NCBI GenBank assembly: GCA_004843345.1
Contig: CP039460.1
Coordinates: 62,001-126,000, forward strand
From: Acetobacteraceae bacterium
GTDB lineage: Bacteria; Pseudomonadota; Alphaproteobacteria; Acetobacterales; Acetobacteraceae
DNA length: 64,000 nucleotides
Direction: 5' to 3'
Below the pieces are notes generated by a model that was given only the letters and a program-made list of their open reading frames with translations, was not told the DNA's origin and made no database searches. Made by a program: the position numbers and the translations under genes. This document shows, piece by piece, positions 1-64,000 of this stretch. Each line of letters opens with the position of its first letter. The stretch's first letter is position 1.

Positions 1-1
1 C

Positions 2-265
2 TTACTCATGCAAAATCACGCTAAGCTCTTTATCAGTAGCTGTTATCTTTTAACCAGTTCATTTTTTCTAATTGCTGCTTTTTTAGAAAAATCCTCCGTT
101 TATAGCTTATTAGGCTTGTTTCCAGGCATCTTCTGGCTCTTCTTTCAGGTAATACGTCTAAATCCAAAATCCCCAGCCCTTTGCCTCTATCAATTCAACG
201 AAAATGTCAGCATTGGCTGGGTTTTTAGCTTAGGTTGGATTTTTGTGTGTTTCTATCATCCCTAA
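2..265 (+). CDS. ubiA: 4-hydroxybenzoate polyprenyltransferase, C-terminal end (partial)
   Basis: This is the tail of a gene that enters from outside the window; the frame is open from base 2 to a TAA at 263-265. About 87 residues are visible. They are mostly hydrophobic, with three likely membrane helices and a short polar stretch, LNPKSPALCLYQFNEN, that resembles the D-x-x-x-CL-x-x-F-x-x-N segment before the last helix of UbiA prenyltransferases. UbiA joins the polyprenyl tail to 4-hydroxybenzoate in ubiquinone synthesis at the inner membrane. The ATG at base 8 is an internal methionine, not a convincing start. It converges on der with 6 bp between the stops. The family call is from this short C-terminal signature only, so it is moderately sure. 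Confidence 0.6.
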   Translation, partial: LLMQNHAKLFISSCYLLTSSFFLIAAFLEKSSVYSLLGLFPGIFWLFFQVIRLNPKSPALCLYQFNENVSIGWVFSLGWIFVCFYHP

Positions 266-271
266 AGTATT

Positions 272-1675
272 TTAGCTGGTGGTTTCATATGGATTTTTTG
301 ATGATCTGAGTTGCAACCGAATTGGAACCCCCGAAAGTGCAAATGTATCTCGTAAACCGTTAACCAGATAGCGCTTATAACTCTCAGGAATACCTTCAAC
401 TCGCGTTCCGAAAATAACAAAGGTAGGAGGCGCAATTCTAGCCTGAGTAATATAACGAAGCTTTAAGCGACGGCCATTGACCATTGGAGGTGGATGCTTT
501 TCGATCATTTCAGAAAACCAACGATTGAGCGCTCCCGTACCTATTCTCTTCCGCCAAACCTGAACGTTTTTAACCACAGCCTCTAAAAGTTGTGTTAACC
601 CACGCCCTTTGAGAGCAGAAGATGTCAAAACAGGAATACCTTTAAGCTGTGCTAATGAAATATCTAGTCGGTCAAGTATCTTTTGCCGTGTTTCTTTGTG
701 GTCTGTAACCAAATCCCATTTATTCATAACAAGAATACATGCACGCCCTTCATCCTCAATAAGGCGTGCTAATTGTAAGTCCTGTTCATCTAACCCTCTT
801 TGTGCATCAATAACGAGCATAACGGCATCAGAAGCTCTAATAGCCTCAATAGAAGCTTGAACAGAACTTTTTTCTAAAGATGCCTTCTGAATACGCGCAC
901 GTTTACGCACACCAGCAGTATCTGTAATTTCAATTAAACGCCCCTCATACTCAAAAGCACATAAAACAGAATCACGCGTCAAACCTGCTTCTGGCCCAGT
1001 AATCATTCTTTCTTCACCAAGAAAAGCATTAATCAAAGTAGATTTACCAGCATTAGGACGGCCAACAATCGCAACTTTTAAGGGAGAGTTATCCTCTTCC
1101 TCACCCTCTAAAACATCGTCCTCTTCTGCTTTATTGGATTCTGCTTCAGAAAATTCTTCTTCTGGAGGTAAATTTTCAGCTACTTCCCCAATTAAATAAC
1201 TAATTCCCTCAGCGTGCTCTGCAGAAACGGCAATGCACTCTCCAAATCCCAGTTCATAAGCATCTAAAATACCAGCATCCCCCGCATGCCCCTCTGCTTT
1301 ATTCGCAATTAACATGACAGGACGTCCTTGCTGTCGCAACCAACGGGAAAAAAACAAATCGGCAGCTGTTACACCAGCACGAGCATCGATACAAAAGAGA
1401 ACAAGGGCAGCTTGCTCGACTGCTCTCTTCGTAGAATCTGTCATTCGGGCTCCTAAAGTGCATGTTTCACTTTCTTCCAATCCAGCTGTATCCATCAACA
1501 AAATATCTCGACCGCGGAATTTTGTTTCAACAGATTGACGATCTCTTGTTACTCCTGGCTGATCAGAAACAATTGCCACCCTTTTCCCTGTTAAACGGTT
1601 AAATAGAGTAGATTTTCCAACATTAGGACGACCAGCGATAACGACTAGAGGCAGTTGTTTTTTTAATAAAGACAC
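272..1675 (-). CDS. der: Ribosome assembly GTPase Der (EngA)
   Basis: Der is an essential GTPase with two tandem G domains that helps mature the 50S ribosomal subunit. The 467-residue protein shows GRPNVGKS at 15-22 with DTAG at 62-65, then a second P-loop GRPNAGKS at 205-212, with NKWD later as its base-recognition motif. The first domain has NKAE at 125-128, a variant often seen in this protein. An acidic linker (about 171-195) joins the two domains, and a KH-like basic C-terminus follows. The start codon is GTG; no strong ribosome binding site is visible. It is the last gene of a minus-strand run behind the BamB-like gene, a pairing common in proteobacteria. Confidence 0.98.
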   Translation of the reverse strand: MSLLKKQLPLVVIAGRPNVGKSTLFNRLTGKRVAIVSDQPGVTRDRQSVETKFRGRDILLMDTAGLEESETCTLGARMTDSTKRAVEQAALVLFCIDARAGVTAADLFFSRWLRQQGRPVMLIANKAEGHAGDAGILDAYELGFGECIAVSAEHAEGISYLIGEVAENLPPEEEFSEAESNKAEEDDVLEGEEEDNSPLKVAIVGRPNAGKSTLINAFLGEERMITGPEAGLTRDSVLCAFEYEGRLIEITDTAGVRKRARIQKASLEKSSVQASIEAIRASDAVMLVIDAQRGLDEQDLQLARLIEDEGRACILVMNKWDLVTDHKETRQKILDRLDISLAQLKGIPVLTSSALKGRGLTQLLEAVVKNVQVWRKRIGTGALNRWFSEMIEKHPPPMVNGRRLKLRYITQARIAPPTFVIFGTRVEGIPESYKRYLVNGLRDTFALSGVPIRLQLRSSKNPYETTS

Positions 1676-1728
1676 AAATTGACTTTCATAAGTACAGTAA
1701 AGAATTTTTCAGAGCTCTTTAATTTGCT

Positions 1729-3135
1729 CTATCCGTAAGCTCGCAGATCCCCATTATGCGTTATAACCAGAATTTTTCCATTACACACAATTGGCTGAAC
1801 AGAAGAACCGTTAGGCATACGCCGTTTTTTTTCAATTCGTCCTGTGTCCGCATGCACAACAATCATTCCGGCACGGGCGTATGTTGAAAAACAAATCAAT
1901 CTTCCATCTACCATAATAGGTCCCACCCATTCGATGGCACCCTTTTGATGCTTTTCATTTGAGAAGCGCTGTAATTGTGTTACCCACTGAACTTTCCCGT
2001 TAAAACGATCTAAACAGGCAAGCTGCTGATCTAAAGACAAGACAAAGATCCAATCTCCACAAATACACAAGGGATTTTGACTGCTTGCCTCTCTCTCCCA
2101 CAAACGTCTCCCTGAGCGAATATCCATTGCAACCGTAACTTGCGACATAGAAGAAGCATAAACCGTTCCCCCCACGATAATAGGGCTTCCTCTGATGCAT
2201 GCAAAATCCAAAGCGGCGCCTCTACCGTTGCTCCCTCCTAAACTATCACTCCAAATAATTTCGCCAGAATTTATACGCAGTGCAATTAAATCTCCACTGT
2301 TAAACCCTGCAATCATCGTGTCTCCACTAATAGCAGGTGTCGACGCTCCAAAAATAACAGTACTGGCGGGAGAGCCTCTATACGTCCATAAAAGTTTTCC
2401 TGTTTCAGAATCTAAAACAAACAACCTTTCATCAATGGTTGTAAAAGCTAATTTTCCATCCGAAACAACAGGAGCGGACCGTCCTGGTGTTCCAGCTTCT
2501 GAACTCCACTTAATTTTTCCTGTTGCAGCATAAAGCGCCCAAACTTTTGTTACACCATCCACGACGTAAACAATATCACCGTCTACTGCGATACCACCGC
2601 CAATGTTACTAGAATGTGTATTCAGTGCAGGCTGAAAGCTCCATAAAAAATGCCGTTTTGGCCAACTCCAAGCACGTACATTCCCTTGAGCATCTGACGT
2701 AAAAAGACGCCCACCGCCAATAACTGGAGGAGATGCTATTGCCCCTCTACTATTTGGAAAAGTTGTAACGACTGATAAAGCTGTATAGATAAGATTATAG
2801 CTTGAATCTCCAGAACCAATCGACATACTCCACAAAGGATGCACCCCTTTTCCTGCAGCATTCAATGAAATATGAGTTGCTTCCAAGTTTTGCTGTGGCC
2901 ACTCTTTTATATTCTGAGGCACGGGCAAAACCACCTCTCTTTTCTCTCCAGATGCAACATGAAGACCTGCCCCTGAAGAAAGCACATCTATTCTCTGACC
3001 TGCCAAATGAGGTTTTTCAGCCTCACCCATCAAAGATTCAATAACAGAACACCCAGGCAACGAAGCTGTCATGACACCCCCTGTCAGAAAATTCAATAAT
3101 TTTCGACGTGAATATCTTCTTTGAGAATTAATCAA
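1729..3135 (-). CDS. bamB: BamB-like beta-propeller outer membrane assembly lipoprotein
   Basis: This looks like BamB, the propeller lipoprotein of the BAM complex that inserts outer membrane proteins. The protein carries repeated PQQ-type blades with recurring G-x-(I/L)-x-W segments, and the gene sits directly upstream of der, as in many proteobacteria. I chose the TTG at 3135 (468 residues) because a strong GGGAGGAG sits 8 bases before it. An ATG at 3162 would add 9 residues and place that sequence inside the coding region. The N-terminus has SRRKLL, a twin-arginine-like motif, then a hydrophobic stretch ending in the lipobox LPGC, so it may be a Tat-exported lipoprotein (inference). An alternative is a PQQ-type dehydrogenase relative, but it lacks that length. 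Confidence 0.85.
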   Translation of the reverse strand: MINSQRRYSRRKLLNFLTGGVMTASLPGCSVIESLMGEAEKPHLAGQRIDVLSSGAGLHVASGEKREVVLPVPQNIKEWPQQNLEATHISLNAAGKGVHPLWSMSIGSGDSSYNLIYTALSVVTTFPNSRGAIASPPVIGGGRLFTSDAQGNVRAWSWPKRHFLWSFQPALNTHSSNIGGGIAVDGDIVYVVDGVTKVWALYAATGKIKWSSEAGTPGRSAPVVSDGKLAFTTIDERLFVLDSETGKLLWTYRGSPASTVIFGASTPAISGDTMIAGFNSGDLIALRINSGEIIWSDSLGGSNGRGAALDFACIRGSPIIVGGTVYASSMSQVTVAMDIRSGRRLWEREASSQNPLCICGDWIFVLSLDQQLACLDRFNGKVQWVTQLQRFSNEKHQKGAIEWVGPIMVDGRLICFSTYARAGMIVVHADTGRIEKKRRMPNGSSVQPIVCNGKILVITHNGDLRAYG

Positions 3136-3166
3136 ACAAGTATCTCCTCCCAAAGGTTTCATTGTC

Positions 3167-3796
3167 TTAACTTTCTAGAGCTTGAAGCAATAAAGACGCT
3201 CTTTGACGCATTCCTGAAGGCGCAGTCGAAGATGATAAAATCTCCTTTAACAAACGGGTGGCCTCCGCTTTTTTCTCCTCAGAAGGCTTATCTCCTCTTA
3301 AGTCTAATGCAATCAATCCTTCACGTGAAAAATCTCCCCACTCAGGATATGTTCGGGCCAATCCTTGGTAGCCTTCTCTCAACTCACTCAAGTCCCTATC
3401 AGAATAAGCCTCCTCCAGCTGAACTGATCTCAAATTTAACGCCATAAAAAGCGCCAATCCTTTTAGAGAATTTTGCCTGAAAGAATCTTGAGATAAAATA
3501 CTTTTAGCCTGTGCATCTAAATGCTCTTTACGATAAAGATCTCCTAAGCGAAGAGAGGCATATTCTCGGATCTTCTCTGGTTTAGCTTTAACAATATTCT
3601 CTAAATTTTTTTGAGAATCTTTTCCATCTATTGCCAAAAAATAATGATCAGAAAGCAACGTTTCTAAATGCTTCTCTTTGTGGATTTTCCATCCCCATTC
3701 GCCCCCAACAAAAGCACCAAGACAAACAAACATAGCTCCTCCTAAAAGAGCTATACGCGTCCAAGAAAAATCACTGCGTAAACTATTCATCCTCAT
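3167..3796 (-). CDS. YfgM-like membrane-anchored tetratricopeptide protein
   Basis: This 209-residue protein has a short cytoplasmic start, one membrane helix at about residues 13-32, and a helical periplasmic part. The motif around residues 60-90 (LENIVKAKPEKIREYASLRL) fits a TPR-like YfgM domain. YfgM proteins associate with the Sec translocon and periplasmic chaperones, and their genes are often found in the order yfgM-bamB-der, which is the order here. Its stop lies 4 bp before the ATG at 3162, so translation of the two genes may be coupled. The call rests on topology and context as much as on sequence. Confidence 0.65.
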   Translation of the reverse strand: MRMNSLRSDFSWTRIALLGGAMFVCLGAFVGGEWGWKIHKEKHLETLLSDHYFLAIDGKDSQKNLENIVKAKPEKIREYASLRLGDLYRKEHLDAQAKSILSQDSFRQNSLKGLALFMALNLRSVQLEEAYSDRDLSELREGYQGLARTYPEWGDFSREGLIALDLRGDKPSEEKKAEATRLLKEILSSSTAPSGMRQRASLLLQALES

Positions 3797-3847
3797 CTTT
3801 TCTTTCCCGAGAATTCCATAAACTCAAATAATTCAATTTATTCCATT

Positions 3848-5173
3848 TTAAGAAAGAAATAATGGAAGTTTTCCTGCTACTTTCGAAGAAATAATTTCAT
3901 TATCTCGCATAACGACTTGGCCGTTTACGATTGTCATTACAGGCCAACCTTTAATTTCTTTTCCATCAAAAGGAGACCATCCACACGGAGAAACAAGATT
4001 TTTAACAAAAATTTTATCTTTTTTTTGCATATCAATAATTGTGAAATCCGCGTCAAACCCAACGGCTAGACGTCCCTTTGTTGGCATCCCATAAACTCTT
4101 GCTGGCCCTGCGGCCATAAGATCAACTAAACGCCCTAAAGAAAGCCTTCCTGCACTAACATGATCTAACATAATTGGAACGAGTGTTTGAATGCCAGTTA
4201 ATCCAGAAGCACAACAGGCCCATTCCTTTTCTTTTGCCTCCAAAGGATGCGGCGCATGGTCTGATGAAATAACATCCACCTGTCCTTCTCTAACCCCTTT
4301 CCAAAGAGCCTCTTGATGCTCCTTTCCCCTTAGAGGGGGATTCAAAACAGCCATTCCACCTAAACGATCATAACATTCTGGCGAATGTAATGTTAGATGA
4401 TTAGCAAGAACTTCACATGTTGCAAAATCTCTATGTTGCTTCAATAGGTTCATTTCTTGGGCTGTTGTAATATGTAAAATATGTACAGGGCGCCTTTCTT
4501 CACGCGATAACTTCAAAATTCGCTTGGTCGCTAGCAAAGCACAATCGGTATCTCTCCATATCTCATGCATATGATAGGGATTACCAGCGATACGATAAAC
4601 ACTTGCTCTTTCCTGCAATCGCTCTTCATCCTCAGCATGAAAAGCAACCCTTCTATGACCCGTTTTTAAGACAGTGCGGAGCCCTTCTTCATCGCTGATT
4701 AAAAGATCTCCTGTACTTGACCCAGCAAAAACCTTAATCCCACAAACACCATCCAGAGTTTCAAGCTCTGCCAAGTGAGGCAGGTTCGCATGAGAAGCCC
4801 CTATATAAAAACCAATATTAACGCAGGCATTTTCCTCCGCACGCTTAACTTTATAAGCCAATGCCGTTCGATCAACTGTTGGAGGAAAGTTGTTCGGCAT
4901 ATCTAAAATTGTTGTTAAGCCACCTAATGCAGCACCTTTTGAACCTGTTGCAATTGTTTCAGCCTCTTCCTTTCCTGGCTCACGTAAATGAACATGTGAA
5001 TCTATCAGACCTGGTAAAAGATAAAGCCCTGAAAGGTCTATTTCATTCTCAGCTGTGTCTTGTGATCCCAATAAAAAGGAAAATATTTTACCATCTTGAA
5101 CTGCAACATCTCCAAGACTTTCCCCCCATGGAAAAATACGTTTTGCATTGCGTAAAATGAGATCAAAATGCAT
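3848..5173 (-). CDS. pyrC: Dihydroorotase
   Basis: Dihydroorotase closes carbamoyl-aspartate to dihydroorotate, the third step of pyrimidine synthesis in the cytoplasm. The 441-residue protein belongs to the longer amidohydrolase class (type I, PyrC of the AllB-like group). It shows the metal-binding DSHVHLREPG, later HAEDEE and HILHITTAQE, and the catalytic SSDHAPHP. The start is ATG with AGGAAA upstream. Only 3 bp separate it from the end of the glycosyltransferase gene before it, so it is probably read in the same transcript. Nothing looks broken. Confidence 0.95.
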   Translation of the reverse strand: MHFDLILRNAKRIFPWGESLGDVAVQDGKIFSFLLGSQDTAENEIDLSGLYLLPGLIDSHVHLREPGKEEAETIATGSKGAALGGLTTILDMPNNFPPTVDRTALAYKVKRAEENACVNIGFYIGASHANLPHLAELETLDGVCGIKVFAGSSTGDLLISDEEGLRTVLKTGHRRVAFHAEDEERLQERASVYRIAGNPYHMHEIWRDTDCALLATKRILKLSREERRPVHILHITTAQEMNLLKQHRDFATCEVLANHLTLHSPECYDRLGGMAVLNPPLRGKEHQEALWKGVREGQVDVISSDHAPHPLEAKEKEWACCASGLTGIQTLVPIMLDHVSAGRLSLGRLVDLMAAGPARVYGMPTKGRLAVGFDADFTIIDMQKKDKIFVKNLVSPCGWSPFDGKEIKGWPVMTIVNGQVVMRDNEIISSKVAGKLPLFLS

Positions 5174-5176
5174 AAC

Positions 5177-6091
5177 TTATATTTCCTTACCTATATCTAT
5201 TCCGCAATCTCTAAAGACTATCATCAAATACTCTTTAACCTGTTCTAGCGATAACAAAGACATTATACCATAACCACTTTTTCCCGGCGCTTCTAAAAAA
5301 AACGCTTTTTCCCCCCTAGGAGCATATAATTTAGCCACACTCGGGCCAAACATTCCTACCGTTGGAATCCCCAAGGCTGCACTTAAATGCATTAACCCAG
5401 AATCATTTCCAACAAATAAAGAACATTTCTGAAGAGCAGCAGAAATGAATGAAAGATCTTTTCCACCACCTAAAATTAAAGCATCCGCATGATGATTTAA
5501 AAATGGCTTAACAGCAAAACGTTCCTTATCACCTTTTCCATAAAAAATAGCTAACTTGAAGCCTATCGTTTTTAGCCAGTCTCCCAGACGAATGAAATCC
5601 TCAACAGGCCAGCATTTTTTGCTACTACCTGCTGTAGGTGATAGTGCAATATATCTATCTATACCAAAAAGCGCTTTAGTGCGTTTTTTCTCTTCAAAAA
5701 AAGGCTCCACTCTCGGAAAAATATCTGAAGAAAAGCCCATCTGACTTAATTGTTCCAAAGCGCGTAAGTTAAAAGACTTTTTACCTTTTAAAACATTTTT
5801 CTGTTCTGTTTCTAAAAAAAAAGAAAGAAGAGAACTCCGAAGATCATAAACGGCAAACCATTTAGTTTTTACGCACTTCCGCCAGAGCAAATACCAGTGA
5901 TAGTTATATTTTCTTTTTGAAAGAGGAATAATTTTTTCAACATTAGAAAACATTTTAAATAAGGAGACAATCTCAGAACCACAAACGACTGTTAGCTTCG
6001 CAAACGGAAATTTTAACCTTATCCCCTCTAAAATAGAGAACGAAATTACAGCGTCTCCTAAACGAGATGAGGTAATGAATAAAATTCTCAC
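5177..6091 (-). CDS. Glycosyltransferase family 9 (heptosyltransferase-like)
   Basis: GT9 enzymes such as WaaC and WaaF transfer ADP-heptose to the lipopolysaccharide core at the inner face of the membrane. The protein begins with MRILFITSSRLGDAV, the typical family start for the donor fold, and later has LSPTAGSSKKCWP and FVGNDSGLMHLSAALGIPTV, the GT9 acceptor and donor site signatures. I place the start at GTG 6091 (304 residues), one base after the dnaQ stop. A longer reading from 6127 would overlap dnaQ by 35 bp. The exact acceptor sugar cannot be told. It is the odd member of a housekeeping operon. Confidence 0.85.
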   Translation of the reverse strand: MRILFITSSRLGDAVISFSILEGIRLKFPFAKLTVVCGSEIVSLFKMFSNVEKIIPLSKRKYNYHWYLLWRKCVKTKWFAVYDLRSSLLSFFLETEQKNVLKGKKSFNLRALEQLSQMGFSSDIFPRVEPFFEEKKRTKALFGIDRYIALSPTAGSSKKCWPVEDFIRLGDWLKTIGFKLAIFYGKGDKERFAVKPFLNHHADALILGGGKDLSFISAALQKCSLFVGNDSGLMHLSAALGIPTVGMFGPSVAKLYAPRGEKAFFLEAPGKSGYGIMSLLSLEQVKEYLMIVFRDCGIDIGKEI

Positions 6092-6092
6092 A

Positions 6093-6785
6093 TCATTGAT
6101 TCCAAAGCATACTCGATTTATCACCAATAAAATCCTGATGAAGCTTCATTTCTTCTTCAGAAGGAGGACGCATAAAATGAGGTGTTCTGTCTTTACTAAT
6201 CTCCTTGAAAAAAACTTGTTCTTGTTTCTTGGGTTGATTACCCTCTCTCTCTAAACTTAATCCGCCTTGCCTACCGCCAATAAGTTCTAAATATACTTGC
6301 CCCAACAATTTGCAATCAAGAAGGGCATTATGTGTAATACGTTCAGAGCGATCAATTTTAAAGCGGCTACATAAAATATTTAAGCTGTTAGGCTGCCCAG
6401 GAAATTTTGCCTTAGCCATTGCCAGTGTATCAATAGCTTTTTCCTTATAATCTAGGATAGGACGTCCTATCCTTCGGAGCTCCGCATTTAAAAATTTAAA
6501 ATCGAACGATGCGTTGTGAGCGGCGAGCTTTGAATTACCCACAAATGATAAAAAATCATCAATAATTTCACCAAAAAAAGGTTTTCCAACCACGTCGGAA
6601 TCTGTAAAACCGTGAACTTTTGTTGCTTCTTCTGGAATTTCTCTTTGAGGATTGATTAAGGTACGAAAATACCTATCGGTTGGAAGAGCGTTTATAAGCT
6701 CAATTCCTGCAATTTCAATAATCCTATCTCCAGTTTCAGGATCTAATCCTGTCGTCTCTGTATCAAAAACAATAACACGATTCAC
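6093..6785 (-). CDS. dnaQ: DNA polymerase III epsilon subunit, proofreading exonuclease
   Basis: This is the 3'-5' exonuclease of the replicase. The 230-residue protein shows the DEDDh active site: D8 and E10 in FDTETTG, D95 in HNASFDFKFLN, and H152 and D157 in THNALLDCK. A C-terminal tail of about 60 residues would hold the clamp- and alpha-binding part. The start is GTG, overlapping the coaE stop by 4 bp (GTGA). The coaE-dnaQ pairing is common in Alphaproteobacteria. The gene for the partner polymerase, dnaE, is also in this window at 36.4-39.8 kb. Confidence 0.96.
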   Translation of the reverse strand: MNRVIVFDTETTGLDPETGDRIIEIAGIELINALPTDRYFRTLINPQREIPEEATKVHGFTDSDVVGKPFFGEIIDDFLSFVGNSKLAAHNASFDFKFLNAELRRIGRPILDYKEKAIDTLAMAKAKFPGQPNSLNILCSRFKIDRSERITHNALLDCKLLGQVYLELIGGRQGGLSLEREGNQPKKQEQVFFKEISKDRTPHFMRPPSEEEMKLHQDFIGDKSSMLWNQ

Positions 6786-7414
6786 GTTCTATTCCCTTGC
6801 TTCCTAAAAAAAGAAATAAGATCTTTTTCTATTTTCTTAGGTGGAATTTCCCCACTTAAAAAATGAACTTCCTTGGTCAAATATCGTTCTTCTTCTTGTT
6901 GACGCTTTTCGATTAAAGCCACTTCAGAATTAGAAAAAATACTCCGTTGAGCAATTCGTTCATTGCGTATTTTTTCAGAGCAAGAGATATAAATTATTTC
7001 ATCACATAAAAGATCTATCTTACTTGCCCATAACAAAGGAACATCTAAAACAAGAATTTTTTCTTGTTGATGCTTTCTAATGAAACAGCTGGCAGCCTTT
7101 CGAACATGTGGAAAAACAATTCCTTCCATGGCCATTAAAGAATTCTTATCTTTTAAAACAGAAAAACGTAATTTCTGACGATCTATCTTATGTTTAAAAT
7201 CAAAAACCTCAGGAAAACTTTTTTGTATCTTTTTCTGTACAATTTCATCTGTTTCTTGCAGCCGTCTAGCACAAACGTCTGCATCGAATACAGGATATCC
7301 GATATTATGAAAAACTCTAGAAACTGTACTTTTCCCAGAGGCCATTTTTCCACTAATCCCTATGACAGTCGCTTCATGAAGTTTATTCAAAAATACTGTC
7401 TTTGGAAAACTCAT
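6782..7414 (-). CDS. coaE: Dephospho-CoA kinase
   Basis: CoaE phosphorylates the ribose 3'-hydroxyl of dephospho-CoA, the last step of coenzyme A synthesis. The 210-residue protein has the P-loop GKMASGKST at 22-30 and the substrate-site FDADVCARR from residue 43. The length is usual for the family. ATG at 7414 overlaps the stop of the preceding gene by 4 bp (ATGA), and its own end overlaps dnaQ by 4 bp. In many Alphaproteobacteria aroE precedes coaE; here an N-formylglutamate amidohydrolase gene stands in that place. CoaX, which catalyses the first step of the same pathway, is encoded at 45 kb. Confidence 0.95.
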   Translation of the reverse strand: MSFPKTVFLNKLHEATVIGISGKMASGKSTVSRVFHNIGYPVFDADVCARRLQETDEIVQKKIQKSFPEVFDFKHKIDRQKLRFSVLKDKNSLMAMEGIVFPHVRKAASCFIRKHQQEKILVLDVPLLWASKIDLLCDEIIYISCSEKIRNERIAQRSIFSNSEVALIEKRQQEEERYLTKEVHFLSGEIPPKKIEKDLISFFRKQGNRT

Positions 7415-8163
7415 TTCAATAAATCACGCTCTAACTGCAAAAAGCATTGATAAAAAAGATCTAAAAAAGACTGAAAACTCTTAGGATTTATCAAAATATC
7501 TTGCCGAATCTCAATTTCTAATGCTGGAATATTTTTAGAAGCTGCCTGCATCGGAACTGTATATTCTTTTTCAAGATCTAAGAAATACGGCTCATTTTCT
7601 CCAATACATAGATTGGGAGATTTTTCAGAGAGTATTTGTTTAAACCTCTTGGATGTTTCTGTGTCATGATGAAACAACAAGCCTACTTCCCAAGGTCGTA
7701 TAAAAGAAGACCCTCTCAACTGCGGTGTAAAACTATGTAGTGAAACAAATATTGTTTCTTTCTTTTTCTCTAAGCGCTCTAATAAAGTCTTAGATATCTG
7801 AGCTTGATACGGCATAAAAATATTATCATAGCGCCACTTGCGACTTTCAATATCCATATTTTGATTTCCTAAAATAACGGTTCCATCGCTGATTTTTGGA
7901 ATACAATCTTCCCTCTCTGGCTTTCGATTACAATCTATAACCAATCGAGAAAAGTGTTGCTCAATTAAAGTCGCATCTAAGCGATTTGAAAGTTCTCTGC
8001 CAAAACGTTTAATGCCGATATCATATGTAATATGCCGTTCTTGCTCTTCTTTAGGAAGATTTAAACCATTAAGATGATTTGGAAAATTACAGCCTGCATG
8101 ATCACTCACAAACATGAACAGGGATTCTCCAAAACGCATATTAAAAGATTCAATTCTTTTCAT
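7411..8163 (-). CDS. N-formylglutamate amidohydrolase family protein
   Basis: Members of this family hydrolyse N-formylglutamate to glutamate and formate, a late step of histidine breakdown, though many family members have no tested substrate. The 250-residue protein shows SDHAG at 20-24, the HITYDIG segment and SRLVIDCNR, and later FVSLHSFTP, which match the zinc-binding and arginine-rich motifs of the family. It is the first gene of the run to coaE and dnaQ, with a 4-bp overlap. I see no histidine-utilisation (hut) genes nearby, so a role in that pathway is not supported here. Confidence 0.85.
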   Translation of the reverse strand: MKRIESFNMRFGESLFMFVSDHAGCNFPNHLNGLNLPKEEQERHITYDIGIKRFGRELSNRLDATLIEQHFSRLVIDCNRKPEREDCIPKISDGTVILGNQNMDIESRKWRYDNIFMPYQAQISKTLLERLEKKKETIFVSLHSFTPQLRGSSFIRPWEVGLLFHHDTETSKRFKQILSEKSPNLCIGENEPYFLDLEKEYTVPMQAASKNIPALEIEIRQDILINPKSFQSFLDLFYQCFLQLERDLLK

Positions 8164-8291
8164 AATTCTTTAACTTTTCTCTGCATTTCTCTCGCGCAAC
8201 TAAAAAAAATTAAGATTCTTTGATCTTGAGAAAGCAAGATTTCTACCATAAGATACGACTCTCTTTTACGTTTCTACACACGAGCTCAAGA

Positions 8292-8420
8292 ATGAAAAAA
8301 GCAGCGATTTTCCTCTCTTTATTTAGTCTAACACTTGCTGGATGTGGACGTGTTGGAAAGCCTGTTGCACCTGGTCCAGATGATCAGATCCGCTACCCCG
8401 CTGCATATCCCTCTGAATAA
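8292..8420 (+). CDS. Small lipoprotein, LptM (YifL)-like
   Basis: This 42-residue protein starts at ATG 8292 with MKKAAIF, followed by a hydrophobic stretch and the lipobox LAGC at 15-18. The mature part is short, rich in proline and glycine (CGRVGKPVAPGP), and ends in YPAAYPSE. This is the pattern of the LptM (YifL) family, whose E. coli member aids maturation of the LPS exporter LptD. A longer frame opens at 8220, but the lipoprotein signal argues for the internal ATG. It lies between the divergent amidohydrolase gene and the convergent MBL gene. The family call is from the pattern only. Confidence 0.7.
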   Translation: MKKAAIFLSLFSLTLAGCGRVGKPVAPGPDDQIRYPAAYPSE

Positions 8421-8422
8421 AA

Positions 8423-9238
8423 TTAAACAACTTTCTCTTCGTATGGAACATTGAAAGACATCCCATCCCATCCGGGTTCTATCGAGGGGGGTAAGCGTTG
8501 CTTTAAGCTTTCATAATCAAGTTTGTGCCCCATATGGGTCAAAATAATTTTCTTTGGAGAAAAATGTGCCTTCCACCGCAAGACATCCTCTACAGAAGCA
8601 TGTGAAAAATGTTCAGTTTCTTGAAAACAGCCAATTACCCAAGTCTGTAAATTCGATAGCATTTTTTCGGATTCCTCTGGAAATCCTGTAACATCAGTCG
8701 AATACGCAAAATTGCCAATTCTTAGTCCCGTACTAAAGTAATTGCCATGATGTTGCTCAATAATAGATACTTTAAAAGGACCTATTGTGAGGGTTTCCCC
8801 ATCGTTCACCTCTTTCAAATTGAAAGAAGGCCAAGGAAAACGATTTGGGTCATGCGGACGGAAAGCGTAAGCGCATCTTTTTTGAATCTCTTCTAAAGTT
8901 TCTTTCTTTCCATAGAGTGGAATATAGCGCTTAATCTGACGATTTACGGCTCTAAGTTCATCTAGACCGCCAATATGATCACTATGAGGATGCGTGCAAA
9001 AGATTGCATCTATTTTTGAAAAACCAGCTTCTAGCATTTGAAAACGAAAATCTGGGCTCGCATCAACCAACAAACGAAACCCTTGATATTCGACAATAAG
9101 CGAAGATCTTGTCCGCCGATTACGTGGATTTTTTGGATCGCATTTTCCCCAAACCCCAGTCTCCAGCCCTTCTCCCCCCCCTACCATCGGCACGCCAGCA
9201 GAGCCACCACATCCCAAAAGAGTAATCTTCATTGTCAT
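8423..9238 (-). CDS. MBL-fold metallohydrolase, PhnP/RNase Z-like
   Basis: This 271-residue protein has the metallo-beta-lactamase fold signature THPHSDHIGG, with H83, H85, D87 and H88 as metal ligands, and a later LTHMGHKLD. It starts with ITLLGCGGSAGVP and carries GKCDPKNPRNRRTRSS, both typical of the PhnP-like branch that acts on cyclic or phosphodiester substrates. The true substrate is unknown. The gene overlaps the tatD stop by 4 bp (ATGA). A metG-tatD-MBL order is common in Alphaproteobacteria, so it is a conserved partner of tatD. Confidence 0.85.
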   Translation of the reverse strand: MTMKITLLGCGGSAGVPMVGGGEGLETGVWGKCDPKNPRNRRTRSSLIVEYQGFRLLVDASPDFRFQMLEAGFSKIDAIFCTHPHSDHIGGLDELRAVNRQIKRYIPLYGKKETLEEIQKRCAYAFRPHDPNRFPWPSFNLKEVNDGETLTIGPFKVSIIEQHHGNYFSTGLRIGNFAYSTDVTGFPEESEKMLSNLQTWVIGCFQETEHFSHASVEDVLRWKAHFSPKKIILTHMGHKLDYESLKQRLPPSIEPGWDGMSFNVPYEEKVV

Positions 9239-10020
9239 GAAGGCACTGCCTTTTTAAATAAACGATAAAAATTTTCTGTCGTTTGAGACGCAATGTCTTC
9301 TAGTGAAACTTCACGAAGCTGTGCAATTTTTTCTGCGACTAAGAAAGTCCACGCAGGAACATTTGGCTTCCCCCTGTTAGGAACAGGTGCCAAAAAAGGA
9401 CTATCCGTTTCAATAAGAATTCTATCTGAGGGGAAACTTTGAGCAACTTCTCTAATTGGATCACATTTTGGAAATGTCACAAGACCTGAAAAACTGATAT
9501 ATCCCCCTAATTTTTCTATTTTTGTTGCAAACTCCAAGTTTTCCGCAAAACAATGAATTAAAAAAGGGAAAGCTCCTCGCTCCATTTCCCCTTCTAGAAT
9601 TGAAAGAACATCCCCCCCAGCCTGACGACAATGGATAATTAAGGGCAAGCCACTTGCTCTCGAAGCCTCAATATGCCGTCTAAAAGATTTAAACTGATGA
9701 GCTTTCGTCTCTTCGCTACTGCGAAAGTAATCTAAGCCCGTTTCTCCGACACCGATAATGCCATCAGAATTTAAATCCTCAAGCATTTCCTGTAAGCTTG
9801 GTAAGGGTTCCTCTTGCACATAATTAGGATGTGTACCGATACTTCCCCAAACACGGATATCTTCATCTTTATAAAATGCGACAAGCTCTTTTTGAACGTG
9901 ACGTTGAGACCAACGCGTACCAATTGTATTCACGCCATGGAGATGGCATTCTGTAGAGAAAACTTTTAGAGCGTTCTCTTCACACATATCTAAATGACAA
10001 TGAGAATCAATAATTTTCAT
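9235..10020 (-). CDS. tatD: TatD family metal-dependent hydrolase (DNase)
   Basis: TatD proteins are TIM-barrel hydrolases; the E. coli member has 3'-5' exonuclease activity on DNA and RNA. The 261-residue protein shows DSHCHLD with H7 and H9, then IGVGETGLDYF, LPLIIHCRQAGGD and ILIETDSPFL, which supply the metal ligands. Length is normal. It overlaps the end of metG by 4 bp (ATGA) and the next gene by 4 bp, so all three genes should be translated from one message. The name does not imply a role in Tat export. Confidence 0.93.
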   Translation of the reverse strand: MKIIDSHCHLDMCEENALKVFSTECHLHGVNTIGTRWSQRHVQKELVAFYKDEDIRVWGSIGTHPNYVQEEPLPSLQEMLEDLNSDGIIGVGETGLDYFRSSEETKAHQFKSFRRHIEASRASGLPLIIHCRQAGGDVLSILEGEMERGAFPFLIHCFAENLEFATKIEKLGGYISFSGLVTFPKCDPIREVAQSFPSDRILIETDSPFLAPVPNRGKPNVPAWTFLVAEKIAQLREVSLEDIASQTTENFYRLFKKAVPS

Positions 10021-11567
10021 TTGTTTTCTACAACTTCAATACGTGGAAATAAGGGTTCAGGTTTAGGAAAACTAATTTCCTCTCGTAATAGAGCTGCTTG
10101 CAGACTTGCGAACATTCTATCTTCACTTGGAACAGCTAAAAGATCCAAAAGTTTAGACATTTTTTCTGGCATATAAGGCTGAGTAATAACCGCTATACAG
10201 CGTAAAGCCTCGACAAGAACCCATAGGACAACCGTCATGCGTTCAGGATTTGTTTTTCTTAATTTCCATGGCGCCTGATGATCGATATAAGCATTTGCCT
10301 CACGAATAACTTCCCAAACTTTATCTAATCCCTTTGTTAAGGCCACTTCATCCATTGCTTCTTTTACAACAGCATGCAGCCCATAAGCCTTTTTCAGTAA
10401 AGCATCAAAATCTTCTGGCAAGCACGCCACTCGACCAGGTAAAACACCATTATGGTTTTTAGCAACAAAGCTTAAAACACGCTGAGCTAAATTTCCAAGA
10501 TCATTAGCGAGCTCTGTATTTATTCTCGTTATTAAAGAAGATCGACTAAAATTTGCATCCCCGCCAAAAGGCACTTCACGCATTAAAAAATAGCGCAACT
10601 GATCAACGCCAAACTCATCAGATAGAGCCAATGGATCAAGAACATTTCCTATAGACTTACTCATTTTTTGCCCTTCAACCGTCCACCAGCCATGGGCAAA
10701 AATCTTCTTCGGTAACTCGAGCTCTGCTGCCATTAAGAAGGCAGGCCAATAAATAGCATGAAAACGTGCAATTTCTTTACCAATCAGATGAACTTTAGGT
10801 GGCCAAAACTTTTTAAAATCTTCCCCTTCTGTTTCTGGGTAGCCGACACCAGTAAGATAATTCGATAAAGCATCAAACCACACATACATAACGTGTTCTT
10901 CATCGTCAGGAACAGGAATACCCCATTTAAAACTCGTTCGGCTGATAGACAAATCGCGAAGTCCCTGCTTCACAAAACTTTCAATTTCTCTCCTTGCCCC
11001 CATTGGTGAGATAAAATCAGGATTTTTTTCATAAAAATCTAAAAGTCTTTCGGTGAAAGCTGACAGTTTAAAGAAGTATGAAGGCTCTTTTATATATTCG
11101 ACAGGAGCACCTTCCAGCGTTGTTTTTTCTCCTGTAGGTGAAGTCTTTAATTCATCATTGCCTACAAAAGCCTCATCCCTTGCAGAATACCACCCCTCAT
11201 AATATCCCAAATAGATGAAGCCTTTCTCCTTGATTTTTGTCCATAATGCCTGTGCCGATTTTTTATGTGCAGCATAAGTCGTCCTAACAAAAAAATCCGA
11301 CTGAACATTCATCACCTTTTGCATTTTTTGGAATTCTTTCGAAACCCTATCTGCAAAAATTTGTGGTGTAATGTTTTTACTTAAAGCTGTACGCTCAACC
11401 TTCTGGCCATACTCATCCGTTCCTGTTTCAAAAAAAACATCCTTCCCCTCTAACCTTTGGAAGCGAGCAAGAACATCTGCCGCGATAGAGCTATAAGCAT
11501 GGCCAATATGAGGTTTTCCATTCACATAAAAAATAGGAGTTGTAACCATATAAGTATTTTTATTCAC
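10017..11567 (-). CDS. metG: Methionyl-tRNA synthetase
   Basis: MetG charges tRNA-Met with methionine. The 516-residue protein has the class I motif PHIGH at 19-23 and KMSKSIGN at about 300, with an anticodon-binding helical domain after it. It lacks the C-terminal tRNA-binding dimer domain of the long E. coli form, which is usual for Alphaproteobacteria. The GTG start at 11567 follows a GAGAAAG; an internal ATG at 11549 lacks a clear ribosome binding site. It lies 19 bp after holB. Confidence 0.97.
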   Translation of the reverse strand: MNKNTYMVTTPIFYVNGKPHIGHAYSSIAADVLARFQRLEGKDVFFETGTDEYGQKVERTALSKNITPQIFADRVSKEFQKMQKVMNVQSDFFVRTTYAAHKKSAQALWTKIKEKGFIYLGYYEGWYSARDEAFVGNDELKTSPTGEKTTLEGAPVEYIKEPSYFFKLSAFTERLLDFYEKNPDFISPMGARREIESFVKQGLRDLSISRTSFKWGIPVPDDEEHVMYVWFDALSNYLTGVGYPETEGEDFKKFWPPKVHLIGKEIARFHAIYWPAFLMAAELELPKKIFAHGWWTVEGQKMSKSIGNVLDPLALSDEFGVDQLRYFLMREVPFGGDANFSRSSLITRINTELANDLGNLAQRVLSFVAKNHNGVLPGRVACLPEDFDALLKKAYGLHAVVKEAMDEVALTKGLDKVWEVIREANAYIDHQAPWKLRKTNPERMTVVLWVLVEALRCIAVITQPYMPEKMSKLLDLLAVPSEDRMFASLQAALLREEISFPKPEPLFPRIEVVENK

Positions 11568-11586
11568 GATGATGACTTTCTCTAAT

Positions 11587-12492
11587 TTATTGTAATAAAC
11601 CTAAAATTTCGATCAGCACCTGTTCCTTCTCTAAAGAAAGGTGTTCTGCATCCAAAATTAATTTCTGCATCTCAAAATATTTCATAGACCACGTACGAGA
11701 TTCCAAATAATTCTTATCTTGAGCCGCCTCAACAGACTTTGAAAAAATTCCTTCCTGCAAAAGGGAATATAACAAAGTAACAGCTTCCCCCTTTTTTAAA
11801 TGAGAAACAGCCTCTTTTTTTTCATACGCTGGCGCATCTGAAAGCAGCAGATCAACCAAACTAGGAAAATTTCTATATTTTTCCCTCAAAAGCAAATAAG
11901 CTACTTTGGGAGATCCTTTTGCATATTTTAAAATTTTTTCTGAAACTTCTGGAATAAGCTTAGTCATATTCTCGTTAGAAAGAGGATATAATTTCAATAA
12001 ACGACATCTACTACGAATAGTATCCTGAATGCTTCCTAAGCGTGAAGTAATAAGGAAAAATAGACTCTTTGGCGGTGGCTCCTCAATTAACTTTAAAAGA
12101 GCATTCGAAGCAGAAACACTTAAATTTTCAACCCCATCAATAATAGCCACACGCCATTGGTTACCTGAAGATGTTTGTTGAAAAAAGTATTTTAAACGTC
12201 GAACTTCTTCAACAGAGATATCACGTTTTTTAGGATTTCCTTCTTCATCCTCTTCACGCCTTAGAGAAATAACCCCCTCATGAGTTCCTGATAAAAGCCG
12301 TTTTTCTTGCGGTGAATTTTGAACAATTTTAAAAATAAATCTTACACAAGAAAAAACAAACGTTTCCTTTCCAATCCCAGGTGAACCTGAAATAAGCCAA
12401 GCATGGGAAATCTTCCCTCGATGAAACGCACTTTCAAAAAAATACTTGGCAGTGTCATGTCCAACTAATTTTTGGGTATATATCGAACCCAA
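11587..12492 (-). CDS. holB: DNA polymerase III delta' subunit
   Basis: Delta' is part of the clamp loader that places the sliding clamp on DNA. The 301-residue protein has an AAA+ fold with GSPGIGKET at 36-44. This is a degenerate P-loop, as expected for a delta' that does not hydrolyse ATP. The SNALLKLIEEPP segment is the family hallmark, and ITSRLGSIQDTIRSRCR follows. The start is TTG, supported by GGGG 8-9 bases upstream. It sits between tmk and metG, the usual alphaproteobacterial order. Confidence 0.95.
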   Translation of the reverse strand: MGSIYTQKLVGHDTAKYFFESAFHRGKISHAWLISGSPGIGKETFVFSCVRFIFKIVQNSPQEKRLLSGTHEGVISLRREEDEEGNPKKRDISVEEVRRLKYFFQQTSSGNQWRVAIIDGVENLSVSASNALLKLIEEPPPKSLFFLITSRLGSIQDTIRSRCRLLKLYPLSNENMTKLIPEVSEKILKYAKGSPKVAYLLLREKYRNFPSLVDLLLSDAPAYEKKEAVSHLKKGEAVTLLYSLLQEGIFSKSVEAAQDKNYLESRTWSMKYFEMQKLILDAEHLSLEKEQVLIEILGLLQ

Positions 12493-12504
12493 GCGATTTT
12501 CCCC

Positions 12505-13167
12505 TTATCGTCTAAACAACATACGTGATGAATCTTCTAGCACTTTCTCAATCCGCTCTTGTAAATATAGCTGAATTTGCTCTGGTCGTGCAGAGCCATT
12601 TACGACAAAAATTCTTTCGTTAAACAGCTTCGAAAGCTCTAAAAATCCCTGTCGAACCCTCCCATGAAACGTATGTTTTTCAGCTTCATAACGATCTAAT
12701 CTTTCATTTCGCTTCTTAGCCCTCTTCATTCCTTCCTCAACAGAAATATCCAAAAGAAATGTGAGGTCTGGAGAAACAGTCAAAAACTTATGAAGTGATT
12801 TAATAAAATAAAGCGTTTCTTGTTCACCTTTTTGTATACCATATCCTTGATAAGCGATTGTCGAATCTAAAAAACGATCACAAATAACGACTTTTCCGTT
12901 TTCTAAAGCCGGTAAAATAACTTTTTCAATATGATCTAATCTAGCAGCGAATAAAAGCGCCACTTCGACCCTAGAAGAAAATTTATAATCAGAAAAAAGC
13001 AAGAGATCTCTAAGCGCCTCCGCCCCTTTTGTGCCTCCTGGCTCCCTTGTTAAACAAACTTCATACCCACTTTTTTCTAACCAAGAAGCAAGGAGACGAG
13101 CTTGAGTACTTTTACCAGCACCTTCTCCCCCCTCTAATGTGATAAAAAGACCATTCTTACTTTCCAT
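12505..13167 (-). CDS. tmk: Thymidylate kinase
   Basis: Thymidylate kinase makes dTDP from dTMP. I place the start at ATG 13167, giving 220 residues that begin MESKNGLFITLEGGEGAGKS with the P-loop at 13-20. The reading from 13251 would add a 28-residue hydrophobic stretch and lie inside dacA. Other marks are LTREPGGT, CDRFLDST and the LID region with KKRNERLDRYE. The chosen start overlaps the dacA stop by 11 bp. The dacA-tmk-holB order is conserved in many Alphaproteobacteria. Confidence 0.96.
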   Translation of the reverse strand: MESKNGLFITLEGGEGAGKSTQARLLASWLEKSGYEVCLTREPGGTKGAEALRDLLLFSDYKFSSRVEVALLFAARLDHIEKVILPALENGKVVICDRFLDSTIAYQGYGIQKGEQETLYFIKSLHKFLTVSPDLTFLLDISVEEGMKRAKKRNERLDRYEAEKHTFHGRVRQGFLELSKLFNERIFVVNGSARPEQIQLYLQERIEKVLEDSSRMLFRR

Positions 13168-14362
13168 AATGAGTGATGCGATGCAAAATTTTAGAAACAG
13201 GCCCCAAAGACTCAATATTTTCAGAAACCAGAAGAGGTATTTTTTGTGCAATCGCCCCTGGAATTTTCAACTCTAAGACACCAACCTCTTTTCCAGCCTT
13301 CAAAGGAGCCTTCAAAGGGGATAAATACACTGCAGTTTCTGGAAACTGACGTGTATTTTTAGGAATCGTTGCAATAATATCTTTCGATGAAACAAGGGCA
13401 ACGGTTTCTTTTCTCCCCATCCAAACAGGTGCTGCTGGAACAATAATTTGACCTTTTTTCAAAACACTATGTTGCTCAAAACTGGAGAATGCCCACTCCA
13501 TCAGGCGTTCTCCTTCAGCTGCACGACTGGCCATACTTGCCAAGCCATTCACAACAACTAAAACTCTCTGAGAACCACGCTGCGAGCTCGCACAAAGCCC
13601 ATACCCACCAGCATCTGTATGCCCAGTTTTTAATCCATCGGCTGTGCCTTTCACAACCAGCGAGTTTCTATTTTCCTGTCGAATATGATTATATGTAAAA
13701 ACCTTCTCCCCAAAAAAGTGATAATATTGAGGAAAATCTCTCAATAGCGCTGTTGCCAATGTTGCTATGTCTCGTGCTGTCATATAGTGCCCCTCAGCAG
13801 GCCACCCTGTTGCATTGACAAAATGAGAATTTTTCATACCGAGACGTACAGCTTCTTCATTCATTAGTTCCGCAAAATGATCCTCGCTCCCAGCTATCCC
13901 TTCAGCCAAAGCAACACAGGCATCATTTCCAGATTGAACCAAGGCGCCTTGCAATAAGTCTTCGATGCTCACAGGCTTTCCAACAGGAAGAAACATACGA
14001 GATCCTCCCATACGCCAAGCTTTCTCACTCACTGTAAAATTCTGAGATAATTTAATACGATCCGCAGATAAAAATAAGAAGACAATGTAAGCTGTCATCA
14101 TTTTCGTTAAAGAGGATGGAGGCATTCTTTCGTCTGCATTTTTACTCAGCAATTCTGTACCTGTTCCAGGATCACAAACGAAAGCCCAGCGTGCCGGTGT
14201 AAAAGGCTGAGCAGAAAGCATTTCACTAGATGAACGAACCTTATTCTCTGGAAGAGACGGCGGCAAATCACTTGCCGCAAAACTTTCTCTGGTTGCCATA
14301 CAAATTCCCGTTAAACCCAATGTTGTTACGGCACCTTGTAAAAATTTACGACGTTCCACCAT
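13157..14362 (-). CDS. dacA: D-alanyl-D-alanine carboxypeptidase (PBP5-like)
   Basis: This periplasmic enzyme trims the terminal D-alanine from peptidoglycan stem peptides. With the start at ATG 14362 (GAGGA about 12 bases upstream) it has 401 residues. The active-site motifs are S84-LT-K87, SGN at 144-146 and KTG at 245-247. A C-terminal all-beta domain and a short amphipathic end follow. The N-terminus has ERRKFLQG and then a hydrophobic stretch, a good match to a twin-arginine signal, whereas most PBP5 homologues use Sec. A start 7 residues earlier (14383) is possible. Confidence 0.94.
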   Translation of the reverse strand: MVERRKFLQGAVTTLGLTGICMATRESFAASDLPPSLPENKVRSSSEMLSAQPFTPARWAFVCDPGTGTELLSKNADERMPPSSLTKMMTAYIVFLFLSADRIKLSQNFTVSEKAWRMGGSRMFLPVGKPVSIEDLLQGALVQSGNDACVALAEGIAGSEDHFAELMNEEAVRLGMKNSHFVNATGWPAEGHYMTARDIATLATALLRDFPQYYHFFGEKVFTYNHIRQENRNSLVVKGTADGLKTGHTDAGGYGLCASSQRGSQRVLVVVNGLASMASRAAEGERLMEWAFSSFEQHSVLKKGQIIVPAAPVWMGRKETVALVSSKDIIATIPKNTRQFPETAVYLSPLKAPLKAGKEVGVLELKIPGAIAQKIPLLVSENIESLGPVSKILHRITHYGK

Positions 14363-14423
14363 AAAATAAAAATCCTCAAGCACTATAATATTTTCTTAAA
14401 AAAGTAATAAACAAAACAGCCTC

Positions 14424-15497
14424 TTACTGACAGCTCAAATCTCCTAATAAAGCCGCTGCTAAAGCATAAAATTCCGAAGGATTGTAACGCATTATTACTT
14501 TAAAATTAGGGTACAGCATAAAACTCTCACCGGCCTGACCTTCAGGCTGGAATAAAATACCTTTTAATTCAGGATGCACAAAATGCTCCCCTGTTATAGG
14601 ATAAACCCCCAAAGTTTCCCATTCTGATAAAGTATGCTGTGGCGCTGTACTGTAGTTCTTAGTTCCAGAAAATATATTTTCCTTTCCAGAGGCCGGCATA
14701 ACTCTAACCATTTCTCCCCAGGGCGTTTCTCTATCCCAGCCTGATTTTTGCAAATAATTGGCGATAGATGTCAACGCATCCTTTTTATTGTTCCAAATAT
14801 CAGGATACCGGTGTTTGAAAAAAACCTTATCAGAGCCTGTTGTTGCAAAATTTATATAAGCTGTTGGCATAAATTGTGGTTGCCCCATCGCACCTGCATA
14901 ACTACTTGTCATCTTGGCGGGGTTCATTCCTGTCTTTCCAGCAATTTCTATTGCCGTTAAAAGCTCTTTTTTGAAATACTGAGATCGCCTCCCATCAAAA
15001 GCGAGCGTAGAAAGGGCAGCAAAAACATTATTTTTACCCTCCACAGACCCAAAATGGGTTTCAATTCCCCATATTCCTAAAATAACATGAGGATTAACAT
15101 GATAAGAAGAAGAGACTTTATTGAATATTTTTTGCTCTTTTCTATATTCTTTCTTTCCCTGTTCTAATCGATCTGGAGAAATAACATTGTCTTTATAAAC
15201 TTTCCAACTCCAATGGAACTCAGGTTGGTTCCTATCTTTTTTTAAAATTGCTTTGTTTGGATAAGGCTGCTTTTCCGCAAAACTTAAAGCTTTCTTGATG
15301 ACTAATTTAGGCGCTAAATGCTTTCTCAAAGCTTCTTCCCGAATCTGCTCAAGAAAATCCGTGTAGCTCAAACTGGAATGCACGCTTAGAGGCACTGCTT
15401 TAGAAGGCTCTGTTGCAGATGAAATAGAGGGGGATGCCATTAATGGAAATACAAATAAGGCACAAAACGGAAATCTATATTTTTCAAATATTTTCAC
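14424..15497 (-). CDS. mltB: Lytic murein transglycosylase, MltB-like
   Basis: This enzyme cleaves peptidoglycan strands to 1,6-anhydro ends. The 357-residue protein has a signal sequence (hydrophobic at about 9-27), then the MltB catalytic motif GIWGIETHFG with Glu146 as the likely catalytic acid, and YAGAMGQPQFMPTAY. I see no lipobox, so it is probably a soluble periplasmic form. The C-terminus is short and has no obvious extra peptidoglycan-binding domain. The start is GTG behind a G-rich stretch. It lies 61 bp upstream of dacA, another peptidoglycan-trimming gene, and is divergent from dedA. Confidence 0.92.
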   Translation of the reverse strand: MKIFEKYRFPFCALFVFPLMASPSISSATEPSKAVPLSVHSSLSYTDFLEQIREEALRKHLAPKLVIKKALSFAEKQPYPNKAILKKDRNQPEFHWSWKVYKDNVISPDRLEQGKKEYRKEQKIFNKVSSSYHVNPHVILGIWGIETHFGSVEGKNNVFAALSTLAFDGRRSQYFKKELLTAIEIAGKTGMNPAKMTSSYAGAMGQPQFMPTAYINFATTGSDKVFFKHRYPDIWNNKKDALTSIANYLQKSGWDRETPWGEMVRVMPASGKENIFSGTKNYSTAPQHTLSEWETLGVYPITGEHFVHPELKGILFQPEGQAGESFMLYPNFKVIMRYNPSEFYALAAALLGDLSCQ

Positions 15498-15541
15498 AAC
15501 ACCCCCCCATTATCTAACTTATTTTATCAATAGCTTTTATC

Positions 15542-16137
15542 TTGCCCGATTTTCAATTTCTTTTCGCCTCAAATTTTAATTTTTTTCATCCATTAGAAAC
15601 ATCCGCTGTTCTAAAATTTTTTATAATTATTATTGGCACGCTCATTCTTGAAGATTTTACAACTGTTTTCGTCGCTTTAGCCGCACAGCAAAATAAAATT
15701 TCCATTCTTTTGTCCATCATATCCCTATGGATTGGCATCACCTTTGGAGATATTCTACTATATATACTGGGGATGTGTGGAACAAACAGTCTTGGAATAC
15801 GTCGTTTTCTTAAGCTTTCTGAAAGGCATCGTGGCACAGTGTGGTTTTCAGACAATCTAATAAAAATTATCGTTGTTTCCCGATTTGTTCCTGGATTAAG
15901 ATTACCTTTTTACACAGCATGTGGTTTTTTTTTCGAACGCCATTCTTATCCTTCATCCAGATCATCTCTTTAACGACACTGGTTTGGACAATTTTTCTTT
16001 TTACTGTTTCATTCAAATTTGGAAGCTGGATTCTTGAACACTCTGGAAACTGGCGTTTACTAAGTGTTTTGGGATTTTTAGTTAGCATTTACTTCATCAA
16101 AAAACTAATCAAAAACTCGAATTTCTTTAATCCTTAA
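15542..16137 (+). pseudogene. DedA-family membrane protein, frameshifted at a T9 tract
   Basis: DedA proteins are polytopic inner membrane proteins; some flip undecaprenyl phosphate. The first frame (from TTG 15542) reads through about 130 residues with TLILEDFTTVFVALAA, WIGITFGDILLY and SRFVPGLRLPFYTACGFFF, all family-like. It then runs into nonsense and stops at 15973. A second frame carries on as RTPFLSFIQIISLTTLVW to a stop at 16137. The join falls in the nine Ts at 15925-15933. One more T (or two fewer) would give one protein of about 199 residues, the usual size. It may be a real break, a phase-variable tract or a sequencing error. The ATP-grasp gene follows 18 bp later. Confidence 0.8.
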
Positions 16138-16155
16138 ATTTTTAAGAAATACTCA

Positions 16156-17232
16156 ATGTTCAAAAAAAAATCTCAACAGCAAAAAAAGGGAAATATTTTT
16201 TCTATTTTCGAATTTTGGCCTAATGAAATCTTTTATACTCCCATTGTTTTTTATTGGATTTTAAAAACACTCCAATCTCGAAAAAGCATGACAGCGCTTC
16301 TTGCCAATCCCCGGATTGAAACAGGTGGACTTTGTGGAGAAAGTAAAAGCTCAATTTTAAACATGGCAGGAGACTGGGCATTAAAAGAGATTGCCCCCTA
16401 TGTTGTCATGAAAAATAATCAACACACCTTTTCACGTCTCAACTTTCAGCTTCAAGAAAAAAACATAACCTTTCCCATCGTGATCAAGCCTGATATTGGC
16501 TCTAATGGCATTGGTGTCAAAAAAATAACTTCTCAAGAACAGCTAAAACAAGTTCTTAATTTATTTCCTTTTGGAATAACACTCATAGCTCAAAAATTAA
16601 TTGATTTTCCACTAGAAGCTGGCATTTTTTTTATTCGTTATCCAACCAAAAAATATGGAAAAATTACGTCAATCACTTACAAAGAAGAGCCTATGATTAT
16701 TGGAGATGGCAAATCTTCAATATTAGAGCTCGCCCAGAAAAATAAACGAATAGCCAAACTTTTTACGCTCTACTGGCCTTATATAAAACCAAAAGCGCAT
16801 CAAATTTTACAGCTGGGAGAAATACACACTCTCGTTTTTGCTGGAAATCATAGAAGAGGGTCTATTTTTTGGAATGGAACAGCAGATTTAACACCAGCTT
16901 TAGAACAAAAAATAAATAAAATACTACAGGATATTCCAGAATTTTATTTTGGTAGGATTGATTTAAAAGCAAAATCAAAAACAGATCTTTTTAAAGGCCA
17001 AAATTTTAAGATAATCGAAATCAATGGCGTTGGATCAGAAGCAACACATATATGGGATCGGCAAACAAAGCTTCTGACAGCTTATCGAGATCAATTTTCT
17101 CATTATGATGCTGCATTTAAAATTGGAAAATTGTTAAAAAAACAAACTTGGATGCAATCTTCTTTATTACAACTCATTAAAGCATGGAAAAAACACCAAA
17201 AACTAATATCTTCCTATCCCAGAAACGATTAA
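16156..17232 (+). CDS. ATP-grasp ligase of the D-alanine-D-alanine ligase-like group
   Basis: The 358-residue protein has an ATP-grasp fold: FPIVIKPDIGSNGIGVKK in the nucleotide site and IIEINGVGSEATHIWD as the metal-binding end. Its N-terminus, FEFWPNEIFYTPIVFYW and ANPRIETGGLCGESKSSIL, is the mark of a proteobacterial family often found beside or near DedA-type genes. The family is generally named as D-Ala-D-Ala ligase-like, but the substrate is not known, and it lacks close likeness to Ddl. It follows the broken dedA by 18 bp, suggesting one transcript. Its end overlaps the convergent MlaD gene by 4 bp. Confidence 0.75.
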   Translation: MFKKKSQQQKKGNIFSIFEFWPNEIFYTPIVFYWILKTLQSRKSMTALLANPRIETGGLCGESKSSILNMAGDWALKEIAPYVVMKNNQHTFSRLNFQLQEKNITFPIVIKPDIGSNGIGVKKITSQEQLKQVLNLFPFGITLIAQKLIDFPLEAGIFFIRYPTKKYGKITSITYKEEPMIIGDGKSSILELAQKNKRIAKLFTLYWPYIKPKAHQILQLGEIHTLVFAGNHRRGSIFWNGTADLTPALEQKINKILQDIPEFYFGRIDLKAKSKTDLFKGQNFKIIEINGVGSEATHIWDRQTKLLTAYRDQFSHYDAAFKIGKLLKKQTWMQSSLLQLIKAWKKHQKLISSYPRND

Positions 17233-17678
17233 TTTTGAACACTTCCACCAAAAGCATAATTGCTAATTTTTTGCTCCAAAGAAGGCTGACTAATTGTTTT
17301 TAACAAACTATCCCCATAAGAAAGAAAAACCTGACTTTTCCCCGGAATGAGCTCCAAAGAACTTCCCCCCATCATAGATTTTGATAAAATCAATGAGCTA
17401 TCCTTCGGCAACAGTAAGCCTTTTTTTAATAAAAAAGCGACACTAGCATTATCTTGATCTGAATTTAAATGTATTGATTTTACAGTACCCACTTCAATTC
17501 CTCTACTGAAAATAGGCGCTCCAACCTGCAAACCATCAACAGACGAAAAAGTCGCACTATAAGAAACATATTTCTCTAAAGAAGAATGTTTTATCCCCCA
17601 ACACCAGCTAAAAAATAGCAAAGTTGCCAATAGCACTAAAGCACTCAGAAAAATTTGACCGTTATTTTTACTAATCAT
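17229..17678 (-). CDS. mlaD: MlaD-like MCE domain lipid-transport protein
   Basis: The 149-residue protein has one N-terminal membrane helix (about 9-27) and one MCE domain: YSATFSSVDGLQVGAPIFSRG, VGTVKSIHL and LELIPGKS. This is the layout of MlaD, the periplasmic lipid-binding part of the MlaFEDB ABC system that moves phospholipids between the membranes. No mlaE or mlaF is next to it, so its permease and ATPase must be encoded elsewhere. It could instead belong to another small MCE system. The gene is read alone, convergent to the ATP-grasp gene and divergent from uppP. Confidence 0.85.
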   Translation of the reverse strand: MISKNNGQIFLSALVLLATLLFFSWCWGIKHSSLEKYVSYSATFSSVDGLQVGAPIFSRGIEVGTVKSIHLNSDQDNASVAFLLKKGLLLPKDSSLILSKSMMGGSSLELIPGKSQVFLSYGDSLLKTISQPSLEQKISNYAFGGSVQN

Positions 17679-17775
17679 AGCGACTATTTTATAGTACTCC
17701 TCTCCCCTTCTCTTTTTGAGAGAATATTCTAAAAAGAGATTTCATAAAATAAAAACATTTAGGCAATAAATTAGC

Positions 17776-18642
17776 ATGAACTGGTTTCAAAGTATTTTTC
17801 TTGCGTTTCTCCAAGGCCTAACAGAGCCGTTTCCAATGAGCAGTCTGGGACATGCTGTTGTCGTCCCCCCTCTTTTTGGATGGGATATTAGTGTAAAGTC
17901 CGATGCCTTTTTACCCTTTATCACTTTCCTGCATCTAGGAACACTTTTCGCCTTTGGAGGCGTTTTTTGGGAAGATTGGAAAGCAATTCTAATCGGTACT
18001 CTTAATTTTAACAATAAGCAAATACAATCAAAAGCTTGGAAACTTCTTTCCTTACTTGCTCTGGCTACGCTTCCTGCCGTCCTTATTGGGGGGGCATTTG
18101 AACATTCTATAAGAGCAATTTTTTCTTCTCCCTTTCCTGTGGCTATTTTTCTTACACTCAATGGCATTCTTTTGCTTATTGCAGGAAATGCCTACAAAAA
18201 TGTTAAAGATACAGAAGAGAATTCTAAAACGATCCTAGATGAAGATCTCTCACTTTTAAGTTATAAAAACGCTTTCATAATCGGCACTTGGCAATGCCTT
18301 GCTTTGCTCCCTGGATTTTCTAGATCAGGGGCTGCTATGATCGGTGGGCTGACACGCAGGTTATCTTATTATACTGCAGCTCGGATTTCATTACTTCTTG
18401 CTGAACCCATTATTTTTGCAGCGTCTTGCAAAGAACTTTTTGAAATTAGACATATTCCCCACAAAACAGATCTTCTGCTACAGGTTTGTACAGGAGCTGT
18501 CGTAGCTGGTCTTACCGCCTACGCTGCAAGCATGCTTCTTCTAAAACTCTTCAAAAAAGACAACGATATTCTCCTAAAATTATTTGGTATCTATTGTCTC
18601 TTATTTGGAGCTGGAAGTGCCTTATGGTTTTATTGGCATTAA
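17776..18642 (+). CDS. uppP: Undecaprenyl-diphosphate phosphatase (BacA/UppP)
   Basis: UppP recycles the lipid carrier by removing one phosphate from undecaprenyl pyrophosphate after cell wall synthesis. The 288-residue protein has about eight membrane helices and both family motifs: QGLTEPFPMSSLGH at 13-26, holding the (E/Q)-x-x-x-E pair, and PGFSRSGAAMIGGL. The usual TEF-L-P is changed to TEPFP, a small oddity. Length is normal. It lies near the broken dedA and dacA, which act on the same lipid carrier cycle. The ATG at 17776 is clear. Confidence 0.93.
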   Translation: MNWFQSIFLAFLQGLTEPFPMSSLGHAVVVPPLFGWDISVKSDAFLPFITFLHLGTLFAFGGVFWEDWKAILIGTLNFNNKQIQSKAWKLLSLLALATLPAVLIGGAFEHSIRAIFSSPFPVAIFLTLNGILLLIAGNAYKNVKDTEENSKTILDEDLSLLSYKNAFIIGTWQCLALLPGFSRSGAAMIGGLTRRLSYYTAARISLLLAEPIIFAASCKELFEIRHIPHKTDLLLQVCTGAVVAGLTAYAASMLLLKLFKKDNDILLKLFGIYCLLFGAGSALWFYWH

Positions 18643-18669
18643 CACAAAGATACTTTCCAATTTTTAAGG

Positions 18670-18698
18670 TTGACAAAAATCTTTTAAAAAACTAAAAG
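18670..18698 (+). promoter_or_regulatory. Candidate promoter for tRNA-Met
   Basis: TTGACA at 18670-18675 and TAAAAG at 18693-18698 are separated by 17 bases and lie 26 bases before the first base of the tRNA. The -35 box is a perfect match and the -10 box matches at four of six positions. Confidence 0.5.
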
Positions 18699-18724
18699 TC
18701 TGGTATTCCATCCTTTGGAAAGTT

Positions 18725-18799
18725 GGCGGCGTAGCTCAGTGGTAGAGCAGGGGAATCATAATCCCTTGGTCGGCGGTTCAAATCCGTCCGCCGCTACCA
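18725..18799 (+). tRNA. tRNA-Met (CAT), elongator type
   Basis: This is a complete 75-base tRNA with an encoded CCA. The acceptor GGCGGCG pairs with CGCCGCT (one G-T at the end), the D arm is GCTC/GAGC, the anticodon stem GGGGA/TCCCT holds the loop ATCATAA, and the T arm is GGCGG/CCGTC. It is not the initiator, because it has a 1-72 base pair and lacks the three G-C pairs next to the anticodon loop. A CAT anticodon could also be tRNA-Ile2, but the stem sequence around the anticodon looks like elongator tRNA-Met. Confidence 0.95.
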
Positions 18800-18805
18800 A
18801 GTTTA

Positions 18806-18824
18806 TGAGGAATTCTATTCCTCA
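18806..18824. terminator. Hairpin between tRNA-Met and the convergent DUF4167 gene
   Basis: TGAGGAAT at 18806-18813 and ATTCCTCA at 18817-18824 form a perfect 8-bp hairpin with a 3-base loop, followed on the plus strand by CTCTCCTTTTC. It lies 7 bases past the tRNA and covers the stop codon and last codons of the DUF4167 gene. It could end transcripts from both sides; the T tract is weak. Confidence 0.55.
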
Positions 18825-19297
18825 CTCTCCTTTTCAGCTTCATGTTTATCTTCGCTTGGACGCCATTGTTGAGTGTCCTCTTGCTCATTCTCATCTGTAT
18901 CGGGATGAGAGGATGAGTTACTATGCTGAGAAGTTCGATCCCCCCGTTCTCTGCGTGGGCGTCTTTCGCCACCATTTGCCGAACGTTGTTCATGATTACG
19001 TTGACGTTGTTCCGCACGTTCTTGCTGGGCAGATTGCATATTCTGATTAATTTGCAGCAATGTCCTGCCATAATGCTCTGCATATTGATATAGAGCCTGC
19101 GCATGAACTCTATCTCCATTCGCTTTTGCATCACGGGCAAGTTGCTGATATTTTTCACTAAGTTGCTGAGCTGTCCCGCGCAAACGACCGTTTGGACCAT
19201 TACTGTCAAAAACATAATTACGATGTAAAGGAATCTGCCCATTTGAAGTGCGCATATTCCCACCACGAGAACGACGATGACGTGTTTGTGATTTCAT
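18815..19297 (-). CDS. DUF4167 domain protein
   Basis: The N-terminal half carries the DUF4167 motif: YVFDSNGPNGRLRGTAQQL, then EKYQQLARDAKANGDRVHA and YAEHYGRTL. The remaining 75 residues are highly charged: first basic (RRPRRERGDR), then acidic, with repeats of Glu, Asp and Gln. The family is typical of Alphaproteobacteria and its role is unknown; the basic start (SQTRHRRSRGG) suggests RNA or ribosome binding (inference). I take the ATG at 19297 (160 residues) rather than the TTG 12 bases upstream. It follows prmC and prfA, as in relatives. Confidence 0.88.
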   Translation of the reverse strand: MKSQTRHRRSRGGNMRTSNGQIPLHRNYVFDSNGPNGRLRGTAQQLSEKYQQLARDAKANGDRVHAQALYQYAEHYGRTLLQINQNMQSAQQERAEQRQRNHEQRSANGGERRPRRERGDRTSQHSNSSSHPDTDENEQEDTQQWRPSEDKHEAEKESEE

Positions 19298-19391
19298 AAG
19301 ATAACTCAATAATCCTATATAATTTATAAAAATTCAGACAACTTAAATCTTACTCTGCCTGAATACGCTACCTGCCCTGAAAAAAGCAGAA

Positions 19392-20252
19392 TTATTTTTT
19401 CTGACAGCAAAAAACAAGAGCTCTCTCTTTCCCTGTAAGATCGTCTTGCTGTCCTAAAAGTGAAAATCCCAAAGATTCTGCAATCGTACAAACTTCTCTT
19501 CCTTGGCCTTCACCAATCTCAAAAAAAATCTTCCCTTCTGGAAGCAACATTTTTCTAGCTCGTTCAAGAATAAGTTTATAACAATCTAACCCATCTTTAC
19601 CACCATCCAAAGCAGAAGAAGGCTCAAATAAAGCAACTTCAGGCATTAAACTCTTAATATCAGTCGTTTTTATATAAGGTGGGTTCGAAATAATAAAATT
19701 AAATTGTCTCTCTATTCCTCGCCCCCAATCGGAGACAACAAACTCAGACCTCTCCAAAAGATCTAAATTTTTGGCATTTTCTTGCGCCAAAAAAATAGCA
19801 TTTGGAACAATATCCGTTCCAATACCAAACATTTTTATGCGTTCAGATAAAATACTTAATAAAAGACATCCCGTTCCTGTTCCCAAATCAAGAATAGAAG
19901 CCGAAATATTTTTATCTGGAACCATTTTCAGAAATAATTCAATTAGAGCTTCACTATCTGCTCTGGGAATAAGCGTTGACTTATCAACTTTAAAGCTGTC
20001 ATTCCAAAATCCTTTTTCGCCCGAAATATAGGCCAAAGGCTCTCTTTTAATTCTTCTCGAAACGGCTTCTTTGATACGCTTTTGCTCCAGAACAGAAAGT
20101 TTTTTTTCTGTTCCTTTAATCCCACTCCACTCTGGCAATAAATCTCTAAAAAGCCACCAAGCCTCTCTTTTGGCTGAATCAATCCCCGCTAAAAGAAAAG
20201 ACTTCTCCGTTTCTTCCAATAAAGCATCCAAAGAATCTTTAAGACCGGCCAT
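19392..20252 (-). CDS. prmC: Peptide chain release factor N5-glutamine methyltransferase
   Basis: PrmC methylates the glutamine of the GGQ motif in release factors. The 286-residue protein has the S-adenosylmethionine site DLGTGTGCL from residue 122 and the amide-methylase motif NPPY at 190-193. An N-terminal helical domain, which holds the release factor, precedes it. The ATG at 20252 shares its A with the prfA TAA (TAATG), so translation should be coupled. An ATG 9 bases earlier is also possible. Its substrate is encoded immediately upstream. Confidence 0.96.
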   Translation of the reverse strand: MAGLKDSLDALLEETEKSFLLAGIDSAKREAWWLFRDLLPEWSGIKGTEKKLSVLEQKRIKEAVSRRIKREPLAYISGEKGFWNDSFKVDKSTLIPRADSEALIELFLKMVPDKNISASILDLGTGTGCLLLSILSERIKMFGIGTDIVPNAIFLAQENAKNLDLLERSEFVVSDWGRGIERQFNFIISNPPYIKTTDIKSLMPEVALFEPSSALDGGKDGLDCYKLILERARKMLLPEGKIFFEIGEGQGREVCTIAESLGFSLLGQQDDLTGKERALVFCCQKK

Positions 20253-21304
20253 TAATCCCAACTACCTAAAGCTTCTATCTGCGCTTGCTGAGCGAGGCCA
20301 TCAACAATTTCATCTAACTCACCAGCCATAACTTGAGACAATTTATATAGTGTTAAATTAATTCGATGATCGGTAACACGTCCCTGAGGAAAATTATACG
20401 TACGAATACGTTCAGATCGGTCGCCTGTTCCAAGTTGAGACTTCCTATCTGCAGCCCTAGCATCATGTAGCTCTTGACGTTGACGTTCATAAAGTCGTGC
20501 ACGCAAAATCTGCATGGCCCTTAATCTATTTCGGTGCTGACTTTTTTCTTCCTGAATAGCAACGACAATTCCAGTTGGCAAATGTGTAATTCGTACAGCA
20601 CTCTCTGTTTTATTAACATGCTGACCACCAGCTCCAGAGGCTCTAAAAACATCAATTCTAAGATCTTCATCTTTTATATTCACATCGACCTCTTCTGCTT
20701 TTGGCAGAACAGCAACCGTTATCGTTGAAGTGTGAATCCTGCCCTGACTCTCAGTTGAAGGTACACGCTGTACACGATGAACACCTGATTCATACTTTAA
20801 AAAAGAAAAAACAGATTTTCCTGTAATCTCGGCAACCCCTTCTCTAAAGCCTGAAAGTTCGGTTTGACTAATAGAAACAACATCGAACTTCCACCCTTTC
20901 TTTTCAGAGAAGCGCCTATAAAGTTCAAACATATCACCTGCAAAAAGAGCTGCTTCATCCCCTCCTGCAGCTGGACGTATCTCCAGAATAGCACTCCGCT
21001 CATCCATTTCATCTTTTGGAAGAAGCGCTAACTTCACTGCCTTTTCTAAATCTGGGAGTTTTAATTGCACCTCATCTAAATCATTTTGTGCTAGCTCTTT
21101 AAAATCATCATCCTCAAGCAGCTCTATAGCCTCCGCTTTTCGCTTGAGTAATTTTTGCCAAGCATTAATTGCGGCAACAGGCTCTTCTAAAATAGCATAT
21201 TCACAGGCAAGTTCAGCATATTCATCTCCTTGAGCAGATAAAAGAAGATGTTGAACTTCTGCAAAACGTGCTAGAATTTTTTCTAGCTTTTCATCCATTT
21301 TCAT
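20252..21304 (-). CDS. prfA: Peptide chain release factor 1
   Basis: RF1 ends translation at UAA and UAG. The 350-residue protein has the catalytic GGQ at 226-228 in GAGGQHVNK and the codon-recognition tripeptide P182-S-T184 in [10 protein letters not shown], which matches the RF1 P-x-T motif rather than the RF2 S-P-F. Length is normal and the start, ATG 21304, has AGGAAA upstream. It follows hisS by 11 bp. As RF1 is present, the amber codon inside comF should be read as a stop. Confidence 0.98.
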
Positions 21305-21315
21305 CTTGGTTTCCT

Positions 21316-22581
21316 TTAACCTTTAGAAGATAACTCTAATAAGGTTGAAAGAAGATCAGTCTGAGAAATTAAAATTTCTTTCCTTGTCCTTAAATCCCGA
21401 ATCTTAAGTTTTTCTTGAGAAACTTCTTCTTCTCCTAGAAAAATCACAAAATGACATTCTTCACTTAAAACCTTTGAAAGACGCTTTTTAATACGCCCTT
21501 TTGCATCAATTTTTACAGACCAATCTGCCTCTCTTAAAATAGAAGCAATCTTCGCTGCCACCGAGATTTCATTCTCTGTGGTTGGCAAAACTGCGACATA
21601 GGCATCCGGCTTTATTTCCGATCGCCCTTTTAGAACTTCGACTAATCGATCAACCCCAGCTGCCCAGCCAATCGCAGGAATAGAAGGTCCACCAAGCTCT
21701 TCAATAAGCCCTTCATATCGTCCTCCACCTAACAATGTATTCTGAGCTCCCAAAGCATCTGTGACGAATTCAAATGCCGTATGAGAATAATAATCCAGTC
21801 CTCTAACAATAGAAGGATTAACCTTATATTCCACACCAAAATCATTCAAAGACTGACAAAGTTCGTTCCAAAAAGCTTTTGAATTCTCATTCAAATAATC
21901 ATGTGCCAAAGGAGCATCCGCCAACAAGGCTTTATCTTTTTCAGATTTGCTATCTAAAATTCTAAGAGGATTCACAAGCAATCTATTTTGACTTTCTTCT
22001 GAAAGCTCATTTTTAAATTTCGAAAAATATTTAACCAAAGCATCACGCCAATTTTGACGGCTTTCAATATCTCCAAGTGTATTTATTTCCAATGAAACAA
22101 TATCACTTAAACCAAGTGATCCTAAAAAATCTGAAGCCATTTTTATGACTTCAGCATCACGCCAAGCGGCCTCAACACCAATAAATTCAACGCCAAATTG
22201 ACGAAACTCACGAAAACGCCCTTTTTGTGGTCGCTCGTAACGAAACATTGAACCATGATAAAAGACACGTTGGGGCAGAGACTGCGTAAGACCTTGTTCT
22301 AAGAAAGATCGGCAAACAGGTGCAGTTCCCTCGGGGCGAAGCGTTAAAGTGTCCCCGCCTTTGTCCTGAAAAAGATACATTTCTTTAGAAACAATATCAG
22401 AACTATCCCCCAGCGTTCTTAAAAACAGCGAACTATCTTCAAAAATCGGTGTCTGCCACTCATCGAACCCATAACGTCTCAAAATTTTTCTGCCTTTTGC
22501 AACAACATCTTGATGCAAAAGCTGATCTATACCTGCTAGATCATGGGTCCCTCTTGGTGTTCTGATAAGTTTCTTACTCAT
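21316..22581 (-). CDS. hisS: Histidyl-tRNA synthetase
   Basis: HisS charges tRNA-His. The 421-residue class II synthetase begins with a PRGTHDL segment and has [11 protein letters not shown] as motif 2 area and the HisA signature [12 protein letters not shown], with LGGGRYEGL and the motif 3 [11 protein letters not shown]-terminal anticodon-binding domain follows. The length is usual. It is 25 bp downstream of ispG and 11 bp upstream of prfA, in a conserved run. Confidence 0.98.
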
Positions 22582-22606
22582 AAGATATTTTAAGCCAACT
22601 CTGTAA

Positions 22607-23716
22607 TTAGGATTTTTTTGATGCTTGTTCTATAGCCAAAAGAGCAACATGTTTTTCGACGAGCTCCACAATTTCATCAATCATATTCTTACCCTCAAGG
22701 GTATTTGCCTGCTTCCCCGCTTGATACAACATATGTTTTCCAGACCCACCACCAGTGACTCCTAAATCTGTCATTAATGCCTCTCCTGGACCATTAACAA
22801 CACAGCCAATAATCGATAAGGTCATCGGAGTTGTAATATGCTCTAAGCGCTGCTCTAAGGTTTGAACCGTTTCGACAACATTAAATCCTTGTCGGGCGCA
22901 AGACGGACAAGAAATAATTTTAACACCTCTATGACGCAGTCCCATAGATTTTAAAATATCCCAGCCGACCCGCACCTCTTCTTGTGGCGGAGCAGAAAGG
23001 GAAACCCTTAAAGTATCTCCAATTCCTGACCATAATAAATGTCCAAGACCTATAGAGGATTTTACTGTACCAGCTCTGCGAGAACCTGCCTCTGTAATCC
23101 CGATATGCAATGGGTAATCACATTTATTTGCCAGATCTTTATAAGCAGTAACAGCCATGAAGATATCTGATGCTTTTACGCTAATTTTAAACTCACGAAA
23201 ATCTGCGTCTTCAAGAATTTTAGCATGTTCCAATGCACTGGCAACAAGCGCTTCTGCGTTTGGTTCACCATATTTTTCTAAAAGATGACGCTCAAGCGAT
23301 CCGGCATTGACGCCAATACGCATAGAACAACCATAATCTTTTGCTGCTTGAACAACCTCTTTAACTCTGGAAATGTTGCCTATATTTCCTGGATTCAATC
23401 GTAAACACGCAGCGCCAGCCTTAGCCGCTTCAATTGCACGCTTATAATGAAAATGAATATCAGCAACAATTGGAACATGAGCTTCTCTAACAATTTCTTT
23501 TAAAGCTGTGGTACTTTCAACATCAGGACAGGATACGCGGACAATATCCACGCCAGCTTTTTCCGCCTCATGAATCTGAGCCAAAGTAGCGACAACATCC
23601 GTTGTCAAGCTATTCGTCATTGTCTGAACAGAAATCGGCGCATCACCGCCGACCTCAACAGCTCCAACATTAATTTTTCTTGATTTACGTCTTGGCAACG
23701 TTCCATTTAAATGCAT
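22607..23716 (-). CDS. ispG: 4-hydroxy-3-methylbut-2-enyl diphosphate synthase
   Basis: IspG makes HMBPP in the non-mevalonate isoprenoid pathway, using a 4Fe-4S cluster. The 369-residue protein has the TIM-barrel start [12 protein letters not shown] and the cluster cysteines in SCPSCARQ and [10 protein letters not shown]. The cluster would be supplied by the SUF system at 55-61 kb, and the isoprenoid product feeds ubiquinone and undecaprenyl phosphate made or used by other genes here. The chosen ATG at 23716 has GGGG six bases upstream; a GTG two codons earlier is also open. Confidence 0.97.
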
Positions 23717-23762
23717 AAACACCCCACTTAATCTTTAAATAAAAGGCAAAAAAATAATTAGA

Positions 23763-24668
23763 TTAATTTTCACTTGCTTTTGGTAATTTAAAATTTCTTA
23801 GAATCCTCCCTGTCTTACCTAGGGGACGATATTGGTCACTTTTCATTTTAATCCCGATTGAAGAAGCATCATTCACAGAAATAAAATATTTCCCACCGCC
23901 TTCTGGAGAAACCCATTTCTTTCCATTTTCCATGCTTCCTTCATAAATTACTCTACCATTCTGATCTATTATAGTGGAAACAGTGCCCGATTTTAAAGCA
24001 ACAAGGCTGATTTTCTTAATAGAGCTGGTATTGTCTTTTCTGGTTTGATCTGAATCTTTTTCCAATGAAACACTTTGACCACCTTCCACGGGAGCAGTAG
24101 ATGGATATTTCATAGAATAATTTAAAATAGGCTTGGGCTCCCTTCGCATTTTAGGAACCTGAAGAGGTGGAATTACCGACTCTAACTTCTCACCTTTTAC
24201 TTGCTCTGATAAAAAAGAAAGCTGCGCGGGGTGACTTATCCTATACCACCCGACATAAGCAATCACAGTAAGTGAACACCCTATCGAAAAGAAGATAAAA
24301 AAAGGTAGACGTCTTCTTGGAGTTATCGACAAAGACTTTAATTCTCGTGCATTTTTAGCCTTCTGTTGCTTCAAGAAAGTTGTACGTTCCGCACCACTCT
24401 GCTTTTCAAAAACAGTTTCTTCAAAACTCTTCTTTAAATCTAAATCTAAAAAGTCAGCGTACGCTTTCAAAAAACCTAAATAATAAACCCTTCCAGGAAA
24501 AAATTTTCTATTATTTACTTCTAAAGCTTCCAACTGATCTACTTTTAAGTGAAGTTTTTTAGCAACAAAAGCAAGCTCATAGCCCAAATTCTGACGGCGT
24601 TGAAAAAGAGCCTGACCTATACTCTCTATAGAGTGAGACTCTTCTCTCTGTGTCTCTGTATCTGCCAT
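23763..24668 (-). CDS. rodZ: RodZ-like cytoskeletal membrane protein (HTH_25, DUF4115)
   Basis: RodZ links the MreB cytoskeleton to the cell wall machinery and helps keep rod shape. The 301-residue protein has an N-terminal helix-turn-helix (about 14-80: IGQALFQRRQNLGYEL, LKVDQLEALE, LGFLKAYADFLDLD), one membrane helix at about 123-145, a low-complexity proline-rich spacer and a C-terminal beta domain of the DUF4115 type. The start is ATG with GGAG upstream. It precedes ispG by 46 bp, as in many Alphaproteobacteria. Confidence 0.85.
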   Translation of the reverse strand: MADTETQREESHSIESIGQALFQRRQNLGYELAFVAKKLHLKVDQLEALEVNNRKFFPGRVYYLGFLKAYADFLDLDLKKSFEETVFEKQSGAERTTFLKQQKAKNARELKSLSITPRRRLPFFIFFSIGCSLTVIAYVGWYRISHPAQLSFLSEQVKGEKLESVIPPLQVPKMRREPKPILNYSMKYPSTAPVEGGQSVSLEKDSDQTRKDNTSSIKKISLVALKSGTVSTIIDQNGRVIYEGSMENGKKWVSPEGGGKYFISVNDASSIGIKMKSDQYRPLGKTGRILRNFKLPKASEN

Positions 24669-24706
24669 GGATCTTTCTCCACAAAAATCTAAGATTTTTT
24701 AAAATC

Positions 24707-25756
24707 TTAGAAAACGCCCCCTTCTTTTAAATCATTTCCTTTTTTTTCAATAGCCGTAATTGCTTGCAGACGTAAATTCTCAATAATCTCACGAACTGGC
24801 AAAATTTCTTTAACAAGGCCTACTGATTGCCCAGCCATGAGAGAACCATTTTCAATATCTCCCTCGATCACAGCTTTTCTTAAAGAACCTGCCCAAAAAT
24901 GTTCAATTTCCAGCTGAGCTTCTTTCAAAGATGTTTTGCCATCTTGATAGGTCTCAATCACTGAAGCTTGATGTTTCATAAATTTTTTAGAAGCATCATT
25001 CTCAATTGCCCGAACGGGAATGACTGGAAAACGCTCATCCAATTGGGTTGTTACTACGGCATCCCTTGCATTTGCACGTATAAAGGACTGTTTAAAATTC
25101 TCATGTGCTATACTTTCTTTACTCGCAGCAAACAATGTACCCAATTGGATCCCCGCAGCACCCTGCTCTAAATAAGCAAGCATTGCCTCTCCACGCCCGA
25201 TACCGCCAGCAACAAAAACAGGGACGTCTTCCAAATGTGGTAAAATCTCCTGTGCCAGGACAGTCAAAGAAACAGGTCCTACATGTCCACCAGCTTCTGC
25301 ACCTTCGATAACAATCGCATCCGCTCCAGATCGAACAAGGCGCTTTGCTAATGCTAAAGTTGGCGCAAACACCATTACTTTAACGTGGTTATCATGAAGA
25401 CGCTTGATTACTTTTTCTCTCGGAAGGCCTCCGGCAAGAACAACATGTGAAACACCATTTTTAAGACACACATCTATTAACTCATCCAGTTTTGGGTGCA
25501 TCGTTATCAAATTCACACCAAAAGGAAATTTTGTAAGGGCTCTTGTTGCCTTAATTTCCTCCTCTAATCGTTCTGGTGCCATCGCACCGCATGCAAGCAC
25601 ACCAAACCCACCCGCATTAGAAATAGCAGACACGAGACTTCGCTCACTTACCCACGACATCGCACCTCCTAAAATGCTGTAACGTGTCCCAAGAAAGTCG
25701 CATCCTCTTTGACAAAGCGCCTTTAAATGTCCCTCTGCCTTTTTTGCACCTACCAT
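24707..25756 (-). CDS. Nitronate monooxygenase / FabK-like FMN oxidoreductase
   Basis: This FMN-dependent TIM-barrel protein resembles nitronate monooxygenases, which oxidise toxic alkyl nitronates, and the related FabK enoyl reductases. Marks are ILGGAMSWVSER, GGFGVLACGAM, IVIEGAEAGGHVG and VFVAGGIGRGE, followed by GAAGIQLGTLF. I put the start at ATG 25756 (349 residues), which has GAGGATAAA directly before it; a start at 25801 would add 15 residues without a ribosome binding site. Its neighbours, lysC and the RodZ-like gene, give no hint of substrate. Nitronate monooxygenase is the safer name. Confidence 0.8.
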   Translation of the reverse strand: MVGAKKAEGHLKALCQRGCDFLGTRYSILGGAMSWVSERSLVSAISNAGGFGVLACGAMAPERLEEEIKATRALTKFPFGVNLITMHPKLDELIDVCLKNGVSHVVLAGGLPREKVIKRLHDNHVKVMVFAPTLALAKRLVRSGADAIVIEGAEAGGHVGPVSLTVLAQEILPHLEDVPVFVAGGIGRGEAMLAYLEQGAAGIQLGTLFAASKESIAHENFKQSFIRANARDAVVTTQLDERFPVIPVRAIENDASKKFMKHQASVIETYQDGKTSLKEAQLEIEHFWAGSLRKAVIEGDIENGSLMAGQSVGLVKEILPVREIIENLRLQAITAIEKKGNDLKEGGVF

Positions 25757-25809
25757 TTTATCCTCATTTTCCCTTAATAAATATCGTAACGACCCCAACA
25801 AAAATTCAA

Positions 25810-27090
25810 TTAAGCCTTTTTATCCAGACCATAATTATGGTGTAAACACGATAATAGCTCAGAAGTTACGGCTTGTGGAGTGAAAGCGAAAATTTTCAAA
25901 TCTTCCCTAAGTAAAGTAAAAAAATCTATACGAGATTCAGATAAAGATTTCAGAAATAAATCTAGAAAGATTTGCTTTTTCAAAAGCCCTCGACCAATCA
26001 CAGTTACCTTTGAGAGGCCAGTCTCTATTTCAACCGAAGAATAGGCTAATACCTCTGAGAAACAACAAATAAATTTTGCGGTAACAAGTGCATCTCCTTT
26101 GGACATAAACAAAGACCAAGCAGAAGAATTATTGTTTGTTGATACGCCAACAGCAGACGCTTCAATCATAATCCCTTTTTTCCTAAGTTCATCCAAAACA
26201 ACTTTTTGTACTTCCTCAGAAGGATCACAATCTAAAAGAATAACAGCAGCCTTATCTAAATCTCTGGAAACTCCGATAACCCTTTCTAAATCAAGAGATC
26301 CTGAAATCACCTTTGTTCCTGCTCCCTCAAATAATGGAACAAAAGCTGATAAGACCCGGACTGGCACATTATGCGCCATCGCCATGCTAACACTTAACGG
26401 CTGAAGGACTTTCGCACCATTTTTAGAAAATTCTAACATTTCCTCAAAAGTAATTTCAGACAAGAGCTGAGCTTTTTCAATAACTCTAGGATCCCCTGAA
26501 TAAACGCCTTCTACGTCAGTATAAATATCACACTGATCTGCCTTCAAAGAGGCAGCAACTGAAACTGCGGTTGCATCGGAACCGCCTCGCCCTAATGTAG
26601 CAATCCGCCCATAAGTATCTATTCCTTGGAAACCAGAAATAACAGGAACTTCTCCCATTTCAACAGATTGCATCAATTTCTCAGATTCAACCATAAAAGA
26701 AACAGTACCATTTACCCTGTGAAGAACACGAATAGGAATTTGCCAGCCCTGAAAAGAACGTGCCTTCACGCCTTGATTTTGAAGTGCCACAGCCAATAAA
26801 CCGCTTGATATTTGTTCCCCTGAAGACAAAACCGTATCATACTCTTGTGCGTCAGGCGTTTTGGATAAACCTAAGCAGCGTCCTATCAGCTCATTCGTCA
26901 TCCCTGCCATCGCGGAAACGACAACGGCAACTTTATTCCCAGCCATGACCTCCCTTTTAATTAAATCGGCAGAAGCTCTCATCCTGTCTAAATTTCCAAC
27001 AGAGGTCCCTCCAAATTTCATAACAACCATCTTAGAATTTTTTTCAGAAGAAAAAGTTTCAACAGTTGTTTCAGAATGGCGCGCGAGCAT
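25810..27090 (-). CDS. lysC: Aspartate kinase
   Basis: LysC phosphorylates aspartate, the first step to lysine, threonine, methionine and diaminopimelate for peptidoglycan. The protein has the kinase start VVMKFGGTSVGN, VVSAMAGMTN, LGRGGSDATAV and YTDVEGVYSGDPR, then two ACT domains in the C-terminal 140 residues for feedback control. From ATG 27090 it has 426 residues with about 20 before the kinase motif. A start at 27030 would give the usual short N-terminus, and one at 27213 would run into ubiG. It diverges from ubiG. Confidence 0.94.
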   Translation of the reverse strand: MLARHSETTVETFSSEKNSKMVVMKFGGTSVGNLDRMRASADLIKREVMAGNKVAVVVSAMAGMTNELIGRCLGLSKTPDAQEYDTVLSSGEQISSGLLAVALQNQGVKARSFQGWQIPIRVLHRVNGTVSFMVESEKLMQSVEMGEVPVISGFQGIDTYGRIATLGRGGSDATAVSVAASLKADQCDIYTDVEGVYSGDPRVIEKAQLLSEITFEEMLEFSKNGAKVLQPLSVSMAMAHNVPVRVLSAFVPLFEGAGTKVISGSLDLERVIGVSRDLDKAAVILLDCDPSEEVQKVVLDELRKKGIMIEASAVGVSTNNNSSAWSLFMSKGDALVTAKFICCFSEVLAYSSVEIETGLSKVTVIGRGLLKKQIFLDLFLKSLSESRIDFFTLLREDLKIFAFTPQAVTSELLSCLHHNYGLDKKA

Positions 27091-27206
27091 GCTTTCACCC
27101 AAAAAGTCAAAAAAAATTAATGTAATTCGTAATATTCTCGTTTTACAACGTCTGCGTTTATTTCGTATTAAATAAAATGTTTTTAAATCATTTTTTAGAA
27201 AAAAGC

Positions 27207-27932
27207 ATGACAAACTCTTCCACTCTTCCCAACGAAATCTCCCAATTTAGTGCTCTTGCCGATAAATGGTGGGATCCAAAAGGCCCAATGTCCCCCCTAC
27301 ACGCAATGAATCCTGCAAGAATTGAATGGACTCAAGATCAAATACTCACCCATTTTAAATGCCAAAAATCAGAAATTACCTTACTTGACTTAGGATGTGG
27401 GGCAGGTATTGCGACAGAAGCCCTTGCTAAATTGGGCTTTTCTGTAACAGGTGCAGATGCTAGCCCTGAAGTTCTTAAAGTGGCAAATAAACGCCTAGAA
27501 AAAAATAATGCTTTACAAAAAAATATTTCCTATGTGAATGCTAATGGAGAAGAATTGATTGCTGATCATAAGCAATTCGATGTTGTTTGTGCCTTCGAAA
27601 TTATTGAGCACGTTAGAGACCCCGAAGACTTTTTGAGAATACTCGAACAACTCACAAAGCCAAACGGCCTTATCATTGTTTCAACTCTAAACAAAACATA
27701 TGCCTCCTTCCTGGAATCAAAAATACTAGCAGAATATTTCCTTCGTCTTCTTCCTGTTGGAACACATAATTGGCATAAATTTCTTGTCCCTTCTGAACTC
27801 GCCCGTCTAGGCAGGAATGTTGGTCTTAATCCTGAAGGCATAGCTGGTCTCCAATTTGATTATCCCTATTGGAAAACCAAAAGAAGCCCTGGATCAAACT
27901 ATATCCTGAGCTTCCAAAAAACTACTACATGA
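27207..27932 (+). CDS. ubiG: Ubiquinone biosynthesis O-methyltransferase
   Basis: UbiG carries out the two O-methylations of the ubiquinone ring. The 241-residue protein begins MTNSSTLPNEISQFSALAD, then KWWDPKGPMSPLHAMNP, a strong family mark, and has LLDLGCGAGIATEAL as the S-adenosylmethionine site and VCAFEIIEHVRDP as the later motif. I chose ATG 27207 over 27177 because the family starts close to this point. It diverges from lysC with 116 bp between them, an arrangement conserved in Alphaproteobacteria. The ubiA tail at the left edge of the window belongs to the same pathway. Confidence 0.95.
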   Translation: MTNSSTLPNEISQFSALADKWWDPKGPMSPLHAMNPARIEWTQDQILTHFKCQKSEITLLDLGCGAGIATEALAKLGFSVTGADASPEVLKVANKRLEKNNALQKNISYVNANGEELIADHKQFDVVCAFEIIEHVRDPEDFLRILEQLTKPNGLIIVSTLNKTYASFLESKILAEYFLRLLPVGTHNWHKFLVPSELARLGRNVGLNPEGIAGLQFDYPYWKTKRSPGSNYILSFQKTTT

Positions 27933-27953
27933 CGCAATTCATTCACATAAAAC

Positions 27954-27979
27954 AAAGGAAAGTCTTAAAGCTTTCCTTT
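27954..27979. terminator. Hairpin between convergent ubiG and lactonase genes
   Basis: AAAGGAAAG at 27954-27962 and CTTTCCTTT at 27971-27979 form a 9-bp hairpin with an 8-base loop. It starts 21 bases after the ubiG stop and overlaps the last codons of the lactonase gene. It is A/T-rich, so the stem is not strong; the role as a two-way terminator is inference. Confidence 0.4.
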
Positions 27980-29275
27980 CATAAATGCTAATGTCGTCGG
28001 GCTTCCAACTGCTGTAAAATCATGCGTAAAAGCAATGTCCCCGCTTCTCTCATTTACTCTGAAAGACGTAATTGAATCCGATCTTTGATTTGTTACAAAA
28101 AGGAAGTTTGCATCAGGATCAAACATCATCGCTCTTCCATAATCCGCATGAGACCATATCTCATCCTGAAGCGTCAAAGTTCCATCTGATCCAACCGAGA
28201 AAACAGCAATAGAATCTCCTAAACGATTAGAAACATAAATAAATTTTCCACTTGGTGCGATAAGAATTTCAGCAGCTAAAGTAGATCCTTGAAATTGTGA
28301 AGAAACCGTACTTACCGTCTGAACAGGAAGAACCTCTCCTGTCTTATCATTAAATTGAAAGACGGTTACCTTAGAATCTTGCTCACACAAATTATAAAGC
28401 ATTGTTCCAGCTTTATTGAAAACAAAATGACGTGGTGCAGATCCTGGCTCTAAATCGACAAAGGGGATCGGGGCTGGTAACAACTTCCCCCTTTTATGAT
28501 CCAAACGCCACACATACATTCTATCTAAACCAGCGTCATTTGCAATAATCCACTTACCAGAGGGTGATGTGGAAATCATGTGAGGGTGTGACCCCGTGTG
28601 ATCTGAAACTGCAAAATTCCCCGGAGGATTGTCCTTAGCTCTTTCAGGGCGCTTAGGACCAGATAGATGCTGAATATCTGTTGGCTTTCCAAGAAAGCCC
28701 CCTTTATGAATAGGAACGACAGAGACACAACCGCCTATATAATTAGCAATTAAAAGATATTTTCCTGAGGGATACACACTAACGTGACAGGGAATAGGGC
28801 CTCCCGTTGAAACTGTATTTGTTTTTGTCAACAAACCTGTTTTTTGATCAACAGCATACCCAGTAACACAGCCTGATTTTTCAGGGCCATAATTATCAAT
28901 TTCACTGATTGCAAAGAGATAATCATTTTTAGGGGACAAAGTTAAAAATGATGGGCTAGAAATTCCCATGTAAACTGTCTTTAAACTTAGCGCTCCAGTA
29001 GCAGTATTCATCTCAAAAAGATAAATACCCTTTCCATTTCCATCGACACCAGCAGGGCACTCTTTCGTATAACACCCCACATAACAAAAAATTTTCTCTC
29101 CTGATTTCTTTGGAAGTGCTGAATCAATATCAGAGTTAACAATGCTATTTTTTTCAGCAGATGCAACATATGGCACCACAGCACCAATGAGTGCGCCCCC
29201 AGCCAAAATACGAGAAAAATTCCGACGCGATAAAACGGATGATAATTTTTCTGTGCTTAGTTTATCTCTCTCCAT
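27965..29275 (-). CDS. Lactonase-family beta-propeller, Tat-exported (6-phosphogluconolactonase-like)
   Basis: This 436-residue protein has a clear twin-arginine signal (LSRRNFSRILAGG, then a hydrophobic stretch to VASA) and a mature part of the seven-bladed lactonase (YbhE/Pgl) type: FCYVGCYTKE, GIYLFEMNTATG, SGKYLLIANY, GNFAVSDHTGSHPHMI, PRHFVFNKAG and FIYVSNRLGDSIAVF. Cytoplasmic YbhE hydrolyses 6-phosphogluconolactone. An exported copy more likely acts on sugar lactones made by periplasmic dehydrogenases, as acetic acid bacteria do (inference). It stands alone between ubiG and the grxC operon. Confidence 0.85.
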   Translation of the reverse strand: MERDKLSTEKLSSVLSRRNFSRILAGGALIGAVVPYVASAEKNSIVNSDIDSALPKKSGEKIFCYVGCYTKECPAGVDGNGKGIYLFEMNTATGALSLKTVYMGISSPSFLTLSPKNDYLFAISEIDNYGPEKSGCVTGYAVDQKTGLLTKTNTVSTGGPIPCHVSVYPSGKYLLIANYIGGCVSVVPIHKGGFLGKPTDIQHLSGPKRPERAKDNPPGNFAVSDHTGSHPHMISTSPSGKWIIANDAGLDRMYVWRLDHKRGKLLPAPIPFVDLEPGSAPRHFVFNKAGTMLYNLCEQDSKVTVFQFNDKTGEVLPVQTVSTVSSQFQGSTLAAEILIAPSGKFIYVSNRLGDSIAVFSVGSDGTLTLQDEIWSHADYGRAMMFDPDANFLFVTNQRSDSITSFRVNERSGDIAFTHDFTAVGSPTTLAFMKGKL

Positions 29276-29313
29276 TATAAGTCACCCAAATAACATTCTG
29301 AAAATAGCAACCT

Positions 29314-29342
29314 ATTGTTAAATACCTTTTTTCATTTGACAA
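29314..29342 (-). promoter_or_regulatory. Candidate promoter of the lactonase gene
   Basis: On the minus strand TTGTCA (29337-29342) and AACAAT (29314-29319) are 17 bases apart, with the ATG about 40 bases downstream. Five of six and four of six positions match the usual boxes. Confidence 0.35.
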
Positions 29343-29425
29343 TTAGGCTCTAGTTAAGATTCTTCTAATCAACAACAAAGCGTTCTTGATGCCTCTGCAT
29401 TTCACAAGATACGACGAAAAATCAT

Positions 29426-29464
29426 CCCTCACCCTTACTAAGGAACATCAAACCCCAGTGAGGG
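29426..29464. terminator. Structured element in the grxC-lactonase gap
   Basis: CCCTCAC at 29426-29432 pairs with GTGAGGG at 29458-29464, and a second small palindrome, CCTTACTAAGG, sits inside at 29433-29443. Read on the minus strand the outer hairpin is followed by ATGATTTTT, so it may end the galU-pgm-comF-grxC transcript about 70 bases past grxC. The remainder of this 256-bp gap shows only the lactonase promoter candidate. A small RNA cannot be ruled out. Confidence 0.45.
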
Positions 29465-29531
29465 GAAGAAGCACAAAAAACACTCTCGGCACATAAAAAA
29501 GAAAAAGACAAATACTACTTTTTAAAAAACG

Positions 29532-29792
29532 TTATTCCATTCCCAAAATAGTATTCAATCTTCCACTATTCTCTAATGACAATAAAGCATCACAGCCGCC
29601 AATAAGCTCACCATCAATAAAAATAACGGGAACTGTCTTCTGTCCACCAGAACGCTTAATAACAGCTTCTCGAGCTTCACTCCCTCTAGGCGCATCAATA
29701 TGCTCAAACGGAATTCCTTTATCCTCTAATAATGCAAGGGCTCTCTGACAAAAAGGGCAACCTGGCTGTGTGTATATCTGAACTTTATGCAT
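29532..29792 (-). CDS. grxC: Glutaredoxin 3
   Basis: Glutaredoxin uses glutathione to reduce protein disulfides and mixed disulfides. The 86-residue protein has the dithiol active site C12-PF-C15 in YTQPGCPFCQRAL, the cis-proline TVPVIFIDG and GGCDALLSLENSG for glutathione binding. Length is exact for the family. The ATG at 29792 has GGAGGATTGA before it. It follows comF by 44 bp, a pairing common in Alphaproteobacteria. Confidence 0.95.
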   Translation of the reverse strand: MHKVQIYTQPGCPFCQRALALLEDKGIPFEHIDAPRGSEAREAVIKRSGGQKTVPVIFIDGELIGGCDALLSLENSGRLNTILGME

Positions 29793-29836
29793 TCAATCCT
29801 CCTGAATATTTTTCTTTTTTCACCATTGCATACTGT

Positions 29837-30595
29837 TTACGAAAAAGAAACCGTATTAAGGCGACCTCTAATCGCGACGACAGTCATAACAGAAGAACAA
29901 CTTGAGGCGAGCAAAGCCTTACTGCAGGCTTCCGCAGTTGCGCCACTCGTCATAACATCATCAATCAAAATAGCTCTCCTGCCTGCAAAAGATAGAGAAC
30001 AATACTTCCGACGCACACGAATAGAATTTTCTAAACATCGCCGACGCTCTGAAGAAGACATTTTTCCTAATGATTCTGTTTCCCGATATCTTTCTAAAAA
30101 ATCTGGAAAAAAAGGCAATCGTGACAACTAAGAAAAAGCTCTCCCCAATAGTGCAGACTGATTATATCCTCTTTTTCTGAGTCTCTTTAAATGTAGAGGG
30201 ACTGGTACGATAAAATCAGTTGATTTCAAAGAAGAAGCCGCCACAGAAAACATAAATTTTGCAAAAATTGGTGCAAGTCTATCTTGACCAGAATATTTCA
30301 AACGCAAGATAAGATATCGGGCGAAGGGATTATAAACCAACCCTGCTCTGCCCTCCTGCCAATTAGGTTGAGAAATAAGACATGAGGTACAGACATTTAA
30401 CGTTTCTATTGATGCCACAGAAGGTGCGCCACATTGCGGGCAAAAAGGCGCAATAATAGGTTCTAATCGCTTAAAACACTCGACACACAAAGAATCTCCC
30501 TGCATAACTGGAGCTTCACAGGAGACGCATGCTGAAGGAAAGAGGAAATCTACTCCTCTTTCCTTCAAGCTTGAAAATTTTTTAAAGAGTATCAA
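29837..30595 (-). pseudogene. comF: ComF-family phosphoribosyltransferase, interrupted by TAG
   Basis: The frame shows a complete ComF protein of about 250 codons with one TAG at 30128-30130. Before it come the zinc-type cysteines (CVSCEAP, CVECFKRLE, FCPQCGAP), LKYSGQD, VPVPLHLKRLRKRGYNQS and LLGRAFS. After it the same frame goes on with the ERRRCLENS segment and the PRPP loop AILIDDVMTSGATAEAC to a TAA. The break falls where homologues usually have Lys, Arg or Glu, so a single base change explains it. A TTG follows the TAG directly but has no ribosome binding site. ComF-type proteins aid DNA uptake in some bacteria. The start overlaps the upstream gene by 14 bp. Confidence 0.85.
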
Positions 30596-32000
30596 GAACC
30601 TTCAAAGATTCTGTAGGAAAATTCACTTTTTTAAGATTACTTTCCATATCTTTTTTAAGTTTTTCTTTTCCTGAAGGAGACAAAGCCTCCACTCTAGCAA
30701 TAATAGCTGGCTCTGTATTTGAACACCTTAACAACCACCACCCTTCTGGAAAAGAAGCTCTTATGCCATCAATATTATAAAACTTTTGCCCTTCTTTTTC
30801 TAACAATGCAGACAATTCTTTAATAACAGAAAACTTCTTTTCATCTGGAACAGCCAAGCGAATTTCAGGCGTTGAAAAAGTTTCTGGGAATTCAGCACGA
30901 ATTTCTGATAAAGGGCGACCACTGCGAGAAAGCAAATCAATCACACGGACAGCACTATAAATACCATCATCAAATCCATACCATTTATCTGCAAAGAAAA
31001 GATGACCTGACATTTCTCCAGCCAAGAGCGCCCCGACTTCGGCCATTTTAGCTTTAATAAAAGAATGCCCACACTTCCACATCACAGGCTTTCCACCAGC
31101 CTGTGCAATCTGATTGTAAGTATTTTGGCTACATTTTACTTCACCAATGATAGTCGCCCCAGGAGATGACTTAAGAATATCTTTAGCTAAAAAAGCTAAA
31201 ATTTCATCTCCCCACATCACTCTACCTGTATTGTCTACGACACCAACCCGATCAGCATCACCGTCAAAAGCAACACCAATATCCGCCCCCTCAGATTTAA
31301 CAGCATCTTTAAGGAAAGAAAGATTTTTTTCTACAGTTGGATCAGGATGATGATTAGGGAAATGACCATCAACTTCAGAAAACAAAATTTTATGTTCTCC
31401 TGGCAAAATCGCTGTTAAAGCCTCTAAAACAGGCCCTGCAGCTGAATTTCCACTGTCCCAGATAACTTTTAAAGATTTCTTTCCAAGATAATCTTTAGCT
31501 ATCCTTTTAACATATGCCTCTTTAAAATTTTTATTTTCCACCTTCCCTTTGGTACGAGAAGAGAGATCAAAGCCTTTCTCTGCCAAACGACCTAATTCTT
31601 TAATAGAATCTCCAAAAAAAGGCTTCCCCTTCAAGGTAAATTTAAAACCGTTATAATCGCTTGGGTTATGACTACCTGTAATCATAATTGAAGCGTCAGC
31701 ATCACTCTCCACCCCAGCATAATAAACCATGGGGGTCGGCCCGAGACCAATGCGCAATACATCTAGACCCGCATCCGTAATACCTGCAACGAGTTTTTCC
31801 TCCAATGCTGGACTTGAAAGACGACCATCATACCCAACAATAATTTCCTTTCCACCGGCGAAACGAACCTCTTCGGCAAAAGCACATCCAATAGCATAAG
31901 CATCATCCAAACGGAGGGTCTTCTCAAAGATCCCACGAATATCATAAGCTCTCAAGATATTGTCATCAAAACGATGCGAAAAAACAGCGGAGGTAGACAT
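30582..32000 (-). CDS. Phosphomannomutase/phosphoglucomutase
   Basis: This 472-residue protein belongs to the AlgC-like hexose phosphate mutases, which move phosphate between C1 and C6 of mannose or glucose to feed sugar nucleotide synthesis. Marks are ILRAYDIRGIF at the start, the catalytic serine loop MITGSHNPSDYNG, the metal loop VAFDGDADRVGVVD, the sugar loop LAGEMSGHLFF, and the phosphate loop LLRCSNTEPAI. It lies 40 bp after galU, which uses glucose-1-phosphate, so a glucomutase role is likely beside mannose use. Length is typical. ATG at 32000. Confidence 0.93.
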   Translation of the reverse strand: MSTSAVFSHRFDDNILRAYDIRGIFEKTLRLDDAYAIGCAFAEEVRFAGGKEIIVGYDGRLSSPALEEKLVAGITDAGLDVLRIGLGPTPMVYYAGVESDADASIMITGSHNPSDYNGFKFTLKGKPFFGDSIKELGRLAEKGFDLSSRTKGKVENKNFKEAYVKRIAKDYLGKKSLKVIWDSGNSAAGPVLEALTAILPGEHKILFSEVDGHFPNHHPDPTVEKNLSFLKDAVKSEGADIGVAFDGDADRVGVVDNTGRVMWGDEILAFLAKDILKSSPGATIIGEVKCSQNTYNQIAQAGGKPVMWKCGHSFIKAKMAEVGALLAGEMSGHLFFADKWYGFDDGIYSAVRVIDLLSRSGRPLSEIRAEFPETFSTPEIRLAVPDEKKFSVIKELSALLEKEGQKFYNIDGIRASFPEGWWLLRCSNTEPAIIARVEALSPSGKEKLKKDMESNLKKVNFPTESLKVLDTL

Positions 32001-32040
32001 CTTTCCTTCTCTCAGACTTTGCAGTCAAAAATTCTAAATC

Positions 32041-32910
32041 TCAAACGTACTTCTTCAAAAAAGCCCTAACACCATCCGAAAGGTCTTTCCTTTCCAAAGA
32101 GCAAGCTATTTGCGCCTCTAAAAATCCCATTTTGTTTCCACAATCGAAACGACGCCCTTTGTAATTCACCCCATAAAAATCCTGAGAGCGAAGCAACTCA
32201 TGCATTGCATCTGTAAGCTGTATTTCGCCTCCCTCGCCAGGCGAGACCTTCTCCAGCTCCTCAAGAATTTCTGATTTAAAAATATAACGTCCAATGATAG
32301 CTAAGTTAGAAGGCGCTTTTTCTGGCTGCGGCTTTTCAACAAACCCTTTAACCTTGACAAGACCGCCTTGCTTCTCTGCAATATCTAAAATACCATAACG
32401 GTTAGTCACGCTAGGATCTACTTCATCCACAGCAACAACATTTCCCCCCGTTTTTTCATAAGCTTCTGTCAGCTGCTTCAGACAACCCGGCTTTCCCAAA
32501 ACAATGTCATCTGGCAACAAAACAGCAAACGGATCTGAACCGATAAAACTCCTAGCACACCAAATAGCATGCCCCAATCCTAAAGGATTCTGCTGACGCA
32601 CAGCAACGAGAGACCCAGCGGCAACAGAGCTTTCTTCTAGAACTTTCAGAGCTGTCTTCTTATCACGTTTTGTCAATAAACTTTCAAGCTCATAGGCAAC
32701 ATCAAAATAATCAATTAAATTATCTTTTCCACGCGCCGTAACCAAACAAAACTCTTCAATACCGGCTTCCCGCGCTTCATCCATTGCATATTGAATAAGC
32801 GGCTTATCTACCACAGGCAGCATCTCTTTTGGGATTGCCTTTGTTGCAGGGAGAAAACGCGTCCCTAGCCCAGCCACAGGAAGAACAGCTTTGCGCACCG
32901 GCTTTATCAT
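32041..32910 (-). CDS. galU: UTP-glucose-1-phosphate uridylyltransferase
   Basis: GalU makes UDP-glucose from UTP and glucose-1-phosphate, for surface polysaccharides. The protein has KAVLPVAGLGTRFLPATKA, with the GLGTR nucleotide loop at 14-18, KEMLPVVDKPLIQYA and VLLPDDIVLGKPG. I start it at ATG 32910 (289 residues), with GGA eight bases before; the longer reading begins with TTG at 32922. It is followed by the phosphohexomutase gene that supplies its substrate. The tRNA-Leu gene lies upstream on the same strand. Confidence 0.96.
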   Translation of the reverse strand: MIKPVRKAVLPVAGLGTRFLPATKAIPKEMLPVVDKPLIQYAMDEAREAGIEEFCLVTARGKDNLIDYFDVAYELESLLTKRDKKTALKVLEESSVAAGSLVAVRQQNPLGLGHAIWCARSFIGSDPFAVLLPDDIVLGKPGCLKQLTEAYEKTGGNVVAVDEVDPSVTNRYGILDIAEKQGGLVKVKGFVEKPQPEKAPSNLAIIGRYIFKSEILEELEKVSPGEGGEIQLTDAMHELLRSQDFYGVNYKGRRFDCGNKMGFLEAQIACSLERKDLSDGVRAFLKKYV

Positions 32911-33008
32911 ATCATATTCCAAATTCTATGAAGGTAAATAAGTATTCTCTCTTAAGAATAACAAATCTAATAGGCTTGCGCTAGTTTGTTTATAAAGTGA
33001 AATTTGTA

Positions 33009-33094
33009 TGGTGCGGCCGAGAAGACTTGAACTTCCACGGGGTTGCCCCCACAACCACCTCAAGGTTGCGCGTCTACCATTCCGCCACGGCCGC
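33009..33094 (-). tRNA. tRNA-Leu (GAG)
   Basis: This is an 86-base tRNA with a long variable arm and encoded CCA. The acceptor GCGGCCG pairs perfectly with CGGCCGC, the anticodon stem CAACC/GGTTG holds the loop TTGAGGT, and the variable arm is GGGG/CCCC-like. The GAG anticodon reads CTC and CTT. It lies 98 bp upstream of galU on the same strand. Confidence 0.97.
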
Positions 33095-33130
33095 TCACAC
33101 CATAAATGCTTCCTAGGATAAGTCCAAAAT

Positions 33131-33159
33131 TTGGAACTCTCCAGAAGTCACGCTATATA
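33131..33159 (+). promoter_or_regulatory. Candidate promoter of lipB
   Basis: TTGGAA at 33131-33136 and TATATA at 33154-33159 are 17 bases apart and lie about 30 bases before the lipB ATG. Each box matches four of six consensus positions; TATAAA at 33156 is an alternative -10. Confidence 0.4.
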
Positions 33160-33190
33160 AACGTTTTCTTCTCTTTATGACAAGAGCTTT

Positions 33191-33934
33191 ATGACTAATT
33201 TCTCAAAAAAAATTTGGTTTGAAACAAAAAATCTTGTTTCTTATCCTCTCGCTATGAACTTAATGCAGGATTACGTTCAAAAAATTGCAAGAAACAAAGC
33301 TCCTTCTCTTTTTTGGCTTCTAGAACACCCACCTCTTTTAACAGCTGGTGTAAGGGCTAAAAAAGAAGATCTTATTTCTCCGAATCTTTTTCCAGTATAT
33401 GAAACAAATAGAGGCGGGCAGTGGACGTATCACGGTCCAGGACAACAGATCATCTACACGATGCTAGACCTTAGAGAAAAACAAGGGATTCTTCATCAAA
33501 ATGATTTACGGGAATTTGTTTTCTTACTCGAAGAATGGATTATTTCAACACTTTCGGCACTTGGCTTAGAAACTTTTAGACGCCAAGGACTTACAGGAGT
33601 CTGGATCAAAAGTAAAAATGGAAAACTTGCAAAAATTGCCGCCATCGGTCTAAGAGCTACAAAATGGATTTCTTGGCATGGAGTTAGTCTTAATCTAAAT
33701 CCCATTCTCTCGCATTATGATGCAATCGTTCCCTGCGGTGTCAAAGAAGATGATGTCACAAGCTTAAAAAATGAAGGACTAAAAATAACAATGCCTGAGC
33801 TACGCCAAATCCTTTTTTCACAATGCCACAAATTCTTTGGCGAGTTTATGCGGGCGGAAGACATACAGCCTTCGCCTGACTTTTCTGTTGCTGAATATTT
33901 TCAAAAAACACTTGAAGGTAATATCCTGCCATAG
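33191..33934 (+). CDS. lipB: Octanoyl-[ACP]:protein octanoyltransferase
   Basis: LipB transfers octanoate from acyl carrier protein to the E2 and H subunits of lipoate enzymes. The 247-residue protein has NRGGQWTYHGPGQQIIY with the substrate loop at 73-89, K148 in LAKIAAIG and the catalytic C182 in IVPCGV. Length is normal. Its last 89 bases overlap, on the opposite strand, the end of the LolA-like gene. The overlapping codons encode its C-terminal tail beyond the core fold, which may be variable. Confidence 0.95.
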   Translation: MTNFSKKIWFETKNLVSYPLAMNLMQDYVQKIARNKAPSLFWLLEHPPLLTAGVRAKKEDLISPNLFPVYETNRGGQWTYHGPGQQIIYTMLDLREKQGILHQNDLREFVFLLEEWIISTLSALGLETFRRQGLTGVWIKSKNGKLAKIAAIGLRATKWISWHGVSLNLNPILSHYDAIVPCGVKEDDVTSLKNEGLKITMPELRQILFSQCHKFFGEFMRAEDIQPSPDFSVAEYFQKTLEGNILP

Positions 33935-34469
33935 TGGCCTTCATGCCAGAGAGTATTACCCTTTCTCCTTTGTTTGAGAAAAACAAGCTCACAGTGCACT
34001 TTTTCATATGAAACATTTTTGAAAGTTCAATCATATAAGAGCCATCTTGCAATTCTGTCACTTGTTCAAGATGTGCCCCTCTTGAAGTAAGCTTTATGGG
34101 GAAATCAAGAAAATTTGAAAAAGGCGTCCCCTCTATTTTAAAAAAAGTTCTCTCGGCCGTTTTAGAGTTTTCTTCAATTAAACGCTTAGAATCCAAATAT
34201 AAAATTCCAGGATCCGGCTGTTGATACTTCAAACAAAAATGGCCAGGCTCAAAAACAAATTTACCTTTTCCGTTCCGAAAATTACCTTTTTGTATAAAAT
34301 CCCCACTTTCAAACGATTTTTGATTGAAATAGTCTTCCGCTTTATGAACAAGATTCCACTCATGCTCTGACAAACTAGACTGTTTAGAAAAACAGCCTGC
34401 CAAAGAAAAAGAGAGCGTCATAACGGACAAAATTTTTCCTATATGAATTTTAAACAAAAAAGCCCCCAT
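33846..34469 (-). CDS. LolA-like outer membrane lipoprotein carrier family protein
   Basis: The 207-residue protein starts with a basic region, a hydrophobic stretch and a lipobox LAGC (C26), then a domain that fits the LolA fold: FESGDFIQKGNFRNGKGKFVFEPGHFCLKYQQPDPGILYLDSK, split here only for description. Such genes are the alphaproteobacterial LolA-like proteins, which carry lipoproteins across the periplasm. A lipobox is not usual for true LolA and would anchor it to a membrane. LolC and LolD are at 40-42 kb. It converges on lipB with an 89-bp overlap. Confidence 0.65.
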   Translation of the reverse strand: MGAFLFKIHIGKILSVMTLSFSLAGCFSKQSSLSEHEWNLVHKAEDYFNQKSFESGDFIQKGNFRNGKGKFVFEPGHFCLKYQQPDPGILYLDSKRLIEENSKTAERTFFKIEGTPFSNFLDFPIKLTSRGAHLEQVTELQDGSYMIELSKMFHMKKCTVSLFFSNKGERVILSGMKATMAGYYLQVFFENIQQQKSQAKAVCLPPA

Positions 34470-34495
34470 CCATCTTATTATTACTCACATAAAAC

Positions 34496-34804
34496 TCAAG
34501 CCGTTTTGGGCGCACTTAAAGACAACTTTAAAGAATGAAGACCGGAATTAAATTCATCTCTTAAAAGATCATGTATCATACGTTGACGATTGATATAAGA
34601 AACACCATTAAATCTAGCACTCTTTATCGTGATCAAAAAATGGGTCTCCTCCACAGCTTCGGCAGATCCTTGCTTTTCAATCCGATGCATATGATTGGCA
34701 TGCCGCCTGCTTTCATCAACAATATTTATCTCATCATTTGGAAAAGCCTCTGTTAAAAGCTTTGAAATCCGTTTAAATCTAGGCTTCAAATCTGTTGCGT
34801 TCAT
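34496..34804 (-). CDS. bolA: BolA family protein
   Basis: BolA proteins partner with monothiol glutaredoxins in iron sensing and Fe-S handling and affect cell shape under stress. The 102-residue protein has the core VDESRRHANHMHR, then VEETHFLITIKSARFNG and the helix with RMIHDLLRDEF, then HSLKLSLSA. It diverges from a J-domain protein gene with 81 bp between the starts, as in many Alphaproteobacteria. The gene is 26 bp past the start of the LolA-like gene, so the two may share a transcript. Confidence 0.9.
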   Translation of the reverse strand: MNATDLKPRFKRISKLLTEAFPNDEINIVDESRRHANHMHRIEKQGSAEAVEETHFLITIKSARFNGVSYINRQRMIHDLLRDEFNSGLHSLKLSLSAPKTA

Positions 34805-34885
34805 AATATGCTTCCTTATTTTCTTTATTAATCTCGGAATTATATAAATATTTCATACGGTAACAATAAGCAAAGACATTGGAAA

Positions 34886-35425
34886 ATGTCTTCCCCTGAT
34901 CCAAATGCGCCGAAAAAAAGCTGTGCCTACCCAAACTGTACCAAAGACGCAGGCTATAAAGCTCCAAAAAGCAAAAATTCAAATTTGGGTTATCACTGGC
35001 TCTGCTTAGAACATGTTCGGCTTTACAATGCCAAATGGGATTTCTTTAAAGGAATGAGTTCTGAACAAATTCAACGGGAAGAACATGCAACCTTTTATTG
35101 GAATCAACCCACTTGGAGCAGATCCAACATAAAAAATTTTGCACATCCTACGATAAAAGACGATATTTTTACACAAACAAAAACAGCATCTAAAGAAAAA
35201 CAAACGGCTCCTGCTACCCTTTTACAGTCTTTAAAGATTTTAAATCTCTTTTGGCCTGTAACGAAAGAAACTCTTCAAAAACAATACCGCTTTTACGCCA
35301 AAAAATATCATCCTGACATGAATCCTGATAATGCTCTCGCTGAAAAGCAATTCAAGAAAACTAACCAAGCTTACCAAGAGATAAAAAAATTCTTAGAAAG
35401 AAACGAAAGCTTTTTAAAGAAATAG
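34886..35425 (+). CDS. J-domain (DnaJ-like) protein with N-terminal zinc-type motif
   Basis: This 179-residue protein has a C-terminal J domain with HPD at 142-144 (AKKYHPDMNPDNA), which would stimulate an Hsp70. The N-terminal half has C13 and C18 (CAYPNC) with C40 and H43 (WLCLEH), a spacing that may bind zinc (inference), and the aromatic YNAKWDFFKGM that is typical of the alphaproteobacterial family beside bolA. In other Alphaproteobacteria such a gene often sits before cobS. Here a secreted protein gene follows by 32 bp. Confidence 0.85.
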   Translation: MSSPDPNAPKKSCAYPNCTKDAGYKAPKSKNSNLGYHWLCLEHVRLYNAKWDFFKGMSSEQIQREEHATFYWNQPTWSRSNIKNFAHPTIKDDIFTQTKTASKEKQTAPATLLQSLKILNLFWPVTKETLQKQYRFYAKKYHPDMNPDNALAEKQFKKTNQAYQEIKKFLERNESFLKK

Positions 35426-35457
35426 ACCAACCTCTCTTTACAAACTATGATGATGCA

Positions 35458-36366
35458 ATGAAATTTCTTTATCCATTTTCTCTCGGAGCTTTCTTAGCTC
35501 TTATGGTCTCTCCTGCGTTGGGGCACGCCTCGACAGAAACACTTCCATCTCTCGGAGAGAAATGTTTTACGTTTCATTCAGAAGCTCAAGATTCTTCTGA
35601 AAAATATAGGTTAAAAGCATCTAAGTTCTTTGCATCCCTCACAGGAACTGGAATCTCTTTGACTGCAGAAAAGTTGCTTGTATCAGATTCTACCAATCAA
35701 ATGACTGCCGAAGAGCTTTCTAAAGTTAATGCTCTTTCCGCCTATTTGGCTCTAAGTGGCTATAACCATGGACTTAGCGCCAATTGTCCAGGCCTGCCGT
35801 ATAAAGAGCTTATTGCAATTTCAGGAAGGCTTCCGGCAGCTCAATGGGAAAATATCCGAATGGATCGCCCCATTGAATCAGCATTTCAACCAAGATCACA
35901 TCAGAAAATTTTTATCAAACATTTAGATATTCACGCCTTAAAAGATCCCAAAAACGGCATTCGTGGAATATTTGATGCAAAAGGGGTCTCAGGAGAAAAT
36001 GCCCCGCTTACACCAAAACAGGCAAGCGGCGACTTCACCTTTACCCCAAATGTCAGCCCACCATATAAAATTATTGTTCGCAGTATGGAAGGTGTCGTTG
36101 GAGACAGTAAAATTTCTGGACATGGATATGTCTTAGCAGGTGAAGATATCGCACACTCCAAAAGCAAAGCCCATCTTTCTATTGGAAAAATCGGAGACCT
36201 TATAGAAAAATCAGCTTCAACTCTTGGCCCTCAAGCTACCGCAGCACTGCTCCTTGCTAGATTAGTTTCTCACCGAGAAAATGATGAAATGGTCAGTTGG
36301 GATATTGAACTGGACAATGGCGCCAGCAAGGTCAATGGAATTAACGTTCCTTACTTTGTTCACTAA
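35458..36366 (+). CDS. Secreted protein of unknown function
   Basis: I do not recognise a named family. The 302-residue protein has a clean Sec signal (MKFLYPFSLGAFLALMV, cut likely after SPALGHA), two cysteines (C36 and a later one in SANCPG) that may form a disulfide, and a mixed alpha-beta mature part. The C-terminus LLLARLVSHRENDEMVSWDIELDNGASKVNG, described here as a strand-rich end, recalls the end of some alphaproteobacterial DUF2125-type proteins, but I am not sure. It is read in the direction of the J-domain gene and converges on dnaE. A periplasmic site is likely. Confidence 0.6.
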   Translation: MKFLYPFSLGAFLALMVSPALGHASTETLPSLGEKCFTFHSEAQDSSEKYRLKASKFFASLTGTGISLTAEKLLVSDSTNQMTAEELSKVNALSAYLALSGYNHGLSANCPGLPYKELIAISGRLPAAQWENIRMDRPIESAFQPRSHQKIFIKHLDIHALKDPKNGIRGIFDAKGVSGENAPLTPKQASGDFTFTPNVSPPYKIIVRSMEGVVGDSKISGHGYVLAGEDIAHSKSKAHLSIGKIGDLIEKSASTLGPQATAALLLARLVSHRENDEMVSWDIELDNGASKVNGINVPYFVH

Positions 36367-36388
36367 GTAAAGGGCATCAAAGAAAAAG

Positions 36389-39300
36389 CTAAAATGCAAT
36401 GTAGGCTGTAATTCCTGGAAGAATTTTAACTTGTTCAAGGAGTTTCGGTGTAACGGGGTAAAAAGCTGGCAGATCCAGAATAAATTTTTGTTCTTTTTTC
36501 TCAAAAAGAAGGGATATTCTACCAGCTCCAGATGGGCAAGAATCCAACTTATCCTTCAGTAAGGAAAGAGAATCCCCATTCTTAATCACAATCACCATAT
36601 TTGTTTTGCCTTTTTGTATCTCCGATTCTAATGCTGTTACGCGCCGAGCAGTTAAACGAAATGCTTCTTCCTCTTTACGAATAGAAATACTTGCAAAAAC
36701 TTCTGAACCTTCTTTAATAAAAGGTCTGGCATCTTCTAAAACTTCCGAAAACATCACAAATTCACAAGTGCCATAACCATCACTGACAGTCAGCCAGGCC
36801 ATTTTCTTGCCACTTTTCGTAGGACGCTCTTTTCTTTGAATGACGATGCCCGCAATTGAGATAACACTTTCTTCACTTCCCAAGTCTAATGACTCAATTT
36901 CAGAAATAGGCGTGACATTTATTTTTTTAAAAACATCTTTATAACTATCAAGAGGATGAGCGCTTAAATAAAAACCAATCGCAGAATATTCTTCTTGTAA
37001 ACGACGTGAGGTTTCCCACATAACAGGCGGTTGACGAAGAGGTAATTCACTAAATGCTTTTTCTTCCTCAATACCACCGAATAAACCACTCTGTCCTGAT
37101 GCTTCCTCAAGTGCTCTTGCATGAGATCGGGCTAAAACAACATCAATATTTTCAAAAACAACTTCGCGTTTCATAGAAAAGCCATCAAAAGCCCCTGCTT
37201 TTGCGAGATTTTCCAATTGCATTTTATTTAAAAATCCACCACTACAACGTTGAGCAAAATCCGTTAAATCTGTGAATTTTTTATTACCTCTTACGCGGCA
37301 CAACTCTTCCATAGCACTGAGGCCAACTCTTTTAACCGCAGCAAGAGCATAGCGTATAATATATTCTCCGTCCTCTTGCCTTTCGACAGAAAAATCTGCT
37401 TTAGAGTGGTTAATATCTGGTGGCATGACCTTAATATTCATCCGGTCAGCCTCTTGGAAGAAAACAGCCAATTTCTCTGTTTTTTCTCTTGAAAGGGACA
37501 TGCATGCTGCAAGAAATGCCACTGGATGATGCGCTTTCATCCAAGCTGTTTGATAAGAAACAAGCGCATAAGCAGCCGCATGAGATTTATTAAATCCATA
37601 ATCTGCAAATTTAGCCATCATATCAAAGACAGAATTTGCATCTTTTTCAGAAATCCCTTTCGCAACAGATCCTTTAATAAAAATTTGGCGCTGCTTTTCC
37701 ATTTCCGCTGCAATTTTTTTACCCATTGCACGCCGTAAGATATCTGCTTCCCCAAGACTATAACCCGCCATTTCCTGCGCAATCTGCATGACTTGTTCTT
37801 GGTACACCATAATCCCATAAGTTTCTTCTAGGATTGGTCTGATCGTTTCATGTGGAGATTCCCAGTGTTCCCCATGTTTTCGGCGGCAATAAGCTGGAAT
37901 ATTTTCCATCGGACCTGGCCTATAAAGCGCCACACCAGCAATCAAATCTTCAAATCTATTTGATTGCATCTGTTTGAGCATATCCCGCATCCCAGGACTT
38001 TCAAACTGAAAGACGCCAACGGTATCCCCTTTGGCCATCATCTCAAATGTTTTTTGGTCATCAAGCGGTATATGAGATAAATCGACCTCAATTCCTAATT
38101 CTTTTAAAAAATCAACACCTCGCTTCAAAAGGGTCAAGGTTGCCAAACCTAAAAAGTCAAATTTCACAAGCCCCGCTTTTTCAACGTATTTCATTGAAAA
38201 TTGGGTAACGAGCATACCGCTTTCATCTCGGGGATCTCTGTAAAGAGGAACCAACTCTACAAGTTCCCTATCCCCAATCACAACACCTGCAGCATGGGTT
38301 GAGGCATGCCGGAAGAGCCCTTCTAGCTGAAGGGCTCTTTCTAAAAGAACCGCCTCATCGTCATCTTTTCTCTGCTCAATTTTCAAAAGTTCCGCTTCTT
38401 CCGAAATGGCCTGCCTTAAAGCCATTGGTTTCGCAGGATTATTGGGAATCAGCTCAGCAATACGATTAACAGCCCCGTAAGGAATCCCGAGGACACGTCC
38501 GACATCCCGAACAGCTGCTTTTGCCTGTAATTTTCCAAAAGTAATAATTTGTGCCACACGGGTTGAGCCATATTCATCCCGGACATAGCGGATAACCTCA
38601 TCACGCCGATGCTGACAAAAATCAATATCAAAATCTGGCATCGAAATACGTTCAGGATTTAAAAAACGCTCAAAGAGGAGACTGAAACGAATAGGATCAA
38701 TATCTGTAATCGTTAAAGAAAAAGCGACGAGAGAACCTGCACCAGACCCACGCCCCGGTCCAACAGGAATATCATGTGCTTTTGCCCATTGAATAAAATC
38801 AGCAACGATTAAAAAATATCCAGGAAATCCCATACGGATGATAATGCCTATTTCGTGCTCTAGGCGTTCTTCATAAATTTTTCTGGCATCATCCTTTAAA
38901 TTCATAACAGCAAGACGTCTTTTGAGGCCATCTCTTGCCATTTTTGTTAGAACCTCGCCAGCATCTTCATTTTCTCCAACATTTTTCGATATCGGTAACA
39001 AAGGTTTTATAGAGCGAACTTCAACATGACAGCGGCGTGCTATCATCAAACTATTTGAGAAAGCTTCGGGAATATCCTTAAAAAGCTCTTTCATCTGCTT
39101 AGGAGATTTAAACCAACTCCCCTTAAATGCCTTCTTTCTATCTTCTTCTGCAGCGACTTTTCCTTCTCCAATGCAAAGGAGAACATCCTGCGCCATTCTC
39201 ATTGTAGGGCTTGAAAAAAAACAATTATTAGTTGCCACAAGCGGAATGCTAAACCTATCCGCTAAAGCAACCATATCGCTTTCTATCTGCTTTTCACCGG

Positions 39301-39817
39301 GAGCGCCAACACGTGTTAGCTCAACAGCCAGATTATCCTTAAAAGCATCTAATAAGCGAGAAAGAAGTTTTTGAGCTTGGCCTTCATCCTGACGGAGTAA
39401 AAATTGCCCTAAAGGACCAAGAACACCTCCAGTTAAAAGAAAAATCCCTTCAGCATGATTACATAAAAATTCAATAGAACTGAAAGGCGTTGAGGGATTC
39501 CCTTGAAGATATCCTTCTGTCGAAAGCTTGCGTAAATTAAGAAGACCTGCTGAGTTCCTTGCTAAAGCAACAACTGGGGAGGCATTCTCGCCGTCAAAAG
39601 ATACGCCAAGTTGACACCCAATAATTGGTTGAATCCCTCTTTGACGACATATCCCTGAGAATTCTAAACTCCCAAACATATTGCCACTATCCGTTAAGGC
39701 AGTGGCTGGCATTTTATAGCGTTGCGCCAACTCGGCAATATCACTGACGCTCATGGCGCCTTCACTTAAAGAGTACGCCGAATGATTACGGAGATGAACA
39801 AAATCAGAATAAGGCAT
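36389..39817 (-). CDS. dnaE: DNA polymerase III alpha subunit
   Basis: This is the main replicative polymerase. The 1142-residue protein starts with a PHP domain (HLRNHSAYSLSEGAM), has the palm motif PDFDIDFC near residue 400 and VGPGRGSGAGSLV, the fingers with FNKSHAAAYALVSYQ and a C-terminal OB fold. Length is normal for DnaE1, and the domain order matches the replicative type rather than the error-prone ImuC/DnaE2. It follows lolD by 51 bp; proS-lolC-lolD-dnaE is a conserved alphaproteobacterial order. Confidence 0.98.
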   Translation of the reverse strand: MPYSDFVHLRNHSAYSLSEGAMSVSDIAELAQRYKMPATALTDSGNMFGSLEFSGICRQRGIQPIIGCQLGVSFDGENASPVVALARNSAGLLNLRKLSTEGYLQGNPSTPFSSIEFLCNHAEGIFLLTGGVLGPLGQFLLRQDEGQAQKLLSRLLDAFKDNLAVELTRVGAPGEKQIESDMVALADRFSIPLVATNNCFFSSPTMRMAQDVLLCIGEGKVAAEEDRKKAFKGSWFKSPKQMKELFKDIPEAFSNSLMIARRCHVEVRSIKPLLPISKNVGENEDAGEVLTKMARDGLKRRLAVMNLKDDARKIYEERLEHEIGIIIRMGFPGYFLIVADFIQWAKAHDIPVGPGRGSGAGSLVAFSLTITDIDPIRFSLLFERFLNPERISMPDFDIDFCQHRRDEVIRYVRDEYGSTRVAQIITFGKLQAKAAVRDVGRVLGIPYGAVNRIAELIPNNPAKPMALRQAISEEAELLKIEQRKDDDEAVLLERALQLEGLFRHASTHAAGVVIGDRELVELVPLYRDPRDESGMLVTQFSMKYVEKAGLVKFDFLGLATLTLLKRGVDFLKELGIEVDLSHIPLDDQKTFEMMAKGDTVGVFQFESPGMRDMLKQMQSNRFEDLIAGVALYRPGPMENIPAYCRRKHGEHWESPHETIRPILEETYGIMVYQEQVMQIAQEMAGYSLGEADILRRAMGKKIAAEMEKQRQIFIKGSVAKGISEKDANSVFDMMAKFADYGFNKSHAAAYALVSYQTAWMKAHHPVAFLAACMSLSREKTEKLAVFFQEADRMNIKVMPPDINHSKADFSVERQEDGEYIIRYALAAVKRVGLSAMEELCRVRGNKKFTDLTDFAQRCSGGFLNKMQLENLAKAGAFDGFSMKREVVFENIDVVLARSHARALEEASGQSGLFGGIEEEKAFSELPLRQPPVMWETSRRLQEEYSAIGFYLSAHPLDSYKDVFKKINVTPISEIESLDLGSEESVISIAGIVIQRKERPTKSGKKMAWLTVSDGYGTCEFVMFSEVLEDARPFIKEGSEVFASISIRKEEEAFRLTARRVTALESEIQKGKTNMVIVIKNGDSLSLLKDKLDSCPSGAGRISLLFEKKEQKFILDLPAFYPVTPKLLEQVKILPGITAYIAF

Positions 39818-39868
39818 AGTATCTTTCGATTTTTATAAATGCGATCATTCCCGATGCCTATTTATATC

Positions 39869-40552
39869 TCAGACCAGAATGACTTTTCCCTGATGTAAAG
39901 AAAAATTCTTATCCATTCTCTGAGCTATTTCAACATTATGGGTAACAATTAAGGCGCCTGCTTTTTCTTTACGAACAATATTTGAGATGGATTCTAGCAC
40001 TTGCTCTGCTGTATCAACATCCAAATTTCCAGTTGGCTCATCTGCCAAAAGCAATACAGGCTGATTGATCAAAGCACGCGCAATCGCAACACGCTGCCGC
40101 TCTCCGCCAGACATTTTTCCGGGTTGGCTGAGCATCCGATGCCGAACGAAGAGCATCTCTAATAAATAAGCAGCACGTTCCTCAGCCTCTTTAATCGGTT
40201 TTCCAGCGGTTAAAGCCGGCAGCATAACGTTCTCAAGAGCCGTAAACTCTGGCAAAAGATGATGAAACTGAAAAACAAAACCTATTGAATCTCGACGAAG
40301 AATCGTTCTTTCATAATCATTTAATTGGTGTGCACATTTCCCCGCTATCATCACCTCACCGCTGTTTGGAGATTCCAACAAACCAGCAATATGCAGTAAG
40401 GTTGATTTTCCAATGCCACTTGGCCCGACCAAACCTACCAACTCACCAGGCCTAATTTCCAGAGAGGCTTCTCTCAAAATTTCAAGTCTTTGTTCTCCAG
40501 AATGGAAAATACGACTAAGATTCCTAAGACTTAAAACAGCATCAGCCTTCAC
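39869..40552 (-). CDS. lolD: Lipoprotein-releasing ABC transporter ATPase
   Basis: LolD powers release of outer membrane lipoproteins from the inner membrane with LolC/E. From GTG 40552 it has 227 residues, the usual size, with GPSGIGKST (Walker A), MSGGERQRVAIARAL (signature) and LLADEPTGNLD (Walker B). GGAG lies about 10 bases upstream. The first-ATG reading from 40588 would overlap lolC by 47 bp. With the GTG the overlap is 11 bp, so translation may be coupled. Confidence 0.95.
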   Translation of the reverse strand: MKADAVLSLRNLSRIFHSGEQRLEILREASLEIRPGELVGLVGPSGIGKSTLLHIAGLLESPNSGEVMIAGKCAHQLNDYERTILRRDSIGFVFQFHHLLPEFTALENVMLPALTAGKPIKEAEERAAYLLEMLFVRHRMLSQPGKMSGGERQRVAIARALINQPVLLLADEPTGNLDVDTAEQVLESISNIVRKEKAGALIVTHNVEIAQRMDKNFSLHQGKVILV

Positions 40553-41795
40553 GGCGCAACATCTCCACAGGATCTGTATGTGCGGCACGCCAAGAAGGAT
40601 AAAGCGTCGCCAAAAGCGCTAATACAAGCGCCAAAACAATCACCTCAGCTACCTCGAACCAATCAATCCGAACAGGCAGTTGAACTAAAAAATAAACCTC
40701 AGAATTGAATAAATTTACGCCCATAATTTTTTCTAACAAATGACGAATATGCTCAATATTTAACGCGAAACTAATCCCTAAAACTGCTCCAGCAATCGTT
40801 CCCATTATACCAATAGCTGCACCACACATGACAAAAATGCGCAGAATGCCTCCTTGGCTTACGCCAAAACTCCGCATAATAGCAATGTCTTCTCCCTTAT
40901 CTTTCACCATCATAATAAGAGAGGAAACAATATTGAAAGCAGCAACGAGGATAATAAGACTTAAAATTATAAACATCACATTTCTCTCAACGTTCACCGC
41001 ACTGAGGACACCGTTTGCACCTTGTGTCCAATCAGAGACACGCACCTCTGGCATCCCAATAGTCGATATAATATCACGCCCTATTTTTCTGGCATTCATC
41101 GAATCATCCGCTTCGACTTGGAGAAGAGACACCTCATTTTTCTCAAGTAAAAGAAAATTTTGAGCCTGCGAAAGTGACATTAAAACAACGCCACTATTGT
41201 AATCATTCCAATCAGCATCAAAAATAGCGGCAACGCGCAGTTTTATGGCTCTCGGCATTGTTCCAAAAGGCGTTGAACGACCAGTCGGTGAAAGTAAATT
41301 AATTTCTGAGCCAATCGTAAGCCCAGCACGTTGCGCCATCGTTACACCAATGGCAACGGAATTCTGATCTTCTAAGTCTTTCCAATCTCCATCGACCAAA
41401 CCATCACTTAAAGCATGCCATTGCTGTAAAGCATCAACGGATATGCCTTCCAGTTCTGCCCCCGTTGTATAGCGCCCGCTTTGAAACAAAACAGTTCCTT
41501 CAACCAAAGGCGTTACACGCTTCACTCTTGGAACTGTCTCTACTTTTGAAACAATCTGTTGATAGTTTTGAAGATTTCCCCCTGAAACATACATATTAAG
41601 GTCTCCATGAAGACCAAGAACTCTTCCCATAAGATCTGCTTTAAAGCCATTCATGACTCCCATCACAACAATCAATGTTGCAACACCAAGCATAATTCCA
41701 AGAAAAGAGAAAATAGCAATCAAAGAAACAAAACGATCTCCACGGCGTGCACGCAAATAACGCCACGCCACCATTCTTTCAAATTTACCAAACAT
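40542..41795 (-). CDS. lolC: Lipoprotein-releasing ABC transporter permease LolC/E
   Basis: This 417-residue inner membrane protein has an N-terminal helix (SLIAIFSFLGIMLGVATL), a large periplasmic domain, and three C-terminal helices, the layout of LolC/LolE. Alphaproteobacteria use one such subunit as a homodimer. The ATG at 41795 shares its A with the proS TAA (TAATG), so I prefer it to the start 9 codons earlier. The C-terminus ends in the coupling segment WRAAHTDPVEMLRREG next to lolD. Confidence 0.94.
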   Translation of the reverse strand: MFGKFERMVAWRYLRARRGDRFVSLIAIFSFLGIMLGVATLIVVMGVMNGFKADLMGRVLGLHGDLNMYVSGGNLQNYQQIVSKVETVPRVKRVTPLVEGTVLFQSGRYTTGAELEGISVDALQQWHALSDGLVDGDWKDLEDQNSVAIGVTMAQRAGLTIGSEINLLSPTGRSTPFGTMPRAIKLRVAAIFDADWNDYNSGVVLMSLSQAQNFLLLEKNEVSLLQVEADDSMNARKIGRDIISTIGMPEVRVSDWTQGANGVLSAVNVERNVMFIILSLIILVAAFNIVSSLIMMVKDKGEDIAIMRSFGVSQGGILRIFVMCGAAIGIMGTIAGAVLGISFALNIEHIRHLLEKIMGVNLFNSEVYFLVQLPVRIDWFEVAEVIVLALVLALLATLYPSWRAAHTDPVEMLRREG

Positions 41796-43132
41796 TACCC
41801 TATAACAGCCTCTAGACCACAAGCTTTCATGTACTCACGACTCTCGTCTGACGGGTTTTCTAAGTTTACGGAAATGGCCTCTCCTCCGCTTCTACGAGAA
41901 AGTTCTATTTCTCCATTTTTTGCACCTTTTGGGCCAACAACAATTTTCCAAGGAGCTCCCATAAGATCTGCATCGTTAAATTTAACGCCTGCCCTCTCTT
42001 TACGATCATCATAGAGAATATCATTGGCATTTATTTCATAAATCTTCTCGCAAATACGATCACACGCCTCATCCCCCGGACGCAGATTAATAAGAGAAAT
42101 ACGATAAGGCGCAACCTGTTCTGGCCAAACAATCCCCTTTTCATCATGAGAGGCCTCAATAATCGCACCGACTAGTCGAGAGACACCAATCCCATAGGAT
42201 CCCATGTAAGGATAAATTTTATCTCCATTCGGTCCGGCAACAGATATTCCCATGGCTTCTGTATATTTTGTTCCAAAAGAGAAAATATGCCCGACTTCGA
42301 TTGCTCGCCCATTCACCTGAAACTCTTGGGGAATTTCATTCCATAGAGCTTTCTCATGCTTCTCTGAAGTTGCGGCATAAGTTGTATTCATCAATTTTTT
42401 CAAGAATTTTTTAGGATCTTTCTTAACATCTTCAGAGGTTTGCGCAATCTCACGCCTCTTGTCGTAAAAAACTTCACTTTCACCTGTCGGAGCTATCACA
42501 AGAAATTCATGACTTAATGCACCGCCAATGGGTCCTGTATCCGCTGCCATTGGAATCGCAGTAACACCGATACGTTCGAAAGTACGCAAATAAGAATGCA
42601 TAATTTGAAAATAAATATCTTCAGCATCTTCTGCTGAAAGATCAAAAGAATACCCGTCTTTCATCAAAAATTCACGTCCACGCATCACACCGAAGCGAGG
42701 GCGAATTTCATCTCGAAATTTCCACTGCAATTGATACAAGTATTTAGGCAGTGTCTTATAAGAAGTTTCTGTTGCCCCAAAAATATCTGTAATCATTTCT
42801 TCATTTGTTGGGCCATACAGCAACTCACGTTCGTGCCTATCTTTAAAACGCAACATTTCTGGACCATAAGAATCATGACGACCCGACCTTTTCCACAACT
42901 CTGCTGGTTGTAAAGTAGGCATCAGGAGTTCTTGACCACCAATATGATCCTGTTCTTCACGAATAATATTAGAGATTTTACGTAAAACACGCAGTCCAGC
43001 AGGAAGCCAAACATAAATTCCAGAAGTAATCTGACGAATAAGTCCGGCTCTCAACATCAGTTGATGAGAAACAATTTTTGCCTCCACAGGCGTCTCTCGT
43101 AATGTGGGCTGAAATGCCTGGGTAAGGCGCAT
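41795..43132 (-). CDS. proS: Prolyl-tRNA synthetase, short alphaproteobacterial form
   Basis: ProS charges tRNA-Pro. The 445-residue class II enzyme has the start [41 protein letters not shown] and [19 protein letters not shown], with the third motif [12 protein letters not shown] and an anticodon-binding C-terminal domain. It lacks the insertion (editing) domain of the longer bacterial enzyme, as is normal in Alphaproteobacteria. It lies 29 bp after the RNase J gene. Confidence 0.97.
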
Positions 43133-43161
43133 AGAATATTTCCTTAAACTGATCGCTAAAA

Positions 43162-44844
43162 TTAAACTCTTAAAAGATGAACATCAACATGAGGACGTTT
43201 ACGCAATTTACGCCCTAACGCACGCCTTAAAGCTGTGCGTGCTGCATTTTGAAAAGTTTGATCATCCTGCCTTAATTCATCTGGTATCTGATCTAATGCA
43301 AGAGCAAATTGCTGTTGAATTTGAGAAGTTTCCACAGCATCCTCATCCAATAAACCAGGAGCCGTAATCCGTGGATCCCCAATGACGTATCCTTCATCGT
43401 CAACAGCAAAACTGGCTAGAACCGTCCCATTGTAAAGCATACGCCGGCGTTCTGTGAGAACCTTTCCAGTCATTGGCAACAGACGGCCAGCATCCAATGC
43501 CATACGTCCTGTGGGTACTGTATCAACCACTTCCACTTTTCCTGGCCCTAAGCCAAGCACGTCCCCATCTTCAAGCAAAATAACTTGAGAGCCCTGCTCA
43601 TGTGCGATAGCCGCATGTGCGTTCATATGACGCCACTCACCATGCGTTGGAACACTATATCTTGGACGCACTAAAGAATACAGATGCCTAATATCTTCAC
43701 TTGTTGCATGCCCAGAAGTGTGTACAACTGCATCACGGTCTGTCACGACATGAATTCCCCTACGTCGAAACTGATCCTGAATAGCTGAAACAGCGCGTTC
43801 ATTTCCTGGAATAACACGCGAACTATAAATAATCGTATCATTTTCTCTGAGTTGAATCGCATTATGCGTTTCTGCCGCAACGCGAGATAGCGCAGCTCTT
43901 GCTTCTCCTTGTGATCCTGTAATCATCATCACAACTTTATCAAGATCTACATTTTCAACATCGTCTTCGGTCAAAAAAGATGGGATATCTTTTAAATAAC
44001 CACACTCACGTGCGGCAGCTTCTAAATTTTTAAGAGAACGTCCCACGATCATTACAGAGCGTCCTGCTGCTTCAGCAGCTTTAGCAATACTCTCAACACG
44101 CGCAACATTGCTTGCAAAACAAGTTACTGCAATCCTGCCATTTCGACCTTGAATAAGATCTGTAAGACCTTCCCGAACCAAAGATTCTGAAACAGAAGCC
44201 CCTTCCTTTAGAGAGTTTGTACTATCTCCAATCATGGCTAAGACCCCCTCGTCCCCTAATTTTTTAAGGGTATCCAAGTCTGTCACTGGCCCAACGAGAG
44301 GATTAGGATCTAACTTCCAATCCCCTGTATGCAAAATATTTCCCTGTCCTGTTCTAATAACCAAAGCTTGTGCTTCTGGAATAGAATGCGTTACAGGAAT
44401 AAATTCCAAATCAAAATCGCCGACCTCAAAGCGTGAAGCAGGCTTTATCACATGAATTTGCACCTGATTCTGTAAATTAGCCTCACTTAATTTGCGGCGA
44501 AGAATAGTCGCAGCAAAAGGCGTCGCATAAACGGGACACTTTAAAAGAGGCCATAAATGGACGACTGCGCCTAAATGATCCTCATGTGCATGTGTTAAAA
44601 CCAAGCCTGCTATAAGGGAAGACCGTTCTTCAATGAATGTTGGATCTGCGACTAAAAGATCTGCTTCAGGCGTATCGTTCCCAGAAAACCCTATACCACA
44701 ATCCACAATTAGCCAACTCTCGTTCCCATTCTTTTTTAACCCATAAAGATTAAAATTCATACCAATCTCACCCGTTCCCCCCAAGGGTAGAAACAACAGG
44801 CCTTCAGAGGCTGATTTTGAATTTTCTACATGTTCTTCTGTCAT
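43162..44844 (-). CDS. rnj: Ribonuclease J
   Basis: RNase J has 5'-3' exonuclease and endonuclease activity and matures and degrades RNA. The 560-residue protein has the beta-CASP metallo-beta-lactamase fold: [12 protein letters not shown] with H85, H87, D89 and H90, then [28 protein letters not shown] and [10 protein letters not shown]. In Alphaproteobacteria it stands between coaX and proS, as here. Start ATG 44844. The gap to coaX is 115 bp and shows no clear feature. Confidence 0.96.
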
Positions 44845-44959
44845 TAAAAAACCTTTCCATTCACAATATTATTTTCATTTCTGATATTTGTTTTCGCTTC
44901 ACTTTTCGGACAATCGCCTCAATACCACCCACGCTCAATGCGCTATTAAAAAATCTTTC

Positions 44960-45763
44960 TCACAACTGGAATGATTGAATGTTTCTGCTCGCTAAAACTC
45001 TCAAACCATCCAATGTTAAATCTGGAGCATGTGCATCGAATATAATTTCTGAACTTAAAGTCTTCCCTAAACCGCCCGTTGAAATGACAAATGGTTTTAC
45101 CTTTAATTCGTTTATTAAGCGCTCGAGGATACCTGTTACCAAAGAGGCGTAACCAAAAAATAGACCTGACTGCATGGCCTCAACTGTGTCTTCACCACAT
45201 ACTTTCTTAGGTTTTTCTATTGCGACCCTTGGCAAGAGAGCTGCTGCATCATGCAGCGCTCTGCTTGCCAAATTAATTCCTGGCGCAATAACGCCACCAA
45301 TATAATTTCCGTCTATATTCACAACATCAAAAGTCGTCGCCGTCCCGAAATCAACAATGATAATTGGACGTTTTTTTGCAACTTTTGGAAAAAACTCAAC
45401 AGCAGCCAACGCATTCAAACGCCTATCCGCCCCCAATGTTTCTGGAGATGGCAACAAAACCTCATTTCCCCAAGCAAGAGAAGATTTGGCTACAAGAGGC
45501 GAATTAGGAAATCGCACTGTTAAAAAATGTACTAATTCTTTTAAGGCATCAGGAACAACTGAAGATACAGCAACATTCTCTATCTCTGAAAAAGAAATGC
45601 CTTCATTTTTAAACCAAACAGAAAGATAGACCTCATACTCATCCGCCATCCTTCGACTATCTGTACCCAAACGCCATTTTCTAGACCATTTTTGACCATC
45701 GTAAAGCGCAAACACAGTGTTTGTATTACCCATATCAACGGCGAGAATTTTTGAAGAACGCAT
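44960..45763 (-). CDS. coaX: Type III pantothenate kinase
   Basis: CoaX phosphorylates pantothenate in the first step of coenzyme A synthesis and, unlike CoaA, is not inhibited by CoA. The 267-residue protein has an ASKHA fold with AVDMGNTNTVFALYDG, LGADRRLNALAA, IIVDFGTATTFDVV and GGVIAPGINL. Length is typical. It follows birA by 12 bp and precedes RNase J. CoaE at 7 kb carries out the last step. Confidence 0.96.
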   Translation of the reverse strand: MRSSKILAVDMGNTNTVFALYDGQKWSRKWRLGTDSRRMADEYEVYLSVWFKNEGISFSEIENVAVSSVVPDALKELVHFLTVRFPNSPLVAKSSLAWGNEVLLPSPETLGADRRLNALAAVEFFPKVAKKRPIIIVDFGTATTFDVVNIDGNYIGGVIAPGINLASRALHDAAALLPRVAIEKPKKVCGEDTVEAMQSGLFFGYASLVTGILERLINELKVKPFVISTGGLGKTLSSEIIFDAHAPDLTLDGLRVLASRNIQSFQL

Positions 45764-45775
45764 TAGACTTCTTTT

Positions 45776-46546
45776 TTAACGTATTTCTGTCGTAACAAAG
45801 GAAATAACCTTCCCATTACAATCCTTAAGCATGAGATGACCAGCATCCGTAATCCCCATAAAAGCACCACGCATACGAGACTTACCAGTCCCCATCTCTA
45901 GAATCGTCCCTAAAGAACAAGTCCGAGAAAGCCATTCTCTACGAATAGCTGGAAAACGACCTACTTTCCAGCAAGAAAACCAATTTTTAGATTCCGAAAG
46001 AATTTTCTTAGCCAGATCTATAACCGGAATGGGCACAGCACCAATTTCTTTTATCGAAGTTAAAGATCTTCCTGAAATCTTAGGCGAACTACAAACATTC
46101 ATTCCAATGCCAATAACAATATTAGCGACATCTGCGCTAAAACTACTTTCAATCAGAATTCCAGAAATCTTTTTTCCTTTCCATAAAATATCATTTGGCC
46201 ATTTAATAGATAGAAGAGATCTTTGATCTGGAAGCAGCAATTCTCTAATCACTTCAAAGACAGAAAGAGCCATAATATAGGGCAATGCCTGAATAAATTG
46301 CTGAGATTCTGAAAAACGAAACGAAAAACAATCCAAGGGAGAATTTGAACGTAATGTAAACGAAAAAGCCAAATTACCAGCAGGTGTCTGCCACTGTCGA
46401 TTATGGGTACCTCTGCCAGAGGTCTGGTGATGTGCAATAACTGCGATAATGCCATCTTTCTCAGATGACAGATAATCGAAACATCTATCTGATGTTGAAG
46501 AAAGAGACTCATGGACTTCGAAAGTCCATTCCTGATATTTTTTCAT
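45776..46546 (-). CDS. birA: Biotin-[acetyl-CoA-carboxylase] ligase
   Basis: BirA attaches biotin to carboxylase carrier domains. The 256-residue protein has only the ligase core: SLSSTSDRCFDYL, AHHQTSGRGTHNRQW, IKWPNDILWKGKKISGILIE (split by a loop) and NIVIGIGMNVC. No DNA-binding domain precedes it, so it is not a repressor like E. coli BirA. The ATG is only 9 bases past the tRNA-Val CCA, and I see no Shine-Dalgarno sequence there. In many Alphaproteobacteria the nuo operon lies just upstream; here it is absent. Confidence 0.92.
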   Translation of the reverse strand: MKKYQEWTFEVHESLSSTSDRCFDYLSSEKDGIIAVIAHHQTSGRGTHNRQWQTPAGNLAFSFTLRSNSPLDCFSFRFSESQQFIQALPYIMALSVFEVIRELLLPDQRSLLSIKWPNDILWKGKKISGILIESSFSADVANIVIGIGMNVCSSPKISGRSLTSIKEIGAVPIPVIDLAKKILSESKNWFSCWKVGRFPAIRREWLSRTCSLGTILEMGTGKSRMRGAFMGITDAGHLMLKDCNGKVISFVTTEIR

Positions 46547-46555
46547 GGAATATAA

Positions 46556-46630
46556 TGGTGGGCGATGACGGGATCGAACCGCCGACCCTCTCGGTGTAAA
46601 CGAGATGCTCTACCGCTAAGCTAATCGCCC
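46556..46630 (-). tRNA. tRNA-Val (TAC)
   Basis: This 75-base tRNA has an encoded CCA. The acceptor GGGCGAT pairs with ATCGCCC, the anticodon stem TCTCG/CGAGA holds the loop TTTACAC, and the T arm is CGGCGG-like with TTCGATC. The TAC anticodon reads GTA and GTG. It ends 9 bases before the birA start codon on the same strand. Confidence 0.97.
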
Positions 46631-46660
46631 GAAAAGGAACATGCAATATTTTAAAGAATT

Positions 46661-46696
46661 TGGCAAGGGGAAAAATAAATTTTCCGTTCCTTGCCA
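46661..46696 (-). terminator. Long hairpin after hupB
   Basis: On the minus strand TGGCAAGG (46689-46696) pairs with CCTTGCCA (46661-46668), with an inner GGAAAA/TTTTCC stem. It starts 15 bases past the hupB stop. The T run after it is broken (ATTCTTT). Its 3' arm contains TTGCCA, which could be the -35 box of tRNA-Val. Confidence 0.55.
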
Positions 46697-46710
46697 TTTT
46701 TCTGATGAAC

Positions 46711-46995
46711 TCAGTTCACTGCTTCTTTAAGTGATTTACCTGGTTTGAATCGTACAGAGTTAGAGGCTGGAATATCAATCTCTTCTTTTGTCTGAGGATT
46801 ACGCCCTTTGGTAGCCTTTCTGTGAACTCTCACAAAACTTCCGAAACCAACCAGACGAACCTCCCCCTGCGCTGCTAATGTATCAGCGATTGTCTTAAAC
46901 AGAGCATCAACAGCCTCTCCTGCTTTTGCCTTTGACAAATCTACGGCATCAGCCACAGCTGCAATTAATTCCTGTTTATTCAGCGGTTTTTCCAT
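46711..46995 (-). CDS. hupB: DNA-binding protein HU
   Basis: HU is an abundant small protein that bends and compacts DNA. The 94-residue protein has the full family fold: MEKPLNKQELIAAVAD, the GEVRLVGFGSFVRVHRKATKGRNPQTK arm region (given as two parts, with GFGSF and GRNP the key pieces) and VRFKPGKSLKEAVN at the end. Start ATG with AAAGG upstream. It follows lon, an order conserved among proteobacteria. Confidence 0.97.
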   Translation of the reverse strand: MEKPLNKQELIAAVADAVDLSKAKAGEAVDALFKTIADTLAAQGEVRLVGFGSFVRVHRKATKGRNPQTKEEIDIPASNSVRFKPGKSLKEAVN

Positions 46996-47116
46996 TTTAT
47001 AGGCCTTTCAATGCTGTAATCCGGCATGTTCTAAATTTCCCGGACATTATTGCCCTACTAAAAAGTAAAAAAAGGGGAGAAGTCAAGTCAACCACTTCTT
47101 TTACTTCCTATCAGAC

Positions 47117-49507
47117 TTACGGATATAGAGACTGAGAAAGCACACTTTTCTGCACTTTCTCAGGTGAAAATGAAGACTCCAACAACGCTAAAGGCGTTCC
47201 CTCTACAACAAGAGCCTCCCGAAGAACCTCCTTTACATCCCTAACGGGGATAATTTCAAGGTTCTCTAAAACTTCTTTTTCCATCTCTGGTAAATCTTTT
47301 TCATTTTCTTTTGGTATCAAAACCTTTTGAATACCCGATCTTAGAGCAGCTAAAAGCTTTTCTTTTAATCCACCAATAGCCAAAACGCGGCCTTGTAATG
47401 TCACTTCGCCTGTCATTGCAATAGATTGTTTAACCGCTAACCCTGTAAAAATACTGCTCAAGACAAGAACGAGAGCAATCCCTGCAGAAGGTCCATCCTT
47501 AGGAACGGCACCCTCTGGCAAATGAACATGGACGTCCCGTTTTTCCAAAAGAAATTTCGGGATTCCCATCTCTGGTGCATGTGCCTTAACCCAAGAAAAA
47601 GCTGCAGAAAGACTTTCCTGCATTACTTCACCTAGCTTTCCGGTACTCTGAATCTTCCCAGTCCCAAACATCAAAAGAGCTTCAATTTTTAAAAGCTCTC
47701 CCCCTGCAGCAGTCCAGGCCAAACCATTTACTGAGCCAATGCATTTATCATTATACGATCTTAAGTGACTGTAACGCACGACACCTAAATAATGGGAAAG
47801 GCTTTTTTGCGTCACTTCAACGTGTGTTTTTTCACCAGAAATGACATGTTCCTTCACTATCTTTCGCGCAATTTTACCTAGCTCTCTTTCCAGGCCACGA
47901 ACACCAGCTTCGCGTGTATAAGAACGAATAATTTCTAAAATAGCATCGTCTGAAACAAGCCACTCTTCTTCACCTAAATTATTTTCTTGCGCCTGCTTTT
48001 TAACCAGATGCTGGCGAGCAATTTCTAACTTTTCCTTCTCAGAGTAACCAGAAAGGTTAATAATCTCCATTCTATCCAACAAAGGCGCAGGCATATCTAA
48101 TGAATTTGCCGTTGCAATAAATAAAACCTTTGAAAGGTCATAACCCACTTCCAAGTAGTGATCGACAAATGCACTATTTTGTTCTGGATCCAATACTTCC
48201 AACAAAGCAGAAGAAGGATCTCCCCGCCAATCACTGCCGACTTTATCAATTTCATCCAGTAGCATTAAAGGATTTGAAGTTCCTGCCTTTTTGATCCCTT
48301 GAATAATTCTTCCTGGCAAAGCACCAATATAGGTTCGACGGTGTCCTCTAATCTCAGACTCATCTTTAATTCCGCCCAAAGAAATACGGGATAAACGACG
48401 CCCTGTTGCTTCTGCAATAGAGCGTGCCAAAGAAGTTTTTCCAACGCCTGGCGGACCAACTAAGCATAAAATTGGACCTTTTAATTGCTTAGAACGACTC
48501 TGCACAGCAAGATACTCAATGATCCGATCTTTTACTTTATCAAGAGCATAATGCCGTTTATTTAAGACAGTTTCAGCCTTAGAAAGAGAACTCGACAAAG
48601 TCGAAAATTTACCCCATGGCAGTGCCGTAATTGTCTCTAAATAATTTCGCAGAATCGTATTCTCTGGGGACATCGGATTCATATTGCGAAGCTTTTTAAG
48701 ATCCTGAAGGGATTTTTCTTTTGCATCTGAGGACATTTTTAAGCGCTTAATTTTACGCTCTAAAACGCCTAGCTCATCAGCATCGCTTCCTGTGTCTTCA
48801 AGCTCTTTCTGGATAGCTTTCATTTGCTCAGCCAGAAAGTATTCCTTTTGAGACTTCTCCATTTGCTTTTTTACACGTTCTTGAAGACGTTCATCCAACT
48901 TTAGAACTTCTAATTCAGCATCCAAATGAAGAGAGATTTTTTTTATACGCTCCCCAACATTAAGCGCTTCAAGCAATTTTTGCTTCTCAGAAATATTTAA
49001 ACTAATGTAGCCCGTGATCGTATCCGCCAACTGGGAATGACTTTTAATCTGAGAAACACTTGAGAGCATTTCTGTAGAAATACGCTTGTTTGCATGTGCA
49101 AAAGCTTCAAACTTTGTAAATAATTCTTTTCCAAGGGCAACCAACTCTTCTTCCGAGAACCCCGTTGTTTTTTCAGATAAAATAGTAGATGCGGCTGATA
49201 AATAACCATTTTTATCTGAAAAAGCACTTAAACGCACACGCGTTTGAGCATCTACTAAAATTTTAACTGTTCCGTCTGGAAGATTTAAAATTTGCAAAAC
49301 TTTGGCAAGAACACCAATTTTATACAGATCTTTCGCCTTTGGATGATCTATATCCATGTCCTTTTGTGTCACCAATAGAACATTTCTATCCGTCTTTTCT
49401 AAAGCATCTAAAGCCTTTAAAGATTTTTCTCTCGTCACAAAAAGAGGAACGACACTATGCGGAAAAATAACAATATTTTTCAAAGGCAAAATAGGTAAAG
49501 TAGACAT
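47117..49507 (-). CDS. lon: ATP-dependent protease Lon
   Basis: Lon degrades damaged and short-lived regulatory proteins in the cytoplasm. From ATG 49507 it has 796 residues, the usual length, and begins MSTLPILPLKNIVIFPH. It has a coiled-coil region, the AAA+ site GPPGVGKTSLARSIAEATG and the Ser-Lys protease site PKDGPSAGIALV. I prefer this start because AAGGGG lies 9 bases before it; a start at 49606 adds 33 residues without a ribosome binding site. It follows clpX by 126 bp. Confidence 0.97.
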   Translation of the reverse strand: MSTLPILPLKNIVIFPHSVVPLFVTREKSLKALDALEKTDRNVLLVTQKDMDIDHPKAKDLYKIGVLAKVLQILNLPDGTVKILVDAQTRVRLSAFSDKNGYLSAASTILSEKTTGFSEEELVALGKELFTKFEAFAHANKRISTEMLSSVSQIKSHSQLADTITGYISLNISEKQKLLEALNVGERIKKISLHLDAELEVLKLDERLQERVKKQMEKSQKEYFLAEQMKAIQKELEDTGSDADELGVLERKIKRLKMSSDAKEKSLQDLKKLRNMNPMSPENTILRNYLETITALPWGKFSTLSSSLSKAETVLNKRHYALDKVKDRIIEYLAVQSRSKQLKGPILCLVGPPGVGKTSLARSIAEATGRRLSRISLGGIKDESEIRGHRRTYIGALPGRIIQGIKKAGTSNPLMLLDEIDKVGSDWRGDPSSALLEVLDPEQNSAFVDHYLEVGYDLSKVLFIATANSLDMPAPLLDRMEIINLSGYSEKEKLEIARQHLVKKQAQENNLGEEEWLVSDDAILEIIRSYTREAGVRGLERELGKIARKIVKEHVISGEKTHVEVTQKSLSHYLGVVRYSHLRSYNDKCIGSVNGLAWTAAGGELLKIEALLMFGTGKIQSTGKLGEVMQESLSAAFSWVKAHAPEMGIPKFLLEKRDVHVHLPEGAVPKDGPSAGIALVLVLSSIFTGLAVKQSIAMTGEVTLQGRVLAIGGLKEKLLAALRSGIQKVLIPKENEKDLPEMEKEVLENLEIIPVRDVKEVLREALVVEGTPLALLESSFSPEKVQKSVLSQSLYP

Positions 49508-49633
49508 TTTATTTTGCCCCTTCTTTAAATCTTGTTTTGAGTCATCCGAAAAAATGTGCCTAACAGATGCTCTGTCAGACACAATATCGTTTTTAAAATC
49601 TACCATACAAACAAATCAATGCTTTAAAATACG

Positions 49634-50899
49634 TCAGGCAACTTTATTCGAAGGATTCAAAGGCTCTGCCTGAACATATTTCGGAGACTCTTCTCCCTTA
49701 ATAACCCCCTCCGAGATATGAACTTCTGAAATATCATCCCGACTAGGCAAATCAAACATTGTTTCTAAAAGAATTTCTTCCAGAATAGAACGCAATCCCC
49801 TTGCGCCCGTTTTTCGCTTAATCGCACGCTCAGCAATTTCATCTAAAGCCTCTGGATCAAAAACAAGTTTTGTATTTTCCATATCAAAAAGGCGAGCATA
49901 TTGTTTTACTAACGCATTTTTAGGTTCAGCTAAAATACGAACGAGAGCTTTTCTATCCAAATCATCCAATGTTGCTATAACAGGCAAACGTCCAATGAAT
50001 TCAGGAATTAAACCATACTTCATAAGATCTTCTGGCTCTAGATCTCTCAAAACATCGCCTAATTTCTGCTCATCAACAGCTCTTACATCGGCTCCAAAGC
50101 CCATCACTGTTCCTCGACCACGAGCTTCAATAATTTTATTCAAGCCAGCGAATGCACCACCGCAAATGAAAAGAACATTTGTCGTATCAACTTGCACAAA
50201 TTCCTGTTGTGGATGTTTTCGCCCACCATTCTTAGGAACTGAAGCAACTGTCCCTTCCATCAATTTCAAGAGTGCCTGTTGCACACCCTCTCCAGACACA
50301 TCTCGTGTAATAGAAGGATTATCAGATTTCCGTGTAATCTTATCAATTTCATCAATATAAATGATACCACGTTGCGCTTTATCAACATCATAATCAGCAG
50401 CTTGCAAAAGCTTTAAGACAATCGTCTCAACATCCTCTCCCACATAGCCTGCCTCTGTAAGGGTTGTTGCGTCCGCCATTGCAAATGGAACATTCAGAAT
50501 ACGTGCAAGCGTCTGAGCTAAAAGCGTTTTCCCTGATCCTGTCGGCCCCACCAAAAGAATATTTGATTTTGCAATTTCAATATCATCATCAGCCTGAAGA
50601 GACTCTAAGCGCTTATAATGATTATATACAGCCACAGAAAGCGCTTTTTTTGCGTATTCCTGATCAATTACGTAATCATTTAATATTTTAAATATCTCAT
50701 GTGGAACAGGTATCTGATCAGCATCAACCGTGATTTTACCGTCTTTACGCTCTTGGCGAATAATATCTCCGCACAACTCCACGCACTCATCACAAATAAA
50801 AACTGTAGGGCCTGCGATAAGCTTCTTAACTTCTTTTTGTGATTTACCACAAAAGGAGCAATATAAAATCTTATCAGATGAAGATGATTTCTCGTTCAT
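49634..50899 (-). CDS. clpX: ATP-dependent Clp protease ATPase subunit ClpX
   Basis: ClpX unfolds tagged proteins and feeds them to ClpP. The 421-residue protein has the zinc-binding domain C14-x2-C17 and C36-x2-C39 ([19 protein letters not shown]), the Walker [23 protein letters not shown] as Walker B, and the ClpP-binding IGF-like loop in the middle. Length is normal. It follows clpP by 85 bp and precedes lon, the order found in most proteobacteria. Confidence 0.98.
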
Positions 50900-50984
50900 T
50901 CAAATTCTTTCGCCAACTTACCAAACATCTTCAAATATTTCTTTTGAAGAAAACCTCCGTGCAAATCCTATAAAAGACCTACAA

Positions 50985-51623
50985 TTATACTTCGTTCTCA
51001 TTCTCAACATGGCGCTTCACCACCTCATCAACAAGACCGAAAGACTGTGCTTCCTCTGCTGATAAATAGCGGTCACGCTCTAAAGCCTCTTCTATCTCTG
51101 AGACGTCTCGCCCCGTGTGATAATGATAAATGTTATTTAGACGGCGACGAATTTCTAAAATTTCTTGCGCCTGAATCTCAATATCAGATGCCTGACCTTG
51201 CGCACCACCGGAAGGCTGATGCACCATAACACGAGAATTCGGCAAACAAAAACGGCGCCCCTTTTCTCCAGCGGCCAGTAAAAGAGAGCCCATCGAAGCT
51301 GCTTGACCAACGCAAACAGTACTCACGGGTGCACGAATGTACTGCATCGTGTCATAAATAGCCAGACCTGCGCTCACCACCCCTCCTGGACTATTAATAT
51401 AGAAAGAAATTTCTTTCTTTGGGTTCACGCTCTCTAAATACAAAAGCTGTGCACACAAAACAGATGCCACCTGATCATATACAGGACCTGTCAAAAAAAT
51501 GATGCGCTCTTGTAATAAACGAGAATAAATATCAAAAGCCCGCTCACCACGTGGCGTCTGCTCCACAACCATCGGCACTAAAGAACTTGCCAATATGTCT
51601 TTTTCAAAATTTGAAGAAAACAA
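50985..51623 (-). CDS. clpP: ATP-dependent Clp protease proteolytic subunit
   Basis: ClpP is the serine protease chamber used by ClpX. I read it from TTG 51623 (212 residues, [19 protein letters not shown]), with GGAGG nine bases upstream. A reading from GTG 51644 would turn this ribosome binding site into an RRRR stretch. The catalytic triad is visible: S110 in [10 protein letters not shown]135 in MVHQPSGG, and an Asp in the [12 protein letters not shown] region. It lies 113 bp after tig. Confidence 0.97.
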
Positions 51624-51736
51624 TATACCTCTCCTCCGCCTCACTTCAAACTCGGTCTTTGAAAAACTCTTCCCAAAGACCGAGAAAACACCGTAAATCT
51701 AATAAGCGGATAGTTAGACTTACACTCACTTAATAA

Positions 51737-53116
51737 TTATGCCGCATTAACGCCAAATTGCTGCGCTTCACTGCCACTCACCAATTTAGAGAGTGCCTCC
51801 ACATCCATTTCATCTTCTGAAATATCTGCATTTTCCAAGAGGTAATCCATAACCTTGCCTTCAAGAATTGGCCCCCTCAAAGAGTTCATCGCACCTTCAT
51901 TCTTAAGAAAGAACTGGAGAACTTGCTGCTCTTGCCCAGGGAAACGCGCCAACTCCGTCTGCAACGCACCCATTAATTCTTCTTGAGAAACTTCCATTTT
52001 TTCCTTCTGAGCAATTTCAGAAAGCAGAAGCCCTAAACTAACACGCCTTTTGGCGATTGCACGATATTCCTCTTTCAGCGTATCCTCATCTTTAAAAGCT
52101 TCTGCTGGATCAATACGACCCGCGGATCTCTCCTGCTGTAAATGTTGCCAAATCTGATTAAACTCAGCCTCAACCATCTCATCAGAAACTTCAAAATCAA
52201 TTTTATCATTTAAGATATCAAGCATATCACGCTTCAAAGCGAGAGATGATAATTCTTTTGTTTCAGCTTCTAAACGGCTACGGATATCCTCTTTCAATTT
52301 ATCCAAAGAATCAAAACCAGCCGCTTTAGCAAGCTCTTCACCAACTGGATATGTTGTTGGCTCTAAAATTGCATGCGCATCAATATCAAACGTAACTTCT
52401 TTCCCAGCAAGATCTTTGGCCTGATAATCTTTTGGGAATGTTACATGGATGACCTTTTTATCGCCTGCGGACATTCCAACCATCTGCTCAGCGAAACCAG
52501 GAATAAAACCTGCCCCACCGAGTTCGACATCCATATTCTTACCAGCACCCCCCTCAAAAGGCGCACCATCTTTTTTTCCAAGAAAATCAACCCGAAGAAT
52601 ATCCCCCTCCTTAGAAGGACGTTTTTCCTCAACTTCTTTTGGGAAACGGGATTGCTCAGAAACATCTTTCAATGCTTTTTCAACAGCTTCATCGGAAACT
52701 TTACTAATATGGCGCGTCAACTTAACGCCAGAAAGTTCAGGAATCTTAATTTCGGGCAAAACGCCAACCTCAATTTCAAACGAAAGCTCTTTCCTTGACG
52801 CTTCAGCTTCATCTCCGAAAGGAAGAGAAAGAATCTTAACCTTTGGCTGCCCTGCTGGGCGAAATTTATTCTCCTTTAAAATTTCTTCCCAAGCTTGCTG
52901 AACCAAAGCATCAACGCTCTCTTGCTGCGCTGATTGGCCAAAACGCTGTTTAACAATTGACAAAGGAACTTTACCTGGACGAAAGCCTGGAAGCTTTAAG
53001 TCAGCACCATATTTCTGGAGAGATTCATTAACTCGAGCCTCACACTCTTCGTTTGGAACGCTAATTGTAAATTTCTCAATCAGATTCTCTTTTTCAGCTA
53101 CAGGTGTAATTTTCAT
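51737..53116 (-). CDS. tig: Trigger factor
   Basis: Trigger factor is the ribosome-bound chaperone that meets new chains at the exit tunnel. The 459-residue protein has the ribosome-binding N-domain with LKLPGFRPGKVPLSIVKQRFG, the central FKBP-type isomerase domain (GDILRVDFLGKKDG, FIPGFAEQMVGMSAGD) and a helical C-domain. Start ATG 53116; a TTG six bases earlier has AAGGA at a better distance, so the true start could be there. It follows tRNA-Leu, as in many Alphaproteobacteria. Confidence 0.97.
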   Translation of the reverse strand: MKITPVAEKENLIEKFTISVPNEECEARVNESLQKYGADLKLPGFRPGKVPLSIVKQRFGQSAQQESVDALVQQAWEEILKENKFRPAGQPKVKILSLPFGDEAEASRKELSFEIEVGVLPEIKIPELSGVKLTRHISKVSDEAVEKALKDVSEQSRFPKEVEEKRPSKEGDILRVDFLGKKDGAPFEGGAGKNMDVELGGAGFIPGFAEQMVGMSAGDKKVIHVTFPKDYQAKDLAGKEVTFDIDAHAILEPTTYPVGEELAKAAGFDSLDKLKEDIRSRLEAETKELSSLALKRDMLDILNDKIDFEVSDEMVEAEFNQIWQHLQQERSAGRIDPAEAFKDEDTLKEEYRAIAKRRVSLGLLLSEIAQKEKMEVSQEELMGALQTELARFPGQEQQVLQFFLKNEGAMNSLRGPILEGKVMDYLLENADISEDEMDVEALSKLVSGSEAQQFGVNAA

Positions 53117-53303
53117 ATTCAATAAAATTCCTTCTGGACCCTTTGAAAATATATCTACAAAGACATAGCAGAGCCTTATAATTCTCGCTAGCCATACATA
53201 ATATCAAAGCAAAAAATTAAAAGACTAGACGGCACAAAAAGAACAAAAGAAGCTACTGCCCTCTGTTTTCCCAAGTTCAAATATTCTTTAAATTCTTTTT
53301 GAA

Positions 53304-53388
<85 letters not shown>

Positions 53389-53427
53389 TTAAATCATTAA
53401 TGCGTACTGAAGCATTCTTCCCGAAGA

Positions 53428-53456
53428 GAGATAGCTGTTTCAGAAAAAAAGCACAA
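53428..53456 (-). promoter_or_regulatory. Candidate promoter of tRNA-Leu (TAG)
   Basis: On the minus strand TTGTGC (53451-53456) and TATCTC (53428-53433) are 17 bases apart and 40 bases before the tRNA. The remainder of the 269-bp gap up to the next gene shows no other feature I can name; it is AT-rich. Confidence 0.3.
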
Positions 53457-53657
53457 CCCTAAACTAAAGAAAAATATTTGCATAATGAAATATTTTCTGC
53501 ATCAAACTTCATCAAAACCCTTCATTTGTCAAATAAAAAAAGTTATAGTCAACCATACAATCAGGCTAGATACTATAATTTGCATTTGCTGAATCTATAC
53601 TATCATAAGTTCACTCTGGATTATTATAACTTACTAAGTAGAGAGATATTGACAATT

Positions 53658-54104
53658 ATGATCACAGGAACTCTGTGGAGCATCGCCTTAGGAACTCACC
53701 TCCTTTGCATGGCTTATTGGATTGGCGGAGGATTAGTCGTTTGGCGCTCAGATCTTCTGTCAGAGCGATCCCTTTCTGGCGTTCAGAGTCTCTCTTTAAG
53801 ATTTCAAAATTATGCGCGTTATTATAGAACCCTTTGGCACGTTATGCCTCTTTCTGCCCTGACAGGTATTGCTCTAGGGATTCGCTTGGGAGAGCCTCTT
53901 CCTGCAATCTATCACCTCATGACACTTTGTTGGATTGTCATGACGGCTCTATTTTGTTGGGTTTACTTTTCTCCCTTAAGAGAATTAAAACGTGCCCTTC
54001 AGATGAAGCCTGCTTCTCTCCTCCGCATACGTAAGGCAACTCTATTGATGATTTTTGTAGGAATCATTGCCACTTGCGCCGGCGCGTTTCGGGAACTAAT
54101 TTAA
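53658..54104 (+). CDS. Small membrane protein with four helices, CopD/HemJ-like
   Basis: The 148-residue protein has four membrane helices. Histidines sit in or near three of them (H13 in LGTHLLCMAYW, H59 in LWHVMPL, H83 in IYHLMTL), as in heme-binding or copper-resistance CopD-type proteins. That family link is an inference. I take ATG 53658; the 60 residues before it (open from 53478) are rich in Asn and Tyr and do not look coding. It precedes the DEAD-box helicase gene by 83 bp and shares its direction. Confidence 0.6.
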   Translation: MITGTLWSIALGTHLLCMAYWIGGGLVVWRSDLLSERSLSGVQSLSLRFQNYARYYRTLWHVMPLSALTGIALGIRLGEPLPAIYHLMTLCWIVMTALFCWVYFSPLRELKRALQMKPASLLRIRKATLLMIFVGIIATCAGAFRELI

Positions 54105-54187
54105 AATTTGGAAAATATTACGATTTCTCAGTTTATAGCTTGGGCTATGTAGCGTAATTTGTTTCAAGCTAGGACACTATCTATTAC

Positions 54188-55537
54188 ATGACTAATTTTC
54201 ACGCCCTTGGCCTAAAACCAGAATTATTAAAAGCACTAGATGATTTAGGACATTCGGTACCTACGCCAATCCAAAACCTTACTATTCCACATTTTTTAAA
54301 CGGAAAAGATGTTTTAGGCATTGCGCAAACAGGAACAGGCAAAACAGCAGCATTTGTTTTGCCTATGCTTGATAATCTAGCATCTGGCAGGGCTCGGGCA
54401 CGTATGCCCCGTGCGCTTATTTTAGAACCTACACGTGAATTAGCGTTACAGGTCTCTCAAAATCTAACTCAATATGGAAAATATCTTTCTCTCTCACATG
54501 CGCTCCTTATTGGTGGTGAATCCATGGGAACTCAGAAAGAGATTCTTGCGAAAGGGGTCGATATTGTTGTTGCAACACCAGGGCGTTTATTAGACCTTTT
54601 CGAACGAGGGGCTCTGCTGTTAACACAAAGCAATCTTCTTATTGTCGATGAAGCTGACCGTATGTTGGATATGGGCTTCATCCCTGATATCGAAAAAATT
54701 GTACGCTTTCTTCCTAAAACAAGACAAACCATTTTTCTCTCAGCAACCATGACACAAGCTATTCGAGAAATTGCGGGAAATTTTTTAAATAACCCAGAGG
54801 AAATTACAGTAACACCTCCTTCCTCAAAAGCCACCACTATTGAGGAAACCGCTTATCTTTTATCAAATAAGAGTGCAAAAACACGTTTCTTACGGCATCT
54901 CCTTGAAACGGACAAACCCACTGCTGCTCTTGTTTTCTGTAATCAAAAAAAAGAAGTTACGAACTTACACCGACTTCTCCAGAAGCATGGCTTTTCTGTT
55001 GGTGCATTACATGGTGATTTATCACAAGACCTCCGCTTTAAGACCTTAGAGCAGTTTAGGAATGGTGAAATTCCTCTTCTCATTTGCTCGGATGTTGCAG
55101 CGCGCGGAATTGATGTCGATGAATTATCTCATGTGTACAATTATGATCTGCCTCGCAATCCAGAGGACTATGTTCATAGAATTGGACGAACGGGAAGAGC
55201 AGGACGAAAAGGCTGGGCTAAAAATCTGCTTTGTAAGCAAGATACGCCTCTTTTAGAAGAAATTAATAAACTGACTCAAAAAGAGATCACACTCATTGAC
55301 CAGCAACCTGAAGCGCAAAAAGAAGCACCTATCTCTCAAGAGAAAGAGATAATGAATGAACCTTCCCAGACCGCTTCTCGGAAATTCTCAAAAAAACCAC
55401 ACAACAGAAAGAGCGTACCCCCTTCAACTCTGAGTGAAGAAAATACGCCCTCCTTTTTAAGAGCAGAACAAAGTTTTAAATCTTTTAATCTAGAAGATGA
55501 AACGCTTCCTGCATTTTTGAAAATATCCGCTCTTTAA
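54188..55537 (+). CDS. DEAD-box RNA helicase, RhlE-like
   Basis: DEAD-box helicases unwind RNA and help ribosome assembly or RNA decay at low temperature. The 449-residue protein has the Q motif (LGLKPELLKALDDLGHSVPTPIQ, in two halves), AQTGTGKTAA, PTRELALQ, VATPGRL, DEAD, SAT, ARGIDV and HRIGRTGR. A basic, low-complexity tail of about 80 residues follows, typical of RNA binding. The last codons overlap the sufA-like gene by 4 bp from the opposite strand. Confidence 0.94.
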   Translation: MTNFHALGLKPELLKALDDLGHSVPTPIQNLTIPHFLNGKDVLGIAQTGTGKTAAFVLPMLDNLASGRARARMPRALILEPTRELALQVSQNLTQYGKYLSLSHALLIGGESMGTQKEILAKGVDIVVATPGRLLDLFERGALLLTQSNLLIVDEADRMLDMGFIPDIEKIVRFLPKTRQTIFLSATMTQAIREIAGNFLNNPEEITVTPPSSKATTIEETAYLLSNKSAKTRFLRHLLETDKPTAALVFCNQKKEVTNLHRLLQKHGFSVGALHGDLSQDLRFKTLEQFRNGEIPLLICSDVAARGIDVDELSHVYNYDLPRNPEDYVHRIGRTGRAGRKGWAKNLLCKQDTPLLEEINKLTQKEITLIDQQPEAQKEAPISQEKEIMNEPSQTASRKFSKKPHNRKSVPPSTLSEENTPSFLRAEQSFKSFNLEDETLPAFLKISAL

Positions 55538-55878
55538 GCTGAAAAACTCTTACCACAACCACAACGGCCTTTTTCATTCGGATTTTCAAAAACGAAGCCC
55601 GATTCAAGGAGGCCTTTTCGATAATCCATCAAAGTGCCAGCGACATATAAAAAAGCAGCTGGATCTACCAAGAATTTTACCCCGTGACTAAAAAAAGTCT
55701 CATCTCCATCTTCTGGAGCTTCTACAAAATCTAACTGATAAGAATGGCCTGAACATCCTTTTGAATTTACAGACAAACGAAGCGTTCTTCCTTTTTCTTC
55801 ATTTTCATATAAGTATTTTAATCTGTCCGCTGCAGCTTGAGTCAGACTGAAAAGCTCTGTCTTCGATTCCTCTGACAT
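55534..55878 (-). CDS. sufA: A-type Fe-S cluster carrier
   Basis: A-type carriers take new Fe-S clusters to target proteins. The 114-residue protein has the three conserved cysteines C42 (KGCSGHSYQ), C106 and C108 (RCGCGKSF) in the usual spacing. Length is normal. It is the last gene of the suf operon, 19 bp after sufT, and overlaps the helicase stop by 4 bp on the other strand. It could also be called ErpA; its operon place favours SufA. Confidence 0.93.
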   Translation of the reverse strand: MSEESKTELFSLTQAAADRLKYLYENEEKGRTLRLSVNSKGCSGHSYQLDFVEAPEDGDETFFSHGVKFLVDPAAFLYVAGTLMDYRKGLLESGFVFENPNEKGRCGCGKSFSA

Positions 55879-55897
55879 TTTTATATCCTCATTCCAT

Positions 55898-56254
55898 TTA
55901 AAATAAATTTAACGCTAATCGGGCGGCATCACTCAGGCGGCTCATGTCCCAAGGAGGATCCCAAATGAGTTTAACCTCAACCTCTTTAACATTTTCAACC
56001 GTCTCAACCGCTTCCTTTACCATTTCTGGTAATTCTTGAGCACTTGGGCAATTCGGAGCCGTCAAAGACATCTCCACAACGACTTTTCCATCATCATGAA
56101 GATCAATCGCATAAATTAAGCCCAAATCATACACATTAACAGGAATTTCAGGATCATAGACCTCTGAAATAGCCTCAATAACAGCGTCTTCATTTATATA
56201 AGAAGAAGATTTTACATCAGCATCTGACGTTACAGAATTCTCCTGAGAAGTCAT
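55898..56254 (-). CDS. sufT: SUF system assembly protein SufT (MIP18/PaaD-like)
   Basis: This 118-residue protein of the MIP18 family helps mature Fe-S proteins. The core is VIEAISEVYDPEIPVNVYDLGLIY, here summarised by its DPEIPVN motif, then LTAPNCPSAQELP with a conserved cysteine and LIWDPPWDMSRLSD. The first 20 residues are low in conservation. It overlaps the sufS stop by 4 bp (ATGA). SufS-sufT-sufA is the common end of alphaproteobacterial suf operons. Confidence 0.92.
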   Translation of the reverse strand: MTSQENSVTSDADVKSSSYINEDAVIEAISEVYDPEIPVNVYDLGLIYAIDLHDDGKVVVEMSLTAPNCPSAQELPEMVKEAVETVENVKEVEVKLIWDPPWDMSRLSDAARLALNLF

Positions 56255-57495
56255 GCGAGGATATTCCTTATTTTTACCAAGGAATCTGCAAGTGCATCAA
56301 TTTCCCCAGGCAGTGTATAAGCGCCAAAACTTGCACGGACACTCCCTTGAATACCTAGGCGATGCATCAATGGCTCTGCACAATGTTGCCCTGCTCTAAC
56401 CGCAATTCCAGATTGATCCAACAAAAGAGAAATATCATGGGGATGAGCGCCTTCTATCAAGAAGGACAAGACAGGACCTCTTTTTGCAGGCTTCCCTAAA
56501 ATACGAAGCCCCTCAATCTCTTCCAATTTCTTCGTTGCATAATTCAAAAGCTTCTCTTCAAAAGAGAAACGATCTTTCATCTCATTCTGAGAAACAAAAC
56601 GTAGCGCAGCACCTAGACCAATAACCTCTAAAATGGCAGGCGTCCCGGCCTCAAAACGATGCGGTGCATCCGCCCAAGTCGCTTTCTCAAAGCTAACATT
56701 TCGAATCATATCTCCCCCCCCCATAAAGGGTGGTAAAGACTGCATCAGATCGTATTTTCCCCAAAGAACACCAACGCCCGTTGGTCCATAAATTTTATGT
56801 CCAGTAAAAGTAAGAAAATCCGCTCCAATCTCATCGACATTCAAAGAATTATGAACAATTGATTGAGACGCATCAAAACAAATTTTTGCACCTGCTTGAT
56901 GAGCAATTTCTGAAAGTTGGCGTGCAGGCGTTAATGTCCCCAAAACATTTGACATATGCGTAACGGAAGCTAAGGCAACTTTTCCATCAGAAAAAAGCTT
57001 CTTATAAGCCTCAATATCAATATCCCCATCATCGGTAATTGGCGCTACCCGAATTTCAATATTTTTACGATCTCGCAGCATCAGCCAGGGAACAATATTT
57101 GCATGATGCTCTAATTCTGTAATAACGATAGCCTGTCCTGGGGAAAGCGTCTCGCCAAAGCAATGTGCTAGCAAATTGAAGGCTTCTGTACTATTGCGCG
57201 TAAACACAATTTCACGAGAATCTTTACTTCCTAAAAATTCAGCTACCTGCTCTCTTACAGCCTCAAACGCTGCGCTTGTCCGCTCACTCATCTGGTATAA
57301 TCCACGATGAATATTCGCATAACAATGACGCCCCATTTCCTGCATGATATCTAAAACCATTTCTGGCTTCTGAGCTGATGCGGCACTGTCCAAAAAAACA
57401 AAAGGATGATTGTTTATTTCCTGAGATAAAATTGGAAAAAAATTCCTAATTTTATGTACATTTTCAATTTCTTCAGTCGAAAATTCTGTAAACAT
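56251..57495 (-). CDS. sufS: Cysteine desulfurase SufS
   Basis: SufS takes sulfur from cysteine for cluster building. The 414-residue PLP enzyme has ELEHHANIVPW, the lysine site FTGHKIYGPTG and the catalytic cysteine in RAGQHCAEP near residue 370. The first 10 residues are unusual. ATG 57495 shares a base with the sufD TAA (TAATG). No sufE or sufU gene is present in the operon; it would have to be elsewhere. Confidence 0.95.
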   Translation of the reverse strand: MFTEFSTEEIENVHKIRNFFPILSQEINNHPFVFLDSAASAQKPEMVLDIMQEMGRHCYANIHRGLYQMSERTSAAFEAVREQVAEFLGSKDSREIVFTRNSTEAFNLLAHCFGETLSPGQAIVITELEHHANIVPWLMLRDRKNIEIRVAPITDDGDIDIEAYKKLFSDGKVALASVTHMSNVLGTLTPARQLSEIAHQAGAKICFDASQSIVHNSLNVDEIGADFLTFTGHKIYGPTGVGVLWGKYDLMQSLPPFMGGGDMIRNVSFEKATWADAPHRFEAGTPAILEVIGLGAALRFVSQNEMKDRFSFEEKLLNYATKKLEEIEGLRILGKPAKRGPVLSFLIEGAHPHDISLLLDQSGIAVRAGQHCAEPLMHRLGIQGSVRASFGAYTLPGEIDALADSLVKIRNILA

Positions 57496-58730
57496 TAAAG
57501 GTCTCTTTTCTCTTCCGTACCAAAGATCTCTTCGTCTCCACCTCCCAAAAATGGAAAGACATGCGCTTGAGCCCAGAAACGTATCTTTTCATCAGAAATA
57601 CGATCTAGAACTTCATTCACAAAAGAGAATAATAAAAGACGTTTTGCTCCCCCAAGGGAAACACCTCTGGATCGAATATAAAAAATATCCTGATCATCCA
57701 AAGCACCAACCGTCGCTCCGTGGCTACATTTCACATCATCCGCAAAAATCTCAAGCTCTGGCTTTACATCAAAAATCCCTTTATCTGATAACAGCAATGC
57801 ATCTGATTTTTGATGCGCAGAACTCTTATTTCCTCGTTTTGAAATTGCAGATTTTCCTTGAAAAATTGCATGGCCATTACCAGAAACAAGCGTTTTTAAA
57901 GATTGCTGTGATTCTGTGTGATTTGCTTCGTGCGCAATAGAAACATTAAAATCCACAAGCTGATTTTTGCCAGAAAGCTGTAAACCATTTGTTTCTAAAA
58001 AAGCATTTTCAGCTTTTAATTCTGCCCGCACCACTTCTCTTGCGAAAGCACTGCCTTTTGCCAAAAGAGTAAAACTCACACGAGCAGATTTTTCTAAAGA
58101 AAAATCTGTCAGAGATAAAGAGGCAGCCTCAGATGCATTTAATTGAGCCTTTGTCCAAAAAAGAGTAGAGGATTTTTCACACTTAACCTCGACAAGTGCA
58201 TTTTCTAAAAATTCCCCATCTCCAACATGCACTTCGCACACGGAAAGCTTCTGCCCCTCTATTGTTTGCAAGACAACAGAAGGATGAAAAGAAACACTTT
58301 TACCTTCGTTTAAAAAAAGCAACTGGAGTTCGCTTAAATCCACACGAGAAGAAACTTTTAATAAAAGCTGTTCTTTCCTAAAAACATCGTTCAATCTTTC
58401 TTCAAAAGAAAAGCTCTTCTCCGATACCCTTTCCTCTTTTTTAACCTTCCAATCTCCACCATCCTCTAAAAAAGAAAGAGAAGAAATAAAGTACCCGTTA
58501 GCAAAAACCATACGATTTTTAACTTCTGGTAAATCCAACAAAAAGATTTTTTCAGCAATACTTTCTTCTTCCGGATAGACTGGTTCTGCCCATGCTTTTT
58601 TATCTAAAGAAGACAAAGATGCGTAATGATAGGCTTCTTCTTTTTTTGTTGGCCACGCATTTCCAAGCAACTCTGCTTTTTTACCAGCTCTTAGTCTAAG
58701 CTTACGCCAATTTTCTGAAAAATCATTCAT
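57495..58730 (-). CDS. sufD: Fe-S cluster scaffold subunit SufD
   Basis: SufD pairs with SufB and SufC in the scaffold complex. The 411-residue protein has the N-terminal helical part (RAGKKAELLGNAWPTKKEEAYHYAS, in part) and the core right-handed beta-helix, ending KCSHGATVGALDDQDIFYIRSRGVS in two short motifs (SHGATVG, YIRSRG) typical of the family. ATG 58730 shares a base with the sufC stop (TAATG), so translation is coupled. Sequence is less conserved than SufB, as usual. Confidence 0.92.
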   Translation of the reverse strand: MNDFSENWRKLRLRAGKKAELLGNAWPTKKEEAYHYASLSSLDKKAWAEPVYPEEESIAEKIFLLDLPEVKNRMVFANGYFISSLSFLEDGGDWKVKKEERVSEKSFSFEERLNDVFRKEQLLLKVSSRVDLSELQLLFLNEGKSVSFHPSVVLQTIEGQKLSVCEVHVGDGEFLENALVEVKCEKSSTLFWTKAQLNASEAASLSLTDFSLEKSARVSFTLLAKGSAFAREVVRAELKAENAFLETNGLQLSGKNQLVDFNVSIAHEANHTESQQSLKTLVSGNGHAIFQGKSAISKRGNKSSAHQKSDALLLSDKGIFDVKPELEIFADDVKCSHGATVGALDDQDIFYIRSRGVSLGGAKRLLLFSFVNEVLDRISDEKIRFWAQAHVFPFLGGGDEEIFGTEEKRDL

Positions 58731-59557
58731 TATCGGGCTTCCAAGAAGGATTTGTAACCATCTTTCTGAATGCGCTCTGCTAACTCTATTCCCCCCGAAT
58801 GTACAATTTTTCCTTTGACCAAAATATGCACTTTCTTGGGTTGAGTATATTCCAATAAAGCATGATGATGCGTAACAATTAGAGCCGAGAATTTTGGACT
58901 TTTCAGCTTATTAATACCATCAGCAATAATTTTCAAAGCATCCACGTCAAGACCACTATCAGTCTCGTCCAAAATTGCAAACGTTGGCTGAAGCAAACGC
59001 ATCTGCAAAACCTCATTACGTTTTCTTTCTCCACCAGAAAAACCAGCATTTACACCACGCTTAAGCATGTCAGGAGACATTCCAAGATTTTTCATCTCCT
59101 TGCGGACTAATTTCAAAAAATCAACTGGCGCTATTTCTGGTTCACCACGCTCTTTTCGAACGGCATTGACAGCGGCGCGTAAAAAAGAAGCATTGCTAAC
59201 ACCTGGCAATTCAATCGGCGACTGAAATGCCATGAATAATCCCGCAGCCACCCTCTTTTCTGGAGGCAGTGAAAAGAGATCCACATCTCCGAGAGATGCC
59301 TTTCCCTCTAACAGTTCATAGCGCGGGCTTCCTGCCAAAACATTTGAAAGCGTTGATTTTCCAGAACCATTTGGCCCCATAAGCACATGAACCTCACCAG
59401 CAGGAACATGCAAATTAATCTCTTGTAAAATAATGCGATCTTGGGGATTTTCTTCATCAACATCTGCAATAAAAGAAGCCTTGATCTTTTCAAGAACTAA
59501 ATCTCCTTGTGCAGGAAATACAAGATTATCCGTAGTGAGGTTTACTTTTTCGCTCAT
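58730..59557 (-). CDS. sufC: Fe-S assembly ATPase SufC
   Basis: SufC is the ABC-type ATPase that drives change in the SufBD scaffold. The 275-residue protein has [16 protein letters not shown] (Walker A), [14 protein letters not shown] (Q loop region), [14 protein letters not shown] (signature) and [14 protein letters not shown] (Walker B with the D loop). The first 25 residues are longer than usual. The ATG at 59557 overlaps the sufB stop by 4 bp (ATGA). Confidence 0.97.
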
Positions 59558-61020
59558 CCGACGCTTCCTTCTAAACTTAGCTGTAATAACTTTTGCGCCT
59601 CAACAGCAAACTCCATTGGTAACTCCTGCAAAACTTCACGGCAAAAACCATTCACGATAAGCCCAATGGCTTCCTCTTCTGAAAAACCTCTTGCTCGACA
59701 ATAAAACAACTGTTCGTCTGAAATTTTAGAAGTGGTCGCCTCGTGTTCTACCTGCGCCTTCTGATTCCGCCCTTCTATATAAGGAACTGTATGTGCACCA
59801 CAATTTGAACCCACCAGTAAAGAATCACATTGCGTGAAATTACGTGCGCCATCAGCACGCCTATCCATCCGGACACGTCCTCTATACGTGCTATCCGAAT
59901 GCCCCGCAGAAATCGTCTTCGCAATGATCGTGGATCGACTTCTAGGGCCTAAATGAATCATCTTGGTTCCCGTATCTGCCTGCTGATAACGGTTAGTCAC
60001 GGCAACAGAATAAAATTCTCCACGACTCTCCTCACCTGCTAAAATACAAGATGGATATTTCCAAGTAATAGCAGATCCTGTCTCTACTTGTGTCCAGGAA
60101 ATACGGGAGCGTTTTCCTTTAGCTAAGGCTCTTTTGGTCACAAAATTATAGATACCTCCCTTGCCATTCTCATCGCCTGGATACCAATTTTGTACTGTTG
60201 AGTATTTTATAAAAGCATCATCATGCGCCACAAGCTCTACCACAGCTGCATGAAGTTGATTTTCATCTCTTTGCGGTGCGGTACAACCTTCCAAATAAGA
60301 AACCTGCGCTCGTTCCTCCGCAATAATAAGGGTTCGCTCAAATTGTCCTGTATTTCGTGCATTAATTCTAAAATAGGTTGAAAGCTCCATCGGACATTTC
60401 ACACCTTTGGGAATGTAGACAAAAGAGCCATCCGTAAAAACAGCAGAATTTAAGGCACTAAAGAAGTTGTCTCCTTGAGGCACAACTTTTCCAAGATATT
60501 GCCTGACAAGCTCAGGATAATCTTGAATAGCTTTAGAAATTGGACAAAAAATAACCCCTGCTTTTTTAAGCTCTTCCTGAAAAGTAGTTGCCACTGAAAC
60601 ACTATCAAACACGGCATCAACAGCAACTTTAGGACGATCTCCAGCACCCTCTACGCCTGCTAAAAGCTCTCTTTCTTTTAAGGGAATCCCTAACTTTTCA
60701 TACGTACGCAAGAGTTCTGGATCAACTTCCTCTAAAGATTTTGGCGCCTTCTTCTCCTTGGGTTTCGCGAAATAATGGATATCTTGATAGTCTATCGGCT
60801 TATATTTAAGACGTGCCCAATGAGGCTCTGTCATTTGTTGCCACAGATGAAATGCTTTTAAACGCCATTCAAGCATCCATTCTGGTTCTTTTTTACTTTT
60901 AGAAATAAAAGTAATTGTTTCTTCATTAAGACCTTTAGGGGCATAATCAGTCTCTATCTTTGTCTCAAAACCCCACTCATACGAATCTTTCTTAGCCGTG
61001 AACTGCTCTGAAGAACTCAT
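59554..61020 (-). CDS. sufB: Fe-S cluster scaffold subunit SufB
   Basis: SufB forms the site on which new clusters are built. The 488-residue protein has [39 protein letters not shown] and [15 protein letters not shown], with the cluster cysteine near the latter, and ends in the [17 protein letters not shown] segment. Length is typical. The ATG at 61020 overlaps the iscR-type gene by 4 bp (ATGA). Confidence 0.97.
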
Positions 61021-61442
61021 GATGCTGACCTCTCAAATGCAAAACAAGCATCCTTCGTCAACTCTTCCAAGCTAACTTCTGAAAATAAATTGAGCATTTT
61101 CTGATTCAAAACATCCCAACAACCATTTAGAGGGCAAACCTGCTCCCTAGGGCATGCGCCCCCCCGACAACACGAAACCAGATTAATCGGACCGTCAATA
61201 ATTTTAATAACATCTTTGACTGAAATCTCTTTTAACGGCGCTGACAAAAGATAACCGCCACAAGCACCACGGCGGGATTCAATCAAGCCGCCAGCAGCCA
61301 ATTCTTTAAGCAACTTTGCTGTTGTTGGTAAAGAAATAGAGGCATCTACAGCAAGCTCTGCGCCCGTTGTCATTTCCCCTCTTTTGGAAAGAATTACCAA
61401 AATAACGATAGCATAATCTACAAGTTTAGAGGGTCTTAGCAT
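61017..61442 (-). CDS. iscR: Rrf2-family Fe-S regulator, IscR/SufR-like
   Basis: This 141-residue regulator has an Rrf2 winged helix ([20 protein letters not shown]) and a cysteine set C91, C97 and C103, with the same 5-residue gaps as the cluster ligands of E. coli IscR. Extra cysteines are C92 and C108. E. coli has a fourth ligand, His, four residues after the last cysteine; here that place holds no His. It is the first gene of the suf operon and likely controls it, sensing cluster supply. A perfect palindrome lies upstream at 61566. Confidence 0.92.
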
Positions 61443-61527
61443 TAGTTAAGTTTTTTCCAATAAAAATATTTAAAGTTCAATTCTATGTTCTATGAACAAC
61501 CTTCTTCTTAACACAAAAGAAAATAAA

Positions 61528-61556
61528 ATTCTTTAGCTCTCGAATAAGATTTTCAA
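61528..61556 (-). promoter_or_regulatory. Candidate suf operon promoter
   Basis: On the minus strand TTGAAA (61551-61556) and AAGAAT (61528-61533) are 17 bases apart, about 85 bases before the iscR-type ATG. The upstream palindrome begins 9 bases further out. Confidence 0.35.
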
Positions 61557-61565
61557 AAAATACTA

Positions 61566-61579
61566 AAATAGTACTATTT
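61566..61579. promoter_or_regulatory. Perfect 14-bp palindrome upstream of iscR, candidate operator
   Basis: AAATAGTACTATTT is a perfect inverted repeat centred near 61572. It lies just before the candidate -35 box of the suf operon, in the 173-bp gap between the divergently read iscR and the DUF445 end. A second, weaker repeat, GTTCA...TGAAC, spans 61475-61497. Either could bind the regulator; this is inference from place only. Confidence 0.35.
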
Positions 61580-61615
61580 AAAAAGAAAGCAAACAATGTC
61601 TGCCAGAAAATACTA

Positions 61616-62752
61616 TCAGTTCAACAAAATTTTAACAGATAAAATAAGTCCCTCGATAAAAGAAGAAGTTAAAAAACCAACAATAGCGCCGTTCACTCGA
61701 ATATACGCCAAATCGTTCCCCACGGCATTCTCTAAGCGGGTTGAAATATCCTCTCCGCTCCATTTTTGCATAACCGATTGCAGAAAAAGAAACGCATCCT
61801 CCCTTAACTTAGGAAGATAGTTCATTACGGTCTCTGAAATATACTGGTCAATAACCTTCTCAAAATGGAATAGATCAACAAATTCTTCCATTTTAGTTTC
61901 AAGGGAGAGTAGCTTTTTTTCTTTCAAAGAGGGGGCTAAAAACAAGCCTTTCGCTTTATGATCCTTCTCACCTTGCTGTTGAAAAGAAGCCAAGAAATCT
62001 TTTCTTTTCTGAGAAAACTGTTCCGAAAAAACAAAATCATTAAAATTGAATTTTTCCAATTCTTTCTCCAAAGCCTCGACAACACGTCTGCCGATAGAGC
62101 TACCTACTGCCCATCCAATGAGAGATCCTCCTTGTTCTTTAACACGTTGCTCCACATAAGAAACGATTTTATGACGATGTTTTTGCACATTGAATTTAAT
62201 CAGTTTTGCAATGAGTACAGCATTTTCTTGCGTAAAAAGCACCTCTTCCAAAAAATACTTTTTAGCTAAAAAAGAACTTTTATCCTTACCTTCAAATAAA
62301 TGAGACAAATTACTGGAAGATTCTTTAGAAAATAAAAGCTGAAAAAATTTTTGATGAATCTTTTTAGAAAGATTTAGTTTTTGAACAATAGAGAGAACTT
62401 CCGTTTCATTCAAAAACTCCCTAACCACAAAATGTGCAATATTGTCAGCAATTTTATCCTTGTTTTTAGCAATAATATTCGTGTGAGGAAAAGGAAGACC
62501 AAGGGGTGACCTGAATAATGCTGTAACAGCATACCAATCCGCAAGAGCACCTCCCAATCCACCAAGCGTTCCACCCTGAAAAACATATAAAAGAAGCGCT
62601 AAAAAATGATTTTTAGGGACAGGTAAACAAAAAGAAAAAATGGCAAGAACTGCTAAAAAAATCAGTAAAAAATTTGCAAAAAATTTTGGGGTTAATTTCT
62701 GCATACAATAAAGTACCGCCCTCGCTTTACATATTTTAGATTTTAATTTCAT
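61616..62752 (-). CDS. DUF445 membrane protein
   Basis: The protein has two N-terminal membrane helices around FFANFLLIFLAVLAIFSF and LALLLYVFQGGTLGGLGG, followed by the DUF445 mark GALADWYAVTALFRSPLGLPFPHTNII (key part ADWYAVTALFR). A long helical part follows, then a membrane-proximal end with INGAIVGF and a final hydrophobic helix. The role is not known. I start at ATG 62752 (378 residues); an ATG at 62704 with GAGGG further upstream is a good alternative. It reads towards the suf operon and diverges from ppc. Confidence 0.85.
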   Translation of the reverse strand: MKLKSKICKARAVLYCMQKLTPKFFANFLLIFLAVLAIFSFCLPVPKNHFLALLLYVFQGGTLGGLGGALADWYAVTALFRSPLGLPFPHTNIIAKNKDKIADNIAHFVVREFLNETEVLSIVQKLNLSKKIHQKFFQLLFSKESSSNLSHLFEGKDKSSFLAKKYFLEEVLFTQENAVLIAKLIKFNVQKHRHKIVSYVEQRVKEQGGSLIGWAVGSSIGRRVVEALEKELEKFNFNDFVFSEQFSQKRKDFLASFQQQGEKDHKAKGLFLAPSLKEKKLLSLETKMEEFVDLFHFEKVIDQYISETVMNYLPKLREDAFLFLQSVMQKWSGEDISTRLENAVGNDLAYIRVNGAIVGFLTSSFIEGLILSVKILLN

Positions 62753-62841
62753 CAAGCGAACAGATGCTTAATCTAAAAAAATCTGCTAAAATCCTCTGTA
62801 GCATTTAATAATGTCACCTTATCCATTAAATTTTTCCGTTG

Positions 62842-64000
62842 ATGAAAACTATGAACTTACCTGATCTTAAACAAGCACTGCTAACCTCCTCTAATTTCAC
62901 AGAGGCTTGCAATCTTTCTTTTGAGACACTTCAATCCCCTAATGGCATAGAAAATATTGCTGCACTTATTCGAGATTTACGAGACCAACAAAAAAAGATC
63001 AGAGCAAAGAAACTTCATTTTTATAGCAAAAACAAATCGATAAAACAGGAGGAAAGAGTTCTTCTCCTAAGGGATACAGCCGCTTTTCTTCTAAACAACA
63101 CAACGTCTTTAGAGCAGCTTGAGAGTGCAAGGGCCTCTGCTGTTTTTACGGCACACCCAACCTTTGCTCTTAAAGACGAAGTCTATGAAGAACTCACAGC
63201 TCTCGCAGATAACCCAGATCAAAAAACGGCACATCGAGAAAGTGACCGCCGAAGTGCCCCTCCTACGCTACACGAGGAAGAGCGACTTTCATTAACAGCC
63301 ATTTCCAGAGGAAGAGATGCACTTGATCTCTTAAACCTAAATCTTATTCAACAAGCAAAAACACATTCATCCTCGAAAGAAGAATTTTTACCTTCTCCCC
63401 TTCTTTTTGCAACATGGGTTGGCTTTGATATTGATGGACGAAACGATATTAGATGGTGGGATGCCCTTAGCTATCGGCTTCTTCTAAAACGCGCACAGCT
63501 CGAAAGACTCTTAAAACAAATCACATCTCTCGAAACAGACGTCGAAGAAAAACAAAGTTTTATCCTTCGCTTGGATGAAGCTTTGGTCGCATTGGACAAA
63601 CAGATTTCAGCATGCCCAAAAACCAAAAATGCCGAGACGCCGTCCTTAGACGAAATTCAATTATTTTCAAAAGCGCTTACAGACGTAACAGAAAAAAGCC
63701 TTCTTAAAGCGAGAGACTTAACGCCTTTCTTTGATGCCCTTTCTAAAAAACTTCCCAGAGAAAAGAGTGAAGAGCTACAAAGCTGGAAGGCTGCTTTCCT
63801 CTCTCATGGCCTTGGGCTTGGCTTAATGCAGGCTAGAATTAACGCAGCTCAACTTTATAATATCGCACGCACACGTTTGGGACTCTCAGACGATCCTACC
63901 ATCCCTTCTCATAGACGTGTTCTCATTGATCATATCAATCATGCGCTAAAAGACCTTTCGCCTGTTGCTATCAATCTTGGCTCCATCCTTGGCGAACCAA
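62842..64000 (+). CDS. ppc: Phosphoenolpyruvate carboxylase, atypical, 5' part only
   Basis: This frame is open to the window edge, so only the first 386 codons are seen. PEP carboxylase adds bicarbonate to PEP to give oxaloacetate, refilling the TCA cycle. The catalytic histidine is visible as H105 in AVFTAHPTFAL; the usual text is TAHPTE, so Glu is replaced by Phe. Further on TWVGFDIDGRNDIRWWD replaces the usual GGDRDGN loop. Both points mark a divergent branch. The start is ATG 62842; ATG 62851 is equally open. No strong ribosome binding site is visible. Confidence 0.8.
   Translation, partial: MKTMNLPDLKQALLTSSNFTEACNLSFETLQSPNGIENIAALIRDLRDQQKKIRAKKLHFYSKNKSIKQEERVLLLRDTAAFLLNNTTSLEQLESARASAVFTAHPTFALKDEVYEELTALADNPDQKTAHRESDRRSAPPTLHEEERLSLTAISRGRDALDLLNLNLIQQAKTHSSSKEEFLPSPLLFATWVGFDIDGRNDIRWWDALSYRLLLKRAQLERLLKQITSLETDVEEKQSFILRLDEALVALDKQISACPKTKNAETPSLDEIQLFSKALTDVTEKSLLKARDLTPFFDALSKKLPREKSEELQSWKAAFLSHGLGLGLMQARINAAQLYNIARTRLGLSDDPTIPSHRRVLIDHINHALKDLSPVAINLGSILGEP

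Follow-up and report, generated by a model that had tools for sequence, protein, structure and literature searches.

A single in-frame amber codon interrupts an otherwise conserved comF gene in an ant-gut Acetobacteraceae strain: a probable recent nonsense mutation

Introduction

The ComFC protein of Helicobacter pylori depends in vivo on its zinc finger as well as on its PRPP site for full transformation activity (PMC9005727). A comF gene interrupted between these two elements is found in Acetobacteraceae bacterium AAB2 strain 868, which comes from the gut of Camponotus ants and whose genome has already been described as eroding; 14 pseudogenes and a roughly 21-kb plasmid were reported, and 16% of the genes were ascribed to horizontal gene transfer (PMC6558740). 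As these pseudogenes were annotated as hypothetical proteins, with an amino acid permease as the single exception, comF does not figure by name in that set (PMC6558740). The assembly was made from PacBio RSII data with HGAP only, at 386x coverage and 99.9941% consensus concordance; Illumina 150PE reads of the strain exist, and were aligned after the assembly without taking part in it (PMC6558740).

Results

The window, that is, the whole stretch of 64,000 nucleotides analysed in this work, covers positions 62001-126000 of a 2,107,276-bp contig of strain 868, the second contig (C2) of the assembly being 20,485 bp long. Strain 880, also assigned to AAB2 and isolated from the Camponotus ant gut, is represented by a contig of 1,923,586 bp and was the sole congener in the comparison. 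Collinearity with strain 880 is almost perfect over the window (positions 1-64000), with nearly equal chromosome coordinates; the encoded proteins are about 43-97% identical between the two strains, which places them far apart for a single named lineage. A search of a plasmid collection revealed no close relative of the comF region, and none of contig C2.

The comF gene (ComF/GntX family) occupies positions 29837..30595 on the minus strand, as indicated by reading of the frame, alignment, profile match and tblastn, and it probably starts from TTG at 30593-30595 or slightly downstream. It had been predicted from the letters alone that a TAG splits this gene in frame and that both parts keep their key motifs, and our analysis bears out both statements. 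The stop codon (30128..30130, minus strand; CTA on the plus strand, next base T) is codon 156 of about 252, preceded by 155 codons in frame (30131-30595) and followed by 96 (29837-30127). The frame running from 30595 to 29837 is otherwise open on both sides, with no second stop, and it is only due to this TAG that strain 868 comF lacks a single continuous reading frame. When the intact ComF of strain 880 was used as a tblastn query, the match extended across the TAG with 66% identity over 232 residues, in one frame and with one internal stop; such an in-frame match across both halves far exceeds chance.

The N-terminal half (30131..30595, minus strand) carries the zinc ribbon cysteines and the PVPLH...RGYNQ segment of the PPi-loop region, according to alignment and profiles. 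Its residues 15-73 match the double zinc ribbon PF18912 (E 1.4e-13), the zinc-binding cysteines being present, and it also matches the N-terminal part of TIGR00201/ComF. The C-terminal half (29837..30127, minus strand), assigned in the same way, contains the flexible-loop region and the PRPP loop ILIDDVMTSGAT, in which DDVMTSGAT satisfies the pattern DDxxTxGxT, and matches the remainder of TIGR00201 (positions 116-186 of the model). The PF00156 match of this half alone falls under the PF00156 cut-off, and the TIGR00201 and NF008616 scores of comF stay under their cut-offs even with the TAG read through. No second comF was found in the genome of strain 868, and a broader search of genome contigs yielded nothing beyond distant ComF homologues.

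A comparison with close relatives, which the original prediction had proposed as a check, places the stop in strain 868 only. A comF match was present in 96 of the 100 Acetobacteraceae genomes searched, and among the matches listed the internal stops were confined to the TAG of the window and a TGA within a single match that is distant and partial. Strain 880 has an uninterrupted comF at the same syntenic position, with AAG (Lys) at the codon in question, while the other 28 aligned relatives have Arg (in most cases), Lys, Gln, Ala or Ser in this column. Thus, one of 30 aligned sequences, that of the window, has a stop there, and none of the 29 relatives does, so the TAG is no conserved recoding site. 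As in a nonsense pseudogene, the in-frame stop of strain 868 contrasts with an unbroken orthologue in strain 880, a close relative (66% identity across both halves).

The part of the gene behind the TAG is conserved as well as the part ahead of it, in agreement with the earlier claim that there is no sign of wider decay. Amino acid identity to strain 880 is 64% for the N-terminal and 67% for the C-terminal half, with NG86 dN values of 0.292 and 0.293, respectively, dS being so near saturation that dN/dS is only a rough measure. Near-invariant columns are retained at 36 of 40 positions before the TAG and at 15 of 17 after it, and in the latter region strain 868 is as close to outgroups as strain 880, or closer, in 27 of 28 comparisons. 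The lack of acceleration on the strain 868 branch rules out a long-standing decay of comF. Equal conservation of the halves, together with evolution no faster than in strain 880, indicates that the break is recent, is not real, or is bypassed.

The presence of release factor RF1, on which the expectation of termination at the TAG had been founded, was confirmed: prfA, whose product reads UAG as stop, is intact at 20267..21298 on the minus strand (limits as given by the match to the TIGR00019 profile, which scores 477 bits and contains no stops). A tRNA search of the strain 868 genome listed at least 50 matches, and no CUA anticodon was found among the listed tRNAs read with ARAGORN, a list that is without some tRNAs usual in rRNA operons. 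TAG also ends the genes at 1729-3162 (477 codons) and 36389-39817 (1142 codons), at or adjoining the ends of their orthologues in strain 880. Reassignment of the amber codon is ruled out by the intact RF1, by the use of TAG to end other genes and by the lack of an amber tRNA among those read. Of the 50 matches listed, a weak tRNA-like one of 47 bits (locus L182, G000:C1:2083670-2083870; match at 2083732-2083800) is not accepted by ARAGORN and may represent a degenerate tRNA or else an integration site.

Disruptions were counted by comparing 226 kb of strain 868 with 200 kb of strain 880, in which orthologues were found for 172 queries. Two genes in this region are truly disrupted, comF and one gene of the DedA/VTT type, and the comF TAG is the sole nonsense change. 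The DedA/VTT-domain gene (15542-16137, plus strand) is frameshifted at a T9 run (15925-15933), its counterpart in strain 880 being one continuous frame of 195 codons; this break may reflect a PacBio homopolymer error, a genuine frameshift or a site of slippage. Other stops flagged against strain 880 were rejected. Four lay 13-18 residues from the alignment start, in an overhang ahead of the real gene start; another came from a query that reads comF in antisense, and the one near position 162,615 of strain 868 (G000) concerned a 139-codon frame of strain 880 that is apparently spurious.

Discussion

The original prediction had offered three readings of the TAG, and the evidence ranks them in the order of recent nonsense change, assembly error and readthrough. 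We favor, with a probability of roughly three in four, a recent nonsense mutation that inactivates comF in strain 868, in other respects an ordinary loss-of-function change. A recent point mutation would have converted the sense codon 156 into TAG, and termination by RF1 would limit the product to a fragment of about 155 residues, which would retain the zinc ribbon together with the beginning of the phosphoribosyltransferase-like domain. Since the PRPP loop would be missing from it, this fragment is most likely inactive, and the allele may be heading toward a pseudogene within the genome erosion of the ant-gut lineage. Several observations weigh against such an interpretation. The text of PMC6558740 does not name comF among the 14 pseudogenes, and an erroneous TAG would explain the absence of downstream decay equally well. 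The T9 frameshift can be taken in either way, as a sign that such breaks are real or that the PacBio-only consensus has some errors.

It is unlikely, on balance, that the TAG is an error of the consensus and that comF is intact in the strain. The exclusive use of PacBio RSII/HGAP data would allow for such an error, and so would the lack of decay behind the TAG and the break of a second gene of the window at a T9 homopolymer, the typical residual error of such data. However, residual errors in a PacBio consensus are chiefly homopolymer indels and less so substitutions, and the change in comF is a base substitution in a codon that itself contains no homopolymer. Coverage of 386x and consensus concordance of 99.9941% also make a substitution error improbable, and just one nonsense change was encountered over 172 orthologues and 226 kb.

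Proposals that would preserve ComF function despite a real TAG, by readthrough or by division of the protein, are quite improbable even when taken jointly. Translation through the TAG, by a suppressor or by programmed recoding, would yield full-length ComF and would agree with the conservation of both halves in frame. Nevertheless, it appears very improbable, given that none of the relatives carries a stop at this position, RF1 is intact, TAG terminates other genes and no CUA-anticodon tRNA was found among the listed tRNAs read. Moreover, the base after the TAG is U, and a U following the stop codon is considered an efficient termination context. The production of two polypeptides, with the C-terminal half restarting at the TTG immediately 3' of the TAG and the halves assembling, is hardly credible. 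Apart from this TTG, it could draw on a GGGGAGA stretch noted by eye about 13 bases upstream, but this purine stretch encodes LLGR residues that are kept in strain 880 too, and lies rather far from the TTG for a ribosome-binding site. Furthermore, the cut falls inside the phosphoribosyltransferase domain, and no aligned relative has a stop at the site. We consider it similarly far-fetched that ComF activity persists and is tuned in strain 868, either by decoding of UAG at a useful rate or by halves made separately and reassembling.

Returning to the recent nonsense mutation as the preferred explanation, a separate problem is whether the loss of ComF could affect DNA uptake, as had been suggested. 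In weak support of this suggestion, strains 868 and 880 both retain intact comEC and dprA genes. On the other hand, no secretin (PF00263) was found in the whole genome of either strain, and this makes an effect of comF loss on DNA uptake doubtful. The secretin is the outer-membrane pore of Gram-negative uptake pili, and both strains probably lack a type IV uptake pilus of the type usual in Gram-negative bacteria. Transformation is not documented for this lineage in the literature consulted. A T2SSE/VirB11-type ATPase (PF00437, 100.6 bits; locus L191, G000:C1:1718657-1719232) is encoded by strain 868, with none found in strain 880; it possibly belongs to a conjugation or secretion element.

If the TAG is real, a DNA-handling gene has been freshly inactivated in a lineage known for extensive horizontal gene transfer, and gene loss is caught at its first step, though the result is in other respects an ordinary pseudogene. 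Should the TAG instead stem from the assembly, it serves as a warning about inferring gene loss from genomes based on long reads only.

Among known systems, strain 868 comF resembles members of the ComF/ComFC family (TIGR00201; GntX NF008616) in its zinc-ribbon cysteines, PPi-loop region and canonical PRPP loop, and differs from them in being broken by one TAG and in its TIGR00201 and NF008616 scores, which are under the cut-offs. Although comF is absent by name from the published text on the 14 pseudogenes, it is otherwise like the nonsense pseudogenes of genome-reducing insect gut Acetobacteraceae (PMC6558740), with which it shares the same genome, an internal stop and an intact sister orthologue.
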